DNA of 64,000 nt, from NCBI RefSeq assembly GCF_008271655.1, contig NZ_VKKX01000044.1:171763-235762 (forward strand), written 5' to 3'. Shown here one piece after another: positions 1 to 64,000 of this stretch. How positions within the stretch are numbered: position 1 is the first letter of the stretch; every line of letters begins with the position of its first letter. The position numbers were made by a program, and so were the translations under genes. The stretch comes from Gemmobacter caeruleus. Lineage in GTDB: Bacteria; Pseudomonadota; Alphaproteobacteria; Rhodobacterales; Rhodobacteraceae. Below the pieces are notes generated by a model. It searched no databases and had not been told where the DNA came from. It was given only the letters and a program-made list of their open reading frames with translations.

Positions 1-1
1 G

Positions 2-412
2 TCGCAGGCGCTGGCCGATACCTACCGGCTGGTGTTCAAGTCGCATGCCTATCACTGGAACGTGGAAGGCCCGCTGTTCCACCCGATCCATGTGCTGACC
101 GAGGCGCAGTATACCGACCTGTTTGCCGCCGCCGACGCGCTGGCCGAACGGATCCGCGCGCTTGGCCAGCTGGCGCCGTTCCAGCTGGATGCGATGGCGG
201 AAATGTCCATCGTCAAGGATGCGGGCAAGCTGCCTTCGGCGCAGGATATGGTGGCCGATCTGGCCGCCGATCACGAGGCCGTGGCCAAACGCATGCGCAA
301 GGCGATCGAGGCGGCCGAGAAGGGCAATGATCCCGTCACCGCCGATCTGCTGACCGGGCGCTGCGCCGCGCATGAAAAGGCGGCCTGGATGCTGCGCGCC
401 ACGGCAAAATGA
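2..412 (+). CDS. dps: Dps/ferritin-like DNA-protection protein, 5' truncated by window edge
   Basis: The reading frame is open from base 2 to the TGA at 410-412, so the true start lies left of the window; the GTG at 32 is internal. The visible protein has the Dps signature: HWNVEG, then the helix with E, Y, D and the AERIRALG motif. In the Dps family these residues form the inter-subunit ferroxidase site that oxidises Fe(II) with hydrogen peroxide and stores iron inside a 12-subunit shell. Only about 10-20 N-terminal residues should be missing relative to the usual 150-160. The protein is cytoplasmic and likely a stress protein. DNA binding cannot be judged because the N-terminal tail is absent. 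Confidence 0.9.
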   Translation, partial: SQALADTYRLVFKSHAYHWNVEGPLFHPIHVLTEAQYTDLFAAADALAERIRALGQLAPFQLDAMAEMSIVKDAGKLPSAQDMVADLAADHEAVAKRMRKAIEAAEKGNDPVTADLLTGRCAAHEKAAWMLRATAK

Positions 413-517
413 TCAAATTTTCTTGACAAGCCGATCCGGGGCGGCAATCTCGCCGCACCCGGATCCGGCGCGTCTCCGATGACCAGAATGACGACCTTCA
501 GACCCGAGGAGCGTTCC

Positions 518-1483
518 ATGGCCCTTGAAGACGCCAAGAACGAAGTCGATACCGCCTTCACCCGCAAAAGCCCGCGCGGCTATGCCTTTGAAAACGCCTT
601 TGCCGGCGCCACCAGCTTTCTGCGCCGGACCTATAGCAAGGATCTGACCGGGGTCGATGTCGCCGTGACCGGCGTGCCCTTCGATCAGGCGGTGACCCAT
701 CGCACCGGCACCCGTTTCGGCCCCCGCGCCATCCGCGAGGCGTCGAGCCTGCAACCCTATGATCCGCCGCAGGGCTGGGGCACCGACCCGCTGGAGGATC
801 TGGCGGTGATCGACTACGGCGATCTGGCCTTCGATTATGCCAAGGTCTCGGATTTCCCCGACCGGCTGACCGATCACATCCGCACCATCCTGAACGCAGG
901 CGCGGCCAGCATCACGCTGGGCGGCGATCACTTCATCACCTGGCCGATCCTCAAGGCCTATGCCGAGAAATTCGGCCCGATGAGCGTGATCCATTTCGAC
1001 GCCCATTCCGACCTCTGGGCCGATGACGACCTGACCCGGATCGACCACGGCACCATGATGTACAAGGCGGTCAAGACCGGCATCGTGGACCCGAAACGCT
1101 CGGTCCAGATCGGCATCCGCACCTTCTGCGACGATTATCTGGGGATGAACGTCATCGACGCGCGCGAATGCCACGAGATCGGCGTGGCGCGGATCGTCGA
1201 GAAGGTGAAGGCGATCGTGGGCGACCATCCCGCCTATCTGACCTTCGACATCGACGCGCTCGACCCCGCCTTCGCCCCCGGCACCGGCACGCCGGTCTGG
1301 GGCGGGCTGGCGAGTTGGCAGGCGGCGGCGATCCTGCGTGACCTCGCGGGGGTCAATCTGGTGGGCGGCGATGTGGTGGAGGTCTCGCCCCCCTATGATA
1401 CGACCGGCGCCACCGCGATTGCCGGCGCCCATGTGGCCTACGAGATCCTCTGCCTGCTGCATTGGGCCAAGACCCGCAGATGA
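518..1483 (+). CDS. speB: Agmatinase / ureohydrolase family protein
   Basis: A 321-residue ureohydrolase, predicted to hydrolyse agmatine to putrescine and urea with a binuclear Mn centre. Metal ligands are visible as GGDHF (H138), DAHSD (D161, H163, D165) and DID (D244, D246). The start at 518 is preferred over the ATG at 479 because CGAGGA at 505-510 sits seven bases upstream and the family N-terminus begins near MALEDAK. The stop overlaps the next gene by ATGA (1480-1483), so the two are translationally coupled. A second, distinct ureohydrolase (arginase, 39823) lies elsewhere in the window. Guanidinobutyrase or another guanidino substrate is possible; agmatinase is the best family-level call. 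Confidence 0.88.
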   Translation: MALEDAKNEVDTAFTRKSPRGYAFENAFAGATSFLRRTYSKDLTGVDVAVTGVPFDQAVTHRTGTRFGPRAIREASSLQPYDPPQGWGTDPLEDLAVIDYGDLAFDYAKVSDFPDRLTDHIRTILNAGAASITLGGDHFITWPILKAYAEKFGPMSVIHFDAHSDLWADDDLTRIDHGTMMYKAVKTGIVDPKRSVQIGIRTFCDDYLGMNVIDARECHEIGVARIVEKVKAIVGDHPAYLTFDIDALDPAFAPGTGTPVWGGLASWQAAAILRDLAGVNLVGGDVVEVSPPYDTTGATAIAGAHVAYEILCLLHWAKTRR

Positions 1484-1941
1484 AGTGGATCGCGCTTGTC
1501 ACCTTCGGCCTGCCGCTCCTGGCCGCGCTGTGCTTTTCGGCCTTCGTGCGGCTGGCCCCGGTAGACCCGGCGCGCTGGCATGTGACGCTGGCGGATCACC
1601 CCGCCAGCATCAAGCCGAATGACGCCACTGCCTATGCCGAAGGCGGCGATCTGGCAGCCCCGATCCTGCCCGACAGGCCCGAGGCGGTGCTGGAGCGGCT
1701 GGCGGCCATAGCGCTGGCCGAACCCCGCAGCCGCCTGATCGCCGGCACCCCGGCCGAAGGCCGGATCACGCTGATGCAGCGCTCCGCGCTTTGGGGCATG
1801 CCCGATTTCATCACCGCCGAGGCACGCGCGACCCCGCAAGGCACGCGGCTGGAGATCTGGTCGCGCGCCCGCTTCGGCTTCAGCGATTTCGGCACCAACC
1901 GCGCCCGGCTGGAACGCTGGATCGCCGGCCTGCGCGGCTGA
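1480..1941 (+). CDS. DUF1499-type membrane-anchored protein
   Basis: A 153-residue protein starting at the ATG that overlaps the speB stop; the upstream ATG at 1462 lies inside speB and lacks its own ribosome site. Residues about 4-24 form one hydrophobic segment (membrane anchor or uncleaved signal). The rest resembles the DUF1499 family, with the SALWGMPDFITAEA and RFGFSDFGTNRARLERW stretches in the conserved C-terminal half. No enzymatic role is established for the family. Coupling to agmatinase suggests co-expression, not necessarily shared function. Confidence 0.7.
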   Translation: MKWIALVTFGLPLLAALCFSAFVRLAPVDPARWHVTLADHPASIKPNDATAYAEGGDLAAPILPDRPEAVLERLAAIALAEPRSRLIAGTPAEGRITLMQRSALWGMPDFITAEARATPQGTRLEIWSRARFGFSDFGTNRARLERWIAGLRG

Positions 1942-1950
1942 GACCGGGCA

Positions 1951-2109
1951 GGGGGCGCTCGCGCCCCCTCTGGGCCTTGCGGCCCATTCACCCCCTGAGG
2001 ATATTTATGAACAGATGAATGGACGTGCCTTCCCCTTCATCTGTTCATAAATATCCTCGGGGGGAGGCCCGGCACGGGCCGTGGGGGGCAGACAGCCCCC
2101 CTTCTTTTT
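1951..2109. repeat. Composite palindromic intergenic repeat, full copy A
   Basis: The order is: hairpin GGGGGCGCTCGCGCCCCC (1951-1968); a small GGCC hairpin; a long inverted repeat with arms at 1991-2019 and 2036-2064 built on GAGGATATTTATGAACAGATGAA; then hairpin GGGGGGCAGACAGCCCCCC (2083-2101) followed by TTCTTTTT. The final hairpin plus T-run looks like a rho-independent terminator for the speB operon. The same composite recurs at 21799-21950 and as halves at 35220 and 63075. It fills most of the 326-base gap before rpsB. Confidence 0.85.
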
Positions 2110-2123
2110 CGGGGTGGTGGGGC

Positions 2124-2152
2124 TTGCAATCCGGCCGGGGGGGCTGTATGGG
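2124..2152 (+). promoter_or_regulatory. Putative rpsB promoter and structured leader
   Basis: TTGCAA (2124-2129) and TATGGG (2147-2152) are separated by 17 bases, giving a predicted start near 2159 and a leader of about 110 bases. The leader can form several GC-rich hairpins, for example GGGG (2190s) with CCCC around GAGACAT, and GGGAGAGATCCC near 2217-2228. Ribosomal protein S2 commonly represses its own mRNA through the leader in other bacteria. Whether this leader does so is inference. Confidence 0.5.
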
Positions 2153-2267
2153 CTGCCTCACTTCACAGGCGAGGCTTGGGCCCTCGGGGGAGACATCCCC
2201 GCGGGTCCGCCGGTTGGGAGAGATCCCTCAAGGCTTCGCCGAGGCGCAAACCGGAAAGGAAATGGAC

Positions 2268-3023
2268 ATGGCGCTCCCCGAGTTTTCCATGCGTCAGCTG
2301 CTTGAAGCTGGCGTTCACTACGGCCACCAGACCGCTCGCTGGAACCCCCGCATGGGCGAGTTCATCTATGGCGACCGCAACGGCATCCACATCATCGACC
2401 TGACCCAGACCGTCCCGATGCTGGACCAGGCGCTGAAGGTCGTGCGCGACACCGTCGCCAAGGGCGGCCGCATCCTGTTCGTCGGCACCAAGCGTCAGGC
2501 CCAGAAGCCGATCGCCGAAGCCGCCGAGAAATGCGCGCAATACTACATGAACCACCGCTGGCTCGGTGGCACGCTGACCAACTGGAAGACCGTGTCGCAG
2601 TCGATCCAGCGTCTGAAGCAGTTCGACGAACTGCTGGCTTCGGGCGCCGAGGGCCTGACCAAGAAAGAGCGTCTGAACATGGAACGCGAACAGTCGAAGC
2701 TTCAGGCTTCGCTGGGCGGTATCCGTGAAATGGGCGGCGTGCCGGATCTGCTGTTCGTGATCGACGTGGGCAAGGAAGACCTCGCTCTGCTGGAAGCCAA
2801 GAAGCTGGGCATTCCGGTCGTGGCCGTGGTCGATACCAACTGCTCGCCCAAGGGCGTGGACTATGTGATCCCGGGCAATGACGACGCGGCCCGCGCGATC
2901 GCGCTTTATTGCGACCTCGTGGCCCGTGCCGCGCTGGACGGCATGTCGGCGCAGCTGGGCGCCGCGGGCGTTGACCTTGGCGCGCTGGAAGAAGCGCCCG
3001 AGGAAGAGGCCGCCGAAGCCTGA
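2268..3023 (+). CDS. rpsB: 30S ribosomal protein S2
   Basis: A 251-residue uS2 protein of the small-subunit head. The N-terminus [20 protein letters not shown] and the motifs [22 protein letters not shown] and [12 protein letters not shown] are family hallmarks. The frame is open to 2019, but AAAGGA at 2255-2260 lies seven bases before ATG 2268, which sets the start; the ATG at 2262 is too close to it. The acidic tail ([11 protein letters not shown]) is typical of alphaproteobacteria. It is followed by tsf, the near-universal rpsB-tsf order. Confidence 0.97.
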
Positions 3024-3119
3024 TCCCGCTGACGGGGGGCGCCCGGGGCGCCTTTCGTTGCAGAAGCGTTACCCGGCGGGCGTCAGCCTGCCGGGCCTCT
3101 CGTTCCAGGAGATGATGAC

Positions 3120-4016
3120 ATGACGATCACCGCTGCGATGGTGAAGGAACTGCGCGAATCGACCGGCGCAGGCATGATGGACGCCAAGAAGGCGCTGACC
3201 GAAGTGAACGGCGACATGGAAGCCGCCGTGGACTGGCTGCGCACCAAGGGCCTGGCGAAAGCCGCCAAGAAGGCCGACCGTGTGGCCGCCGAAGGTCTGG
3301 TCGGTGTGGCCGTGGCCGGTGGCAAGGGTGTCGCGGTCGAGGTGAACTCGGAAACCGATTTCGTCGGCAAGAATGCCGATTTCCAGAATCTCGTGCGCGG
3401 GATCACCACCACCGCCCTCGGCGTGGCCAATGTGGACGCGCTGCGCACCGCCGATCTGGCTGGCAAATCGGTCGAGGCCTCGCTGACCGACGCGATCGCC
3501 ACCATCGGCGAAAACATGACCCTGCGCCGGATGGCCGCCGTGGAAGGTGACTCGGTCGCCGCCTATATCCACACCGCTGCCGCCGAAGGTCTGGGCCGCA
3601 TCGGCGTGCTGGTCGCGCTGAAAGGGGCCGATAACGGCATCGGCAAGCAGATCGCCATGCACATCGCCGCCACCTCGCCGGTGTCGCTGTCGGAAGCCGA
3701 CATGGACCCGACGGTGGTGGAGCGTGAACTGGCCGTGCAGACCGCCAAGGCGCTGGAAGAAAACGCCGCCTCGGCCAAGCCGAAGCCCGAGCAGGTGATC
3801 CAGAACAACATCATCCCGGGCCGGATGAAGAAGTTCTTCGAGGAATCGACCCTGCTGAACCAGAAATTCGTCATCAACCCCGATGTCACCGTGGCCCAGG
3901 CCGCCAAGGACGCGGGCGTCGAGGTCGTGGGCTTTGTGCGCATGGCTGTGGGCGAAGGCATCGAGAAAGAGAAAGAGGATTTCGCCGCCGAAGTGGCGAA
4001 AGCCCTGCAAGGCTGA
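3120..4016 (+). CDS. tsf: Translation elongation factor Ts
   Basis: A 298-residue EF-Ts, the nucleotide-exchange factor that regenerates EF-Tu-GTP. The N-terminal UBA-like segment contains [12 protein letters not shown], and the TDFVGKN motif that inserts into EF-Tu is present near residue 80. AGGAG at 3108-3112 sits seven bases before the ATG. The 96-base gap to rpsB contains a short GGCGCC hairpin near 3038-3052 that could set the rpsB/tsf transcript ratio. A strong terminator follows the gene. Confidence 0.97.
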
Positions 4017-4041
4017 TCCCGCATCTGTGGGACGACGGATC

Positions 4042-4070
4042 GGGCGGCGCCTTCGGGTGCCGCCCTTTTT
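4042..4070 (+). terminator. Rho-independent terminator of rpsB-tsf
   Basis: GGGCGGCGCC and GGTGCCGCCC form a 10-pair stem (one G-T pair) closed by a TTCG tetraloop and followed by five T residues. This is a textbook intrinsic terminator 26 bases after the tsf stop. Confidence 0.9.
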
Positions 4071-4084
4071 CATGTCGCGGCCAC

Positions 4085-4128
4085 AAAAAAGCGGCGCGGC
4101 GCGTCCTGAAAAGGGATGCGCCGCGCCG
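4085..4128 (-). terminator. Terminator for the leftward LuxR-type gene
   Basis: Read on the minus strand, CGGCGCGGCGC (4118-4128) pairs with GCGCCGCGCCG (4092-4102), and the run AAAAAA at 4085-4090 becomes a T-tail. With the tsf terminator it closes two converging units. Bases 4129-4322 hold no convincing gene or site; short frames there lack a ribosome site and family resemblance. Confidence 0.8.
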
Positions 4129-4323
4129 GGGTAACCGATGGAATGTTGTCCCCACCCAAACAGCCAACCGCAGCGACAGAATGGTCGCCCGGCATGGATA
4201 CGCCGCCCGTCGGGCGGATGAGATGGTCGGCCTGAAATGCCTCCGACCACCGCGATATCGCGTCACGGGCCACCACCCGGAACGGATATGGTCACCTAAC
4301 CCAAAAGGATGACGTTGCGTAAG

Positions 4324-5094
4324 TCAGGAATTCCTGACCTCATCTCCGCGAAAAATCTGGTTGAGCAGCGTAGCCTTGGCCACCGCCTGCGCCGAACTTT
4401 CGACATCCAGCACCTGCCGCGCCAGCCGCAGATGCTTTTCCACCATGGCGGCCGAGACCCCCATCAGCGCGGCGATATCCTGCGTCGTCTTGCCCTCGGC
4501 CACCCATTGCAGCGCCTCGCGCTGGCGCTGCGACAGTTGCGGGCGGCGCACCGGCAGCGGCAACTGACACAGGCGCAGATGCATCATGTTGGCCACCGCC
4601 AGCAGCGCCGCCCCCTCGCGCGCCCAGATCGCATCAACGGCGTCATGATCCAGCCCGGTATCAGCCGCCAGCCCCATGGCGGCGCGCTGATGTGCGGTCG
4701 GGTCGGGAAAGCTGATGGTGATGCCGGCGCGCAGCCCCCATTCGGCATTGCGCTGCACCGCCTGCGCCTCCTCGGGCGGCAGAAGGCCGGCGCGCAGCCG
4801 GTCTTCGACCCATCTCCAGCTACAGGTGCCGCGATTTTCAAGCGCCCAGCGATAGAGCGCGGTGCGCGCATAAAAGCCACCGCGAAAATAGAACTGGCCA
4901 TAGTCGGGCGGAAAGCTGGTCAGATAGACCGCATCATCGGGGCTGCCCATGTTGCCGGCCTTGCGAAACCGCGTCATGCCGTAATTCGCCCGGGCGAAAC
5001 CGCAGGTCGCGAAATGCGCTACCGCCAGCGACCATACCGTCTCGGCGGTCTCTGCGGCGGCGATCCGGTTGAGCAATTCCCAGGGGCCTGACAT
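4324..5094 (-). CDS. Orphan LuxR-type regulator (autoinducer-binding-like domain + HTH)
   Basis: A 256-residue protein with an N-terminal autoinducer-binding-like domain (about 10-160) and a C-terminal GerE/LuxR helix-turn-helix (about 185-245: LSQRQREALQWVAEGKT, IAALMGVSAAMVEKHL). AAGGAG six bases before ATG 5094 decides this start over 5142. No luxI-type synthase is in the window. The region aligning with the usual W-x3-Y and D-P ligand residues reads PPDYGQFYF and YARTALYRW, so the tryptophan and the D-P pair are replaced. Binding of an ordinary acyl-homoserine lactone is therefore doubtful. It diverges from the flavoprotein at 5244 across 149 bases, which makes that gene a candidate target. 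Confidence 0.82.
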   Translation of the reverse strand: MSGPWELLNRIAAAETAETVWSLAVAHFATCGFARANYGMTRFRKAGNMGSPDDAVYLTSFPPDYGQFYFRGGFYARTALYRWALENRGTCSWRWVEDRLRAGLLPPEEAQAVQRNAEWGLRAGITISFPDPTAHQRAAMGLAADTGLDHDAVDAIWAREGAALLAVANMMHLRLCQLPLPVRRPQLSQRQREALQWVAEGKTTQDIAALMGVSAAMVEKHLRLARQVLDVESSAQAVAKATLLNQIFRGDEVRNS

Positions 5095-5243
5095 CCGCAA
5101 CTCCTTGAAATACCATGGCCGGGCCAAAACCGTCGCCGGCAAGTCGCTGGCAGAGCGGCTTGTGCCCGAACTTTGTCATAGCCCGAACCAAAGCCCGGGT
5201 CGAGACGCGCCGGGCCGCGAGACAGGCGAGAGAAGGGCAGGCG

Positions 5244-6422
5244 ATGGCACAAAGCTATGACGTGGTGGTGATCGGCGGCGCGGTGATGGGGGCCTCGGTC
5301 GCGTTCTGGCTGACGCGGCTGTCGCCCGGGCTGCGCGTCCTGGTGGCCGAACGCGACCCGAGCTTTGCCCAGGCCTCTACCGCCCTGTCGGTGGCCTCGA
5401 TCCGCCAGCAATTCACCACGGCGGTGAATGTGGAGATCTCGCGCTTTGGCGTCGATTTCATCCGCGATTTCGCGGCAAATCTGGGCGGGCAGGGCGAGGT
5501 GGCCTCGCTCGGGCTCAAGGAAAACGGCTATCTTTTCCTGACCCAGACCGCCGAGGGCCGCGCGCTGCTGGAAAGCGTGGCGCAGATGCAGCGTGACCAT
5601 GGCGCCGCGACCGAGGTGCTGCCGCCCGAGGCGATCAAGGCGCGCTTTCCCTGGCTCAATACCGAGGATCTGAGCGCGGCAAGTTTTGGCAGCCGCGACG
5701 AGGGCTGGTTTGACAATATGGGGCTGCTGGCGGGGTTTCGGAACGCCGCCCGGGCGCAGGGCGCGACGTTCGTGCGCGACCGGGCGACCGGCCTGCGGGT
5801 TGAGGGCGGCCGTGTCACCGGGGTCATGTTGCAGGAACGCGGGCTGATCGAATGCGCCATCGCGGTCAATGCCGCCGGCACCCGCGCGGCCGAGATCTGC
5901 CGCTGGGCCGGGCTTGACCTGCCGGTCGAGCCGCGCAAGCGTACGGTCTTTGTGATCGACGCGCCGAATGCCCGCCATGCCGAGGCGCCGCTTTTGGTGG
6001 ATCGCGGCTTTTACCTGCGCCCTGAACAGGATCACTGGATCACCGCCACCGTGCCCGATACCGACGGCCCCTGCGCGCCCGACGATTTCGACCCCGACCT
6101 GCATCTGTTCGAAGACGTGATCTGGGAACAGCTCTGGCATCGGGCGCCGGGGTTTGATGCGGTCAAGGTCGTGCGCCACTGGGTTGGCCATTACGCCTAT
6201 AACACCCTGGACCAGAACGCGATTCTGGGGCCGCATCCGGCGCTGCCCAGCCTTTTCCTGATGAACGGCTTTTCCGGCCATGGGCTGCAACAGGCGCCGG
6301 CTGTCGGGCGCGGCATTGCCGAACATATCCTGACTGGCGGCTGGCAGAGCCTGGATCTGAGCGATCTTTCCGTGGCCCGCGTGCTGGAAAACCGGCCCTT
6401 CCGCGAACAGGCGGTGGTCTGA
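5244..6422 (+). CDS. FAD-dependent oxidoreductase, DAO/FOXRED1-like
   Basis: A 392-residue flavoprotein of the D-amino-acid oxidase superfamily. The Rossmann motif VVVIGGAVMG is at the N-terminus, ASTALSVASIRQQF follows about 45 residues in, and NGFSGHGLQQAPAVGR near the C-terminus is the second FAD-contacting segment. The SIRQQF stretch and overall layout resemble FOXRED1 and the sarcosine/dimethylglycine oxidase group, so an N-substituted amino acid is a likely substrate; the exact one cannot be read. The start at 5244 has AGAAGGG at 5231-5237, and the longer frame to 5115 would run into the divergent promoter. It converges on sulP with a four-base gap. Confidence 0.8.
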   Translation: MAQSYDVVVIGGAVMGASVAFWLTRLSPGLRVLVAERDPSFAQASTALSVASIRQQFTTAVNVEISRFGVDFIRDFAANLGGQGEVASLGLKENGYLFLTQTAEGRALLESVAQMQRDHGAATEVLPPEAIKARFPWLNTEDLSAASFGSRDEGWFDNMGLLAGFRNAARAQGATFVRDRATGLRVEGGRVTGVMLQERGLIECAIAVNAAGTRAAEICRWAGLDLPVEPRKRTVFVIDAPNARHAEAPLLVDRGFYLRPEQDHWITATVPDTDGPCAPDDFDPDLHLFEDVIWEQLWHRAPGFDAVKVVRHWVGHYAYNTLDQNAILGPHPALPSLFLMNGFSGHGLQQAPAVGRGIAEHILTGGWQSLDLSDLSVARVLENRPFREQAVV

Positions 6423-6426
6423 GCGA

Positions 6427-8181
6427 TCAGCGCGCCGCGCGCGGGCGGGCGGTTTCGCCCCGCGCGGCGTCATGGGTGGCCCGGGTGATCTCGGGCGCCA
6501 GCGCCATCAGCGCATCATATTGCGTGAGAAAGACCCGCCCCGACAGATCGGTCAGGAAATGGCTGCGCAGCAGCCGGTCCATCACCGGGCCTTTCACCTC
6601 GGTCAGGTGCAGCGCCACGCCGCCATCGGCCAGCCGGTGATTGAGCGCCTCCAGCGTCTCGAGGGCCGAACTGTCGATCCGGTTCACCGCTGCGCAATTC
6701 AGCACGATATGGCGCAGCCCCGGCTGTTCGGCCAGCGCCGCCAGCAAGCGGTCCTCCAGAAAGCGGGCATTGGGGAAATACAGGCTTTCGTCGATGCGGA
6801 TCGACAGCACATCGGGCACCGTCACCACCTCATGCCGCTGCACATTGCGGAAATGCTCGGTCCCGGGCACCTGGCCCACCACCGCGACATGCGGCCGCGA
6901 GGATCGCCACAGATGCAGCCCGATCGACAGCAGCACCCCGGCGCTGATCCCGGCCTCGACCCCGATCAGCAGCGTGACCAGAATCGTCGCCAGCATCGCC
7001 GCGAAATCGCCCCGGCTATAGTCCCAGGTGCGGCGCAGCGCGCCCAGATCGACCAGGCTCAGCACCGCGACGATGATCGTGGCCGCCAGCGTGACCTTGG
7101 GCAGAAAGAACAGGGCAGGGGTCAGGGCCAGCGTTGCCACCGCCATGCCGATGGCGGTAAAGGCGCCCGCCGCCGGCGTCTCGGCCCCGGCGTCGAAATT
7201 CACCACCGACCGGGCAAAGCCTCCGGTCACCGGAAAGCCGCCCGAGACGCCCGCCCCGATATTCGACAGGCCAAGCGCCAGCAATTCCTGATCGGGATCA
7301 ATGCGTTGCCGCCGCTTGGCCGCCAGGGTCTGCGCCACCGAAATGGTTTCGACATAGCCCACGAGCGAGATCAGCGCCGCCGGCAGCAGGATCTGGCGCC
7401 AGAGATCGGGGTCGAAATCCGGCAGGCGCGGCAAGGGCAGGCCACGCGGGATCTCGCCCACGATCGGCAGGTCGAGCGCGAGGCCCCAGCTCAGCGCCGT
7501 GGTCACCGCCACCGCGACGACCGGCGCCGCCCGTGCCATGGCGCCCGCCAGCCTTGCGCCCAGCCCCAGCCGCATCAGCAGCGGCTTCAGCCGGCTCCGC
7601 GTCCAGAACAGGAAGGCCAGCACGGGCAGCCCGATCAGCGCCGCCACGATATTGGCTTGCGTCAGCTTGTCCGCCAGCGCCGCCAGCAGATGCGGCAACG
7701 TCTCGCCCCGCACCGACAGGCCCAGAAGCTGCGGCATCTGCCCGGCGGCGATCAGCAGGCCAGAGGCGGTGATAAAGCCCGAAATCACCGGATGGCTGAT
7801 GAAATTCGCAATGAAACCCAGGCGGAGCAGCCCCATCCCCGCCAGCATCAGCCCCGACAGCACCGCCAGCGCCACCGCCGCACCCAAATATTCGGCGCTG
7901 CCCTCGGCCGCCAGCGGCGCCACGGCCGCCGCCGTCATCAGGCTGACCACCGCCACCGGCCCCACGGCCAGCGTGCGCGAGGTGCCGAAGACCGCATAGA
8001 TCACCAGCGGCGCGATGGAGGCATAAAGCCCGACCTCGGGCGGCAGCCCCGCCAGCAGCGCATAGGCGAGCGATTGCGGGATCAGCATGATGGTGACGAT
8101 CACCGCCGCCAGCAGGTCATTGCCAAAGGCCCCGCGGCTATAGCGCGGCGCCCAGTCGAGAATGGGCAGGAACTGGCGCAT
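6427..8181 (-). CDS. SulP-family anion permease with STAS domain
   Basis: A 584-residue inner-membrane transporter with about 12 hydrophobic segments (residues 20-420). The SulP signature IMLIPQSLAYALLAGLPPEVGLYAS is near the N-terminus, and a C-terminal STAS domain (about 440-560) carries NCAAVNRIDSSALETL. SulP proteins move sulfate, bicarbonate or other anions; the substrate cannot be assigned from sequence. GGAGAG precedes the ATG. It is the last gene of a leftward series after rpe, but an inverted repeat at 8237-8262 suggests separate control. Confidence 0.88.
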   Translation of the reverse strand: MRQFLPILDWAPRYSRGAFGNDLLAAVIVTIMLIPQSLAYALLAGLPPEVGLYASIAPLVIYAVFGTSRTLAVGPVAVVSLMTAAAVAPLAAEGSAEYLGAAVALAVLSGLMLAGMGLLRLGFIANFISHPVISGFITASGLLIAAGQMPQLLGLSVRGETLPHLLAALADKLTQANIVAALIGLPVLAFLFWTRSRLKPLLMRLGLGARLAGAMARAAPVVAVAVTTALSWGLALDLPIVGEIPRGLPLPRLPDFDPDLWRQILLPAALISLVGYVETISVAQTLAAKRRQRIDPDQELLALGLSNIGAGVSGGFPVTGGFARSVVNFDAGAETPAAGAFTAIGMAVATLALTPALFFLPKVTLAATIIVAVLSLVDLGALRRTWDYSRGDFAAMLATILVTLLIGVEAGISAGVLLSIGLHLWRSSRPHVAVVGQVPGTEHFRNVQRHEVVTVPDVLSIRIDESLYFPNARFLEDRLLAALAEQPGLRHIVLNCAAVNRIDSSALETLEALNHRLADGGVALHLTEVKGPVMDRLLRSHFLTDLSGRVFLTQYDALMALAPEITRATHDAARGETARPRAAR

Positions 8182-8236
8182 CGGCTCTCCGTCTGCCGGC
8201 GGAATGCCGGTTCAGTCAGAGCTAGCCTGCGTTGCT

Positions 8237-8262
8237 ACATATTTCAAGTATTGAATATATGT
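8237..8262. promoter_or_regulatory. AT-rich inverted repeat upstream of sulP
   Basis: ACATATTTCAA (8237-8247) and TTGAATATATGT (8251-8262) form a near-perfect inverted repeat about one base long of exact symmetry. It lies between the rpe stop and the sulP start in an otherwise GC-rich setting and looks like a repressor site. Which regulator binds is unknown. Confidence 0.5.
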
Positions 8263-8958
8263 TCAGCGGGGCAGGGCCGCTTCGGCCGCCGCGCGGATGG
8301 CGCGGATATTGACGCCATAGGGCGCGGGATCGGTCACCGACCCGCCCTTGAACACGCCCGAACCGGCGACCAGCACATCGGCGCCCGCCGCCGCCACCAG
8401 CGGCGCGGTTTCCGGGGTCACGCCGCCGTCGATTTCGATATGGATCGGGCGATCCCCGATCATGGCACGCAAGGAACGCACCTTATCCACTTGGGAATGA
8501 ATGAATTTCTGCCCGCCAAAGCCCGGGTTCACCGTCATGACGCAGATCAGGTCCACCATGTCGAGCAGATAAGGCAGGCTGTCCAGCCCGGTCGCGGGAT
8601 TGAGCGCGAGACCCGCCTTGATGCCATGGGCGCGGATCGCTTGCAGCGTGCGGTGGATATGCGGCCCGGCCTCCAGATGCGCGGTGATGACATCGGCGCC
8701 GGCCTGCGCGAAGGCGTCGATATAGGGATCGACCGGGGCGATCATCAGATGCACATCCATAACGCCCTTGATGTGCTTGCGGATCGCCGCGCAAGTGCTT
8801 GGCCCAAAAGTGATATTCGGCACGAAATGCCCGTCCATCACATCGACATGGACCCAATCGGCACCTTGCGCCTCGATCGCTTCGCATTCCGCGCCGAAAT
8901 TGGCGAAATCGGCAGACAGGATCGACGGGGCGATCTTGATGGCACGCGAGAAGGTCAT
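8263..8958 (-). CDS. rpe: Ribulose-phosphate 3-epimerase
   Basis: A 231-residue TIM-barrel enzyme that interconverts ribulose 5-phosphate and xylulose 5-phosphate in the pentose phosphate/Calvin pathways. Visible motifs are KIAPSILSADF, the metal-binding HVDVMDGHFVPN, HLMI, MTVNPGFGGQKF and IDGGV, all in family order. GAGG six bases before ATG 8958 favours this start over 8970 and 9042. It follows the HI0933-type gene by about 119 bases on the same strand. Confidence 0.95.
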   Translation of the reverse strand: MTFSRAIKIAPSILSADFANFGAECEAIEAQGADWVHVDVMDGHFVPNITFGPSTCAAIRKHIKGVMDVHLMIAPVDPYIDAFAQAGADVITAHLEAGPHIHRTLQAIRAHGIKAGLALNPATGLDSLPYLLDMVDLICVMTVNPGFGGQKFIHSQVDKVRSLRAMIGDRPIHIEIDGGVTPETAPLVAAAGADVLVAGSGVFKGGSVTDPAPYGVNIRAIRAAAEAALPR

Positions 8959-9077
8959 GGGTTGCCTCATGTCATGGGATGCAGGCTCTTTGCCCGATTT
9001 CACGTCCCATTGGCAAGGGGGACGCCGTTTTTCAGCCGTCACGCATCAATTGCATTACATAATATTGATTATCGGAC

Positions 9078-10250
9078 TTACATCACCTGGCCCGCCGCCC
9101 ATCCCGAGGACCAGGCCCATTGGAAGTTATAGCCCCCCAGCCAGCCTGTCACATCCACCACCTCACCGATGAAATAGAGCCCCGGCACCGCCTTGGCCTG
9201 CATCGTGCGCGCGTCGAGCGCCTCGGTGCTGATGCCGCCCAGTGTCACCTCTGCGGTGCGATAACCTTCGCTGCCGACCGGCGTGATCGCAAAGTCATGC
9301 ACCAGCCGCGCCAGCCCGTCGAGCCGCGCATTGGACTGATCCGCGAGATTGCCCTGCAAGCCGCTGACAGTTTCCAGATGCCGGGCCAGCTTTTCCGGCA
9401 GCAGCCGCGCCAGCGCGCTGCGCAAGGCGATGCGCCCTTCGCGCCCCCGCAGATCGCGCAGCAGCGCCGCCGCATCCTGCCCGCGCGCAAGATCGAGATG
9501 CAGCACATCGCCCTCGCGCCAATAGGAACTGATTTGCAGGATCGCCGGGCCAGACAGGCCCCGATGGGTAAAAAGAACTGCCTCGTCAAAGCCTTGCCGG
9601 CCACAGCTCGCGCGGCCCTGCACGGCGGTTCCGGCCAGTGGCCTCAGCGGCTCCAGCACCTGTTCCGCGAGCGTCAGCGGCACCAGACCCGGCCGCGTTT
9701 CAGTCAGCGGCAGGCCGAATTGCTGCGCGATCTGATAGCCCAGCCCGGTCGCCCCCATCTTGGGGATCGACTTGCCCCCTGTCGCCACGCAGAGCGCCGC
9801 GCCGGTAACCGGGCCTCGGCTGGTCTCCACGACAAAGCCGCGCGCTTGGGTGACAGAACGGATTTCCGTTTCCAGCCAGAGCGTTACGCCGAATTCCTCC
9901 ATCTGGCGCAGCAGCATCGCCACGATCTCGCGCGCGGATCCGTCGCAGAACAGCTGCCCCAGCGTCTTTTCGTGCCAGGCGATCCCTGCCGCATCCACGC
10001 GGGCGATGAAATCCCATTGGGTAAAGCGTTTCAGCGCCGAAAGCGCAAAGCGCGGGTTCTGCGATAAAAAGCATTCGGGACGGATGTCGAGATTGGTGAA
10101 ATTGCAGCGCCCGCCGCCGGAGATGCGAATCTTTTCGCCCGCTGCCCGGGCATGGTCGATCACCAGCACCCGCCGCCCGCGCCGCCCGGCCTCGATCGCC
10201 GCCATCATGCCGGCCGCGCCGGCGCCCAGGATCACCACATCATATGTCAT
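9078..10250 (-). CDS. HI0933/YhiN-type NAD(P)/FAD-dependent oxidoreductase
   Basis: A 390-residue flavoprotein. DVVILGAGAAGMMAA is the FAD-binding Rossmann motif; KIRISGGGRCNFTN, ALCVATGGKSIPKMGATG and the C-terminal DVTGWLGGYNFQWAWSSG are signatures of the HI0933/YhiN family, whose substrate is undefined. The frame is open to 10427 but those extra residues come from reading the tRNA-Gln gene backwards. ATG 10250 with AGGGG just upstream is the real start. Confidence 0.88.
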   Translation of the reverse strand: MTYDVVILGAGAAGMMAAIEAGRRGRRVLVIDHARAAGEKIRISGGGRCNFTNLDIRPECFLSQNPRFALSALKRFTQWDFIARVDAAGIAWHEKTLGQLFCDGSAREIVAMLLRQMEEFGVTLWLETEIRSVTQARGFVVETSRGPVTGAALCVATGGKSIPKMGATGLGYQIAQQFGLPLTETRPGLVPLTLAEQVLEPLRPLAGTAVQGRASCGRQGFDEAVLFTHRGLSGPAILQISSYWREGDVLHLDLARGQDAAALLRDLRGREGRIALRSALARLLPEKLARHLETVSGLQGNLADQSNARLDGLARLVHDFAITPVGSEGYRTAEVTLGGISTEALDARTMQAKAVPGLYFIGEVVDVTGWLGGYNFQWAWSSGWAAGQVM

Positions 10251-10310
10251 GCCCCTGCTTACCCCGCGCCCCGGCCCGCCGCCAGCGGCGAATGGGCGTG
10301 AAAATCGCTC

Positions 10311-10339
10311 TTGCGGTGCCCGGAGCGCTCGGCTAAATA
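10311..10339 (+). promoter_or_regulatory. Promoter of first tRNA-Gln
   Basis: TTGCGG (10311-10316), a 17-base spacer and TAAATA (10334-10339) place the start point about six bases before the mature tRNA 5' end. Confidence 0.65.
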
Positions 10340-10351
10340 CCGCCGCACGGT

Positions 10352-10426
<75 letters not shown>

Positions 10427-10498
10427 AATCCCATATAATTCAAAGACCTGCGCGCCACAGCTTGTGCGTTTTTCGCGCGTTTCGCCGCATTTTTCCGC

Positions 10499-10527
10499 TT
10501 GCGCATCCCCCCTGCCTTCGCTACATA
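10499..10527 (+). promoter_or_regulatory. Promoter of second tRNA-Gln
   Basis: TTGCGC (10499-10504), 17 bases, TACATA (10522-10527). The geometry relative to the tRNA is the same as for copy 1, so each gene appears to be transcribed independently. Confidence 0.6.
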
Positions 10528-10539
10528 CCGCCGCACGGT

Positions 10540-10614
<75 letters not shown>

Positions 10615-10665
10615 AGAATCCTAAGAATTTCCTGCGGCGCGACGGTCAGTGAAGCGGTATCTGCA

Positions 10666-11856
10666 TCACGCCGATACGGTCACATCGAACCCGTGCAGCC
10701 AGTCAAAGCGCGACAGCGGCAGCCCCGGTGCGAGGCGGCCGCCGATCCGCAGGCCCAGATGCGCGACACCCCTGCTGAGTCCCGAAAGGTGGTAGGCGCG
10801 GGCGTTGCGGTTCGCGGCCTCCACGATGCGGCGGCAACGCGGGGCACGGGTGGCCTGATAGGCGGCCACCATCTCGGCGCCCGGGCCCATCCGGTCCAGC
10901 AGATCTGCCAGAACCCAGGCGTCTTCCAGTGCCATATTCGCGCCCTGTGCCAGAAAGGGCAGCGTCGGATGCGCGGCATCGCCCAGCAGTGCGACCATGC
11001 CACCGGGCAGCGCGCGGCCCCAGATCTCGGCGACGGGGTGACGGAACAGGCCCCAGAGCCAGAGCTGATCGACCTGCTCCAGCCAGCCGCGCACGCGGGG
11101 GCCAAAGCCTTCGAAGGCAAGGCGCAGGGCCAGCGGATCGTCGGGCAGGTTCCAGCCCTCCTCGACCCATTGATTGCGCTCCTCGACGGCGACGAGGTTG
11201 CGCAGGCGACCTTCGCGCAGCGGATAGCTGACCAGATGCCGGCCCGCGCCCATATGCACCTCGGCCACGGGGACCGCGCCCGGCTCGGCCGGGATCACCG
11301 CGCGCCAGGCGACTTGGCGGGTGAAGAACGGTGCCACCTTGCCTTTGAGTGCCGCGCGCAGCGGTGAATGCAGCCCGTCCGCCCCCAGCACGATCGCGGG
11401 TGACAGTTCGGCCCCCTGCGCGGTGGTCAGGCGCGGCACGGGGCCGGAAAGGTCGATCTCGCGCACCTTTTGCAGCAGGCGCACCTGCACCCCGGCGGCG
11501 CGGGCGCCCTCGGCCAGAAGGTCGATCAGATCGGCGCGATGCGTCAGGTGCCAGGCCAGATCGGGGCGATGCCGCGCGAGATCCATGCGCAGGACAAGAC
11601 TGCCATCGCGCCCGTCGCGCAGTTCGACCGCCCGGGCGCGCATCGTCGCCGCGTCCAGCGCGGTGCCCAGGCCAAGCGCGCGCAGCACCGCGGCGCCGTT
11701 GGGGGTGATCTGCAAGCCCGCCCCCACCTCGCGGATGGCGGCGGCCTGTTCCAGCACGGTGACCTGGGCACCCCGCAGCGCCAGTGCCCGGGCCAGCGCC
11801 AGCCCCGCGACCCCTGCCCCCAGAACCGTGATCTCCCGCCCTGCCAGCCTGCCCAT
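10666..11856 (-). CDS. FAD-dependent aromatic-ring monooxygenase (salicylate hydroxylase-like)
   Basis: A 396-residue group-A flavoprotein monooxygenase. TVLGAGVAGLALARALA is the FAD-binding GxGxxG motif at residues about 10-26, and GDAAHPTLPFLAQGANMALEDA (about 285-306) is the GD motif contacting the flavin ribityl chain. The family hydroxylates aromatic compounds with NAD(P)H and oxygen; UbiH/VisC-like quinone hydroxylation is the alternative. It lies downstream of dksA on the same strand, but a terminator between them argues for separate transcription. Confidence 0.85.
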   Translation of the reverse strand: MGRLAGREITVLGAGVAGLALARALALRGAQVTVLEQAAAIREVGAGLQITPNGAAVLRALGLGTALDAATMRARAVELRDGRDGSLVLRMDLARHRPDLAWHLTHRADLIDLLAEGARAAGVQVRLLQKVREIDLSGPVPRLTTAQGAELSPAIVLGADGLHSPLRAALKGKVAPFFTRQVAWRAVIPAEPGAVPVAEVHMGAGRHLVSYPLREGRLRNLVAVEERNQWVEEGWNLPDDPLALRLAFEGFGPRVRGWLEQVDQLWLWGLFRHPVAEIWGRALPGGMVALLGDAAHPTLPFLAQGANMALEDAWVLADLLDRMGPGAEMVAAYQATRAPRCRRIVEAANRNARAYHLSGLSRGVAHLGLRIGGRLAPGLPLSRFDWLHGFDVTVSA

Positions 11857-11877
11857 GCGCCTGCCTTTCCGATATGC

Positions 11878-11902
11878 AAAAGCCGGGCGCGAGGGCCCGG
11901 CT
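11878..11902 (-). terminator. Terminator after dksA
   Basis: On the minus strand AGCCGGGC and GCCCGGCT form an eight-pair stem followed by TTTT. It lies 90 bases past the dksA stop and just before the next leftward gene. Confidence 0.75.
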
Positions 11903-11991
11903 CAGCCTGCCGTCATTTCACCGGGGCGCGCAACCGTCGCCCCCTTTCCCCGCCTGCGGCCCAAGGTCGCGCGACGGGGCGGCCCGCGGCC

Positions 11992-12414
11992 TCAATCCTC
12001 GCGATGCACCTTTTCGCGGCGCTCGTGGCGTTCCTGTGCCTCCAGCGTCATGGTGGCGATCGGGCGCGCATCCAGCCGCTTGAGGCTGATCGGCTCGCCG
12101 GTCACCTCGCAATAGCCGTATTCGCCATTCTCGATCCGGCGCAGCGCCGAGTCGATCTTGCCGATCAGCTTGCGCTGGCGGTCGCGGGTGCGCAGTTCCA
12201 GCGCGCGGTCGGTCTCCTCGCTTGCGCGGTCGGCCAGATCGGGCACGTTGCGGGCGCTGTCGGTCAGATTGTCGAGGGTCTCGGCGCTCTGATCCAGAAG
12301 TTCCTGTTTCCAGGTCAGCAGCTTGCGGCGGAAATATTCCAGCTGCCGGTCATTCATGAAAGGTTCGCCTTCCGCGGGGCGATAATCGTCAGGAAGAAAG
12401 GTCTCGGCCTTCAT
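11992..12414 (-). CDS. dksA: RNA polymerase-binding transcription factor DksA, single-cysteine type
   Basis: A 140-residue DksA: N-terminal segment, a long coiled coil (about 25-95, with DLADRASEETDRALELRTRDR at the tip carrying D-x-A-D-x-A-S-like residues), and a C-terminal finger. It acts with ppGpp in the RNA polymerase secondary channel. Canonical DksA has four zinc cysteines; here the finger reads GYCEVTG and ATMTLEAQ, so only the first cysteine remains and the other positions are T, T and A. This matches the nonclassical DksA described from Rhodobacter sphaeroides. The start at 12414 has GGAG upstream; the longer frame to 12504 runs into the divergent promoter region. Confidence 0.93.
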   Translation of the reverse strand: MKAETFLPDDYRPAEGEPFMNDRQLEYFRRKLLTWKQELLDQSAETLDNLTDSARNVPDLADRASEETDRALELRTRDRQRKLIGKIDSALRRIENGEYGYCEVTGEPISLKRLDARPIATMTLEAQERHERREKVHRED

Positions 12415-12600
12415 CGCAGCACTCCACTTCTGCGACTGCGCCGACCCGGGCCTGGCCGGCGCGTCTGGTGGCGTTCCTCTACCGGAACTCTGACCCCTTG
12501 TCACTAGCCCTTGTCACCCAGCGACCTCACTTGTCGTTGCGCCGATTTCGTAGGGGGACTAGGGTCTGCCCACCACAGATTGCAGAAGGCGCCGGTCAGA

Positions 12601-13440
12601 ATGAAGTTCAGCTCCACCTCCAGCTACATCGCCTCGGACGATCTGGCGGTCGCGGTCAATGCCGCTGTCGCGCTGCAACGCCCGCTTCTGGTCAAGGGTG
12701 AGCCGGGCACCGGCAAGACCGAACTGGCGCGCCAGGTGGCCGAGAGCCTGGGGATGCCGATGCTGGAATGGAACATCAAGTCCACCACCAAGGCGCAGCA
12801 GGGTCTTTATGAATACGATGCCGTCAGCCGGCTGCGCGACAGCCAGCTGGGCGAGGCGCGGGTGCATGATGTGAAGAACTACATCCGCAAGGGCAAGCTC
12901 TGGCAGGCCTTCGAGGCCGAGGGCCGCGTCGTCCTCTTGATCGACGAGATCGACAAGGCCGATATCGAGTTTCCCAATGACCTGCTCCAGGAACTCGACC
13001 GGATGGAGTTTCACGTCTATGAGACCGGCGAGACGATCCGCGCGCGGCAGCGTCCGGTGGTCATCATCACCTCGAACAATGAAAAGGAACTGCCCGACGC
13101 CTTTCTGCGGCGCTGTTTCTTTCACTATATCCGCTTTCCCGACATCGACACGCTGCGCGCCATTGTCGAGGTGCATTTCCCCGGCATCAAGGCGGCGCTG
13201 CTGACCACCGCCCTGACGCAGTTCTTCGAGATCCGCGAAACGCCGGGGCTGAAGAAAAAGCCCTCCACCTCCGAGGTGCTGGACTGGCTGAAGCTGCTGC
13301 TGGCCGAGGATCTGGGGCCCGAAGACCTCAAGCGGGATGGCAAGACCCTGCTGCCGCGGCTGCATGGGGCGCTGTTGAAGAACGAACAGGACGTGCATCT
13401 GTTCGAGCGGCTGGCCTTCATGGCGCGCGGGCGCGGCTAG
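12601..13440 (+). CDS. MoxR-type AAA+ ATPase
   Basis: A 279-residue AAA+ protein: Walker A GEPGTGKT at 33-40, Walker B VVLLIDEID at 110-118, sensor 1 IITSNNEKELPDAFLRR near 160-176 with the arginine finger in that loop. MoxR ATPases act as chaperones with a VWA-domain partner; a CoxE-like VWA gene lies at 15854 on the same strand. ATG 12601 is the best start (AAGG at 12586-12589); upstream residues of the open frame look non-coding. It diverges from dksA. Confidence 0.88.
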   Translation: MKFSSTSSYIASDDLAVAVNAAVALQRPLLVKGEPGTGKTELARQVAESLGMPMLEWNIKSTTKAQQGLYEYDAVSRLRDSQLGEARVHDVKNYIRKGKLWQAFEAEGRVVLLIDEIDKADIEFPNDLLQELDRMEFHVYETGETIRARQRPVVIITSNNEKELPDAFLRRCFFHYIRFPDIDTLRAIVEVHFPGIKAALLTTALTQFFEIRETPGLKKKPSTSEVLDWLKLLLAEDLGPEDLKRDGKTLLPRLHGALLKNEQDVHLFERLAFMARGRG

Positions 13441-14216
13441 GCGCGGCGGGGCGGGTTGTTGCGCGATCCGAAACAGGCTGTTGATTGAACTTCGGGTGGC
13501 AAGCCGTTGTGCTTTCACCGGGAATCGGTTTCGCAGATTCGGGCGGCCCGCCTTGAATTGGCCACATTTCAGCCACAATGTGTTCACGAAACTCGCTTAT
13601 TCTGAAATAATCGGAAACAATGCGTGAGATTCCCGCCCCAAATCTGGCATGATCAAGGCGGCCGAGCACGATGGATGGTGCCGCCGCGCAGGGGGCGCGA
13701 TTCCAGAGATTGACACAATCGTGCCGCTCTCCTGACATGGGGCGGCGTTCCCTTGGACTGGCGTCCTGGAACGCGTCAACCACAAGGACAGGCAACCCGA
13801 GCGATGATCTTTTCCCCTTGCCTCAAGGCGGGCCATGCGGCCGCGCCCCGGGCATCCGGCGCCGTTTCTGCGGCGGCACCGGGCGGGTCGGATCTGCGCG
13901 GATGCGGCCTTGTGGGGCATGCGGGGCGACATGGCGGTCCGGCGGGGGCCGGACAAACGCCATGGCCCGCCCCTGCCCGCCACGACGCAGCCGCGTCGTC
14001 TACCCTTGGCGCAACCGCGCCCGGCACGTCTCTGGGGGAGCGTGACGGGGCTGCGCGGCGGCGCCATTTCCTGCGGCCGGACCGGCCTTGTCGCGATGCG
14101 GGGGCATCGCGGCCGGGCCTGGTGCGGGGCGCATCTCACCCGCGGAATGACCGGCCCGGTCTGCTCGGCCGGTCGTTCCGATACCTGAAATACTGCAATC
14201 CCGGGGCTGCCAACCC
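13441..14216. other. 776-base stretch without a convincing gene
   Basis: The first half (13441-13800) is relatively AT-rich and promoter-like: TTGACA at 13704-13709 area, inverted repeats CACATT-N8-AATGTG (13563-13582) and TTATT-N4-AATAA (13597-13610), and four GANTC methylation sites (13522, 13536, 13628, 13699). The second half is GC-rich with several open frames on both strands; the best one begins at ATG 13804 after AAGGA and runs to 14253, overlapping the next gene. Its composition (G, R, P and A rich, lower third-position GC than neighbours) does not look like a conserved protein. Confidence 0.5.
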
Positions 14217-15611
14217 ATGCGTCTTGCCGCACTCCTTACCCTTTCGCTGCTGAGCGCCTGCGCGCCCGGATCGAACCCGCATGACGCCGCCCAGGTGTCG
14301 ATGAACCGCCCGCGCGATGCGACGGCGGCGGCGCCGACCAGCCTGCCGGGGCCGGCCTTTGCCGCCACCACGCCCGGCCGGGTTCAGCGCTCGAATACCG
14401 AAATCGCGCAGGATTTCATGGATCTGGAATTCCGCATGGAAAGCGGGCGCCCCCTGCCCGTCCTGACCCGTTTCGAGGGGCCGATCACCGTGGCGCTGCG
14501 CGGCCAGGTGCCGCCCTCGGCCCAGGCCGATCTCAGTCGTCTTCTGACGCGATTCCGCAATGAGGCGGGCATCAATGTCAGCCAGACCGGCGGCGAGGCG
14601 GCGATCAATGTGGTCTTCGTGCCGCGCCGGGTGATCCGTGCGACCTATGCCAATGTGGCCTGTTTCGTGATGCCCAATGTGTCCTCGCTGGAGGAGTTGC
14701 GCGCGGCGCGCGGCACCGGCCTGCTGGATTGGGGCTCGGTGCGCGAGCGGCGCAAGGCCGCGGTCTTTGCCCCCTCGGATGCCAGCCCGCAAGAGATTCG
14801 CGATTGCCTGCATGAGGAACTCGCGCAGGCCATGGGCCCGCTGAACGACCTGTATCAACTGCCCGACAGCGTGTTCAACGACGACAACTTCCACACCGTG
14901 CTGACCAGTTTCGACATGCTGGTGCTGCGCCTGCATTACAGCCCGCAACTGCGTTCGGGCATGACGCAGGCGCAGGTGGCCGCCGCGCTGCCGGGACTGC
15001 TTGCGCAGATGAACCCGGGCGGTGGCACCGGGCGCAGCCATAGCGGCGGGCGCACCCCGCCGGCCTGGGTCAAGTCGATGGAACTGGCGCTTGGCGCTTC
15101 GGGCGGGGCCGGCGCGAAAAGGGCGGCGGCGCAACGCGCGCTTCAGATCGCGCAGGCCCAGGGCTGGAGCGATTCCCGCCTTGCCTTTTCGTGGTTCGCC
15201 GTGGGGCGGCTGAATATCGGCCAGGATCCGGTCGTGGCAGCCCAGGCCTTTGGCCAGGCCGCGCGCATCTGGCGCGCCCTGCCCGGCGCGCAGGTTCAGG
15301 CCGCGCATGTGGACATGCAACTTGCCGCGCTCGCGCTCAGCCAGGGGCGCCCCGATCAGGCGGTGGCCTTTGCCGATCGCGCCATTCCGGCCGTGCGCCG
15401 GGCGGAAAACGCCTCGCTGCTGGCGACGATCCTGATGATCAAGGGCCAGGCGCTTGATCTGGCGGGCGACAAGGCCGCGGCGCGGGCGGTGCGGCTCGAC
15501 AGTGCGCCCTGGGCGCGCTATGGCTTCGGTTCCGACGCCGTGACCCGGGCCCGTCAGCGCGACATCTCCGCCCTGAGCCCGTCGCGGCTGAGCATGGCAA
15601 TCCGGGGCTGA
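14217..15611 (+). CDS. DUF2927 domain lipoprotein
   Basis: A 464-residue predicted lipoprotein: the N-terminus MRLAALLTLSLLSAC has a short hydrophobic stretch ending in a lipobox with Cys15. A DUF2927-like core spans about 55-260 (IAQDFMDLEFRMESG, CLHEELAQAMGPLNDLYQLPDSVFNDDNFHTVLT), where HEE-x3-A resembles a metzincin-like element common to the family. The C-terminal third (about 300-440) is alanine-rich and helical, possibly TPR-like. It starts a same-strand series with the small protein, VWA protein, DedA and M48 genes. Function is not established. Confidence 0.78.
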   Translation: MRLAALLTLSLLSACAPGSNPHDAAQVSMNRPRDATAAAPTSLPGPAFAATTPGRVQRSNTEIAQDFMDLEFRMESGRPLPVLTRFEGPITVALRGQVPPSAQADLSRLLTRFRNEAGINVSQTGGEAAINVVFVPRRVIRATYANVACFVMPNVSSLEELRAARGTGLLDWGSVRERRKAAVFAPSDASPQEIRDCLHEELAQAMGPLNDLYQLPDSVFNDDNFHTVLTSFDMLVLRLHYSPQLRSGMTQAQVAAALPGLLAQMNPGGGTGRSHSGGRTPPAWVKSMELALGASGGAGAKRAAAQRALQIAQAQGWSDSRLAFSWFAVGRLNIGQDPVVAAQAFGQAARIWRALPGAQVQAAHVDMQLAALALSQGRPDQAVAFADRAIPAVRRAENASLLATILMIKGQALDLAGDKAAARAVRLDSAPWARYGFGSDAVTRARQRDISALSPSRLSMAIRG

Positions 15612-15671
15612 CACCAGGTCGGCCCCGCGCAAGGGCGGCCCGGCTGCGGGCCGCCGCGTGAGGAAGACAGG

Positions 15672-15836
15672 ATGATCGTCATCACCGCCGCAATTTTCGG
15701 GGCATTACTGGGCGTGCTGCGGGCGCGCCACCATGGCGGCAGCGGGCTGGACATGGCGCAATGGGGCGCGGGCTTTGCCATCCTCTTCGCGGTGATCGGG
15801 CTGATCGTCACGATCGTCATCGCCCGCATGATCTGA
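15672..15836 (+). CDS. Small 54-residue membrane protein
   Basis: An open frame of 54 codons: N-terminal hydrophobic segment MIVITAAIFGALLGVLRAR, a short basic/Gly-Ser loop (RHHGGSG), then a second membrane segment GFAILFAVIGLIVTIVIARMI. AGGAAGACAGG directly precedes the ATG, and third positions are strongly G/C as in neighbours. It sits 60 bases after the DUF2927 gene and 17 before the VWA gene, so it belongs to that unit. Similar tiny proteins in related genomes are sometimes mislabelled apolipoprotein acyltransferase; no such function is supported here. Confidence 0.75.
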   Translation: MIVITAAIFGALLGVLRARHHGGSGLDMAQWGAGFAILFAVIGLIVTIVIARMI

Positions 15837-15853
15837 CCGGCGGAGGGCGCGCG

Positions 15854-17035
15854 ATGTTCCTGCCCTTTTTCGAAACCCTGCGGCGCGGCGGCGTTCCGGT
15901 GACGCTGCGCGAATATCTGGGCTTTCTGGAGGGGCTGGCCGCCGGTCTTGTGACGCATGACGCCGAGGGGTTCTATTACCTTGCCCGCACCGCGCTGGTA
16001 AAGGATGAGCGCCATCTCGACCGTTTCGACCGCGCCTTTGCCGAGGCGTTTCGCGGTCTGGAAACCATCAGCGATGCCGCCGTGCTGGAGGCGATCGACC
16101 TCCCGGGCGACTGGCTTGCCAAGCTGGCCGAAAAGCACCTGACCCCCGAGGAAAAGGCGCAGATCGAGGCGCTTGGCGGTTTCGACAAGCTGATGGAGAC
16201 GCTGAAGCAGCGGCTGGCCGAACAGAAGGGGCGCCATCAGGGCGGCAACAAATGGGTGGGCACCGCCGGCACCTCGCCCTTTGGCGCCTATGGCTACAAC
16301 CCCGAAGGCGTGCGCATCGGTCAGGATCAAAGCCGCCATCAGCGCGCGGTCAAGGTCTGGGACAAGCGCGAGTTCCGCAACCTTGACGACACGGTCGAAC
16401 TGGGCACCCGCAACATCAAGGTTGCATTGCGCAGGCTGCGCCGCTGGGCCCGCGACGGCGCGGCGGAGGAACTGGATCTGGAGGGCACGATCCGCGCCAC
16501 CGCCGATCATGGCTGGCTGGATGTGCAGACCCGGCCCGAGCGGCGCAATGCCGTGAAGGTGCTGCTGTTTCTCGATGTCGGCGGCAGCATGGACCCCTAT
16601 ATCCGCGTGATGGACGAATTGTTCAGCGCCGCGAAATCCGAGTTCAAGCATCTGCGGCATTTCTATTTCCACAATTGCCTTTACGAAGGCGTCTGGACCG
16701 ACAACCGCCGCCGCTGGAACGAGCAGACCCCGACATGGGAGGTGCTGCGCAGCTACGGGCCGGATTACAAGGCGATCTTTGTCGGCGATGCCGCGATGTC
16801 GCCCTATGAGATCCTGCACCCGGGCGGCGCCAATGAACACTGGAACCCCGAGGCGGGCCAGGTCTGGCTGGAACGGGTCTGCGCGCAATGGCCGAACCAT
16901 CTGTGGATCAACCCGGTGCGCGAGGATCATTGGCGCCACACTTATTCCACCCGGCTGGTCCAGGACATCTTTGGCGGGCGCATGGTGCCGATGACGCTGG
17001 AGGGCATCGCCCGCGGGATCAAGGAGCTGCGATGA
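15854..17035 (+). CDS. VWA / CoxE-like protein
   Basis: A 393-residue protein starting at ATG 15854 after GGAGG (15842-15846). The N-terminal region (MFLPFFETLRRGGVPVTLREYLGFL) is characteristic of the CoxE/DUF58-like VWA group. The MIDAS-type site is degenerate: FLDVGGSMDPYI replaces D-x-S-x-S with D-x-G-G-S, followed by FVGDAAMSPYE later. These proteins partner MoxR ATPases in metal-centre or complex maturation. The gene overlaps the next by ATGA. Confidence 0.82.
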   Translation: MFLPFFETLRRGGVPVTLREYLGFLEGLAAGLVTHDAEGFYYLARTALVKDERHLDRFDRAFAEAFRGLETISDAAVLEAIDLPGDWLAKLAEKHLTPEEKAQIEALGGFDKLMETLKQRLAEQKGRHQGGNKWVGTAGTSPFGAYGYNPEGVRIGQDQSRHQRAVKVWDKREFRNLDDTVELGTRNIKVALRRLRRWARDGAAEELDLEGTIRATADHGWLDVQTRPERRNAVKVLLFLDVGGSMDPYIRVMDELFSAAKSEFKHLRHFYFHNCLYEGVWTDNRRRWNEQTPTWEVLRSYGPDYKAIFVGDAAMSPYEILHPGGANEHWNPEAGQVWLERVCAQWPNHLWINPVREDHWRHTYSTRLVQDIFGGRMVPMTLEGIARGIKELR

Positions 17036-17385
17036 TCGGACTTGCCCGGCGCCACCCCGTTTTGGTCGCGGCCTTCACGCTGGCGCTGTGTGCGGCGCTG
17101 TTCTTTGCGGGGCGGCTGGTGGTGCAGACCGTCTATTGGTCGCAGCATCGCAACGAGGCGGTGCAGCCCTGGATGACCATCGGCTATGTCGGGCGCAGCT
17201 GGGGCCTGCCCCCGCGCGAGATCGACGCGCGCGCCGATCTGCCGGTGCCTGAATCCGGCCATCCCAAGACCCTGCAACAGATCGCCGACGAACGGGGCAT
17301 CGCGGTCGCCGAGGTGATCGCGCTGGTCGAACGCACCGTGGCCGAGATGCGCGCCGAACGCGCGGCGGGCGGGGGGCAGCCGTGA
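17032..17385 (+). CDS. Small membrane-anchored protein of unknown function
   Basis: A 117-residue protein coupled by ATGA to the VWA gene and by GTGA to DedA. Residues about 9-30 (VLVAAFTLALCAALFFAGRLVV) form one membrane segment. The rest is soluble and probably periplasmic, containing QPWMTIGYVGRSWGLPPREI and a helical SGHPKTLQQIADERGIAVAEVI segment resembling a helix-turn-helix-like or peptidoglycan-proximal motif. No family name can be given with confidence, though tight coupling suggests a shared envelope role. Confidence 0.7.
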   Translation: MIGLARRHPVLVAAFTLALCAALFFAGRLVVQTVYWSQHRNEAVQPWMTIGYVGRSWGLPPREIDARADLPVPESGHPKTLQQIADERGIAVAEVIALVERTVAEMRAERAAGGGQP

Positions 17386-17981
17386 CTGAATGGCTGCTGG
17401 GCCTTGTGCCGGTCTACGGGCTCTGGCTGATCGCGCTGACCACCTTCTGTTCCTGTCTGGCGCTGCCGATCCCGGCTTCGATCATCATGCTGGCGGCGGG
17501 GGGCTTTGCCGCCTCGGGCGATCTGGTGCTGTGGCAGGTGATCGCGGCCGCCCTGAGCGGGGCGGTGATGGGCGACCAGTTCGGCTTTCTGGTCGGGCGG
17601 CGCGGCGGGGCGGCCCTGGTGGACCGGATCGGCACCGGCCCCCGCGCCGCGCTGATCGGTCGCGCACGGGCGCTGATCGCGCGCCGGGGCGCGCTGGCGG
17701 TGTTCCTGTCGCGCTGGCTGTTTTCGCCGCTCGGGCCTTATGTGAACGTGATCGGCGGGGCGATGCGGCAGAACTGGGGGGTCTTCACCTTCTGGGGCAT
17801 CGCGGGCGAGGCGGTCTGGTGTGGGCTCTATGTCATGGCCGGCCGCGCGGCGGGCGGCAATCTGACCGCGGCCTCCGACATGCTGGGATCGGTGCTGGGG
17901 CTGGTCGCAACCGGCACGGCGGTGATCCTGCTGGGTTGGTGGCTGCTGACCCTGGCGCGGCGCGAAAGGCAGGCTGGATGA
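17382..17981 (+). CDS. DedA-family membrane protein
   Basis: A 199-residue integral membrane protein with a GTG start inside the GTGA overlap. Five or six hydrophobic segments are visible, including the SNARE-associated/VTT core: a re-entrant region with PIPASIIMLAAGGFAA, G-x2-GDQFGFLVGRR, and FLSRWLFSPLGPYVNVIGGAM with the conserved arginine. DedA proteins are implicated in lipid carrier and phospholipid flipping and in membrane homeostasis. The substrate here is unknown. Confidence 0.85.
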   Translation: MTEWLLGLVPVYGLWLIALTTFCSCLALPIPASIIMLAAGGFAASGDLVLWQVIAAALSGAVMGDQFGFLVGRRGGAALVDRIGTGPRAALIGRARALIARRGALAVFLSRWLFSPLGPYVNVIGGAMRQNWGVFTFWGIAGEAVWCGLYVMAGRAAGGNLTAASDMLGSVLGLVATGTAVILLGWWLLTLARRERQAG

Positions 17982-18021
17982 GCCGCTTGCCCTGCCCCGC
18001 CCGCGGCCCCATATCGACGCC

Positions 18022-18714
18022 ATGCTGAAACTTGCCCCCATTCTGCTGGCGCTGGCCTATGCTTTGCTGATGTATCGCTTCTCGGTCTGGCGGACGCATC
18101 GGATGCTGGACGAGAAGTCGCGCCCGCTGCGCGACCCGGGCATTCTGGCGGTGGCGGGGCGGCTGGCCCGGGCGCTCGACCTGCCGGCGATCCGGGTGCA
18201 TGTCTTTGACGTGGAGCCGGTGAACGGCCTTGCCGCCCCCGACGGGCGGATCTTCCTGACCGAGGGGTTGTTGCGCAAATACCGCGCCGGCGCGGTCAGT
18301 GCCGATGAACTGGGCGCGGTGATCGCGCATGAGCTGGGCCATGTGGCGCTTGGCCATACCCGCCGGCGGATGATCGACTTTACCGGGGCGAATGCGGTCT
18401 TTGTGCTGCTCACGGCCTTTCTGTCGCGCTTCGTGCCGTTTCTGGGCGTGTTCATCGCCAATGCGATTGCCGGCGCCCTGATGGCGCGGATGTCGCGCAA
18501 GGATGAATTCGAGGCCGATGCCTATGCCTCGGCGCTGCTGATCAAGGCGGGCATCGGCACCGCGCCGCAGCGCAGCCTGTTTCAAAAGCTGGGCGCGTTG
18601 ACCGGCACCCGCGAAAGCGGCGCGGCCTGGCTGATGTCGCATCCGCCGCTGGCCGAGCGGATCGCCGCGATCGAGGCGAACGAGGCCCGCTGGCACGACG
18701 CCGAGGCCCGTTGA
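18022..18714 (+). CDS. M48-family zinc metallopeptidase
   Basis: A 230-residue protein with an N-terminal membrane segment (about 5-20) and the zinc motif HELGH at 103-107 (AVIAHELGHVALGH). The third ligand is likely the glutamate in DEFEADAYA near 160. A second hydrophobic stretch (about 125-155) follows, as in HtpX-like M48 enzymes, although the protein is shorter than HtpX. Expected role: quality control of membrane or envelope proteins. It begins 40 bases after dedA. Confidence 0.87.
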   Translation: MLKLAPILLALAYALLMYRFSVWRTHRMLDEKSRPLRDPGILAVAGRLARALDLPAIRVHVFDVEPVNGLAAPDGRIFLTEGLLRKYRAGAVSADELGAVIAHELGHVALGHTRRRMIDFTGANAVFVLLTAFLSRFVPFLGVFIANAIAGALMARMSRKDEFEADAYASALLIKAGIGTAPQRSLFQKLGALTGTRESGAAWLMSHPPLAERIAAIEANEARWHDAEAR

Positions 18715-18745
18715 CGCCGGCGCGCGGCCCGGCCAAGGTCGCGCC

Positions 18746-21541
18746 ATGACCCATGCCGCTTTCGCCCCCCGTCTTCGCCGTTCGCCCCTGCCCTTCGATG
18801 CCGCCGCCGGGCAGGATGCGCGCCTGCGTTTCGCCGATCTGGCCCCCGAACTGGGCGATCTGATCGCGGGCACGGCCGGCTGTTCGCCCTATCTCAAGGG
18901 GCTGATGGAGAAAGAGGCCGACTGGCTGCGCGCCGCGCTGTCGGCGGCGCCGGAAACCGCGCTGACGGCGGAGTTCGACCGCCTCGCAGCGCTGCCGCCC
19001 GATGCGCTGGCCTCGGGTCTGCGGCAAGGCAAGCGGCGCGTCGCGCTCCTGACCGGGCTGGCCGATCTGGGCGGGGTCTGGCCGCTGGAGATGGTGACCG
19101 GCGCACTGTCCGATCTGGCGGATCTGGCGGTGGATCTTGCGCTGAAAACCCTGGTAGCCGACGAGATCCGGCGCGGCAAACTGCCCGGCGCCACGCCCGA
19201 CGATGCGGCCATCGCCGGCGGCATGGTCGCGCTTGCCATGGGCAAGGGAGGCGCGCGCGAGCTGAACTATTCCTCCGATATCGACCTGATCTGCCTCTTC
19301 GACCAAGATCGCTACGGCACAGACTGGCAAGAGGCGCGCGCGGCCTTCATCCGCGTCACCCGCAAGATGGCCGCCCTGCTGTCGGACATCACCGCCGAGG
19401 GCTATGTCTTCCGCACCGACCTGCGGCTGCGCCCCGATGCCAGCGTGACGCCGGTCTGCATCTCCATGGCGGCGGCCGAAGCCTATTACGAGGCGCAGGG
19501 CCGCACCTGGGAACGCGCGGCCTATATCAAGGCGCGGCCCGCGGCGGGCGATCTGGCGGCGGGGGCGCGGTTTCTCAAGACGCTGACCCCCTTTGTCTGG
19601 CGCAAGCATCTGGATTTCGTGGCGATCCAGGATGCCCATGACATGCGCCTGCGCATCCGCGACCATCGCGGCTTGCACGGCCCGATCGTGCTGGAGGGGC
19701 ATAACATGAAGCTCGGCCAGGGCGGCATCCGCGAGATCGAGTTCTTTACCCAGACCCGGCAGCTGATCGCCGGGGGGCGCGACCCGGAACTGCGCGACCG
19801 CACCACCGTCGGCGGCCTTGCGGCACTGGCGGCAAAGGGCTGGGTGCCGCCCGCCATTGCCGATGAACTGACCGATCTTTACCGCGCGCATCGCGAGATC
19901 GAACACCGGCTGCAAATGGTGCAGGATCAGCAGACCCATGACATGCCGGCCAGCCCCGAAGGCATCGCCCGGATCGCGGCCTTTTGCGGCGCGGGCGATG
20001 TGGCGCGGTTCCGCGCCGATCTGCTCGACCGGCTGACCCGCACCGATACGCTGACCGAGGGCTTCTTTGCCCCCGGCGCGGCGGCCGAGGGGCCAGACCT
20101 TTCCGACAGCGCCCGCGCCATCGTGGAAAACTGGCGCAATTATCCGGCGCTGCGGTCGGAACGCGCGGTGCAGATCTTCAAGCGGCTGCGCCCCACCCTG
20201 CTTCAGGCGCTGCAAAAGGCCGCCAACCCCGATGAGGCGCTGCTGGCGCTGGACGGGTTCCTGGCCGGCCTGCCCGCCGGCGTGCAGCTTTTCGCGCTGT
20301 TCGAGGCCAATCCGGTGCTGATCGACCTGATCGTCGATATTGCCAGCACCGCGCCGGAACTGGCGCGCTACCTGTCGCGCAATGCCTCGGTGCTGGATGC
20401 GGTGATCGGCGGCAGTTTCTGGGCGCCCTGGCCCGGCACGCCGCATCTGCGCGCCGACCTGTACGCGGTGATGGCCGCCCTGCCCGATTACGAACGCAAG
20501 CTGGATGCCGCGCGCCGCTGGATGAAGGAATGGCATTTCCGGGTGGGGGTGCATCACCTGCGCGGGCTGATCGACGCCTTCGAGGCCGGGAAATCCTATG
20601 CCGATCTGGCCGAGGCGGTGGTCTCCGCGCTCTGGCCCGTGGTCTGCGACGAATTCGCCCGCAAGCACGGGCCGCAGCCGGGGCGCGGCGCGGTGGTGCT
20701 GTCGATGGGCAGCCTGGGCGCCGGGCGGCTGAATGCGGGCTCGGATCTCGACCTGATCATGATCTACGACCCCGCGGATGCCGAAATGTCCGAGGGGCCA
20801 AAGCCGCTGGCGATCCGGCCCTATTTCGCCCGGCTGACACAGGCCATGGTCACCGCGATGACGGCGCAAACCGCCGAGGGCCGGCTCTATGAGGTGGATA
20901 TGCGGCTGCGCCCCTCGGGGCGGCAAGGGCCGGTGGCGACCTCGATCACCAGCTTTCGCAACTATCAGATGGACGAGGCCTGGACCTGGGAACATCTCGC
21001 GCTCACCCGCGCCCGGGTGCTGGCGGGCGATCCCGATCTGGCGGCGGATGTCGAACAGGTCCGGCGCGCGGTGCTGGCGGCCAAGGCAGGCGGCGCGCAG
21101 GTGATCGCCGATGTGGCCGACATGCGCCGCCGGCTTCAGGCCGCGAAACCTGCCTCGGGCGCCTGGGATGGCAAGAACGGCCCGGGCCGGATCATGGATA
21201 TCGAACTCATGGCGCAGACCGGCTGCCTGCGGGTGGCCGATCCGTCAAGGCGGCTGGAACAGCAATTGCGCGCCGGCGTGAAGGGCGGCGAAATGTCGGT
21301 TTCCGACGAGAAGACCCTGCTTGAAAGCTACAGGCTGCTCTGGCGCCTGCAATGCGCAAGCCGCCTGCTCGGCGATCGGGGCCTCGACCCCGCCACGCTG
21401 GGCGAAGGCGCGCGGGCCTTTCTGGTGCGCGAAACCGGTGCGGCGGATGCGGCGACGCTGTCGCAACAGGTCGCGCAGGCGGCGGCGGCGGCACGGGCGG
21501 TGATCGAAACCCATCTGGGAGGGGCGGATGCAACTGAGTGA
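18746..21541 (+). CDS. glnE: Bifunctional glutamine synthetase adenylyltransferase/deadenylyltransferase
   Basis: A 931-residue protein (E. coli GlnE is 946) with two nucleotidyltransferase domains. The first has the metal motif ARELNYSSDIDLICLF near residue 175 (deadenylylation in the family), the second GRLNAGSDLDLIMIYD near 665 (adenylylation). Between them is the regulatory region that senses PII and glutamine. It controls glutamine synthetase by covalent AMP addition and removal. AAGG upstream supports ATG 18746. The stop overlaps the next gene by 14 bases. Confidence 0.96.
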   Translation: MTHAAFAPRLRRSPLPFDAAAGQDARLRFADLAPELGDLIAGTAGCSPYLKGLMEKEADWLRAALSAAPETALTAEFDRLAALPPDALASGLRQGKRRVALLTGLADLGGVWPLEMVTGALSDLADLAVDLALKTLVADEIRRGKLPGATPDDAAIAGGMVALAMGKGGARELNYSSDIDLICLFDQDRYGTDWQEARAAFIRVTRKMAALLSDITAEGYVFRTDLRLRPDASVTPVCISMAAAEAYYEAQGRTWERAAYIKARPAAGDLAAGARFLKTLTPFVWRKHLDFVAIQDAHDMRLRIRDHRGLHGPIVLEGHNMKLGQGGIREIEFFTQTRQLIAGGRDPELRDRTTVGGLAALAAKGWVPPAIADELTDLYRAHREIEHRLQMVQDQQTHDMPASPEGIARIAAFCGAGDVARFRADLLDRLTRTDTLTEGFFAPGAAAEGPDLSDSARAIVENWRNYPALRSERAVQIFKRLRPTLLQALQKAANPDEALLALDGFLAGLPAGVQLFALFEANPVLIDLIVDIASTAPELARYLSRNASVLDAVIGGSFWAPWPGTPHLRADLYAVMAALPDYERKLDAARRWMKEWHFRVGVHHLRGLIDAFEAGKSYADLAEAVVSALWPVVCDEFARKHGPQPGRGAVVLSMGSLGAGRLNAGSDLDLIMIYDPADAEMSEGPKPLAIRPYFARLTQAMVTAMTAQTAEGRLYEVDMRLRPSGRQGPVATSITSFRNYQMDEAWTWEHLALTRARVLAGDPDLAADVEQVRRAVLAAKAGGAQVIADVADMRRRLQAAKPASGAWDGKNGPGRIMDIELMAQTGCLRVADPSRRLEQQLRAGVKGGEMSVSDEKTLLESYRLLWRLQCASRLLGDRGLDPATLGEGARAFLVRETGAADAATLSQQVAQAAAAARAVIETHLGGADATE

Positions 21542-21794
21542 GGCGGACCCCAAGGGGCTGGTGCGCGAAAGCTACCGGATCGAGGGCATCACCGAGGCGG
21601 AATGCAAGTCGATCTTCATCGACTGGGCGCTGAGCCTGGCCACCCCCGACAGCCCCACCGCGCTGACCACGCTGCTGGGCCATTACGGCCCCGGCCAGGA
21701 CGACCACCCGATGACCGCCGTGCTGACCGCGGCGCTAGCGGCCCCGCCCGCACCACGCCGCCGGGGCGGGCGCATGGGGCGGCAGGCATCCTGA
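21528..21794 (+). CDS. Small conserved-looking protein coupled to glnE
   Basis: An 88-residue protein preceded by GGGAGGGG within the glnE end, overlapping glnE by 14 bases in another frame. It contains RESYRIEGITEAECKSIFIDWALSL and PMTAVLTAAL, a compact helical composition, then a basic tail (PRRRGGRMGRQAS). Third positions are G/C-rich, supporting coding. No function is known. Its position suggests co-translation with glnE. Confidence 0.65.
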   Translation: MQLSEADPKGLVRESYRIEGITEAECKSIFIDWALSLATPDSPTALTTLLGHYGPGQDDHPMTAVLTAALAAPPAPRRRGGRMGRQAS

Positions 21795-21798
21795 AAAA

Positions 21799-21950
21799 GG
21801 GGGCGCTCGCGCCCCCTCTGGCCTCACGGCCATTCACCCCCTGAGGATATTTGGGAACAGATGAAGGGCGGAAACGCGTCTTGCCCTTCATCTGTTCACA
21901 AATATCCTCGGGGGGAGGCCCGAAGGGCCGTGGGGGGCAGACAGCCCCCC
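21799..21950. repeat. Composite palindromic intergenic repeat, full copy B
   Basis: Same architecture as copy A: hairpin GGGGGCGCTCGCGCCCCC (21799-21816), the long inverted repeat with arms 21837-21869 and 21883-21915, and hairpin GGGGGGCAGACAGCCCCCC (21932-21950). Arms in this copy extend to GATGAAGGGC. It lies between converging genes (21794 and eda at 21960), where it can terminate transcription from both sides. Confidence 0.88.
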
Positions 21951-21959
21951 TGCGACGGG

Positions 21960-22601
21960 TCAGCGCGGCAGCGCGGCGGCCTCGGCGGCGAGCGTCACGA
22001 TGCCGTCCCAATCGCCGGCCTGCATCAGCGCCTTGGGCGCGACCCAGCTGCCGCCGCAGCACATGACGTTCTTCAGCTTGAGATAGTCCGGCGCCTTGGC
22101 CAGCGTGATGCCGCCCGTGGGGCAAAAGCTGACCTGCGGCAGCGGCGCGCCGATCGCGGCCAGCGCGGCGGCGCCGCCATTGGCCTCGGCGGGAAAGAAT
22201 TTCTGCACCGTATAGCCGCGCTCCAGCAGTGCCATGATCTCGGAACAGGTGGCGGCGCCCGCCAGCAGCGGCAGGTCATGTTCCTCGCAGGCGTCGATCA
22301 GCCGGTCGGTCGCACCGGGCGAGACGCCGAAGGTGGCGCCGGCGGCCTTTGCGGCCTTCACATCGGCGGGAGTAAGCAGCGTGCCCGCCCCCACCACGCC
22401 GCCCGGCACCTCGGCCATGACGCGGATCACGTCGAGCGCGACCGGCGTGCGCAGCGTCACTTCCAGCACCGGCAGCCCGCCTTTCACCAGTGCCTCGGCC
22501 AGCGGTCTGGCATGGGCCAGCTCCTCCAGCACCAGCACCGGGATCACCGGGGCCAGCGCGCAGATCTCGGCAGCACGGCGGGAGGCTTCTTGCGGGGTCA
22601 T
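21960..22601 (-). CDS. eda: KDPG aldolase (2-dehydro-3-deoxy-phosphogluconate aldolase)
   Basis: A 213-residue class I aldolase that splits KDPG into pyruvate and glyceraldehyde 3-phosphate in the Entner-Doudoroff pathway. VTLRTP contains the catalytic-site glutamate/arginine region, and the Schiff-base lysine is in YTVQKFFPAE (near residue 135). CPTGGITLAKAPDYL is the phosphate-binding segment. It lies 21 bases downstream of edd, forming an operon. Confidence 0.95.
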   Translation of the reverse strand: MTPQEASRRAAEICALAPVIPVLVLEELAHARPLAEALVKGGLPVLEVTLRTPVALDVIRVMAEVPGGVVGAGTLLTPADVKAAKAAGATFGVSPGATDRLIDACEEHDLPLLAGAATCSEIMALLERGYTVQKFFPAEANGGAAALAAIGAPLPQVSFCPTGGITLAKAPDYLKLKNVMCCGGSWVAPKALMQAGDWDGIVTLAAEAAALPR

Positions 22602-22622
22602 GGCGTCATTCCTTGGATGGGA

Positions 22623-24428
<1,806 letters not shown>

Positions 24429-24471
24429 GGCGGGCCTCGTCAACTGGGTTGCAGCATTTCTAGCACCTTGC

Positions 24472-24483
24472 GTTAGCGCTAAC
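24472..24483. promoter_or_regulatory. Perfect palindrome upstream of edd, candidate operator
   Basis: GTTAGCGCTAAC is a perfect 12-base palindrome, 44 bases before the edd start, with the central GCGC core of LacI/GntR-type sugar-acid regulators. No such regulator gene is adjacent. Confidence 0.5.
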
Positions 24484-24643
24484 AACCCTTGCGGCACGCC
24501 CAGGGCGGCAATTCGGTGCCGACCGGCCGTGCCATGGGAATTCCCCGCCATTAACGCATGATTAGCCAAATTTGGCCATGATCCGGGGCGATCCTGCCGT
24601 CAAGAACTTCGATCCCGTCTGCGTTCCAGAACTGGAGGACAAG

Positions 24644-25321
24644 ATGCGTGCAGCGATTCGTGTGTTTTTGGTTCTGGTTTCCTGTGTCGGATTGGCCGCC
24701 TGCGGCGCCGGCGTCAGCCGCAACGCCACATCAGAGGCGTTGCTCTCCGTCGCAACCAAGAACGGCCCCACCGTGATGGTGCCGAAATATGACGTGCAGC
24801 AGATCAATGTCTCGGTGCCCGGCAAGCTGCGGGTGTCGGAGGCCAACATGTATTACCCGCTGGCCGATATCGTCTGGCGCGGCGAACCCGTGGGGGATCG
24901 TCACCTTCAGGTCAAGTCGATCATCGAAGAGGGCCTGACCCGCGGCACCGCCGCCATGCATTCCGGCCGCCCCGTCGCCCTGGATGTGGAGATCACCCGC
25001 TTTCATTCGCTGACCGAAAAGACCCGCTACACCTTTGGCGGCGTGCATTCGGTCAAGTTCGTGCTGACGGTGCGCGATCTGCAAACCGGCCTGCCGCTGG
25101 ACGGCCCGCGCCATGTGACCGCGGATGTCAAGGGCTCGGGCGGGGCGCGCGCCATCGCCGAGGAGCAGATGGGCCGCACGATGCGCGTTGTCATCACCGA
25201 ACATCTGGCCGATGTCATCGCCCGCGAATTGTCGATGCCGGTCGCATTGCCGGGCCTGGGCGCCGAGGCGCCGGCCTCGCAAGGGGCGCATCAGGCGGCG
25301 ACGGTGGGCGCGATCTACTGA
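24644..25321 (+). CDS. Lipoprotein, DUF6778-like
   Basis: A 225-residue protein with a signal peptide ending in a lipobox (VGLAAC, Cys about 19). GGAGG at 24634-24638 sets ATG 24644 over 24572. The mature part contains YPLADIVWRGEP, VDVEITRFHSLTEKTRYTFGGVHSVKF and a C-terminal AEEQMGRTMRVVITEHLADVIA stretch, which resembles a Rhodobacterales lipoprotein family labelled DUF6778. Function unknown. It diverges from edd and ends at a strong terminator. Confidence 0.7.
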   Translation: MRAAIRVFLVLVSCVGLAACGAGVSRNATSEALLSVATKNGPTVMVPKYDVQQINVSVPGKLRVSEANMYYPLADIVWRGEPVGDRHLQVKSIIEEGLTRGTAAMHSGRPVALDVEITRFHSLTEKTRYTFGGVHSVKFVLTVRDLQTGLPLDGPRHVTADVKGSGGARAIAEEQMGRTMRVVITEHLADVIARELSMPVALPGLGAEAPASQGAHQAATVGAIY

Positions 25322-25355
25322 TCCGGCCTTTCGCCGGGACCGCGAACAGGTTAGA

Positions 25356-25380
25356 CGGGGGGCCTCGCCCCCCCCTTTTT
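25356..25380 (+). terminator. Intrinsic terminator
   Basis: GGGGGG (25357-25362) pairs with CCCCCC (25368-25373) and is followed, after two C, by TTTTT. It lies 35 bases after the lipoprotein stop. Confidence 0.8.
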
Positions 25381-25392
25381 CCGTAGGCCCAG

Positions 25393-26586
25393 ATGACCGA
25401 TACCCGCAAGACCGTGCGCCTGAAACCCAAGGCCGAGGCCCGCGCCATCCGGCACGGCTTTCCCTGGGTCTATGCCGATGAGCTGGTGACCGACCGGCGC
25501 ACCCAGTCCCTGCCCGCCGGCACGCTGGCCGTGCTGGAGGATGGCGAGCGCCGGCCGCTGGGGCTGGTCACGGTCAACACGGCCTCGAAGATCATCGCGC
25601 GGATGCTTGACCGCGACCCCGAGGCAGTAATCGACGAGGATTGGTGCGCCGCGCGGATCGCCCGCGCGCTGGCGCTGCGCGAACGGCTGTTCGACGCGCC
25701 CTTCTACCGGCTGGTCCATGCCGAGGCCGACGGGCTTCCCGGGGTGATCATCGACCGTTTCGGCGATGCGGCGGTGATCCAGCCCAATGCGGCCTGGGCC
25801 GAGGCGCATCTCGATCTGCTGGCGGCGGCGCTGCGGCGGGTCACCGGCGTCACCACCGTCATCAAGAACGGCACCGGCCGCGCCCGCGGGCTGGAGGGGC
25901 TGACCGAGGAAACCGCGATCCTGTCGGGCGGGCTGGAGGCGCCGGTGCCGGTGCCGATGAACGGCGCGACCTATATGGCGGATCTGCTGGGCGGCCAGAA
26001 GACCGGGCTGTTCTATGACCAGCGGCCGAACCACGCCTTTGCCGCGCGGCTGGCGCGGGGGGCGCGGGTGCTGGATGTGTTCACCCATGTCGGGGGCTTT
26101 GCGCTGGCGGCGCTGGCCGGCGGCGCCGAACATGCGCTCGCGGTCGATGCCTCGGCCCCGGCCCTGGCGCTGGCACATCGCGGGGCCGAGGCCAGCGGTG
26201 CCGCCGACCGTTTCGAGACCCGGCAGGGCGATGCCTTCGAGGTGCTGGAATCGCTGGGCCGCGAAGGCGCGCGCTTTGATCTGGTGATTTGCGATCCGCC
26301 TGCCTTTGCCCCGGCCAAACCCGCGCTGGAGGCGGGCCTGCGCGCCTATGAACGCATCGCCCGGCTCTCTGCGCCGCTGGTCGCGCCGGGCGGGTATCTT
26401 GTGCTGTGTTCGTGCAGCCATGCCGCAGACCTGACCAGCTTTCGCAATGCCAGCGCGCGCGGCATCGGGCGCGGCGGGCGGCGCGGTCAGCTGATCCATA
26501 CCGGCTTTGCCGGGCCGGATCATCCGCTGCTGCCGCAACTGGCCGAAAGCGGCTATCTCAAGTCGCTGGTCTTCCGGCTCGACTGA
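25393..26586 (+). CDS. RlmI-like class I SAM-dependent rRNA cytosine methyltransferase
   Basis: A 397-residue protein: N-terminal PUA-like domain (about 5-75, RLKPKAEARAIRHGFPWVYADEL), a linker domain with FYRLVHAEADGLPGVIIDRFG, then a Rossmann methyltransferase. GLFYDQRPN precedes motif I (DVFTHVGGFALAAL), and DLVICDPPAF is motif IV. The DPPAF motif and a downstream Cys (LCSCSH) match 5-methylcytosine RNA methyltransferases of the RlmI/RlmK family, which act on 23S rRNA. It overlaps the PIN gene by one base. Confidence 0.87.
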   Translation: MTDTRKTVRLKPKAEARAIRHGFPWVYADELVTDRRTQSLPAGTLAVLEDGERRPLGLVTVNTASKIIARMLDRDPEAVIDEDWCAARIARALALRERLFDAPFYRLVHAEADGLPGVIIDRFGDAAVIQPNAAWAEAHLDLLAAALRRVTGVTTVIKNGTGRARGLEGLTEETAILSGGLEAPVPVPMNGATYMADLLGGQKTGLFYDQRPNHAFAARLARGARVLDVFTHVGGFALAALAGGAEHALAVDASAPALALAHRGAEASGAADRFETRQGDAFEVLESLGREGARFDLVICDPPAFAPAKPALEAGLRAYERIARLSAPLVAPGGYLVLCSCSHAADLTSFRNASARGIGRGGRRGQLIHTGFAGPDHPLLPQLAESGYLKSLVFRLD

Positions 26587-27152
26587 TGGGCGGGGTGCCG
26601 CGCGTCACGCTGGATGCCTGTGTGCTGTTCCCCTCGGTGCTGCGGGCGATCCTGTTGCGGCTGGCCCGGGCGGGGCTTTACGAACCCGTCTGGTCGGACC
26701 GCATCCTGGAGGAATGGCGCCGCGCGGTGATGCGCCTTGGCCCCGATGCACTGGCCGAGGCCGATGCCGATGCCGCCCGCATGCGCGAGGTGTTCCCCCG
26801 CGCCCTGACCCCTGCCCGCCCCGATCTGGAGGCGCGCCATGTCCTGCCCGATGCCAATGACCTGCATGTGCTGGCCAGCGCCATCGCCTCGGGGTCGGAT
26901 GCGCTGCTGACCTATAACGCGGCCGACTTCCCCGGGCATGTGCTGGCGGCCGAGGGGCTGGCGCGGCGCGACCCTGACGGTTTCCTGTGGGAATTGTGGT
27001 CGCGCGCCCCCGATGCGGTGCGCGAGGCCATCACCGCCACCCATGCCGATGCCGAACGCCTGGCCGGGCATCCGGTCTCGCTCAAGGCGCTGTTGAAGCG
27101 CAATCGCCTGAACCGTCTGGCCCGCGCGCTTGACGCGCCGGGCCGGGCCTGA
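26586..27152 (+). CDS. PIN-domain protein, RSP_2648 type
   Basis: A 188-residue protein starting at the ATG that shares one base with the previous stop. PIN acidic residues are visible: D in VTLDACVLFP, E in ILEEWRRAV, D in LPDANDLHVLASA, and D in LLTYNAADFP. The C-terminal 60 residues are helical and basic (LKRNRLNRLARAL). PIN domains are RNases; no antitoxin gene is adjacent, so a toxin role is not supported. Coupling to an rRNA methyltransferase suggests RNA processing; this is inference. Confidence 0.75.
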   Translation: MGGVPRVTLDACVLFPSVLRAILLRLARAGLYEPVWSDRILEEWRRAVMRLGPDALAEADADAARMREVFPRALTPARPDLEARHVLPDANDLHVLASAIASGSDALLTYNAADFPGHVLAAEGLARRDPDGFLWELWSRAPDAVREAITATHADAERLAGHPVSLKALLKRNRLNRLARALDAPGRA

Positions 27153-27169
27153 GCCGCCTGAGGTCTGCC

Positions 27170-27637
27170 ATGTCGAAATCGCTTGCCCGCGTCAGCGCCG
27201 CCCTTGCCGCGGCGGGGCTGGACATCACCCCCTTCGAGATGGGCGATTGCCGCACCGCCCAGCAGGCCGCCGAGGCCGCGGGCTGCGGGCTGGACCAGAT
27301 CGTGAAGTCGATCCTGTTCGCCGGCGTCGGTTCGGGGCGGCTTTATCTGTTTCTGACCGCCGGCGGCAATCAGGTGGACCCGGCCAAGGCATCGGCCCTG
27401 GCGGGCGAGGCTCTGGGCCGCGCCGATGCCCGCCAGGTGCGCGAGGTGACGGGCTTTGCCATTGGCGGGGTCAGCCCGGTCGGGCATCTGACGCCCAGCC
27501 CCGAATTCCTCGACCCGCGGCTCCTGGATTTCGCGGTGGTCTGGGGGGCGGCGGGCACGCCGCGCCACATCTTCCCCATCGACCCGCGCGATCTCTTGCG
27601 CATCACCGGGGCGCGGCAGGCCGATTTCACTGCCTGA
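27170..27637 (+). CDS. YbaK/EbsC-family aminoacyl-tRNA deacylase
   Basis: A 155-residue protein with the YbaK fold: N-terminal S-x-V-SAALAAAGLDI-like start, TAQQAAEAAGCGLDQIVKSILF (substrate-entry lysine), LTAGGNQVD, and FAIGGVSPVGH with the conserved GGVSP loop. The family hydrolyses mischarged tRNA such as Cys- or Ala-tRNA(Pro). It ends two bases before the first TetR operator. Confidence 0.87.
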   Translation: MSKSLARVSAALAAAGLDITPFEMGDCRTAQQAAEAAGCGLDQIVKSILFAGVGSGRLYLFLTAGGNQVDPAKASALAGEALGRADARQVREVTGFAIGGVSPVGHLTPSPEFLDPRLLDFAVVWGAAGTPRHIFPIDPRDLLRITGARQADFTA

Positions 27638-27638
27638 C

Positions 27639-27704
27639 ATACCGTAGGGTATTTTTCTTGACGACAAAGATACCGCGCGGTATCCAGAACATACCCAACG
27701 GTAT
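27639..27704 (+). promoter_or_regulatory. tetR promoter with three 14-base operators
   Basis: Palindromes ATACCGTAGGGTAT (27639-27652), ATACCGCGCGGTAT (27670-27683, perfect) and ATACCCAACGGTAT (27691-27704). TTGACG (27658-27663) and TATCCA (27681-27686) are 17 bases apart, so operator 2 overlaps the -10 and operator 3 the expected start point near 27693. Operators 2 and 3 are exactly 21 bases (two helical turns) apart. Confidence 0.8.
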
Positions 27705-27710
27705 GATCCC

Positions 27711-28262
27711 ATGTCAGACGCGCATCGCAAGGCCAAATCCCCCGACCAGACGCGCCGCGCCCTGCTGGATGCGGCGGCGGCGCTGGCCTTGGCGCAGGGG
27801 GTGGCTGGCTTGTCCCTGCCCGCCGTGGCCGAGGCTGCGGGACTGACCAAGGGCGCGGTGTTTCACCATTTCGGATCGCGTCAGGGGCTGATCGACGCGC
27901 TGTGCGACGATCTGATCGCGCGGATCGACACCGAGCTGGAGGAGGCGCTGGCGCGTGATGACGGCGGCCCCGGCACCTTTACCCGCGCCTATGTGACCTG
28001 CACCTTCGCGCCGCGCGGCCAATCCTCGCCCTGGTCGGCGCTGTCGCTTTCGGCGCTGACCGATCCCGCCCTGGCGCGGATCTGGACGGGCTGGCTGCGC
28101 GCCCGGCTGACGCGCCACGCCCGGACCGATGACGACCCGCGGCTGGAACTGGTGCGGCTGGCGACCGACGGCTATTGGCTTGCCTGCCTGCAAGGTCTGC
28201 CGCCCGACGACCCCGGCGCGCTCTGTCGTCGCCTGATCGCCGCCACCCGCGCCTTCCCCTGA
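27711..28262 (+). CDS. TetR-family transcriptional regulator
   Basis: A 183-residue repressor-type protein. The N-terminal HTH is seen as QTRRALLDAAAALALAQGVAGLSLPAVAEAAGLTKGAVFHHFGSRQGLIDAL (about residues 10-60); the remainder is the ligand-binding/dimerisation domain. Its own promoter carries three palindromes, and an SMR efflux gene begins 24 bases downstream, the usual layout of an autoregulated drug-responsive pair. The predicted 5' untranslated leader is only about 18 bases and has no clear Shine-Dalgarno, so translation may be weak or near-leaderless. Confidence 0.87.
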   Translation: MSDAHRKAKSPDQTRRALLDAAAALALAQGVAGLSLPAVAEAAGLTKGAVFHHFGSRQGLIDALCDDLIARIDTELEEALARDDGGPGTFTRAYVTCTFAPRGQSSPWSALSLSALTDPALARIWTGWLRARLTRHARTDDDPRLELVRLATDGYWLACLQGLPPDDPGALCRRLIAATRAFP

Positions 28263-28286
28263 TCCCCGGTTCCGAAAGCTGCCGCC

Positions 28287-28628
28287 ATGACCCTGACCGC
28301 GACCTATGTGATCCTTGCCATCGCCATCGCCTTTGAGGTGGCAGGCACCACGCTTTTGGCGCAGACCGCGCAATTCACCAAGCCCCTGCCGACCGCCGGC
28401 ATGGCGATCTGCTATGCCATCGCATTTTACTGCCTGGCGCGGATCACCGGCGTCTTGCCGGTGGGCATCGTCTATGCGCTGTGGAGCGGGCTGGGCATCG
28501 TCTTTATCGCCGCGCTGAATTTCGTGCTGTTCCGCCAGGCGCTCGATCTCTGGGCGCTGATCGGGTTGGGGCTGATCCTGGCGGGGGTAGTGGTCATCAA
28601 CACCCTGTCGCGCAGCGTCGTGCATTGA
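28287..28628 (+). CDS. Small multidrug resistance (SMR/EmrE-type) efflux protein
   Basis: A 113-residue protein with four membrane segments. E17 in AIAFEVAGTTLL is the conserved proton/substrate-coupling glutamate; YALWSGLGIV and LNFVLFRQALD are SMR signatures. It probably exports quaternary ammonium, guanidinium or polyamine-type cations by proton antiport. It shares a transcript with tetR. Confidence 0.88.
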   Translation: MTLTATYVILAIAIAFEVAGTTLLAQTAQFTKPLPTAGMAICYAIAFYCLARITGVLPVGIVYALWSGLGIVFIAALNFVLFRQALDLWALIGLGLILAGVVVINTLSRSVVH

Positions 28629-28706
28629 ATGTGAAATAGTTTTACATCCACCCTTGACGCTGGGGCGGCGGCTTCCCATCTGCTTCAATGTGAAAGACGT
28701 TCACAT
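28629..28706. promoter_or_regulatory. Two 19-base inverted repeats flanking a -35 element
   Basis: ATGTGAAATAGTTTTACAT (28629-28647) and ATGTGAAAGACGTTCACAT (28688-28706) share ATGTGAAA at the left and ACAT at the right. TTGACG at 28654-28659 lies between them and the second copy falls near the likely start point of the next gene. This looks like a two-site repressor or activator arrangement; the regulator is unknown. Confidence 0.65.
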
Positions 28707-28730
28707 GCAATGCCAACCGGGAGACCGCCG

Positions 28731-29204
28731 ATGTATACCGCCTCGCCTGCCGCTCCGTCCGCCGCTCTCGGCGGCCGCCCCAACCCCCTGCGCCGCGCCG
28801 CGGACTGGCTTGACGGCCATGGCCGCAAGGCCTGGATCGTGGCCATGGTGCTGGGTTTCGTCACGCTCTGGCCGGTGGGCCTGGGGTTGCTTGCCTATAT
28901 GCTCATGACCGGGCGGTTCAGCCGCCACAGCTTTCAAGGAGATCGCCAGATGTTCTGCCGCCACGGCGCACACCGCCACCAGTTCGGGTTCCGTTCCTCG
29001 GGCAATTCGGCCTTCGACGCCTACAAGGCCGATACGCTGAAGCGTCTTGAGGATGAACAGACCGCCTTCGAGACCTTCCTGCAACGTCTGCGCGACGCCA
29101 AGGACAAGCAGGAGTTCGACCGTTTCATGGACGAACGCGCGACCCGCGCCTCCGAGCCGAAGGCCGAGGCCGACGGGGATGCGCCGGCGCCCGGCGCCTA
29201 TTGA
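28731..29204 (+). CDS. DUF2852 protein
   Basis: A 157-residue protein with one membrane segment (about 35-58, AWIVAMVLGFVTLWPVGLGLLAYML), a linker (CRHGAHRHQF), and a C-terminal helical domain (SSGNSAFDAYKADTLKRLEDEQTAFETFLQRLRDAKDKQEFDRFMDER) typical of DUF2852. ATG 28731 is preceded by GGGAG. The two 19-base inverted repeats upstream imply specific regulation. The function of the family is not established. Confidence 0.82.
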   Translation: MYTASPAAPSAALGGRPNPLRRAADWLDGHGRKAWIVAMVLGFVTLWPVGLGLLAYMLMTGRFSRHSFQGDRQMFCRHGAHRHQFGFRSSGNSAFDAYKADTLKRLEDEQTAFETFLQRLRDAKDKQEFDRFMDERATRASEPKAEADGDAPAPGAY

Positions 29205-29212
29205 CCCGACCC

Positions 29213-29240
29213 GAGGGGGGGCGCCCGCGTCCCCCTTTTT
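29213..29240 (+). terminator. Intrinsic terminator
   Basis: A G-run at 29215-29221 pairs with CCCCC at 29231-29235, followed by TTTTT. It closes the DUF2852 unit. Confidence 0.75.
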
Positions 29241-29272
29241 CCTGCCCTGCCCTGCCTTGATGGATCTGCGCC

Positions 29273-29719
29273 ATGTATGCCGTGATTGACATGCCCCGCC
29301 TGCCCGACCCCGAAACCCAGCCCGAATTCTATGCCGGCACCGCCACCAAGCGGGCGATGGCCTGGGTCATCGACGTGATCATTCTGGGCGCGCTGACCGC
29401 GCTGGCCAGTGTGCTGACGCTGGGCGTGGGGCTGTTTTTCCTGCCGGTGGTCTATGTCACGCTGAGCTTTCTCTATCGCGTCGTCACGCTGGCAGGAGGA
29501 TCTGCCACTCTGGGGATGCGGGTGATGAATATCGGCTTTCTGACCCGCAATGGCGACCGCTTCGATCTGGCCCATGCGCTGCTGCATACGATCGGCTATA
29601 CGCTGTCGATCGGCACGCTGCTGGTGCAGCTTCTGTCGATCGCGCTGATGCTGACCTCGGCGCGCGGTCAGGGGCTGACCGATCATGTGTTGGGCACGGT
29701 GGTCATCAACCGGCCCTGA
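29273..29719 (+). CDS. RDD-family membrane protein
   Basis: A 148-residue protein with the RDD pattern: [16 protein letters not shown] (Arg-Asp region of the first helix), then segments at about 40-65 and 110-135. Function of RDD proteins is poorly defined; some move ions. The start could instead be the in-frame ATG at 29291. No strong ribosome site precedes either. Confidence 0.75.
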
Positions 29720-29823
29720 CACGCGATCCAAGGTGCAAAAATCCGGCTTGGCGGGCGGGCGATGCCTTGCTAGCATTCGCCTCGACACCCACCCCTCAGC
29801 CCGCCTTTCAGCACCCGGACCAG

Positions 29824-30672
29824 ATGCGCCACACGGTTCCCATCGCGCCGCAATTCTATGTAACGGCCCCGCAGCCCTGCCCCTATCTGGAGGGGCGGAT
29901 GGAGCGCAAGCTGTTCACCGCGCTTCAGGGCGAACAGGCGCAGCGGCTGAATGACAGCCTGTCGAAACAGGGGTTCCGGCGCAGCCAGAATGTGCTCTAC
30001 CGCCCCTCTTGCGCCGAATGTTCGGCCTGCCTTTCGGCGCGGATCCGGGTCGCGGATTTCACCCCGAACCGCACGCAGAAAAAGCTGATGCGCCGCAACG
30101 CCCATCTGCGCCGCAACGCCACAAGCCCCTGGGCCACCGAAGACCAGTATCAACTGTTCCGCCGCTATCTGGATCATCGCCATGCCGATGGCGGCATGGC
30201 CGATATGGACATCTTCGAATTCGCCGCGATGATCGAGGAAACCCCGATCCGGTCGCGGGTGATCGAATATACCCGCCCCGCGCGTGAGGGCGAGCGCGGG
30301 CGCCAGTTGGCCGCGGTCAGCCTGACCGATGTCTTCGATGACGGGCTGAGCATGGTCTACAGCTTTTACGACCCCGATCTCGCGGGGGACAGTCTGGGCA
30401 CCTATCTGATCCTCGATCATATCGACATCGCGCGCGAGGCCGGTCTGCCCTATGTCTATCTGGGCTATTGGGTGCCGGGCAGCCGCAAGATGGGCTACAA
30501 GGCGCGGTTCAATGCGCTGGAGATTTACAAGGGCTCTGCTTGGCAGGATCTGGGCGACCCCGAGGATCACAGCGCCGAGCTGCATCCGCTTTCGGTCGAT
30601 CCGATCGCCGAACAGGTCGCCCGCATCGCCCTGCCCGATTCCCGGCCCGAGCCGCGCCAACCAGCCGAATGA
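29824..30672 (+). CDS. ate: Arginyl/leucyl-tRNA--protein transferase
   Basis: A 282-residue protein adding an amino acid from aminoacyl-tRNA to protein N-termini, marking them for the ClpAPS pathway. Family motifs: [39 protein letters not shown] with the cysteine cluster, and [22 protein letters not shown]. Length fits the short bacterial Ate/Bpt type. The upstream frame to 29767 has no family match, so ATG 29824 is chosen. It overlaps the next gene by ATGA. Confidence 0.9.
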
Positions 30673-31061
30673 TGCGTCTGGCCGCGCTGTCGGTCATCGT
30701 GCCCGATTACGCGGCGGGGCTGGATTTCTATGTCACCCGTCTGGGTTTCACCCTGCTGGAAGATGTGGATCAGGGGCACAAACGCTGGATCACCATCGCG
30801 CCGCCGGGCGGGGAACAGGGCTGCCGCATCGTGCTGGCCCGGGCCGAGAACGCGGCGCAACAGGTCACCATCGGCGCGCAGGGCGCAGGCCGGGTCTGGC
30901 TGTTTCTGGAAACCGACGATTTCGCCCGCGATCACGCGCGGATGCTGGCCGCCGGCGTGGTTTTCGAGGAAGCCCCGCGCCACGAAGCCTATGGCATCGT
31001 CGCGGTCTGGCGCGACCCGTTCGGCAATCGCTGGGTTCTGCTGGAACGGCGGGGCGCCTGA
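30669..31061 (+). CDS. VOC (glyoxalase superfamily) protein
   Basis: A 130-residue protein starting with two adjacent ATGs, the first in the ATGA overlap with ate. It has the two beta-alpha-beta-beta-beta halves of the vicinal-oxygen-chelate fold: [24 protein letters not shown] at the N-terminus and [28 protein letters not shown] at the C-terminus. Candidate metal ligands are limited, so its activity (isomerase, dioxygenase or binding protein) cannot be assigned. Confidence 0.8.
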
Positions 31062-31069
31062 AACGGCAA

Positions 31070-31097
31070 GGCCGCGGCAGGTTGCCCCGCCGCGGCC
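31070..31097. terminator. Bidirectional terminator between VOC and phoX
   Basis: GGCCGCGGC (31070-31078) and GCCGCGGCC (31089-31097) form a nine-pair stem between converging genes, with a short T-rich tail on the plus side. Confidence 0.65.
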
Positions 31098-31116
31098 GTC
31101 TTTCGTCAGGTCAGGA

Positions 31117-33000
31117 TCAGCCGAAGACCGCGCCGTCGGTGCGGCGGATGGCGATCAGCGTCGAACGCGGCAGGCCGCCTGCCATATCGGGGAAATCGCC
31201 GCCCGGATGCTGGATGCCGACAAAGACCGTCCGGCGATCCGACGACCAGGTCAGGCCCGTGACCTCCGCCCCTTTCGGCGCGGTCAGGAAGCGTTCGATC
31301 CGCCCCGAGGCCGGGTCGCCCACCAGCATCTGATTGTTGCCCTGACCTGCGAAATCGCCCTCATTGCTGTCTTCGCCATCGGTCTGGATCCACAGCATCC
31401 CGTTCGAGTCGAACATCATGCCATCGGGCGAGTTGAACATATTGCCGGCATTGATGTTGGACGAACCGGCATAGGCATCCTGATGCGCCTCGGGGTTGCC
31501 GGCCATCACGAACAGATCCCATTTGAAGCTGTCGGCGCCGTGATCCTCATCCGCCGGATACCAGCGGACGATCTGGCCGTAATGGTTTTCGGCGCGCGGG
31601 TTCGGGCCGCCGACCGGGGTCTCGTCGCCGCCGGCATTCGGCTTCTTGCCGCGGTTCTTGTTGTTGGTCAGCGCGCAATAAGCCTCGATCGCGCGGGGAT
31701 TCACCGCGACCCATTCCGGGCGGTCCATCGTGGTGGCGCCCAGTTTCGACGCGGCCTGGCGGGTATGGATGCAGATTTCCGCCGCCGTCATGCCGGTCGC
31801 CTCGGGCGTCAGCGCCATCCAGCTGCCGGTGCCGTCCTCGGCGAATTTCGCGACGTGAAGCTGGCCCTTGTCGAGCAGCGTCGCGGTATCGCCGCCCGCC
31901 TCGTAGCTGTCGGTCGAGACGAATTTATACAGGAACTCGCCGCGCTCATCATCGCCCAGATAGACCACGACGCGGCCATCGCGGGCCAGGGTCACAGCGG
32001 CGTTTTCATGTTTGAAACGGCCAAGGGCGGTGCGCTTCACCGGGGTCGATTCCGGGTTGGCCGGGTCGATTTCCACCACGTAGCCAAAGCGGTTGGGCTC
32101 ATTCACGTTCTTGGCCAGATCGAAGCGCGGGTCGAACTGTTCATAGCCATAGACCGATTCCGCCTCGATCCCGTAGCGGGCAAAGGTTTCGGGCAGCGCG
32201 ATCTCCAGATTGGTGGAGCCGAAATAGCCGTTGAAGTTTTCCTCGCAGGTCAGATAGGTGCCCCAGGGCGTCTTGCCGGCGCCGCAATTGTTCAGCGTGC
32301 CCAGAACCTCGGTGCCGGTCGGATCGGCGGGGGTGCGCAGCAGTTCGTGCCCGGCGGCGGGGCCGGTCAGACGCATCGGCGTGTTGTGGTGGATGCGGCG
32401 GTTGAAGGGGCTGTCCTTCACGATGGCCCAGCCTTCGGGCGCCTCGGCCACTTCCATCACCGTGACGCCTTGCAGGTTTTGCAACAGACGCACATCGGCC
32501 TCGGATTTCACCTTTTCTTCCTGCTCCTTGGGCAGGTTGATCTCGGGGTTCACATATTCATGGTTCACCGCGATGACCTGACGGCCCCGGATGTTGAACA
32601 GTTCCACCCCGTCGGTGTTTTCACCAAACACCCGGTCCGAGCCCTGCGCCGGCACACCCTTGGCCGCGTCAAAACCCGGCGCATCGGAAAACAGCGCATC
32701 GCCCCAGCGGGCCAGCGGCTTCCATTCATATCCTTCCGGCACATGCACCGTGCCATCGGTCGCCACCGGCAGCGGCGCAAAGGCGAAACGCGCATTGGCG
32801 GTCGCGGCCTCGGCGGCGGTGGAGCGCAGCAGCGTTCCCATCACGGCCGCGCCCGAGCCGAAGGCCACCAGACCCGACAGAAAGCCCCGGCGCGACAGGC
32901 CGCGCGCGACGATGCGGTCGAAATCGGTTTCCTCGGCGCGCGGGCTGCGGGCCTCGTCGAAGGCGTCAAAGGAAAAGGGTTCGTGGCGGGTCTCGGTCAT
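31117..33000 (-). CDS. phoX: PhoX-family alkaline phosphatase, Tat-exported
   Basis: A 627-residue protein. The Tat motif SRRGFLSG (about 37-44) precedes a hydrophobic stretch, indicating folded export to the periplasm. PhoX signatures follow: WGDALF, EYVNPEINLP, TYLTCEENFNGYF, GRFKHENAAV, and the C-terminal NIQHPGGDFPD-like segment (GIQHPGGDFPDMAGG). PhoX enzymes release phosphate from organic esters with calcium and iron. AGGAG before ATG 33000 decides against 33021. No pho box or pst gene is visible nearby. Confidence 0.9.
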   Translation of the reverse strand: MTETRHEPFSFDAFDEARSPRAEETDFDRIVARGLSRRGFLSGLVAFGSGAAVMGTLLRSTAAEAATANARFAFAPLPVATDGTVHVPEGYEWKPLARWGDALFSDAPGFDAAKGVPAQGSDRVFGENTDGVELFNIRGRQVIAVNHEYVNPEINLPKEQEEKVKSEADVRLLQNLQGVTVMEVAEAPEGWAIVKDSPFNRRIHHNTPMRLTGPAAGHELLRTPADPTGTEVLGTLNNCGAGKTPWGTYLTCEENFNGYFGSTNLEIALPETFARYGIEAESVYGYEQFDPRFDLAKNVNEPNRFGYVVEIDPANPESTPVKRTALGRFKHENAAVTLARDGRVVVYLGDDERGEFLYKFVSTDSYEAGGDTATLLDKGQLHVAKFAEDGTGSWMALTPEATGMTAAEICIHTRQAASKLGATTMDRPEWVAVNPRAIEAYCALTNNKNRGKKPNAGGDETPVGGPNPRAENHYGQIVRWYPADEDHGADSFKWDLFVMAGNPEAHQDAYAGSSNINAGNMFNSPDGMMFDSNGMLWIQTDGEDSNEGDFAGQGNNQMLVGDPASGRIERFLTAPKGAEVTGLTWSSDRRTVFVGIQHPGGDFPDMAGGLPRSTLIAIRRTDGAVFG

Positions 33001-33232
33001 TTCTGGCTCCTGCGCTTGCATGCCGCCCCCTTGTATCGGGGTGCTGGGGGTTGCCTAATCCGCCCGGGTGACAGCCATGTTGCGGTCTTGTGAAGCTTCC
33101 ATGTCGCCCGGAACGCCGGCGAGTCGCCCCCTGCCCCGGCATGTTTTGCGAATCTTGCGGCGGAATGGCGCATCCTTGGAATAAAAGTTCAAGTTTCGCC
33201 CCGACCGAGACACTTTCCATGCGGATTTGGCA

Positions 33233-33259
33233 TTGACGCCCCCGGCAGAGGCCCATAAG
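33233..33259 (+). promoter_or_regulatory. Putative ilv promoter
   Basis: TTGACG (33233-33238) is followed 15-17 bases later by CATAAG/TAAGGT around 33254-33261. This would start the leader transcript near 33266, about 30 bases before the leader peptide. The -10 match is weak. Bases 33001-33230 contain no gene. Confidence 0.45.
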
Positions 33260-33295
33260 GTCCGGCGCATCGAAATGCTCACGAAGGGGGACGCC

Positions 33296-33343
33296 ATGGG
33301 CGCGCTTCTCGTCATCGTAAGGGACAGGCGCATGGGCCGGTAA
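33296..33343 (+). CDS. ilv leader peptide (attenuation)
   Basis: A 15-codon frame with GAAGGGGG at 33283-33290, reading MGALLVIVRDRRMGR then TAA. Codons 4-8 are Leu-Leu-Val-Ile-Val, all three branched-chain amino acids in a row. It lies directly before a terminator hairpin and the acetolactate synthase operon. The design fits ribosome-mediated attenuation: stalling at these codons when charged branched-chain tRNAs are scarce. Confidence 0.85.
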   Translation: MGALLVIVRDRRMGR

Positions 33344-33399
33344 CGGCAGACCATTCCGGTTCCCCATGCGCCCCCGAGGAAATCCTCCGGGGGCTTTTT
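33327..33399 (+). promoter_or_regulatory. ilvBN attenuator: antiterminator and terminator
   Basis: GGCGCATGGG (33327-33336) can pair with CCCATGCGCC (33363-33372), supported by an inner CCGG/CCGG pair. The competing terminator is CCCCCGAGGA (33371-33380) with TCCTCCGGGGG (33383-33393) and TTTTT (33395-33399). The two share 33371-33372. A ribosome at the leader stop covers the first arm and lets the terminator form; one stalled on LLVIV leaves it free. Confidence 0.82.
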
Positions 33400-33442
33400 C
33401 GTATCCACCGCCGCGGCGAAGCGGCACAAGGGAAGTTGAGAG

Positions 33443-35209
33443 ATGACCAAGGCGAATGCGGGCACCATGTCGGGTGCGAAGATGATCGTGAAGGCGCTGA
33501 AGGATCAGGGGGTGGAGGTCGTCTTCGGCTATCCCGGCGGCGCCGTTCTTCCGATCTATGACGAGATTTTCCTGCAAAACGACATTCGCCACGTCCTTGT
33601 CCGCCACGAACAGGGCGCCATTCACATGGCCGAGGGCTATGCGCGTTCGACCGGCAAGCCGGGCGTGGCGCTGGTGACCTCGGGCCCCGGGGCGACCAAT
33701 GCGGTGACCGGGCTGACCGATGCGCTGCTTGATTCGATCCCGCTGGTGGTGCTGTCGGGCCAGGTGCCGACCTTCATGATCGGCACCGACGGGTTCCAGG
33801 AGGCCGATACGGTGGGCATCACCCGCCCCTGCACCAAGATGAACTGGCTGGTGAGGGATACCGAGCGGCTGGCCGAGACCATTCACACCGCCTTTCATGT
33901 GGCGACCTCGGGCCGCCCGGGGCCGGTGCTGATCGACATTCCCAAGGATGTGCAATTCGCCACCGCCGACTATGTGGCGAAGGAAAAGGTCAAGGCCTCG
34001 CATTACCAGCCGCGGGTAAAGGGCGATATCGACCAGATCACCCGGCTGGTGGAACTGCTGGAAAAGGCCGAACGCCCGATCTTCTATACCGGCGGCGGGG
34101 TGGTGAATTCCGGCCCGGCGGCAAGCCAGCTTCTGCGCGAACTGGTGGATGCGACCGGCTTTCCGATCACCTCCACGCTGATGGGCTTGGGCTCTTATCC
34201 GGCGTCGGGCCAGAACTGGCTGGGCATGCTGGGGATGCACGGGCTTTATGAGGCCAATCTGGCCATGCATGGCTGCGATCTGATGATCAATATCGGCGCG
34301 CGCTTCGATGACCGGATCACCGGGCGCGTGGCCGATTTCAGCCCGCATTCGGTCAAGGCCCATATCGACATCGACCCCTCGTCGATCAACAAGGTGATCC
34401 GGGTGGATGTGCCGATCATCGGCGATGTGGGGCATGTGCTGGAAGACCTGCTGCGCGTCTGGAAATCGCGCGGGCGCAAGGTGAACAAGGATGGCCTGGC
34501 GAAATGGTGGAAGCAGATCGCCGAATGGAAGGCGGTGAACTGCCTCGATTTCAAGAACAGCGACAAGACCATCAAGCCGCAATATGCGCTGCAACGGCTG
34601 GAGGCGCTGACCAAGGGGATGGATCGCTACATCACCACCGAGGTCGGCCAGCATCAGATGTGGGCGGCGCAATTCCTGGGCTTCGAGGCGCCGAACCGCT
34701 GGATGACCTCGGGCGGGCTGGGGACGATGGGCTATGGCCTGCCGGCCTCGATCGGGGTGCAGATCGCGCATCCCGAGGCCCTGGTGATCAACGTCGCGGG
34801 CGAAGCGTCCTGGCTGATGAACATGCAGGAAATGGGCACCGCGATGCAATTCCGCGCCCCGGTCAAGCAGTTCATCCTGAACAATGAACGGCTGGGCATG
34901 GTGCGGCAGTGGCAGGAATTGCTGCATGGCGAGCGCTACAGCCATTCCTGGTCGGAAAGCCTGCCCGATTTCGTGAAACTGGCCGAGGCCTTTGGCTGCA
35001 AGGGCATCAAATGCAGCGATCCGAAGGATCTGGATGACGCGATCATGGAGATGATCCGCTATGACGGCCCGGTGATCTTTGATTGTCTGGTGGAAAAGCA
35101 CGAAAACTGCTTCCCCATGATCCCGTCGGGCAAGCCGCATAACGAGATGCTGCTGGGCGAGGCCGAGACACAGGGCGTGATCAAGGCCGGCGGCGCGGTG
35201 CTGGTGTGA
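33443..35209 (+). CDS. ilvB: Acetolactate synthase large subunit
   Basis: A 588-residue thiamine diphosphate enzyme, first step of valine, leucine and isoleucine synthesis. Motifs: VFGYPGGAVLPIYDEI, the cofactor-activating glutamate in VRHEQGAIHMAEGYAR, and TSGPGATNAVTG. The diphosphate/Mg motif usually written GDGS is GEAS here (NVAGEASWLMNMQEMG ... FILNNERLGM). It follows the attenuator and precedes ilvN after a half-repeat. The name ilvI would be equally valid. Confidence 0.95.
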   Translation: MTKANAGTMSGAKMIVKALKDQGVEVVFGYPGGAVLPIYDEIFLQNDIRHVLVRHEQGAIHMAEGYARSTGKPGVALVTSGPGATNAVTGLTDALLDSIPLVVLSGQVPTFMIGTDGFQEADTVGITRPCTKMNWLVRDTERLAETIHTAFHVATSGRPGPVLIDIPKDVQFATADYVAKEKVKASHYQPRVKGDIDQITRLVELLEKAERPIFYTGGGVVNSGPAASQLLRELVDATGFPITSTLMGLGSYPASGQNWLGMLGMHGLYEANLAMHGCDLMINIGARFDDRITGRVADFSPHSVKAHIDIDPSSINKVIRVDVPIIGDVGHVLEDLLRVWKSRGRKVNKDGLAKWWKQIAEWKAVNCLDFKNSDKTIKPQYALQRLEALTKGMDRYITTEVGQHQMWAAQFLGFEAPNRWMTSGGLGTMGYGLPASIGVQIAHPEALVINVAGEASWLMNMQEMGTAMQFRAPVKQFILNNERLGMVRQWQELLHGERYSHSWSESLPDFVKLAEAFGCKGIKCSDPKDLDDAIMEMIRYDGPVIFDCLVEKHENCFPMIPSGKPHNEMLLGEAETQGVIKAGGAVLV

Positions 35210-35219
35210 CATGTCGCGG

Positions 35220-35273
35220 GGGGGGCTGTCTGCCCCCCGCACCCCCCGAGGATATTTCTGAACAGATGAAGGG
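35220..35273 (+). repeat. Intergenic repeat, half copy C (between ilvB and ilvN)
   Basis: Hairpin GGGGGGCTGTCTGCCCCCC (35220-35238), then CACCCCCCGAGGATATTTCTGAACAGATGAAGGG. This is one half of the composite at 1951 and 21799. Its downstream end supplies the purine-rich GAAGGGAGGG before the ilvN ATG at 35282. The hairpin inside the operon may tune ilvB/ilvN ratio or mRNA stability. Confidence 0.85.
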
Positions 35274-35281
35274 AGGGCCGG

Positions 35282-35842
35282 ATGTCGGCGCTCAATATCA
35301 CCAAGGGCTCCACGAGCCATTCCGCCTATGACCTGCGCGATCCCTATGCCGAGGTGATCGAAAGCCATACGCTTGCCGTCATCGTCGCCAATGAAAGCGG
35401 CGTGCTGGCGCGGGTGATCGGGCTGTTTTCGGGTCGCGGCTACAATATCGACAGCCTCACCGTGGCCGAGGTCGATCACGAAGGGCATCGTTCGCGCATC
35501 ACCATCGTGACGCGCGGCACGCCGCAGGTGATCGAACAGATCAAGGCGCAGCTGGGCCGGCTGGTGCCGGTGCATGAGGTGCATGACCTGACGGTGGAAG
35601 GGCCCAGCGTGCAGCGCGAACTGGCGCTGATCAAAGTGGCGGGCAAGGGCGAGCAGCGGATCGAGGCGCTGCGGCTGGCCGAGATCTTTCGTGCCAATGT
35701 GGTGGACAGCACGCTGGAAAGCTTTGTCTTCGAGATGACCGGCACCCCGGAAAAGATCGACGCCTTTGCCGAGCTGATGCGTCCGCTGGGCCTGCGCGAA
35801 GTGGCGCGGACCGGCGTCGCCGCCCTGTCGCGCGGGGTCTGA
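35282..35842 (+). CDS. ilvN: Acetolactate synthase small (regulatory) subunit
   Basis: A 186-residue ACT-domain protein that stimulates the large subunit and confers valine feedback inhibition. HTLAVIVANESGVLARVIGLFSGRGYNIDSLTVAEVDHEG is the N-terminal ACT domain; QLGRLVPVHEVHDLT and the FEMTGTPEKIDAFAELM C-terminal part complete the family pattern. The name ilvH is equivalent. Two hairpins follow the stop. Confidence 0.95.
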   Translation: MSALNITKGSTSHSAYDLRDPYAEVIESHTLAVIVANESGVLARVIGLFSGRGYNIDSLTVAEVDHEGHRSRITIVTRGTPQVIEQIKAQLGRLVPVHEVHDLTVEGPSVQRELALIKVAGKGEQRIEALRLAEIFRANVVDSTLESFVFEMTGTPEKIDAFAELMRPLGLREVARTGVAALSRGV

Positions 35843-35851
35843 GCGCGATCA

Positions 35852-35894
35852 GGCCCCCGGCAACGGGGGCCTTCGACTTTTCGCAGAAAAGTCG
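35852..35894. terminator. Tandem hairpin terminator between ilvN and an enoyl-CoA hydratase gene
   Basis: GGCCCCCG-GCAA-CGGGGGCC (35852-35871) is followed by a T-rich tail, then CGACTTTT-CGCAG-AAAAGTCG (35874-35894), a perfect eight-pair stem giving T-runs on both strands. It can stop both converging transcripts. Confidence 0.8.
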
Positions 35895-35903
35895 GGCGCG
35901 GGT

Positions 35904-36677
35904 TCAGGCGCCGGTGAAGCGGGGGGCGCGTTTCTCCAGAAAGGCCGCCACGCCTTCGCGGAAATCGGCGCTTTTGCCGGCCTCGCCTTGCAGGCGCGCT
36001 TCAAGGGCCAGTTGGTCGGGAAGATCATGATCCCAGCTTTGGCGCAGCGCCTGTTTCAGCGCGCGATAGGCCCCGGTCGGGCCTTGCGCCAGGTGGGCCG
36101 CGCGCGCGGCGACATGGGCGGCAAAGGCATCATCGGCCACGCATTCATAGATCATGCCCCAGCTTTCCGCCTGACGCGCGGTGATCTTGTCGGCAAAGAG
36201 GCAGGCCCCCATGGCGCGGGCGGCGCCGATCTGGCGCGGCAGCCACCAGGTGCCGCCGGCATCGGGAATGAGGCCGATCCGGGTGAAGGCCTGGATGAAG
36301 CTCGCGCTTTCCGTGGCGATCACCACATCGGCGGCCAGGGCGAGATTGGCCCCCGCCCCGGCCGCCGCGCCATTCACCGCCGCGATGGTGGGCAGCTTGC
36401 AATCGTAGATCGCCTTCAGCAGCGGCACATATTCGTCATTCAGGATCTGCTCGAACGGCACTTCGGCGCCGAGGCTCTGCGCATCGGCCAGATCCTGCCC
36501 CGAACAGAAGGCGCGCCCGGCCCCGGTGATGACGATCACCCGCGCCTCGGCCTCGGCCTTGCGCAGGGCGGCCAGCATGTCTTGCCGCAGCGCGGAGGAC
36601 AGCGCGTTCATCACCGTGGGGCGATTGAGCGTGATCGTGGCGATACCCGCCTCGAGCGTCAGAAGGATCGGGTCCAT
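35904..36677 (-). CDS. Enoyl-CoA hydratase/isomerase family protein
   Basis: A 257-residue crotonase-fold protein. Oxyanion-hole segments are visible: ITGAGRAFCSGQDLADAQ and AVNGAAAGAGANLALAADVVIA; FTRIGLIPDAGGTWWLPR is the third signature. The layout resembles PaaG/PaaF-type hydratases or isomerases of phenylacetate degradation more than FadB, but no other pathway gene is nearby. The substrate acyl-CoA is not known. Confidence 0.87.
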   Translation of the reverse strand: MDPILLTLEAGIATITLNRPTVMNALSSALRQDMLAALRKAEAEARVIVITGAGRAFCSGQDLADAQSLGAEVPFEQILNDEYVPLLKAIYDCKLPTIAAVNGAAAGAGANLALAADVVIATESASFIQAFTRIGLIPDAGGTWWLPRQIGAARAMGACLFADKITARQAESWGMIYECVADDAFAAHVAARAAHLAQGPTGAYRALKQALRQSWDHDLPDQLALEARLQGEAGKSADFREGVAAFLEKRAPRFTGA

Positions 36678-36757
36678 GGCGGGCCTTTCATCGCAGTTGC
36701 ATGCCGGAACGCGCCGACCCTAGCGGGCCTGCGCAACGGGGCAACCGGAACGGCGCG

Positions 36758-37204
36758 TCACTCCTTCAGAATCTCGCGCAGGCGGGCTTCTTCCTCGGGG
36801 GTGAGGGCGGCGGGTGCGGGGGCCTGACGGCGGCCGCGCAGCCAGAGCGCCGCCGCGCCACCGCCCAGGATCAGCATCCCCGGGCCGGCCAGCCACAGAA
36901 GCCAGTTCGCCCCGCTGGCGCGCGGCTCGAACAGCACAAACTCGCCGTAGCGATCGACGATGTAATCCACCACCGCGTCGTCGCTGTCGCCCGCCACCAG
37001 CCTTTCGCGCACCAGAAGCCGCAGGTCGCGGCTGATCGTGGCATTGCTGTCGTCGATATTCTCGCCCTGGCAGACCGGGCAGCGCAGCAGTTGCGAGATG
37101 GCCCGCGCGCGGGCCTCCAAGGCGGGGTCGGGCAGCATCTCGTCGGGTTGCACCGCGAAGGCGGGGCTGGCGAGGAAGGCGAGCAGGATCAGGGCCTTGC
37201 GCAT
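36758..37204 (-). CDS. ccmH: Cytochrome c maturation protein CcmH (CycL)
   Basis: A 148-residue membrane-anchored thiol protein. A signal peptide (residues 1-18) is followed by LRCPVCQGENIDDS with the redox CxxC pair that reduces apocytochrome c, and a membrane segment near 104-122. ATG 37204 begins four bases after the ccmF stop; the longer frame to 37255 would overlap ccmF. It works with CcmF in System I haem attachment. Confidence 0.92.
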   Translation of the reverse strand: MRKALILLAFLASPAFAVQPDEMLPDPALEARARAISQLLRCPVCQGENIDDSNATISRDLRLLVRERLVAGDSDDAVVDYIVDRYGEFVLFEPRASGANWLLWLAGPGMLILGGGAAALWLRGRRQAPAPAALTPEEEARLREILKE

Positions 37205-37208
37205 GTGT

Positions 37209-39176
37209 TCACTCCGCCGCGACGGCCTGGGCACGCCGGGCGCCCGCCGCCACACGATAGCGGCGGTCGCTGAGCGACATCAGCCCGCCAAGCGCCATCA
37301 GGCCCGCGCCGATCCACAGCCAGTTGGCAAAGGGTTTCCAATAGGCGCGCACCGCCCAACCGCCGCTCTCTTGCGGGTCGCCGATCACCAGATAGATGTC
37401 GCGGAACAGCCCGTAATCCAGCGCGGCCTCGGTCGTGGGCATGGCCTGCACCGGATAGACCCGCTTTTCGGGATGCAGGGTCGCGACGGCCTTGCCATTG
37501 CGCGTGACTTCCATCGTGGCAGAGGTGGAGAGGTAGTTCGGCCCCTCTTCCTCATGCACCTCGGCCAGTTTCACCTGATAGCCGTGCAGATCGAAGCTTT
37601 CGCCGACCTGCACCACCTTGATGATCTCGGTCGCCCAGCCATTCATCGCGGCCACGGCAAAGATCGTGACGCCAAGCCCGGCATGGGCGCTGGCCCTGCC
37701 CCAATCGGCGCGCGGCAGGCGGGTCAGCCGGGCGAGCCGGGCGGCAAATGCGCCGCGCCCCGTGCGGGTCCAGAGGTCAAGCAGCGCCCCCGCCACCACC
37801 CAGAGACCGAGGCCCGCCCCCACCGGCACCAGAGCCGAACGGCCGGTCTGCATGGCATAGACCAGCGCGGCCACCGCGAAGGCCAGCGCCGCCACCGGCA
37901 GCAACTGCCGCATCACCCGGCCGGCCTGGGCGCGTTTCCAGGGCAGCATGGCCCCCAGCGGCAACAGCAGCGCCAGCCCGATCATGAAGGGCGAGAAGGC
38001 CGCGTTGAAGAAGGGCGCGCCCACGCTCAGCTTGCGGTCCCACAGGAGTTCGGCGACCAGCGGCCAGACCGTGCCCACGAAGACCACGAAACTTGCCACC
38101 GCCAGCAGCAGGTTATTGGCCACCAGCGCGCTTTCGCGGCTGACCATGGCGAAGATGCCCTTCGCCTCCATCGCCGAGGCGCGCAACCCGAACAGCAGCA
38201 GCGCCCCCCCCATGAACAGGCCGAGGATGATCAGGATGAACACCCCGCGTTCGGGATCCGAGGCAAAGGAATGCACCGACGTGATGACACCCGAGCGCAC
38301 GATGAAGGTGCCGATCAGCGAAAAGCCGAAGGCGAGGATGGCCAGAAGGATGGTCCAGGCCTTCAGGCTTTCGCGCTTTTCCACCACGATGGCGGAATGC
38401 AGCAGCGCCGCGCCGAAAAGCCAGGGCATGAAGCTCGCGTTTTCCACCGGATCCCAGAACCAGAACCCGCCCCAGCCCAGTTCGTAATAGGCCCACCACG
38501 AGCCAAGCGCGATGCCGATGGTCAGGAAGATCCAGGCGGCCAGCGTCCAGGGCCGCACCCAGCGGGCCCAGGCGGCATCAATCCGCCCCTCCAGCAGCGC
38601 GGCGACGGCAAAGCTGAAAGCCATGCTCATGCCGACATAGCCGAGATAGAGGAACGGCGGATGGAAGGCGAGGCCCGGGTCTTGCAGCAAGGGGTTCAGA
38701 TCCTCGCCGTTGAACGGCGGGGTGACCAGCCGCAGGAAGGGGTTGGAGGTGAACAAAAGAAAGGACATGAAGGCCACACCGATCAGCCCCTGCACCCCCA
38801 GCACCCGCGCGCGCAGGCTTTGCGGCAACTGGCTGCCGAACAGCGCGGCACAGGCGCCGAACAGCGCCAGGATCAGCACCCAGAGCAGCAGCGACCCTTC
38901 GTGATTGCCCCAGACGCCCGAGATTTTATAGAGCATCGGCTTGTCGGTATGGCTGTTCAGCACCACCAGCCGCAGCGAGAAATCCGAGGTCACAAAGGCC
39001 CAGGTCAGCGCGCCGAAAGCCACCGCCACCAGCATCAGTTGCACCACCGCCGCGGGTTCGGCCACCGCCATCCAGCCGCGCCAGCCGCGCCACGCGCCCA
39101 CCAGCGGCAGCACCGCCTGCGCCAGCGCGACGCCAAGCGCCAGCACCAGCGCGAAATGCCCAAGCTCAACGATCAT
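37209..39176 (-). CDS. ccmF: Cytochrome c haem lyase CcmF
   Basis: A 655-residue polytopic membrane protein. The haem-handling WWD domain is WWAYYELGWGGFWFWDPVEN, WGNHEGS is the upstream family motif, and about 15 membrane segments are visible. It transfers haem from CcmE to apocytochrome c. ATG 39176 with GGGAGA upstream is preferred over 39254. Only ccmF and ccmH are here; the remaining ccm genes must be elsewhere. Confidence 0.94.
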   Translation of the reverse strand: MIVELGHFALVLALGVALAQAVLPLVGAWRGWRGWMAVAEPAAVVQLMLVAVAFGALTWAFVTSDFSLRLVVLNSHTDKPMLYKISGVWGNHEGSLLLWVLILALFGACAALFGSQLPQSLRARVLGVQGLIGVAFMSFLLFTSNPFLRLVTPPFNGEDLNPLLQDPGLAFHPPFLYLGYVGMSMAFSFAVAALLEGRIDAAWARWVRPWTLAAWIFLTIGIALGSWWAYYELGWGGFWFWDPVENASFMPWLFGAALLHSAIVVEKRESLKAWTILLAILAFGFSLIGTFIVRSGVITSVHSFASDPERGVFILIILGLFMGGALLLFGLRASAMEAKGIFAMVSRESALVANNLLLAVASFVVFVGTVWPLVAELLWDRKLSVGAPFFNAAFSPFMIGLALLLPLGAMLPWKRAQAGRVMRQLLPVAALAFAVAALVYAMQTGRSALVPVGAGLGLWVVAGALLDLWTRTGRGAFAARLARLTRLPRADWGRASAHAGLGVTIFAVAAMNGWATEIIKVVQVGESFDLHGYQVKLAEVHEEEGPNYLSTSATMEVTRNGKAVATLHPEKRVYPVQAMPTTEAALDYGLFRDIYLVIGDPQESGGWAVRAYWKPFANWLWIGAGLMALGGLMSLSDRRYRVAAGARRAQAVAAE

Positions 39177-39273
39177 GCCGGTCTCCCCTGTTCGCGGCGC
39201 GATCATAGGCGAAAGCCCGCGCCGCCGCCATGGGGCTGCGCCCACCTGTCGCAACCCTGCGACAGATGGGCGG

Positions 39274-39711
39274 TCAGACCGGCTTGCGCCCGGCCTTGCG
39301 CGTGGAAAGCAGCAGGTTGGTCTCGGAGGTCATGACGCCCTCGACATTGCGGATGCGGTGAATCACCTCGTCCAGTTCCAGCAGGGTCTGGGTCGCCAGT
39401 TCCACGATCATGTCCCATTTGCCATTGGTGGAATGCACGTTCATCACCGCCGGCAGGCCCGACAGCCGCGCCATGATCTTTTCGCCGCCGCGCCCCTCGA
39501 TCCCGATCATCATCAGCGCCCGCACCGGCGCCGCCGTCACATCGGCGCGGGTAACCACGGTAAATCCCGCGATCTCGCCGCGCAGCATCAGCCGTTCCAT
39601 CCGGCTGCGCACCGTGGCGCGGGTCAGGCCCAGCCGGTCGGCCAGATCGGAAAGCGAAGCCCGCCCGTCGCGGCGCAGCTCTGCCACAAGGCGGAGGTCA
39701 ACATCGTCCAT
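39274..39711 (-). CDS. Lrp/AsnC-family regulator of the arginine cluster
   Basis: A 145-residue protein: N-terminal HTH (DLRLVAELRRDGRASLSDLADRLGLTRATVRSRMERL) and a C-terminal RAM domain (residues about 65-140). It is divergent from arginase across 111 bases of AT-rich DNA (ATGATACATTTCGATCATATC region), so it most likely controls arginase, CtlX and ornithine cyclodeaminase with arginine or ornithine as ligand. AAGG eight bases before ATG 39711 supports this start. Confidence 0.88.
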   Translation of the reverse strand: MDDVDLRLVAELRRDGRASLSDLADRLGLTRATVRSRMERLMLRGEIAGFTVVTRADVTAAPVRALMMIGIEGRGGEKIMARLSGLPAVMNVHSTNGKWDMIVELATQTLLELDEVIHRIRNVEGVMTSETNLLLSTRKAGRKPV

Positions 39712-39822
39712 TTCGATACCTTGCCTGACCGTTTGGGGCAAATCATGATACATTTCGATCATATCACTATGGAAATCACCACCATTCGGCAAGAATTTTT
39801 CAGGGAACAGGAGAGCAAAGCC

Positions 39823-40749
39823 ATGACCAGGACCATTTTCATCGGTGCCCCGATCGACAGCGGGCAACGCCGCCCCGGCTGCCTCATGGGGCCGGCGGCC
39901 TATCGTGTCGCGGGGCTGGCGCAGGTGCTGCGCGATCTGGGCCACGCGGTCGAGGATTGGGGCGATGTCGCCCTGACCGACCTGCCCGAGGCGCAGTGCG
40001 CCAATCCCGCGGTCGATCAACTGCCCGAGACGCTGGGCTGGACCATGGCGCTGACCGAACGGGTCGATGACGCGCTGGCGGCGGGCGGCTTGCCCATCGT
40101 GCTGGGCGGCGATCATTCACTGGCGCTCGGGTCGGTGGCGGGGGCGGCGCTGAATGCCCGCCGTCTGGGGCGGCCGCTGTTCCTGCTCTGGCTTGATGCG
40201 CATAGCGATTTCCACACGCCGATGACGACGACCAGCGGCAACCTGCATGGCACGCCGGTCGCCTATATCGCCGGTCGCGACGGGTTCGACGCCTTTCCGC
40301 CCTTCCCCGCGCCGATCCCGGCCGACCGGATCTGCCTGTTTGGCATCCGTTCGGTCGATCCGGCGGAACATGCGGCGCTGTTGCAGCATGACATCGCGAT
40401 CAACGACATGCGCGTGCTGGATGAACAGGGCATCGTCGCGCCGCTGCGCAGCTTTCTGGAACGGGTGCGCGCCATGGGCGGGCTGTTGCATGTCAGCCTG
40501 GATGTCGATTTCCTCGACCCCTCCATCGCACCGGCGGTTGGCACCACGGTGCCCGGCGGCACCACCTTCCGCGAGGCGCATCTGGTGATGGAGCTTTTGC
40601 ACGAATCCGGGCTTGTCACCTCGCTTGATCTGGTGGAGCTGAACCCCTTTCTCGACGAACGCGGCCGCACGGCGAAACTGATGGTCGATCTGGTCGCCTC
40701 GCTGATGGGCAAGAAGGTGTTTGACCGCCCGACGCGGAGCTTTGCCTGA
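39823..40749 (+). CDS. rocF: Arginase
   Basis: A 308-residue ureohydrolase giving ornithine and urea from arginine. Metal ligands: VLGGDHSLALGS, LLWLDAHSDFHT, HVSLDVDFLDPSIAPAVGTTVPGG. The last two motifs are arginase-like rather than agmatinase-like. ACAGGAGAG upstream sets ATG 39823. Its TGA shares a base with the ctlX start, and ocd follows, giving an arginine to proline route. Confidence 0.92.
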   Translation: MTRTIFIGAPIDSGQRRPGCLMGPAAYRVAGLAQVLRDLGHAVEDWGDVALTDLPEAQCANPAVDQLPETLGWTMALTERVDDALAAGGLPIVLGGDHSLALGSVAGAALNARRLGRPLFLLWLDAHSDFHTPMTTTSGNLHGTPVAYIAGRDGFDAFPPFPAPIPADRICLFGIRSVDPAEHAALLQHDIAINDMRVLDEQGIVAPLRSFLERVRAMGGLLHVSLDVDFLDPSIAPAVGTTVPGGTTFREAHLVMELLHESGLVTSLDLVELNPFLDERGRTAKLMVDLVASLMGKKVFDRPTRSFA

Positions 40750-41693
40750 TGCGCCGCAATCTGCTTCAGGCACCCGAGGCGGTGGTGATGATCCGGCCAC
40801 ATGCCTTTCATCCCAACCCCGAAACCCGCGCCGACAATGCCTTTCAGCGCGACAGCGCCGAGGCCGCGACGCAGATCGCCGCCCGTGCCCGCGACGAGTT
40901 CGACGCCGCCGTGGCGATCCTGCGGGACCGGGGCGTGGCGGTGCATGTCTTTGACGATGACGGCCGCCACGACACGCCCGACAGCGTGTTTCCGAACAAC
41001 TGGTTCTCGACCCATGTCGGCGGCCATGTGGCGCTTTATCCGATGCATGCGCCCAATCGCCGCCGCGAACGGCGCGGCGATGTGGTCGAGATGCTCAAGA
41101 CCCGCTACCGCGTGCAGGATGTGATTGACTATTCCGGTCTGGAACAGGACGGGCTGGCGCTTGAGGGCACCGGGGCCATGGTGCTCGATCATGTCGGTCG
41201 CATCGCCTATACGGTGCGCTCGCATCGCGCCGATCCGGTCGCGCTGGAGCGGTTCTGCACCCATTTCGGCTATGAACCCATGGTGTTCGAGGCCCGCGAT
41301 ACGCAGGGGCGCGAGATCTATCATACCAATGTGCTGATGTGCATCGGCACCGAACTGGCGCTGGTCGGGCTGGACATGGTCACCGACCCCGCCCGCCGGG
41401 CCGAGATCGCCGCGCGTCTGGCCGAGGGCGGGCGCGAGGTCATCGCGCTGTCCGCTGCCGAAATCGCGGGCTTTGCCGGCAATGCGATCGAACTGTCGGG
41501 CGCCGATGGGCGGTTTCTGGCGCTGTCGCGCTGCGCGCATGACAGTCTGACGCCCGAAAACCGTGCGCGCATCGCCGCGATCCTGCCGATGCAGCCGCTG
41601 GCGGTGCCCACCATCGAACTGGCCGGAGGATCGGTGCGCTGCATGATCGCCGGCATCCACCTGACCCCGCGCGCCCAAGCGGCCGCCGCCTGA
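40749..41693 (+). CDS. ctlX: Arginine deiminase-related citrulline hydrolase, CtlX-like
   Basis: A 314-residue amidinotransferase-superfamily protein. The catalytic cysteine is C298 in GGSVRCMIAGIHL; FPNNWFSTH and LEGTGAMVLDH carry the conserved Asp/Asn/His-type residues. CtlX proteins hydrolyse citrulline to ornithine; dimethylarginine hydrolase is the alternative. Its place between arginase and ornithine cyclodeaminase favours an ornithine-producing role. Confidence 0.82.
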   Translation: MRRNLLQAPEAVVMIRPHAFHPNPETRADNAFQRDSAEAATQIAARARDEFDAAVAILRDRGVAVHVFDDDGRHDTPDSVFPNNWFSTHVGGHVALYPMHAPNRRRERRGDVVEMLKTRYRVQDVIDYSGLEQDGLALEGTGAMVLDHVGRIAYTVRSHRADPVALERFCTHFGYEPMVFEARDTQGREIYHTNVLMCIGTELALVGLDMVTDPARRAEIAARLAEGGREVIALSAAEIAGFAGNAIELSGADGRFLALSRCAHDSLTPENRARIAAILPMQPLAVPTIELAGGSVRCMIAGIHLTPRAQAAAA

Positions 41694-41703
41694 GGATTTT
41701 GCC

Positions 41704-42762
41704 ATGCTGACCCCCTCCCGCAACGCGCTTGTGCCTTTCGTGAGCGTTGACAACATGATGCGGCTGGTGCTGCGGATCGGCGCCGAGCGCATGATGGCCG
41801 AGCTTGCCGAGGCGATCGAAGCCGATTTCCGCCGCTGGCCGCTGTTTGACAAGACGCCCCGCGTGGCCAGCCATTCCGAGATCGGCGTGATCGAGCTGAT
41901 GCCGACCTCGGATGGTGAAACCTACGGGTTCAAATATGTGAACGGCCACCCGTCGAACATGAAGAAAGGTTTGCAAACCGTCACGGCCTTTGGCCTGCTG
42001 GCGGATGTGGCGACAGGCTATCCGCTGATGCTGAGCGAGATGACGCTGCTGACCGCGCTGCGCACCGCCGCCACCTCGGCGCTTGCCGCGAAATGGCTGG
42101 CGCCAGCGGGCGCGCGCAGCATGGCGATGATCGGCAATGGCGCCCAGTCGGAATTTCAGGCCCTGGCCTTCAAGGCGATCTGCGGCATCCGCGAGGTGCG
42201 GCTTTACGACATCGACCCCGCCGCGACCCGGAAATGCGCGCGCAACCTGGCGGGCCTCGGGCTGAATGTGGTGCCCTGCACCAGCGCCGAAGCTGCGATG
42301 GAGGGGGCGCAGATCATCACCACCTGCACCGCCGACAAGCAATATGCGACGATCCTGACCGACAACATGGTCGGCAGCGGCGTGCATATCAACGCGGTCG
42401 GCGGCGATTGCCCGGGCAAGACGGAACTGCATCGCGACATCCTGCTGCGGTCGTCGATCTTTGTCGAATATCCGCCGCAGACCCGGATCGAGGGCGAGAT
42501 CCAGCAGCTTGACCCCGATCACCCGGTGACCGAGCTGTGGCAGGTGATGACTGGCGCCGCGCCCGGCCGCCGCGATGCGCGCGAGATCACGCTGTTTGAC
42601 AGCGTGGGCTTTGCGATCGAGGATTTCAGCGCGCTGCGCTATGTCCATTCGCGGCTGAAGGACAGCGGGCTTTACCAGAATCTCGACATGATCGCCGATC
42701 CCGACGATCCGCGCGACCTGTTCGGCATGATCCTGCGGGCGGGCGCCGACGCGGCCGCCTAG
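41704..42762 (+). CDS. ocd: Ornithine cyclodeaminase
   Basis: A 352-residue NAD-dependent enzyme of the OCD/mu-crystallin family converting ornithine to proline and ammonia. Motifs: a substrate-binding stretch with GFKYVNGHPSNMKKG, ARSMAMIGNGAQSEFQ (Rossmann), and GSGVHINAVGGDCPGKTELH. It begins ten bases after ctlX. Its end overlaps the converging TehA-like gene by four bases. Confidence 0.92.
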   Translation: MLTPSRNALVPFVSVDNMMRLVLRIGAERMMAELAEAIEADFRRWPLFDKTPRVASHSEIGVIELMPTSDGETYGFKYVNGHPSNMKKGLQTVTAFGLLADVATGYPLMLSEMTLLTALRTAATSALAAKWLAPAGARSMAMIGNGAQSEFQALAFKAICGIREVRLYDIDPAATRKCARNLAGLGLNVVPCTSAEAAMEGAQIITTCTADKQYATILTDNMVGSGVHINAVGGDCPGKTELHRDILLRSSIFVEYPPQTRIEGEIQQLDPDHPVTELWQVMTGAAPGRRDAREITLFDSVGFAIEDFSALRYVHSRLKDSGLYQNLDMIADPDDPRDLFGMILRAGADAAA

Positions 42763-43763
42763 GCCTCGGCGGCGTTGGTCTTTGCGGCCAGCGTGCCCTT
42801 GGCCCAGGCTTGCAGGATGCGCAGCACGATCACCGGGATCGCCCCGACCGCCACGATCAGGAACAGCGTGGCGGTCACATCGGCGCCAATCGCATAAAGC
42901 GCGGAACACAGCGCGGCGAGCGGAAAGGTGAAGGCCCCCCACAGCGCCGAAAAGCCCGCCGCAGTAATCCAGCGCAGCCCCGACAGCAGCGCCACCGCGA
43001 TCAGCCCGGCAAGCCCGGCGCAGATCAGCGCCATGGTCCTGTCGCCCAGCCCGGCCGCGACAGTGGTCAGCAGGCTGGCCGGCGCGAGGTGAATCGCCAG
43101 AAGCGGGCGCAGCGGCGCCGGCGGGATGCGGCGGATCAACTGTCCGAGCGATACCGCCCAGATCGCCGCCGCGGCGGCGAGGCTGATCCAGAACAGCCCC
43201 TGCGCCAGCCCGGTCATCCCCAGCGGCAGCGCCGACAGCGCCCCGATGATGAAGCCCACGAAATGCAGATGCCAGACCGGCGTCACCCCCCGCCCCTCGG
43301 GCGGCGCTTGGATCAGATAGCGCAGGATCAGCGCCGCCAGCACGGCATGCAGCGCCAGCCCCGCAAAAAGCAGCCAGCGCGCGAGGCCGGGCGCATAGGG
43401 CACCAGCGCCGCCGCCGTCAGCATCAGCCCGAGCGACCCCGCCGCCAGCCCGGCCCGCCCCGGCAGCACGCGCAGATCCTCGGACACCACTGCGGGGCGG
43501 CGCGCGATCTTCACGCCATAGCCAAGGGCGGCAAAGGCCCAGAGCGCGACCGCGATCCCCAGCACCGTCTCGGCCGCCTGTTCCGGCAGGCTCAGCGCCG
43601 GCAGGGCGCGGCGCAGCGCAAGGCCCAGCCCCAGCAGCCCCATCAGCGCCGGAAACACCGCCGGCGGCATCCGGGCAAACAGCGCCGGACGGCGCGGCGG
43701 AAATTCCGGGGCCGGAAAAGTCTTGGGGCGAAACCTCGGGGGGGCGGTGTTGGGATCAGACAT
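42759..43763 (-). CDS. SLAC1/TehA-type transporter
   Basis: A 334-residue membrane protein with ten hydrophobic segments after a proline-rich cytoplasmic tail (about 1-30). The MPPAVFPALMGLLGLGLALRRA start and FVGFIIGALSALPLGM resemble the C4-dicarboxylate/tellurite-resistance TehA and SLAC1 anion-channel family. Substrate is not predictable. Confidence 0.8.
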   Translation of the reverse strand: MSDPNTAPPRFRPKTFPAPEFPPRRPALFARMPPAVFPALMGLLGLGLALRRALPALSLPEQAAETVLGIAVALWAFAALGYGVKIARRPAVVSEDLRVLPGRAGLAAGSLGLMLTAAALVPYAPGLARWLLFAGLALHAVLAALILRYLIQAPPEGRGVTPVWHLHFVGFIIGALSALPLGMTGLAQGLFWISLAAAAAIWAVSLGQLIRRIPPAPLRPLLAIHLAPASLLTTVAAGLGDRTMALICAGLAGLIAVALLSGLRWITAAGFSALWGAFTFPLAALCSALYAIGADVTATLFLIVAVGAIPVIVLRILQAWAKGTLAAKTNAAEA

Positions 43764-43838
43764 GCAAACCTCGCGATATGTGCGAAAGGCTAATCGCTTC
43801 GCCGCCGCAAGGGAAGCGCGACGAATTGCCCGCGCCCC

Positions 43839-44618
43839 TCACATCGGCAGCACCAGCGAGGTCGGCCCCAGCGGGACGATCTGCGCCCCGGTGCCCAGCT
43901 TGAACCGTGCAAGGCCCGGATTGCCGGTATCCACCGCCCCCAGATCCAGCCGCACCACGCCCGCGTCGCGTAGATGCAGCGCCGCCTGCCACAGCATTGC
44001 CCGATGTGCACCGGCGGCGCGGCCGGCGGGGCTGGTCCAGCCCAGATGATAGGTCGCGGCGCCGGCATGGATCAGAAACAGCATGGCCGCCGCCATCTCA
44101 CCCCCGGGGCTGTGGTGCAAAAGCAGGCAACGCCCCGGCCAGGCGTGCAGGAACGCCTCGGGCAGACCGCGATAGCCGCGCTGGCGCGCCTGTTCGGCAC
44201 AACGCGCCATCAGGGTGTTGCGCGCCGCCTCGCCGCCCTGGCGCAGCGCCAGCCCCTCGCTGCCGCGCAGCGCGTTGCGCCATTTGCCCGCAAGCCCGGC
44301 GCGTAGCCGGGCGGGGTCGGGCGTCAGATCCCATTCGGCATGGTGGCAGGCGGTGACCAGCGGCACGATCCCGCGCCCTGACAGCGGCGCCGTGACCACC
44401 GTCACCCCGGCATGGCGCGCCAGCCGCCGCGCCGATGCCGCGTCCAGATCGGCCCGCTGCACCAGCCGCAGGCCGCGCCGCGCCAGCCCCTGCACCCGCC
44501 CTTGCCAGAACGGCCGCGCCCCGAGCGCGGCCATCGCCTGCCCATAGGCCCAGCTTTGCTGCAAGGGCGGCGCGGGTCGCCGCGCGGCCCATTCCGATTC
44601 CGTCATCGCCTGTTCCAT
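43839..44618 (-). CDS. GNAT/FemAB-like acyltransferase
   Basis: About 259 residues from ATG 44618; 44606 and 44654 are alternatives and none has a strong ribosome site. Motifs such as KWRNALRGSEG and GRCLLLHHSPGGEMAAAMLFLIHAGAATYHLGWTS, then GAHRAMLWQAALHLRDAGVVRLDLGAVDTGNPGLARFKLGTG, match the FemAB/BioF2-like branch that transfers aminoacyl or acyl groups. Substrate unknown. Confidence 0.72.
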   Translation of the reverse strand: MEQAMTESEWAARRPAPPLQQSWAYGQAMAALGARPFWQGRVQGLARRGLRLVQRADLDAASARRLARHAGVTVVTAPLSGRGIVPLVTACHHAEWDLTPDPARLRAGLAGKWRNALRGSEGLALRQGGEAARNTLMARCAEQARQRGYRGLPEAFLHAWPGRCLLLHHSPGGEMAAAMLFLIHAGAATYHLGWTSPAGRAAGAHRAMLWQAALHLRDAGVVRLDLGAVDTGNPGLARFKLGTGAQIVPLGPTSLVLPM

Positions 44619-44663
44619 GCCGTCATTAACGGCGGCGAAAGGTTTCGGAAGCATAAAGACGGC

Positions 44664-44762
44664 ATGAGAAACCTGCCGCCTCCGCCGCGCCAGACGCTCT
44701 GGGTGCCCTTGCTGGTCGCCCTCGCGCTTTCGGCGCTGTTCCTGACCGCCCGCGCCGCCCTG
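44664..44762 (+). pseudogene. Possible 5' remnant of a membrane-protein gene
   Basis: From ATG 44664 the frame reads about 33 residues with one hydrophobic segment (TLWVPLLVALALSALFLTARAAL) and a Pro-rich start, then runs without a stop into the antisense of the sugar ABC gene ending at 44763. It resembles the beginning of a membrane or secreted protein cut off at the junction. It might instead be a chance frame in the 145-base gap; ribosome site support is weak. Confidence 0.35.
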
Positions 44763-45845
44763 TCAGCGGTAGAGGAGCGAGCGGCCGTTGCTGAACAGGT
44801 GGATCTTGGACGGGTCAGCCGCCAGCGACACCGCCTTGTGCCGCAGGTCGCGATGAATGCCGGGCAGCTTGGCCACGACCTGCCGGTCGCCCTCCTTGCG
44901 GAAATACAGCAGCGTCACCTCACCAAGCGCCTCGGTGATTTCCACCGTGCCGGTATAAAGCGGGGTGCCGTCGGTCGGCACCATATCCTCCGGGCGCACC
45001 CCCAGATTGACCTTCAGCCCCCGGTCGCTGTCGCGGGTGGGAATGGTGGACCAGGCCTCGCCGCCGCCCTCCAGCTTGATCAGCGTCCGATCGCCGGTCT
45101 GGGCGATTTCCCCGGGCAAGAGGTTCATCGACGGCGAGCCGATGAATTGCGCGACAAATTCGTTCTCGGGCCGTTCATACAATTCCAGCGGCGTGCCGAC
45201 CTGGCTGATGCCGCCACCCGCCAGCACCACGATACGGCTGGCCAGCGTCATCGCCTCCACCTGATCATGGGTCACATAGATCATGGTGGAATTTGGCATC
45301 GCCTCTTTCAGCTGCGCCACTTCGATGCGCGTGGCGACCCGCAGCGCGGCATCGAGGTTCGATAGCGGCTCGTCGAACAGATAGACCTTGGGGTCGCGCA
45401 CGATGGCGCGGCCGATGGCGACGCGCTGGCGCTGACCGCCCGACAGGGCCTTGGGCAGGCGATCCAGATAGGGCGTGAGTTGCAGGATACGCGCTGCCTT
45501 TTCGATGGCCGCGTCGATTTCCTCACGCGGTTTTTTCGCCAGTTTCAGCGCGAAGGCCATGTTGTCGCGCACCGTCATATGCGGATAAAGCGCGTAGGAC
45601 TGGAACACCATGGCGATGCCGCGCTCTGACGGCGGCACCTCGTTCATGCGCACATCGTCGATGGTGAAATCGCCGCCGGTAATCTTTTCCAGCCCCGCGA
45701 TCATCCGCAGCAGCGTGGACTTGCCGCAGCCCGAGGGGCCGACAAACACGATCAACTCGCCCGATTTGATGTCAAGGTTGATGTGATCCAGAACCTTGAT
45801 ATCGCCATAGGCCTTCGCGACCTCGACCAGCTTCAGATTGGCCAT
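44763..45845 (-). CDS. aglK: Sugar ABC transporter ATP-binding protein (AglK/UgpC type)
   Basis: A 360-residue ATPase: Walker A GPSGCGKST, signature LSGGQRQRVAIGRAIV, Walker B KVYLFDEPLSNLD, switch histidine in VTHDQVEAM. The C-terminal TOBE/regulatory region (about 235-355) is of the MalK/UgpC type. It is the last gene of the agl operon and powers the AglF/AglG permease. UgpC-type proteins can serve several transporters. Confidence 0.9.
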   Translation of the reverse strand: MANLKLVEVAKAYGDIKVLDHINLDIKSGELIVFVGPSGCGKSTLLRMIAGLEKITGGDFTIDDVRMNEVPPSERGIAMVFQSYALYPHMTVRDNMAFALKLAKKPREEIDAAIEKAARILQLTPYLDRLPKALSGGQRQRVAIGRAIVRDPKVYLFDEPLSNLDAALRVATRIEVAQLKEAMPNSTMIYVTHDQVEAMTLASRIVVLAGGGISQVGTPLELYERPENEFVAQFIGSPSMNLLPGEIAQTGDRTLIKLEGGGEAWSTIPTRDSDRGLKVNLGVRPEDMVPTDGTPLYTGTVEITEALGEVTLLYFRKEGDRQVVAKLPGIHRDLRHKAVSLAADPSKIHLFSNGRSLLYR

Positions 45846-45857
45846 GATCTCCCCCTT

Positions 45858-47480
45858 TCAAAGCCGCCGCGCGAGGCAAATCTGCCAGGCGCCCAGCGTC
45901 ACCATGTTGCCGTTGAGCGGCAGGCTTTCCAGCTCTGCCCCGATCTGCTGCCAGTTCCCCTCTGGCAGCGTGATGGTCTGTTCGTCCTCGCCCAGATTGA
46001 AGGCGCAGAAGATGGTCTCGTCACCGCGACGCACAAAGCGCGCGACCGTGCCTTCGGCGCGGATATCGGTCATCGCGCCGTCGCGCAGCACCGGATGGGC
46101 GCGGCGGAAGGCGAGCGCCCGGCGGTAATGCGCCAGCATCGAGCCGCCATCCGCCGCCTGCGCCGCGACCGAGCGCGCCAGATGCGGCGCGGTCACCGGC
46201 AGCCAGGCCCGGTCGGCGGTGGTGAAACCGGCCTGCCCGTTGCCGCCCTGCCAGATCATCGGCGTGCGCGCCCCGTCGCGCCCCTTGAATTCCGGCCAGA
46301 ATTCAATGCCATAGGGGTCTTGCAGATCCTCGAAGGCGACCTCGGCCTCGGGCAGGCCCAGCTCCTCGCCCTGATAAAGGCAGAGCGAGCCGCGCAGGCA
46401 GACCATCATCGTCGTATAGCACCGCGCGGCGGCCTCGCTCAGCCCCCAGCGGGTAATGTGGCGCACGGTGTCGTGGTTGGAATAGCTCCAGCACGGCCAG
46501 GCATCGGGCGCGGCGGCGGCCATGCGGGCAAAGGTTTCCTCCAGCACCGCGGCGGTCAGGCGGCGCGGCTGCAACATCTCGAACGGGTAGCACATCTGCA
46601 CCTTGTCACCGCCCGAGGTATATTCGGCCATGATCTCCAGCCCGCGCTGCGCATCGCCCACCTCGCCCACGGCGGCGGCGCCATAGGGCTCCAGCTCGGC
46701 GCGGAACCGGCGCAGGAAGGCCAGGTTCTCGGGCTGGTTCTTGGAGAACAGATGCAGCTGGTGGTTATAGGGATTGACCGAGGGCGCGATGGAATCGTTG
46801 CGCAACTCCGGCGGCAGCGACGGGTTGTCGCGCAGATACTTGTCGGCGAAATAGAAGTTGATCGTGTCGAGCCGGAACCCGTCCACCCCGCGTTTCAACC
46901 AGAAGCGCACAACCTCCAGCAGGGCATCCTGCACCGCCATGCAATGCAGGTTCAGGTCGGGCTGCGAGGTCAGGAAGTTGTGCAGGTAATATTGCTGGCG
47001 CCGCCCGTCCCAGGCCCAGGCCGAGCCGCCAAAGACCGAAAGCCAGTTGTTCGGCGGCGTGCCGTCGGGCTTGGGATCGGCCCAGACATACCAGTCGGCG
47101 CGCGCATTGTCGCGGCTGGCGCGGCTTTCGCGGAACCAGGGATGCGCGTCCGAGGTATGCGACAGCACGAGGTCGATCATCACCCGCAGGCCCAGTTCAT
47201 GCGCCCGCGAGACCAGCGCGTCGAAATCCTCGAGCCGGCCGAACATCGGATCGACATCGCAGTAATCGCTGACATCATAGCCGAAATCCTTCATCGGAGA
47301 GGTGAAGAACGGGCTGATCCAGATGGCATCGGCGCCAAGTGCTGCGATGTGATCCAGCCGCGACGTGATGCCGGGCAGATCGCCGACACCATCGCCGTTG
47401 CTGTCCTGAAAGCTGCGCGGATAGATCTGATAGATCGTGGCACCGCGCCACCAGTCATGGTCCTTGGGAAGCGAAGTCAT
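45858..47480 (-). CDS. aglA: Alpha-glucosidase (GH13)
   Basis: About 540 residues. GH13 regions: DLVLSHTSDAHPW, DGFRLDTINFYF (nucleophile D), AVGEVGDA (acid/base E), and SYSNHDTVRH. It hydrolyses imported alpha-glucosides such as sucrose, maltose or trehalose in the cytoplasm (no signal peptide). An upstream ATG at 47492 overlaps the aglG stop as ATGA and may be the real start; 47480 aligns better with homologues. Confidence 0.9.
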   Translation of the reverse strand: MTSLPKDHDWWRGATIYQIYPRSFQDSNGDGVGDLPGITSRLDHIAALGADAIWISPFFTSPMKDFGYDVSDYCDVDPMFGRLEDFDALVSRAHELGLRVMIDLVLSHTSDAHPWFRESRASRDNARADWYVWADPKPDGTPPNNWLSVFGGSAWAWDGRRQQYYLHNFLTSQPDLNLHCMAVQDALLEVVRFWLKRGVDGFRLDTINFYFADKYLRDNPSLPPELRNDSIAPSVNPYNHQLHLFSKNQPENLAFLRRFRAELEPYGAAAVGEVGDAQRGLEIMAEYTSGGDKVQMCYPFEMLQPRRLTAAVLEETFARMAAAAPDAWPCWSYSNHDTVRHITRWGLSEAAARCYTTMMVCLRGSLCLYQGEELGLPEAEVAFEDLQDPYGIEFWPEFKGRDGARTPMIWQGGNGQAGFTTADRAWLPVTAPHLARSVAAQAADGGSMLAHYRRALAFRRAHPVLRDGAMTDIRAEGTVARFVRRGDETIFCAFNLGEDEQTITLPEGNWQQIGAELESLPLNGNMVTLGAWQICLARRL

Positions 47481-47488
47481 GGTCTTTC

Positions 47489-48628
47489 TCATTTCACCGA
47501 GCCGGCCAGCAGGCCGCGCACGAGGTATTTCTGCATTGCGAAGAACACCACCAGCGGCACCGCGATCGAGATGAAGGCCGAGGCCGACAGGATCTCCCAG
47601 TCGCCGCCGCGCGAGCCCATCAGGTTCAGCAGCGTGCCGGTCAGCACCATCTCGTCCTGCGTGGTGCCGAGGAAGACCATGGCGACCAGCAGGTCGTTCC
47701 AGGTCCAGAGGAACTGGAAGATCGCAAACGAGGCCAGCGCCGGAAAGGACAGCGGCAGGATGATGCGGGTGAAGATCTGGAAATCGGTGGCGCCATCGAC
47801 CTTGGCATTCTCGATGATGTCGCGCGGCAGCCCGGCCATGTAATTGCGCAGGAGATAGATCGCCAGCGGCAGGCCAAAGCCGGTATGGGCCAGCCAGACC
47901 CCGTAATAGCCCTTGCCGATGCCGATCGCATTATGGAACTGCAAGAGCGGGATCAGCGCCAGTTGCAACGGCACCACCAGAAGCCCCACCACCGCCGCGA
48001 CCAGCAGCGCGCGGCCCGGAAACTCCATCCAGGCCAGAGCATAGGCGGCGAAGGCGGCGATCAGGATCGGGATGATGGTCGCCGGGATCGACACGGTCAG
48101 CGTGTTCAGAAAGGCCTTGCCCACGCTTTGGCCGACCGCGGGCTTGAACAGCACCGTATCGTAGTTCTGCAAGGTGAATTGCGGCGGCTGCGAGGCGGTG
48201 ACAAAGACCCGCGGCATCCGCAGATCGGCCATGCTTTGCGTCGAAGACAGCGTATAGCTGCCAGTTTCGGTCACGGTCAGCGCCTCGCCGCTTTGCAGGG
48301 CGCCGGTCTCGCCCGCGGCATAGGCCTCGGGGTCGCGGGAATTGATGCCCCAGCGGGCAACGGTGGCGCTGCTGCCTTCAAACAGATTGCCCTCGATGAC
48401 AAAGACGCCGTCCTTTTGCGTCTCGGTCCCCGAAAGGCGAATGGCGGGCATCTGGCTTTCCTGCGTCGAAAGCGCGCGCCACCAGCCGGAACTGGCGATC
48501 TGGTCGCTGGTGCGGAAGGATGACACCAGAAGTCCGAGCGTCGGAAAGACCCAGAGCGCGACCAGAAGCACGGCCGAGATATGCACAGCCCAGGTCAGGG
48601 CGGGTTTGGAACCGGCGATATTGTCCAT
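47489..48628 (-). CDS. aglG: Alpha-glucoside ABC permease AglG
   Basis: A 379-residue permease with six core membrane segments and the ABC-contacting EAA loop ENAKVDGATDFQIFTRIILPLSFPALAS. It is longer than MalG because of a periplasmic insertion (about 35-165) between segments one and two, a trait of AglG. It pairs with AglF and AglK. Confidence 0.9.
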   Translation of the reverse strand: MDNIAGSKPALTWAVHISAVLLVALWVFPTLGLLVSSFRTSDQIASSGWWRALSTQESQMPAIRLSGTETQKDGVFVIEGNLFEGSSATVARWGINSRDPEAYAAGETGALQSGEALTVTETGSYTLSSTQSMADLRMPRVFVTASQPPQFTLQNYDTVLFKPAVGQSVGKAFLNTLTVSIPATIIPILIAAFAAYALAWMEFPGRALLVAAVVGLLVVPLQLALIPLLQFHNAIGIGKGYYGVWLAHTGFGLPLAIYLLRNYMAGLPRDIIENAKVDGATDFQIFTRIILPLSFPALASFAIFQFLWTWNDLLVAMVFLGTTQDEMVLTGTLLNLMGSRGGDWEILSASAFISIAVPLVVFFAMQKYLVRGLLAGSVK

Positions 48629-48646
48629 CAGAAACCTCCCCGCGCC

Positions 48647-49645
48647 TCAGCGCATTTCCTTGCGCGCATTGTAGACGTTCCAGACCAGGATCGGCGTCAC
48701 CAGCAGCATGATGACCATGGCCGAGGCCGAACCGACGCCCCAATCCAGCGAGGTGAACAGCTTGTCATACATGTAATTGGCCAGAACCTGCGTGCCCCAT
48801 TGGCCATTCGTCATCGCGCGCACGATGTCGAAGACCTTGAGAACGACGATGGTGATCGTGGTCCAGACCACGACGATCGTGCCCATGATCTGCGGCACCT
48901 TGATCTTGAAGAAGATCTGGAACGGGTTGGCGCCGTCCAGGATCGCGGCCTCGATCGTGTCTTCGGGCACGCCGCGCAGCGCCGCCGACAGGATCACCAT
49001 GGCAAAGCCGGTCTGGATCCAGATCAGCACCGCCATCAGGAAAAAGTTGTTCCAGAACGGCATGGTCAGCCATTGCTGCGGCGCGTCGCCGCCAAGCGCC
49101 AGATAGAGCGCGTTCAGGATGCCGATCTGTTCGGCGCCTTCGGGGCGCACGTCATAGATCAGCTTCCAGATCACCGAGGCGCCGACAAAGGAAATCGCCA
49201 TCGGCATGAAGATCAGCGACTTGGCGATATTGCCCCACCAGATGCGGTCGGTCAGTTGTGCCGCCAGCAGGCCAAAGGCGGTAGAGGCGGCCGGCACGAA
49301 CAGAAGCCACAGTGCGTTGGAACGCATGGATTCCCAGAATTTCGCCTCTGTCATCATCTGGGCGTAATTGCCGAAGCCCACGAAGGTCTCGCCCGATTTG
49401 TCGAACAGGGACAGCTTGAAGGTGGCAAAGACTGGATAGGCCAGATAGAGGCCAAGCGCGATCATCGCCGGCAGCAGGAACAGCCAGGGCCGGATCATGT
49501 TGGCGCGGCTGATATTGCGCCCGGCCTGTGGGCCGCGTGCCGGGAACAGCACCTTGTCGAGCAGCAGGTTGGAAAAGTAGAAATAGCCGATACAGCCGCC
49601 GACACCGATGACGATGGTCTGGATGGCCTGAAGCGCAGGGTGCAT
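48647..49645 (-). CDS. aglF: Alpha-glucoside ABC permease AglF
   Basis: A 332-residue inner-membrane protein with seven or eight hydrophobic segments and the EAA loop EAAILDGANPFQIFFKIKVPQIMGT. It forms the membrane channel with AglG; the gene lies between aglE and aglG with short spacers. Confidence 0.9.
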   Translation of the reverse strand: MHPALQAIQTIVIGVGGCIGYFYFSNLLLDKVLFPARGPQAGRNISRANMIRPWLFLLPAMIALGLYLAYPVFATFKLSLFDKSGETFVGFGNYAQMMTEAKFWESMRSNALWLLFVPAASTAFGLLAAQLTDRIWWGNIAKSLIFMPMAISFVGASVIWKLIYDVRPEGAEQIGILNALYLALGGDAPQQWLTMPFWNNFFLMAVLIWIQTGFAMVILSAALRGVPEDTIEAAILDGANPFQIFFKIKVPQIMGTIVVVWTTITIVVLKVFDIVRAMTNGQWGTQVLANYMYDKLFTSLDWGVGSASAMVIMLLVTPILVWNVYNARKEMR

Positions 49646-49740
49646 GTCCGTCCCCTCCTCCGTTGGAACACGCGGGCGGCCGCAGCGGGGCCGCCGGGAC
49701 GCGGACCCGGCTTGCCCGGATCCGCGCGGCGATCAGACGA

Positions 49741-51087
49741 TCACTTCGGCCAGGCCGCGTCGATCTGGGCGGCGACATCGGCGGTCGGCTTGCCGCCGAC
49801 ATAATCCACCATCCCGGTCCAGAAGCTGCCCGCGCCCACGGCGCCCGGCATCAGATCCGACCCGTCAAAGCGGAAGGTGGTCGCGTTCAGCAGCATCTCG
49901 CCCTGTTTCTTGAGCGCGGGGTTGCCATAAAGCTCGACATTGGCGCCCTTGAACGGGGTGACAAAGCCATTCTGCGCCATCCAGATCTCATGCGCGATCG
50001 GGGTCTTCAGGAACTCGATGAAGGCGCGCGCGGCCTCGCTTTCCTTGGTGATGAAGGCCAGCGTGCCGGCACCCAGGACGGGCTTGCCCAGATCCTTGCC
50101 CGCATAGGCCGGCATGTAGAAGAAATCCGCGTCCTGCCCGACCACCGTGCCTTCGGGGAAGAAGGACGGGATGAACGAGGCCTGGCGGTGCATGTAGCAT
50201 TGCGGCGGCGACGAGAAGAGGCCCTTGGGGCTGTCGCGGAAATCGGTCGAGGCGACCGCGCCCGCGCCACCGGCCACGAATTTGTCATTCCTGGCGAACC
50301 AGCCGAATTCGTCGATCGCGCCCTGCACGGCCGGATCGGTGAAGGGGATCTGATGGGTGACCCATTTGTCATAGGTTTCGGGCGACTGGGTGCGCAACAT
50401 CATGTCCTCGACCCAGTCGGTCGCGGGCCAGCCGGTCGCGCCACCCGATCCCAGACCGATGCACCAGGGCGTGCCGCCATCGGCGACGATCTGTTCGGTC
50501 AGCGCCTTCAGGTCTTCCATGCTCTGCGGCACTTCATAGCCCGCATCGGCAAAGTTGTCGGGCGAATACCAGACCAGCGATTTCACGTCGGCCTTGAACG
50601 GAAAGGCATAGAGCGCCTCGGCGCCGTCCTTGCCCTTGTAGGTGCCCAGCTTGGCCCAGCTGTCGCCGGCGGCATAGTTTTCTTCCAGCCATTTCTGGGT
50701 TTCCTCCCCCAGCGGCAGGACATAGCCCTTGGCGACCAGTTCGGAGATCAGGCCGGGCTGCGGCAGAACGGCGATGTCGGGCGGGCTGCCGGCCTGGGTA
50801 TCGACCATGATCTGCTGCTCATACCCCTCGGAGGAGGAATAGTTCACCTTCACGCCCGAGGCGGCGGTGAAATAGGCCAGCACGGATTCGACCAGCGCCT
50901 GATCCTCGCCGCGCCACGGACCGAAGATGGTCAGGGACTGGCCATCCAGATTGGTGGCCGCGTCATAGGCCTTGTAGCTGTCCCAGTTGAAGGCGCCCTC
51001 GCCGACCGGAAATTTCAGATCCTGCGCAAAGGCCCCGCCCGATGCGAGCGCCAGAAGCGCCGCGCTGGCAAAAAGAGCACGAGTCAT
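49741..51087 (-). CDS. aglE: Alpha-glucoside periplasmic binding protein AglE
   Basis: A 448-residue cluster B binding protein with a Sec signal peptide (MTRALFASAALLALASGGAFA). GGAGG is six bases before ATG 51087; the adjacent ATG 51090 is the alternative. Motifs include LTIFGPWRGEDQALVESVLAYF and WPATDWVEDMMLR. First gene of the leftward operon, under the operator at 51154. Confidence 0.9.
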   Translation of the reverse strand: MTRALFASAALLALASGGAFAQDLKFPVGEGAFNWDSYKAYDAATNLDGQSLTIFGPWRGEDQALVESVLAYFTAASGVKVNYSSSEGYEQQIMVDTQAGSPPDIAVLPQPGLISELVAKGYVLPLGEETQKWLEENYAAGDSWAKLGTYKGKDGAEALYAFPFKADVKSLVWYSPDNFADAGYEVPQSMEDLKALTEQIVADGGTPWCIGLGSGGATGWPATDWVEDMMLRTQSPETYDKWVTHQIPFTDPAVQGAIDEFGWFARNDKFVAGGAGAVASTDFRDSPKGLFSSPPQCYMHRQASFIPSFFPEGTVVGQDADFFYMPAYAGKDLGKPVLGAGTLAFITKESEAARAFIEFLKTPIAHEIWMAQNGFVTPFKGANVELYGNPALKKQGEMLLNATTFRFDGSDLMPGAVGAGSFWTGMVDYVGGKPTADVAAQIDAAWPK

Positions 51088-51153
51088 CATAATCCTCCCG
51101 TTATCCTCTCCCTCGGGCCGGGAACCCCCGCGCCCCTCCCAAAGCGGGAATCG

Positions 51154-51206
51154 CATTCAAACCGCTTTGAATGCCTCAACTAAGCGTTAGGGGGGCTTCA
51201 AGTCAA
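51154..51206 (-). promoter_or_regulatory. agl operon promoter with operator A
   Basis: On the minus strand TTGACT (51201-51206) and TAGTTG (51177-51182) are 18 bases apart. The near-perfect palindrome CATTCAAACCGCTTTGAATG (51154-51173) covers the expected start point near 51170, a repressor-type position. A smaller CTAAGCGTTAG repeat lies at 51180-51190. Confidence 0.65.
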
Positions 51207-51291
51207 CCAGAACTGTCGCGGCGCGGCAGCAAAGGTTTGTTTTGCCTGCGCAGAAACCGGGTGTCCTGGGCGGGCCTTGCGGCATTCGGCT

Positions 51292-51346
51292 TTGACCTTG
51301 CCGCGGGAGACGGCTAATCTGCGGCGGAATTTGAAACGCTTTGGCT
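51292..51346 (+). promoter_or_regulatory. aglR promoter with operator B
   Basis: TTGACC (51292-51297), 17 bases, TAATCT (51315-51320). TTGAAACGCTTTGG (51331-51344) lies just after the start point and shares the AAAC-GCTTT core with operator A, suggesting autoregulation by the LacI protein. Confidence 0.6.
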
Positions 51347-51357
51347 GCCTGGACCCG

Positions 51358-52386
51358 ATGAATCTCAAGGAGCTCGCCCGCAAACTCGACCTCTCGCCGA
51401 CGACCGTCAGCCGGGCGCTGAACGGCTATCCCGAGGTGAACGAGGCCACGCGCGAACGGGTGGCGGCCGCGGCACGACGCTACAATTACAAACCCAATAC
51501 CCGCGCGATCCGCCTGGCCACCGGCCGCGCCATGGCCGTGGGCCATGTCATTCCCGTCGCGACCCGGCACGAGATCGTGAACCCGGTCTTTGCCGATTTC
51601 ATCGCCGGCGCCGGCGAGGTCTATTCGCGCAACGGCTACGACATGCTACTCTCGGTTGTGCCTGACGACAATGAGGAACGTATCTACCGCGAGCTGCAAT
51701 CGCGCGGGGCGGTGGATGGTGTCATCATCCATGCGCCGCGCATGAACGATCCGCGGATCGCGCTGATGACCGAGATGGGCATTCCCTTTGTCGTCCATGG
51801 CCGCGCGACCGGCAGCGCCCTGCCCTATTCCTGGGTCGATGTGAACAACCGCCGCGCCTTTCAGCGGGCGACGGAATTCCTGCTTGATCTCGGGCATCGC
51901 CGGATCGGGCTGCTGAACGGGCTGGAATTCATGGATTTCGCGATCCGCCGCCGCAAGGGCTATGAGGATGCGCTGGCGGAACGCGGGCTGGCCGCCGATC
52001 CCGCCATCATGTCCAGCGACGAGATGACCGAGGCCGCCGGCTATCGCGCCGGCATCGCCATGCTGACCAGGCCCGACCGGCCGACGGCGCTGCTGGTGTC
52101 GTCGATGATCATGGGGCTGGGCCTGCGCCGCGCCATCGAGGAGCGCGGGCTGCGCATGGGGCGCGACGTGTCGGTCATCATCCATGACGACGAGTTGAGC
52201 TATCTGCGCAATGGCGAGGATGTGCCGATCTTTACCGCGACCCGGTCGTCGGTGCGCGAGGCGGGCCGCCAGGCGGCGGACATGTTGCTCGATCTGATTA
52301 CCGGCCGTCAAACCGGCCCGGTGGAATTGCTGCTGGAGGCGGAGCTGATCATCGGTCAGTCCACCGGCCCGCGCCCGACATCCTGA
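51358..52386 (+). CDS. aglR: LacI-family regulator of alpha-glucoside use
   Basis: A 342-residue repressor: N-terminal HTH NLKELARKLDLSPTTVSRALNGYPEVNEATRERV with the hinge helix, then a periplasmic-binding-like ligand domain. It is divergent from aglEFGAK and upstream of bgl and glk. ATG 51358 is the family start; the ribosome site is weak. Ligand likely an alpha-glucoside. Confidence 0.92.
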   Translation: MNLKELARKLDLSPTTVSRALNGYPEVNEATRERVAAAARRYNYKPNTRAIRLATGRAMAVGHVIPVATRHEIVNPVFADFIAGAGEVYSRNGYDMLLSVVPDDNEERIYRELQSRGAVDGVIIHAPRMNDPRIALMTEMGIPFVVHGRATGSALPYSWVDVNNRRAFQRATEFLLDLGHRRIGLLNGLEFMDFAIRRRKGYEDALAERGLAADPAIMSSDEMTEAAGYRAGIAMLTRPDRPTALLVSSMIMGLGLRRAIEERGLRMGRDVSVIIHDDELSYLRNGEDVPIFTATRSSVREAGRQAADMLLDLITGRQTGPVELLLEAELIIGQSTGPRPTS

Positions 52387-52396
52387 GGTTCATCCG

Positions 52397-53713
52397 ATGA
52401 TCCCGCCCCGCGCCAGTTTCCCCGAAGGTTTCGTCTTCGGCGCCGCCACCGCCGCCTATCAGATCGAGGGGTCGTCCTTTGGCGGCTGCGGCCCGTCGCA
52501 TTGGGATACCTTCGCCGCCACCCCCGGCAATGTCGTCCGGGCCGAAGGCGGTGCGGTGGCCTGCGACCATTACCACCGCTGGCGCGAGGATCTGGATCTG
52601 GTCCGCGCCGCCGGGTTCGACGCCTATCGCTTTTCGACCTCCTGGTCGCGGGTGATGCCGGATGGCGTCACGATCAACCCGGAGGGCCTGGATTTCTATG
52701 ACCGGCTGGTCGATGGGATGCTGGCGCGCGGGTTGCAGCCGTTCCTCACGCTCTATCACTGGGATCTGCCGGCGGCGCTGTCGGATCTGGGTGGCTGGCG
52801 CAACCGTGACACTTGCCTGCGCTTTGGCGATTTCACCGAAACGGTGATCCGCCGGCTGGGCGACCGGCTGGCGACGGTCGCGACCATCAACGAACCCTGG
52901 TGCGTGGCCTGGCTTTCGCATTTTCTGGGCGCCCATGCGCCGGGCCTGCGCGACATCCGCGCGGCGGCGCGGGCGATGCACCATATCCTGCTGGCCCATG
53001 GCATCGCGGTCGAACGGATGCGCGGTCTCGGCCAGACCGATCTGGGGATCGTGCTGAATTTCGACCATGCCGCCCCCGCCTCGGACAGCGCGGAAGACAA
53101 GGCCGCCGCCGCGACCCAGGACGCGATCTTCAACCGCTGGTTCCTTGAGGCGATCTGCCACCGCCGCTATCCCGCCGAGGCCCTGGCCGGGCTGGAGCCG
53201 CATATGCCCGCGGGCTGGCGCGACGACATGGCGCTGATCGGGCAGAAGATCGACTGGCTGGGGATCAACTATTACACCCGGCACCTCTATCGTCACGCGC
53301 CGGGCACCGCCTGGCCATCTTGTGCCGATGTCGCCGGGCCGTTGCCCAAGACCCAGATGGGCTGGGAAATCTACCCCGAGGGGCTGGAGCAGTTCCTGAC
53401 TCGCATCGCGCGCGACCATACCGGCGATCTGCCGCTTTATGTCACCGAAAACGGCATGGCCAATGACGATCACGCCGGCCAGCCCGACCCCGTGCGCGAG
53501 GATTTCATCGCCGCGCATTTCAATGCAGCGCAGCGAGCCATCGCCGCCGGCGTGAACCTGCGGGGCTTTTTCTACTGGTCGCTTCTCGACAATTACGAAT
53601 GGGCCGAGGGCTATCAGAAACGCTTCGGTCTAGTCCATGTCGATTACGAGACGCTGGAACGTCTGCCCAAGGCATCCTATCACGCGCTGAGCCGCGCCCT
53701 GGCGCGCAACTGA
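52397..53713 (+). CDS. bglA: Beta-glucosidase (GH1)
   Basis: A 438-residue GH1 enzyme of the clan A TIM-barrel type. The acid/base glutamate is in ATINEPWCVAW and the nucleophile in LYVTENGM; FGAATAAYQIEGS is the N-terminal signature and YRFSTSWSRVMPDG follows. No signal peptide, so cytoplasmic cleavage of beta-glucosides is expected. It begins ten bases after aglR. Confidence 0.93.
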   Translation: MIPPRASFPEGFVFGAATAAYQIEGSSFGGCGPSHWDTFAATPGNVVRAEGGAVACDHYHRWREDLDLVRAAGFDAYRFSTSWSRVMPDGVTINPEGLDFYDRLVDGMLARGLQPFLTLYHWDLPAALSDLGGWRNRDTCLRFGDFTETVIRRLGDRLATVATINEPWCVAWLSHFLGAHAPGLRDIRAAARAMHHILLAHGIAVERMRGLGQTDLGIVLNFDHAAPASDSAEDKAAAATQDAIFNRWFLEAICHRRYPAEALAGLEPHMPAGWRDDMALIGQKIDWLGINYYTRHLYRHAPGTAWPSCADVAGPLPKTQMGWEIYPEGLEQFLTRIARDHTGDLPLYVTENGMANDDHAGQPDPVREDFIAAHFNAAQRAIAAGVNLRGFFYWSLLDNYEWAEGYQKRFGLVHVDYETLERLPKASYHALSRALARN

Positions 53714-53761
53714 GATCACCGGGGGCTCTGGCCCGGCCCCGACCCTGTTCTGGAGGAGATA

Positions 53762-54721
53762 ATGGGGAAGCTTCCGTCACTTGTGGCCGATATCGGCGGC
53801 ACCAATACCCGCGTGGCGCTTGCCGATGGCAAGGTGGTGCGCAATGACAGCGTGCGCCGGTTTCGCAATGTCGATCATCCGGGGCTGGAGACGATCCTGC
53901 GGCTCTATCTCGACGAGGCCGGGATCGCGGCCTGCGCCGGTGCCTGCGTGGCGATTGCCGGGCCGGTGCGCGATGGTGTCGCCACCATGACCAACCTGGC
54001 CTGGACGATCGACGGCCCCGCGCTGACCCGGGCGACCGGGGCCGCGACCGTGGCGATCCTGAACGATCTTCAGGCGCAGGGCCATGCGCTTGGCCATATC
54101 GCCGCCGACAAGCTGGCCCCGGTGATCGAGGGCCCTGCCCCCGCCCATGCGGCCAAGCTGGTGGTGGGCGCGGGCACCGGGTTCAACGCGGCGCCGGTGC
54201 ATGAAACCCCCTGGGGGCGCATCGTCGCCGCGTCGGAATGCGGCCATATCAACATGCCGATCCGCACCGAGGCCGATCTGCGACTGGCGCGTTTCGTGGA
54301 AACCGCGCATGGCTTTCCGGGGGTGGAGGATGTGCTGGCCGGGCGCGGGCTGGAACGGCTTTATGCCTTTCTGCGCAGCGAGGCGGGCGATCCGGGCGAA
54401 AAGACCGCCTCGGATATCATGGCCGCCATGGCCGAGGGCGATGCCCTGGCCGAGGAAACCGGGCGGCTTTATGTGCGCCTGATGGGGGCCGAGATCGGCA
54501 ATCTGGCTCTGACCCACCTGCCCTTTGGCGGCATCTTCCTGATCGGCGGGGTGGCGCGGGCCTTTCAGCCCTGGTTCCAACGCTTTGATTTCACCGGCGC
54601 TTTCCGTGACAAGGGGCGCTTTGCGGGCTTCATGGCCAATTTCGCGGTCAGCGTGATCGAGGATGATTATGCGGCCCTGACCGGCTGCGCGGTCTATCTG
54701 GAACAGGGCGGCAAGGGCTAG
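53762..54721 (+). CDS. glk: Glucokinase
   Basis: A 319-residue ATP-glucose phosphotransferase of the bacterial Glk family. DIGGTNTRVAL is the phosphate-binding motif; AGPVRDGVATMTNLAWTID and ILNDLQAQGHAL contain sugar-contact and catalytic Asp regions; the sugar-binding ECGHINMPI follows. It phosphorylates glucose released by AglA and BglA. Its end overlaps the converging kinase gene by four bases. Confidence 0.93.
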   Translation: MGKLPSLVADIGGTNTRVALADGKVVRNDSVRRFRNVDHPGLETILRLYLDEAGIAACAGACVAIAGPVRDGVATMTNLAWTIDGPALTRATGAATVAILNDLQAQGHALGHIAADKLAPVIEGPAPAHAAKLVVGAGTGFNAAPVHETPWGRIVAASECGHINMPIRTEADLRLARFVETAHGFPGVEDVLAGRGLERLYAFLRSEAGDPGEKTASDIMAAMAEGDALAEETGRLYVRLMGAEIGNLALTHLPFGGIFLIGGVARAFQPWFQRFDFTGAFRDKGRFAGFMANFAVSVIEDDYAALTGCAVYLEQGGKG

Positions 54722-56064
54722 CGCCCCGCGCGGCGCAGGGTGACGGCGAAACAAGACCCCTTGCCGGGTTCGGAACGCAATTCCAGCCCGTGATCGAGCG
54801 CGGCGCAGGCGCGTTCCACGATGGCAAGGCCCAGCCCCATGCCTTCGGCCGCCGAGGCTTTGGCCTCCAGCCGGTGAAATTCGCGAAAAATCGCGGCGCG
54901 GTCGGCCTCGGCGATGCCGGGGCCGGTGTCATGCACCTCGATCGCCAGCGCGCCGCCGCGATGGCGCACACCAACCAGCACCCGGCCCTGCCGGGTATAG
55001 CGCAGCGCATTGCCGATCAGGTTTTGCAGGATACGGCGCAGCCAGTGCCCGTCGGTCAGCGCGACCGCCCCGCTGGGCACCAGCCGGAATTCCAGCCCGC
55101 GCGCCCGGGCCAGCGCGCCAAATTCATCGGCCAGCGGCCGCAGCACCCGCGCCAGCGCCACCGGCCCCGGGCTGACCGCAAAGCGCCCGGTTTCCAGCCG
55201 CGAGATATCGAGCAACTGCGTCAGGATGCCATCCACCTGATCGAGCGCGTTCTGCGCCTTGGCCAGCGCCGCCCCAGCCTCGGCCCCGGTGGCGCCGCCT
55301 TCGACCAGCCCGATGAACAGCCGTGCCGCCGCCAGCGGCTGCAACAGATCATGCGAGGCGGCGGCGACGAATCGTGCCCGCGCGGTATGAGTGCGCCCGG
55401 CCTCCTCCATCGCCTCGGCATGGGCGGCGCTGCGTTCGCGGCGCACCGCGTCGCTGACATCGGTCTGCACGATCACCGTGCCGCCATTGGCCATCCGCCG
55501 CTCTGACACCTGAAGCCAGAGATCGCGCACCAGCCCGACATTGAACACGGTCTGCCCGTCGCCATGGCGCCGCCGCCGCCGGGTGGCCCAGACCTCGGGC
55601 GTTTCATCCTCGGGCAGCGCGAGATAGCGCGAGATGCTGATCAGATCGACATAATCCCAGAAATCCAGCCCCGGTTGCAGATGCGGCTGCACATCGGGGA
55701 AATGCGCGCAGAATTGCGCATTGCACATGACCAGCTTTTCATCCGGGCCGAACAGGGCAAACCCCTCATCCACCGCACCGATCGCATCGGCCAGATTGCG
55801 CCGCGCGGTCTGTGCCTCGCGCGTGGCCTCGGTCAGCTGCGCATGGCTGCGGTTCAGCGCCTCTAGCGCGCGGTTCAGATCATGGGTGCGGCTGCGGACC
55901 TGATCTTCCAGCAGGGCGGCGCGCTGAAATTCGGCATAGGCGGCGCCGCCGGCATCGGTCGCGGCCTCGACCCGGCGCATCAGCGCATCGGCGATGATCA
56001 GCAGCTTTTCCCGCTGGCGTTCTGGCGTGTCGCCCGGGCTGAGCAGTGCCTCGGGGCCGGTCAT
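54718..56064 (-). CDS. Cytoplasmic PAS-7 histidine kinase, NahK-like
   Basis: A 448-residue kinase with no membrane segment. A coiled-coil region (about 11-90) precedes a PAS domain (about 91-205, AIGAVDEGFALFGPDEKLVMCNAQFC), the phosphoacceptor H238 in FVAAASHDLLQPL, and an ATPase domain with N box NLIGNALRYT, DTGPGI and GMGLGLAIV. The architecture resembles NahK of Pseudomonas. It overlaps the FIST gene by ATGA, and that gene overlaps the regulator, so the three are translated together. Confidence 0.88.
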   Translation of the reverse strand: MTGPEALLSPGDTPERQREKLLIIADALMRRVEAATDAGGAAYAEFQRAALLEDQVRSRTHDLNRALEALNRSHAQLTEATREAQTARRNLADAIGAVDEGFALFGPDEKLVMCNAQFCAHFPDVQPHLQPGLDFWDYVDLISISRYLALPEDETPEVWATRRRRRHGDGQTVFNVGLVRDLWLQVSERRMANGGTVIVQTDVSDAVRRERSAAHAEAMEEAGRTHTARARFVAAASHDLLQPLAAARLFIGLVEGGATGAEAGAALAKAQNALDQVDGILTQLLDISRLETGRFAVSPGPVALARVLRPLADEFGALARARGLEFRLVPSGAVALTDGHWLRRILQNLIGNALRYTRQGRVLVGVRHRGGALAIEVHDTGPGIAEADRAAIFREFHRLEAKASAAEGMGLGLAIVERACAALDHGLELRSEPGKGSCFAVTLRRAGR

Positions 56065-57164
56065 GACGCCTCGGCGGGATAAAAGGCGATGGCGGTCATG
56101 GTCTGGTTCACATGCAGCGTGTTGAACTGTTCGCCATAGGTCGAAAAGCCCACGACGCGATGGCGGCGCAGCACCTCGGAGAGCGCGGGCGTAACCTGTT
56201 TCGATTGCGCCTCCATCCGGCGCAGGATGCAGTCGCAGGCCAGAATGTCGGCCGGCCCCTCCAGCCCTTGCAGCGCCCTGTCCAGATGACTGACCAGATC
56301 GTCGGGTTCGGCCAGCGTCAGCACCAGACCCTCGTCGATGGCTGCGAAAAAGACCAGATCGCCATTCGGCGCCACCTCGCGGATGGCGCGCACATGATGC
56401 CGCCCGCCCAGCCGCACCACCACCGGATGCGCGGCAAAGGTGAAGGGATCCAGATCGCCGGGCGCCTTGCCCAGCAGGCGGGCATATTCGGGCGCGGCGG
56501 GTTCGGCATTGATGCGCCGCACGATGCGTTGCGCGGGGTCGGCCTCGGTCACCACCATGCGGATATCGGTCGGGTGCAGGTGGTCAAGGTTGAAGACCCG
56601 CACCCGCCCGCGCCCGCGCACCAGCGCCAGCACCGCCGCATCGCGCAGCGCCCGCCCGTCATGCAGCACGAAAGCCTCGCGGAAGCGCGTGCCATCGCCC
56701 GCCGATCCGCCACAAAGCGGCACCGGCCCCAGCCCCACGGCCATGGCGGCCATCAGCTCATCCTCGCGGATCGACAGGCCATCGACCATCTGAAAGGCAA
56801 ACTCCGCCGGCCAGTCGGGCCGCCGTGCCGCCAGCGAGGCGCGCGCGCGCACCAGATCGTCGATCAGCCCCTCGCGATCCAGCGAGGCGAGGTTTTCGAT
56901 GCACAGGATCTCGGCCGCGAAATCCGACGCGGGCAGGCCCACGGCCAGCACGCCCCCCTCGGCATAGCCCGAGGGCGCGATTTCGCCCGCCGTGGTGCAG
57001 CCGATCACCGGCCCGGCAAAGGCCACATCCTGCATCAGCGCGGCCAGATCGGCCTCGGGCGTGGCAAACAGCAGGACCAGCGCAAACGGCCCCGCGCCCA
57101 GCATTTCCGCCAGCGCGGCGGCCGGCCTCGGGTGGTCGCCGGGAACATAGCCGCGCGCGATCAT
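56061..57164 (-). CDS. FIST-domain sensor protein, NosP-like
   Basis: A 367-residue protein with FIST N (VIGCTTAGEIAPSGYAEGGV, PLCGGSAGDGTRF) and FIST C (CILRRMEAQ ... VVGFSTYGEQFNTLHVNQTMTAIAFYP) domains. No signal peptide or membrane segment. FIST proteins named NosP bind haem and nitric oxide and inhibit a co-encoded kinase. The cotranscribed kinase and regulator fit that arrangement; haem binding is not shown by sequence alone. Confidence 0.85.
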   Translation of the reverse strand: MIARGYVPGDHPRPAAALAEMLGAGPFALVLLFATPEADLAALMQDVAFAGPVIGCTTAGEIAPSGYAEGGVLAVGLPASDFAAEILCIENLASLDREGLIDDLVRARASLAARRPDWPAEFAFQMVDGLSIREDELMAAMAVGLGPVPLCGGSAGDGTRFREAFVLHDGRALRDAAVLALVRGRGRVRVFNLDHLHPTDIRMVVTEADPAQRIVRRINAEPAAPEYARLLGKAPGDLDPFTFAAHPVVVRLGGRHHVRAIREVAPNGDLVFFAAIDEGLVLTLAEPDDLVSHLDRALQGLEGPADILACDCILRRMEAQSKQVTPALSEVLRRHRVVGFSTYGEQFNTLHVNQTMTAIAFYPAEAS

Positions 57165-57835
57165 GGACCGTCATCCGCCGGCGTGTCGGGCATCAGCGTG
57201 GAAAACCGCGCCGCATTGGCCATCAGCACCGCCTGGGTGCGGCTTTGCACCCGCAGCTTGCGCATGATGGCGGTGACATGGGCCTTGACCGTCGCCTCGG
57301 TGATCGAAAGGTCATAGGCGATCTGCTTGTTCAGCCGCCCCTCGCACAGAAGTTGCAGAATGCGCGCCTGCTGGCGTGTCAGCTCCGACAGCCGCTCCAG
57401 CGCGCGATCCTCGGGCTGGCTCTCGGGCGGGACAAAACCTTCGGGTTCATAGACCCGCCCCTCGGCCAGCGCGGCAAAGGCCGCCACAAAGACCTCGCGC
57501 CGGGCATGTTTGGGCACAAATCCCGCGGCCCCGGCCCGCAGCGCGGCGGCGATGACGCGCGGATCCTCCAGCGATGACACGACCAGCACCGGCACGCCCC
57601 CCGCCGCACCGATCAGCCGGATCAGCCCATCGACGCCGGTCACATCCGGCAGATGCAGGTCGAACAGGATGACATCGGGCGCCGGCGTCAGTTCCAGCCG
57701 CTTGAGCGCGGTATCCAGCCGCTCCGCGGTTTCGACCGTGGGAATACCGATCAGCATGCGCAGGGTCAGCCCGAGCGCATCGCAGAACAGCGGATGGTCG
57801 TCGATGATCAGCGCGCGCGCGAATTGGTCTGGCAA
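57161..57835 (-). CDS. NarL/LuxR-type response regulator
   Basis: A 224-residue regulator: receiver domain with acceptor D59 (ILFDLHLPDVTG), switch VVSS and K in FVPKHARRE; C-terminal HTH ELTRQQARILQLLCEGRLNKQIAYDLSITEATVKAHVTAIMRKL. First gene of the three-gene signalling unit, and probable output of the adjacent kinase. Targets unknown. Confidence 0.9.
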   Translation of the reverse strand: MPDQFARALIIDDHPLFCDALGLTLRMLIGIPTVETAERLDTALKRLELTPAPDVILFDLHLPDVTGVDGLIRLIGAAGGVPVLVVSSLEDPRVIAAALRAGAAGFVPKHARREVFVAAFAALAEGRVYEPEGFVPPESQPEDRALERLSELTRQQARILQLLCEGRLNKQIAYDLSITEATVKAHVTAIMRKLRVQSRTQAVLMANAARFSTLMPDTPADDGP

Positions 57836-57891
57836 ACCGGCCTCCCCTGCCGAGAGGCCAGTTTAGCGCGCCCACGCCCGGCGGCAAGCCG

Positions 57892-61636
<3,745 letters not shown>

Positions 61637-61640
<4 letters not shown>

Positions 61641-63064
61641 GCCCGCAGGATGCCGTCATACAGCGCGGCATAGGCGGCGGCCGAGGCCTCCCATCCCACG
61701 GGCTGCGCCATGGCGCGCTTGACGATCTGCGCCCAGGTCTTCGGCGCGGCATGCAGCGCGACCAGCCGGCGCAGCGCCTCGGCAAAGGCGGGGGCGTCGG
61801 TCGGCTGGAAGGTCAGCCCCGTCGCCACCCCCTGCGCCAGCGCCGCCGGATTGGCATGGATCACCGTATCGGCCAGCCCGCCCACGGCTGCCACCACCGG
61901 CACCGTGCCATAGCGCAGGCCATACATCTGCGTCAGGCCGCAGGGCTCGAACCGCGACGGCACCAGCACGGCATCGCCCCCGGCGAACATGCGGTGGCTC
62001 AGCCCCTCGTCATAGCCGATGGTCACGCCGACCCGGCCGGGAAAGCGGTTGGCCAGGGCCAGCATCGCGGCCTCCAGCGCCTTGTCGCCCGAACCGAGCA
62101 AGACCAGCCCGCCCCCGGCGGCGATGAAATCTGGCAGCACCTCGGGCAGCAGATCCATCCCCTTCTGATCGGTCAGGCGGCTGACCACGATCGCCAGCGG
62201 CCCCGGCACCTCCAGCCCGTATTCGGCACAAAGTGCGGCCCGCGCGACGGCCTTGCGCCCGGGCTTTTTCAGCGAATAGGGGGTGTCCTCGACCTCGGGG
62301 TTCCAGACGGTTTCATCCACCCCGTTCAGGATGCCCGCCACATCGGCGGCCCGCGCCTCGATCAGGCCTTGCAGACCCAGCCCGAATTCCGGGCGCATCA
62401 GCTCGGCCGCATAGCTGGGCGAGACGGTGGTGATCTTGTCCGCCGTGACCATCCCGGCCTTGAGACTGGACAGCCCGCCATAATATTCCAGCGCGGCCGG
62501 GTGGAATTCGTGGCGCGGCAGGCGCAGCGTCTCCAGCATCCAGTCCGGCGCCCAGCCCTGAAAGGCGATGTTGTGAATGGTGATCACCGTCGCCACATCG
62601 CGCGGCCCGCCATAGGCCAGATAGGCCGGCGCGAACCCGGCCTGCCAGTCATGCGCATGCAGCACCTGCGGCCGCCAGCCATCGCCCAGCCCGAACCGCG
62701 CGATCCGCGCCGCGACCCAGCTCAGCGCGGCAAAGCGCTGCGGATTGTCGGGCCAGTCCACGCCGCCGCTGTTGTAAGGCCCGCCATCACGATCAAAAAG
62801 ATGCGGCGCCTCCAGCAGCAGCATCGCCACCCCGTCCACCTCGCCGGCCTTCACCACACCGCGCCCGCCGAACAGATCCTGCTCGACAAAGACCTCGGGC
62901 CAATCCGCGATACGGGCGCGCAAGCCGCGATAGGCCGGCATCAGCACCCGCATCTCCCAGCCCTGCCCCGCCAGCGCCCCCGGCAGCGCCCCCACCACAT
63001 CGGCCAGCCCGCCGGTCTTGACCAGCGGCACGCATTCCGACGCAACCGACAGAACCCGCTTCAT
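61637..63064 (-). CDS. glgA: Glycogen synthase (ADP-glucose)
   Basis: A 475-residue GT5 glycosyltransferase. KTGGLADVVGALP (K16) binds ADP-glucose; PSRFEPCGLTQMYGLRYGTVPVV is the C-terminal E-x7-E region; HAHDWQAGFAPAYL is typical. ATG 63064 follows a ribosome site provided by half-repeat D. Confidence 0.95.
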
Positions 63065-63074
63065 CCGACATGTT

Positions 63075-63127
63075 CCTTCATCTGTTCACAAATATCCCCG
63101 GGGGGTGCGGGGGGCAGGCAGCCCCCC
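63075..63127 (-). repeat. Intergenic repeat, half copy D (between glgC and glgA)
   Basis: On the minus strand: GGGGGGCTGCCTGCCCCCC hairpin (63109-63127), then CACCCCCCGGGGATATTTGTGAACAGATGAAGGAAC. It is the same unit as copy C and again ends in a purine-rich GAAGGA just before a gene start (glgA). One base differs (GGGGATATTT rather than GAGGATATTT). Confidence 0.83.
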
Positions 63128-63148
63128 CCCCGGGACGCGGCGCGCCGC

Positions 63149-64000
63149 TCAGAGCTTCGCGCGTGACCAGCCGTCTATCATATCCTTGGTGACCAGCACG
63201 ATGCCATTTTCCGACCGGCGGAACCATTTCGCATCTTCCTCGGGGTCTTGCCCGATGACCAGCCCCTCGGGGATGATGACGCCGCGGTCGATCACGCAAT
63301 TCTTCAGATCGGCCTTGCGGTTGACCACCACCTGCGGCAGCGCCACCACATATTCCAGACTGGAAAAGCTGTGGGTGCGGCAGCCGGTGAACAACAGGCT
63401 GTTGCGCACCTCCGACCCCGAAACGATGCAATCGCCCGAAACCAGCGACGACACCGCCGACCCGCGCCGGCCATCCTCGTCATGGATGAACTTTGCCGGC
63501 GGCACGATCTCGGCATAGGTCCAGATCGGCCAGCTGTTGTCATAGAGATCAAGCTTCGGCACGAAATCGGTGAGGTCGATATTGGCCTGCCAGAAGGCGT
63601 CGATCGTGCCGACATCGCGCCAATAGGGCTCGTCCTCCAGCCCGCTGGTGACGCAGCTGTCGGAGAAACGATGCGCCACGGCCTTGCCGTTCTTCACGAT
63701 CTCGGGGATCAGGTCAAAGCCGAAATCGTGGCTGGAATTGTCATCCTGCATGTCGCGCTGCAGCAGGTCGCGCAGGAAGGCCCAGTCAAAGACATAGATC
63801 CCCATCGAGGCCAGCGCGTTTTCCGGGTCGCCCGGAATGCCGGGCGGGTCTTTCGGCTTTTCGAGAAAAGCCGTGATGCGCATGTCCTTGTCCACATGCA
63901 TCACGCCAAAGGCAGTCGCCTCCATCCGCGGCACGGTCAGGCAGCCGATGGTCACATCGGCGCCCGATTCCACATGCTGCTGCAACATCACCTCGTAATC
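63149..64000 (-). CDS. glgC: Glucose-1-phosphate adenylyltransferase, 5' part outside the window
   Basis: The frame is open to base 64000, so about a third of the protein (N-terminal nucleotide-binding part with the pyrophosphorylase loop) lies to the right. The visible 284 residues contain [44 protein letters not shown] and the C-terminal left-handed beta helix ([35 protein letters not shown]). It makes ADP-glucose, the committed step of glycogen synthesis. Confidence 0.93.

Follow-up and report, generated by a model that had tools for sequence, protein, structure and literature searches.

A predicted leader-peptide attenuator of ilvBN in Gemmobacter caeruleus and similar leaders before an MFS transporter

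In the trp, his, ilv and leu leaders of Escherichia coli, a ribosome that stalls at control codons selects between two RNA folds. Branched-chain attenuators of this general kind were reportedly predicted for the alpha-proteobacterial acetolactate synthase operon, as the abstract of Vitreschak and colleagues from 2004 is said to state. Leader-peptide attenuation of ilvB is already known. The relevant passage of Corbino et al. 2005, citing Vitreschak 2004, lists ‘an ilvB leader peptide’ among alpha-proteobacterial elements previously described (PMC1273637), and attenuation of Caulobacter crescentus ilvBN is described in a passage of PMC4117421 that cites Tarleton et al. 1994. The section of PMC10272879 on the ilvB-II and ilvB-OMG motifs reports an Ile/Leu/Val-rich uORF before ilvB, and a terminator; the ilvB-II uORF, described in Corynebacterium, usually has 15–17 codons, and one representative was reporter-tested.

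Here we describe such a leader in Gemmobacter caeruleus, in a window of 64,000 nucleotides (the whole stretch of DNA that was analyzed). From its sequence and that of its relatives, we consider it very probable that the element controls ilvBN as a ribosome-mediated transcription attenuator. Attenuators of this sort are textbook biology, for which the comparison presented here adds good new support.

Anatomy of the ilvBN leader region

The element sits between divergent phoX (minus strand) and ilvB (plus strand), and the T5 run that closes its terminator ends 43 bases upstream of ilvB (Table 1). Among the best 80 matches, the nearest relatives of IlvB are those of three Gemmobacter species, at 93–95% identity. 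In the phoX product, the start is followed by SRRGFL, which we take to resemble a twin-arginine signal. Elsewhere, the window holds two tRNA-Gln (ttg) genes (10352-10426 and 10540-10614; Rfam, 60.3 bits each) with a spacing of 113 bases.

Table 1 Features of the leader region and neighboring genes, numbered from the first letter of the window
Feature	Position	Strand	Basis or remark
phoX, PhoX-type alkaline phosphatase	31117-33021	-	PF05787, E 3e-181
-35-like box TTGACG, putative leader promoter	33233..33238	+	TTGAC kept in relatives
-10-like box CATAAG	33254..33259	+	spacer 15; read from the window sequence
Shine-Dalgarno-like AAGGGGG of the leader	33284..33290	+	sequence
Leader ORF MGALLVIVRDRRMGR, 15 codons and TAA	33296..33343	+	sequence; alignment of 93 leaders
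Control codons 4-8, CTT CTC GTC ATC GTA (Leu-Leu-Val-Ile-Val)	33305..33319	+	kept Leu/Ile/Val; rare codons enriched
Putative antiterminator helix P1, 5' arm GGCGCATGGG	33327..33336	+	within codons 11-14; comparison
Small hairpin P2, CCG-GUAA-CGG	33337..33346	+	stop UAA in GNRA-type loop; inside P1 loop
Small hairpin P3, GACC-auucc-GGUU	33349..33361	+	present in part of the relatives only
Putative antiterminator helix P1, 3' arm CCCATGCGCC	33363..33372	+	comparison
Intrinsic terminator	33370..33399	+	stem 33370-33394, T5 33395-33399; comparison
ilvB, acetolactate synthase large subunit	33443..35209	+	NF006581 1129.5 bits (cut-off 974); Pfam TPP enzyme domains
ilvN, acetolactate synthase small subunit	35282..35842	+	NF008864 226.9 bits; PF10369

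An initial annotation, made from the window sequence, had placed a 15-codon leader with Leu-Leu-Val-Ile-Val before ilvB, and the leader is found there, with the residues M G A L L V I V R D R R M G R between an ATG at 33296 and a TAA at 33341-33343. The ten-pair helix claimed in the same annotation, here P1, is perfect in the window, with all ten pairs formed between its arms. Its 5' arm had been assigned to the last codons of the leader; it does lie inside the leader, but spans the last two bases of codon 11 through the first two bases of codon 14. The terminator stem reads GCCCCCG-AGG-aaat-CCT-(C)-CGGGGGC and is followed directly by TTTTT. P1 and the terminator share only the bases GCC at 33370-33372, and this overlap is present in all 93 aligned sequences described below.

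On the window sequence alone, folding statistics are modest: the z-score is -2.70 for 33280-33399, with three of 200 shuffles equally good, and -1.26 for 33240-33445, with 23 of 200 equally good. Simple pattern scans of 32800-33800 list neither terminator-like nor promoter-like sites. Comparison is more telling for the -35-like box, as all 93 distinct loci have TTGAC in the 110 nt that precede the leader start, versus 60 of 1209 stretches of 110 nt from ilvB. The commonest -10-like form among relatives is CATAAT (30/93), and transcription would start at about 33265.

Conservation of codons and helices

We surveyed 110 ilvB loci, comprising the best 80 matches and 30 from a second genome set that overlaps the first in species; the best 80 are the closest relatives and thus provide no census of the order. 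Both P1 arms are present in 102 of the 110. A stricter core pattern, which fixes part of the P1 5' arm and codons 12–15 and leaves codons 4–8 outside, is matched by 74 of the best 80 loci and 99 overall, and these 99 yield the 93 distinct sequences of our alignment. Because of what the pattern fixes, variation in the P1 5' arm and in codons 12–15 is under-counted. The initial annotation had named loss of the leader codons or stems in relatives as grounds against it, and both are kept: in addition to the arms, codons 4–8 encode Leu, Ile or Val at all five positions in 68 of the 93 leaders and at four of five in the other 25, and all three amino acids occur within codons 3–9 in 81.

Three off-pattern loci keep P1, with leaders that end in RMGR (L096), RMGW (L097) or RMGP (L109) and have Leu/Ile/Val at two of five (L096) or four of five (L097 and L109) of codons 4–8. 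Eight of the 110 loci do not have both P1 arms. One of these (L073) retains a VVLI leader, the 3' arm and the terminator, with a different 5' arm, and another (L102) retains a TVVLIG leader with different arms; these two are the only loci of the 110 that have a leader with replaced arms. L051 and L060 hold terminator-like remnants, and no leader is visible on inspection in L026, L045, L075 or L110. One related genome (G034) carries a pair of ilvB genes, with 86% and 83% identity to that of the window, and the attenuator accompanies both (G034:C49:87735-87861 and G034:C24:54092-54217). Of 18 regions upstream of ilvB in genomes that diverge further, five in the family of the window and 13 outside it, L151 alone has an RMGR leader, and the rest have other leaders or none visible. 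In two divergent family members (L235 317-445 in G027, and L154 in G018), Leu/Ile/Val-rich ilvB leaders are accompanied by quite different helix arms and by a terminator that follows the helix with no overlap.

The choice of codons in the leader differs strongly from that in ilvB of the same species. Within leader codons 4–9, GTA makes up 59.7% of Val codons versus 2.8% in ilvB (21-fold), and CTA 20.6% of Leu codons versus 0.8% (25-fold), ratios that may be inflated since ilvB itself may favor common codons. With the same reservation, CTT accounts for 56% of leader Leu versus 10% in ilvB, ATT for 58% of Ile versus 11% and GGA for 52% of Gly versus 2.9%, and the common codons CTG (69% in ilvB, 5.7% in leaders) and GTG (55% and 5.6%) are depleted approximately tenfold. 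Rare codons were proposed early for attenuators, a view that the relevant part of PMC1183508 treats as an oversimplification, arguing for selective tRNA charging instead.

The end of the leader appears to be constrained as RNA. Across codons 12–15 of 96 distinct leaders (the 93 and three further loci), synonymous and amino-acid changes number 11 each, and arginine, where present, is encoded differently at its two positions: by CGC at codon 12 in 89 of 91 leaders and by CGG, which provides 22.5% of the Arg codons of ilvB genes, at codon 15 in 92 of 93. Both observations make selection look nucleotide-level, subject to the pattern-dependent under-counting noted above, and peptide-level selection on RMGR is unsupported by them. 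We also considered an internal start at codon 13, which is not general because this codon can be CCG or AGG in the transporter leaders discussed below.

The helices differ in how they vary, and all counts of two-sided changes given here are inflated by kinship of the sequences. In P1, 54 of 93 sequences retain the outermost pair (33327 with 33372). Among the nine inner pairs, three are invariant, five have only one-sided changes of the G-U type, and the innermost has three G-U type changes and 5/93 unpaired cells; no two-sided change occurs in any of the nine across the 93 sequences, with variation of the 5' arm conditional on the selection pattern that fixes part of it. In P2, 99.3% of pair cells are kept and two of three pairs have two-sided changes (five cells), most clearly in L099, which has UCU-GUAA-AGA. 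Taken together, P1 and P2 pair in 96.2% of cells versus 28–60% in slid versions, and their two-sided changes (two pairs, five cells) are no more numerous than in the slid controls (up to two pairs, eight cells). In the terminator, 99.2% of pair cells are kept and three of seven pairs have two-sided changes (eight cells), versus at most one pair and four cells in slid controls, and the tract that follows has at least five T in 92 of 93 sequences. P3 forms at least four pairs in 57 of 93 sequences and at least three in 71, with a mean energy of -1.8 kcal/mol versus -0.36 kcal/mol for shuffled sequences, and is absent from some roseobacters. The P1 arms are therefore more constant in sequence than pairing needs while the neighboring terminator covaries, and the attenuator model leaves this constancy unexplained.

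Related leaders before an MFS transporter

A covariance model built from the alignment (R1) was used to search 385 genomes of the class under strict filtering, at the cost of weak matches. At E≤0.001, it matches 17 of the 385, five of them in the family of the window. Outside the family, 11 of 12 matches lie directly before an MFS transporter (L125-L134 and L136), with a best E of 1.1e-14 among the transporter loci. The twelfth, L135 (E 5e-4), is a bare hairpin that we read as chance. We read three weaker candidates, with E of 0.008–0.025, in the same way: inspection by eye places the hairpin of G061:C2 after a pnp-like gene and that of G029:C72 after another gene, and G256:C15 inside a pnp-like gene. 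With a loose DNA pattern, 101 of the 385 genomes gave matches, most of which looked like chance by eye; a reversed control also matched some, and we left this pattern out of the counts.

Seventeen of the transporters (11 found with R1, five from the Rfam family Atu_C8 considered below and one from plasmid pTB1) are 42–95% identical in all 136 pairs; of the two that were classified, the transporter of L111 scores as Bcr/CflA family (TIGR00710) and that of L132 as MFS_1. Their leaders, for example MHILIVVVGERRLDR and MNPKSVVVVVSRRCMVR, are rich in valine, with 52 Val, 9 Ile and 6 Leu in 16 leaders, some closely related, versus 222 Val, 154 Leu and 93 Ile in the 93 ilvB leaders (Fisher P 3e-6, kinship ignored).

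The element also occurs on plasmids. In a blastn search against plasmids, the leader of the window matches Roseobacter denitrificans pTB1 in two records (E 5e-6, 75.5% across 97 bases of the query) and, at E 7e-4, two Burkholderia replicons, where the element precedes the transporter. A tblastn search with the transporter yielded 31 plasmid records, and the ten loci that we examined, two of them chosen through blastn, give no rate. R1 scores 77.7 bits on pTB1, 69.2 on Phaeobacter piscinae pP14_b, 65.4 on the Leisingera caerulea plasmid and 55.2 on the Burkholderia cenocepacia locus, and the three roseobacter plasmids with the element (pTB1, pP14_b and that of L. caerulea) are typed as conjugative. 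Three other loci (L240, L243 and L246) gave no match, either with R1 (E up to 1) or with Rfam models at their gathering scores. At two more, a TPP riboswitch (RF00059) stands in its place, on Agrobacterium tumefaciens pAt2 (L239 952-1068, 74.6 bits) and a Mesorhizobium mediterraneum plasmid (L244 949-1065, 75.4 bits). One transporter group thus appears under two kinds of RNA control, a TPP riboswitch or a leader-peptide attenuator.

A named Rfam family, Atu_C8 (RF02502, ‘Rhizobiales sRNA’), has, in Rhizobium, the position and architecture of the element seen before the transporter. In the window, it matches 33295-33409 end to end with 21.6 bits (E 0.04), below its cut-off of 50, and the window element is at most related to Atu_C8 and not a member. 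The Atu_C8 consensus can be read as AUG AUU AUU CUU GUG GUG GGC CCG CGC AUG GGC AGG GCG GUG UAA, with a consensus helix GCGCAUGGGC/CCCAUGCGC. Six genomes pass the cut-off in the two sets searched (142 and 36 genomes), and all six loci precede the same kind of MFS transporter; in the five that were aligned, P1 is accompanied by a hairpin whose loop holds the stop codon and by another small hairpin. On a plasmid of Rhizobium etli 8C-3 (L245 885-1005), Atu_C8 scores 109.7 bits before an MFS transporter and reads as a leader, MVLGVVIGRMGRVV, with its stop codon in a hairpin. In contrast to the window element, the terminator of Atu_C8 is separate from P1 and the gene downstream is the transporter instead of ilvB. 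R1 scores the Atu_C8 loci weakly, at 13–22 bits; common origin with the window element is therefore likely, but the score alone does not establish it. In open-licence literature, we found no description of Atu_C8/RF02502 attenuation or of a Bcr/CflA or MFS leader: the part of PMC5913331 that names Atu_C8 gives merely its family number, and the words attenuator, leader peptide, MFS, Bcr and efflux are all absent from PMC3927594.

How the two forms are distributed bears on a possible move between genes. In 40 hand-chosen genomes, of which 11 outside the family were taken because they already matched, the element stands at ilvB with E≤0.001 in 20 genomes of the window's family (counting once G034, with its two copies) and at E 0.007 in G025. 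It stands at the transporter in G011, G014, G018 and the 11 outside the family, and no match is found in G024, G027, G033, G118 or G132. In none of the 40 do ilvB and transporter copies occur together at E≤0.001, and R1, even at E up to 5, detects no second copy beside that of ilvB in the genome of the window. The ilvB leaders of G011, G014 and G018 are built differently. Inspection by eye reveals no such leader at eight related transporter loci of the family (L189, L191, L194 and L197-L201), among them that of the window's own genome (L191), and R1 has no match there at E up to 1. An IlvB tree with 30 rows (20 ilvB, four transporter and six unlabelled) requires a single change between the two states, and so do 93% of bootstrap trees, but support for the deciding branch is only 67/88 and 15 of the inner forks stay open. 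G018 alone is placed outside the ilvB rows, because G011 and G014 fall in an unresolved fork among them. Leisingera and Phaeobacter have both the ilvB form (L032, L061) and the plasmid form (L241, L242), in different strains, so the forms do not exclude one another within a genus.

The simplest reading of these patterns would be that the element passed from the transporter to ilvB inside the family, although the direction may have been the opposite, from ilvB to transporter. More broadly, the ilvBN attenuator of Rhodobacteraceae could be a transplanted module that elsewhere, conjugative plasmids and bacteria beyond the Alphaproteobacteria included, controls a Bcr/CflA-like MFS transporter, with its codons retuned on moving and with Atu_C8 as the Rhizobium form of the transporter's attenuator. 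The transporter, annotated as ‘multidrug’, would then be predicted to handle valine or a relative of valine, or else to be switched on when translation slows, for instance under drugs that target the ribosome. We regard this joint reading as evenly poised between right and wrong. There are several implications. First, a leader-peptide switch appears, unexpectedly, to be shared as a module by a biosynthetic operon and a mobile transporter, with codons retuned. Second, the module offers a substrate prediction for a transporter whose annotation is merely ‘multidrug efflux’. Finally, it suggests an attenuator role for a small RNA named in Rfam.

Switching, alternatives and known attenuators

We propose that when charged tRNA(Leu), tRNA(Val) and tRNA(Ile) are ample, the ribosome would reach the stop codon and cover the 5' arm of P1, the terminator would form, and a leader transcript of ~135 nt would result. 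Upon shortage of any of these three charged tRNAs, the ribosome would stall at codons 4–8, and P1, capped by P2 and usually by P3, could fold ahead of RNA polymerase, compete for the three basal bases of the terminator and thereby allow transcription into ilvBN. By lying in the P2 loop, the stop codon may adjust the time for which a terminating ribosome holds P1 open. We infer this switching, its direction and the part played by P2 from the arrangement of leader, helices and terminator.

Folding calculations are consistent with several features of this model. With the downstream edge of the ribosome set 13 nt past the start of the A site, P1 is predicted to form for stalls at codons 1–8 and to drop from codon 9, in line with the initial claim that stalling at codons 4–8 leaves the arm free. 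The two-state reading in that annotation also fits, as we see no general 1:2 protector arm: across the 93 loci, the 5' region pairs with the P1 arm no better than in mononucleotide shuffles (mean z -0.10; 7/93 below -1.64; -0.78 in the window). To our knowledge, a protector arm is not required of all attenuators; with no general one here, an untranslated ilvBN leader should also read through. The claimed overlap with the terminator fares less well: the terminator and its T5 are present, but the shared segment is merely three bases, and both folds coexist at equilibrium, where the inner pairs of P1 form together with the terminator and near-basal terminator pairs keep a median probability of 0.91–0.96 for stalls at codons 1–7. 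The switch must therefore rest on kinetics, crowding or loss of basal terminator pairs; with the shared bases at the base of the terminator, beside the U-tract, displacement, timing or crowding would have to do the work. Counting against the mechanism, the Atu_C8 form, L154 and L235 have no overlap between helix and terminator at all, eight of the 110 ilvB loci do not have both P1 arms, and two-sided changes in P2 do not exceed those of the slid controls.

The same observations could be turned toward a trans-acting product, either a small RNA, with the near-constant P1 arms as a seed for other targets, or the leader peptide itself. The P1 arms hardly vary and have no two-sided change in 93 sequences, whereas the terminator has them; Atu_C8, an sRNA according to Rfam, has a terminator without the helix overlap; and the passages of PMC7298713 and PMC10117765 on rnTrpL and peTrpL of Sinorhizobium provide a precedent. 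Set against this, all six Atu_C8 loci above the cut-off directly precede a same-strand gene, and the equal numbers of synonymous and amino-acid changes in codons 12–15, with no visible selection on the peptide, point to RNA rather than to a trans-acting peptide. We consider a trans-acting product unlikely.

A small-molecule riboswitch, responding for example to ppGpp or a branched-chain intermediate, would make the leader ORF incidental. P1, P2 and P3 do form a compact junction with conserved letters, and ppGpp riboswitches precede branched-chain amino acid genes in other bacteria, according to the relevant passages of PMC8632094 and PMC10272879. A riboswitch, however, needs neither the conserved Leu/Ile/Val codons nor the choice of rare ones, P3 is absent from part of the roseobacters, and Rfam 15 at gathering score finds two tRNAs only in the whole window and no riboswitch, making this explanation highly improbable. 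That a plain terminator without regulatory meaning lies beside a chance ORF, as the modest single-sequence folding statistics and the empty terminator scan might suggest, is scarcely credible, because conservation of codons, helices, promoter box and spacing makes a chance origin untenable.

As a ribosome-mediated attenuator, the ilvBN leader can be set beside the systems introduced above. It shares with the alphaproteobacterial ilvB attenuators of Vitreschak 2004 and Tarleton 1994, as far as the passages citing them describe these, the gene, the bacterial class, the branched-chain codons and the terminator. By description rather than alignment, and as given in the section of PMC10272879 cited above, ilvB-II and ilvB-OMG are like it in having the uORF and a terminator, but belong to other bacteria (Corynebacterium and various phyla, respectively). 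As in the E. coli trp, his, ilv and leu leaders, stalling at control codons would choose the fold. Unlike those leaders, however, the element described here has no general 1:2 arm, its antiterminator and terminator overlap by three bases only, and its stop codon lies inside the loop of a hairpin carried on the antiterminator. These last two features make it a compact system for asking how small an antiterminator overlap can be.
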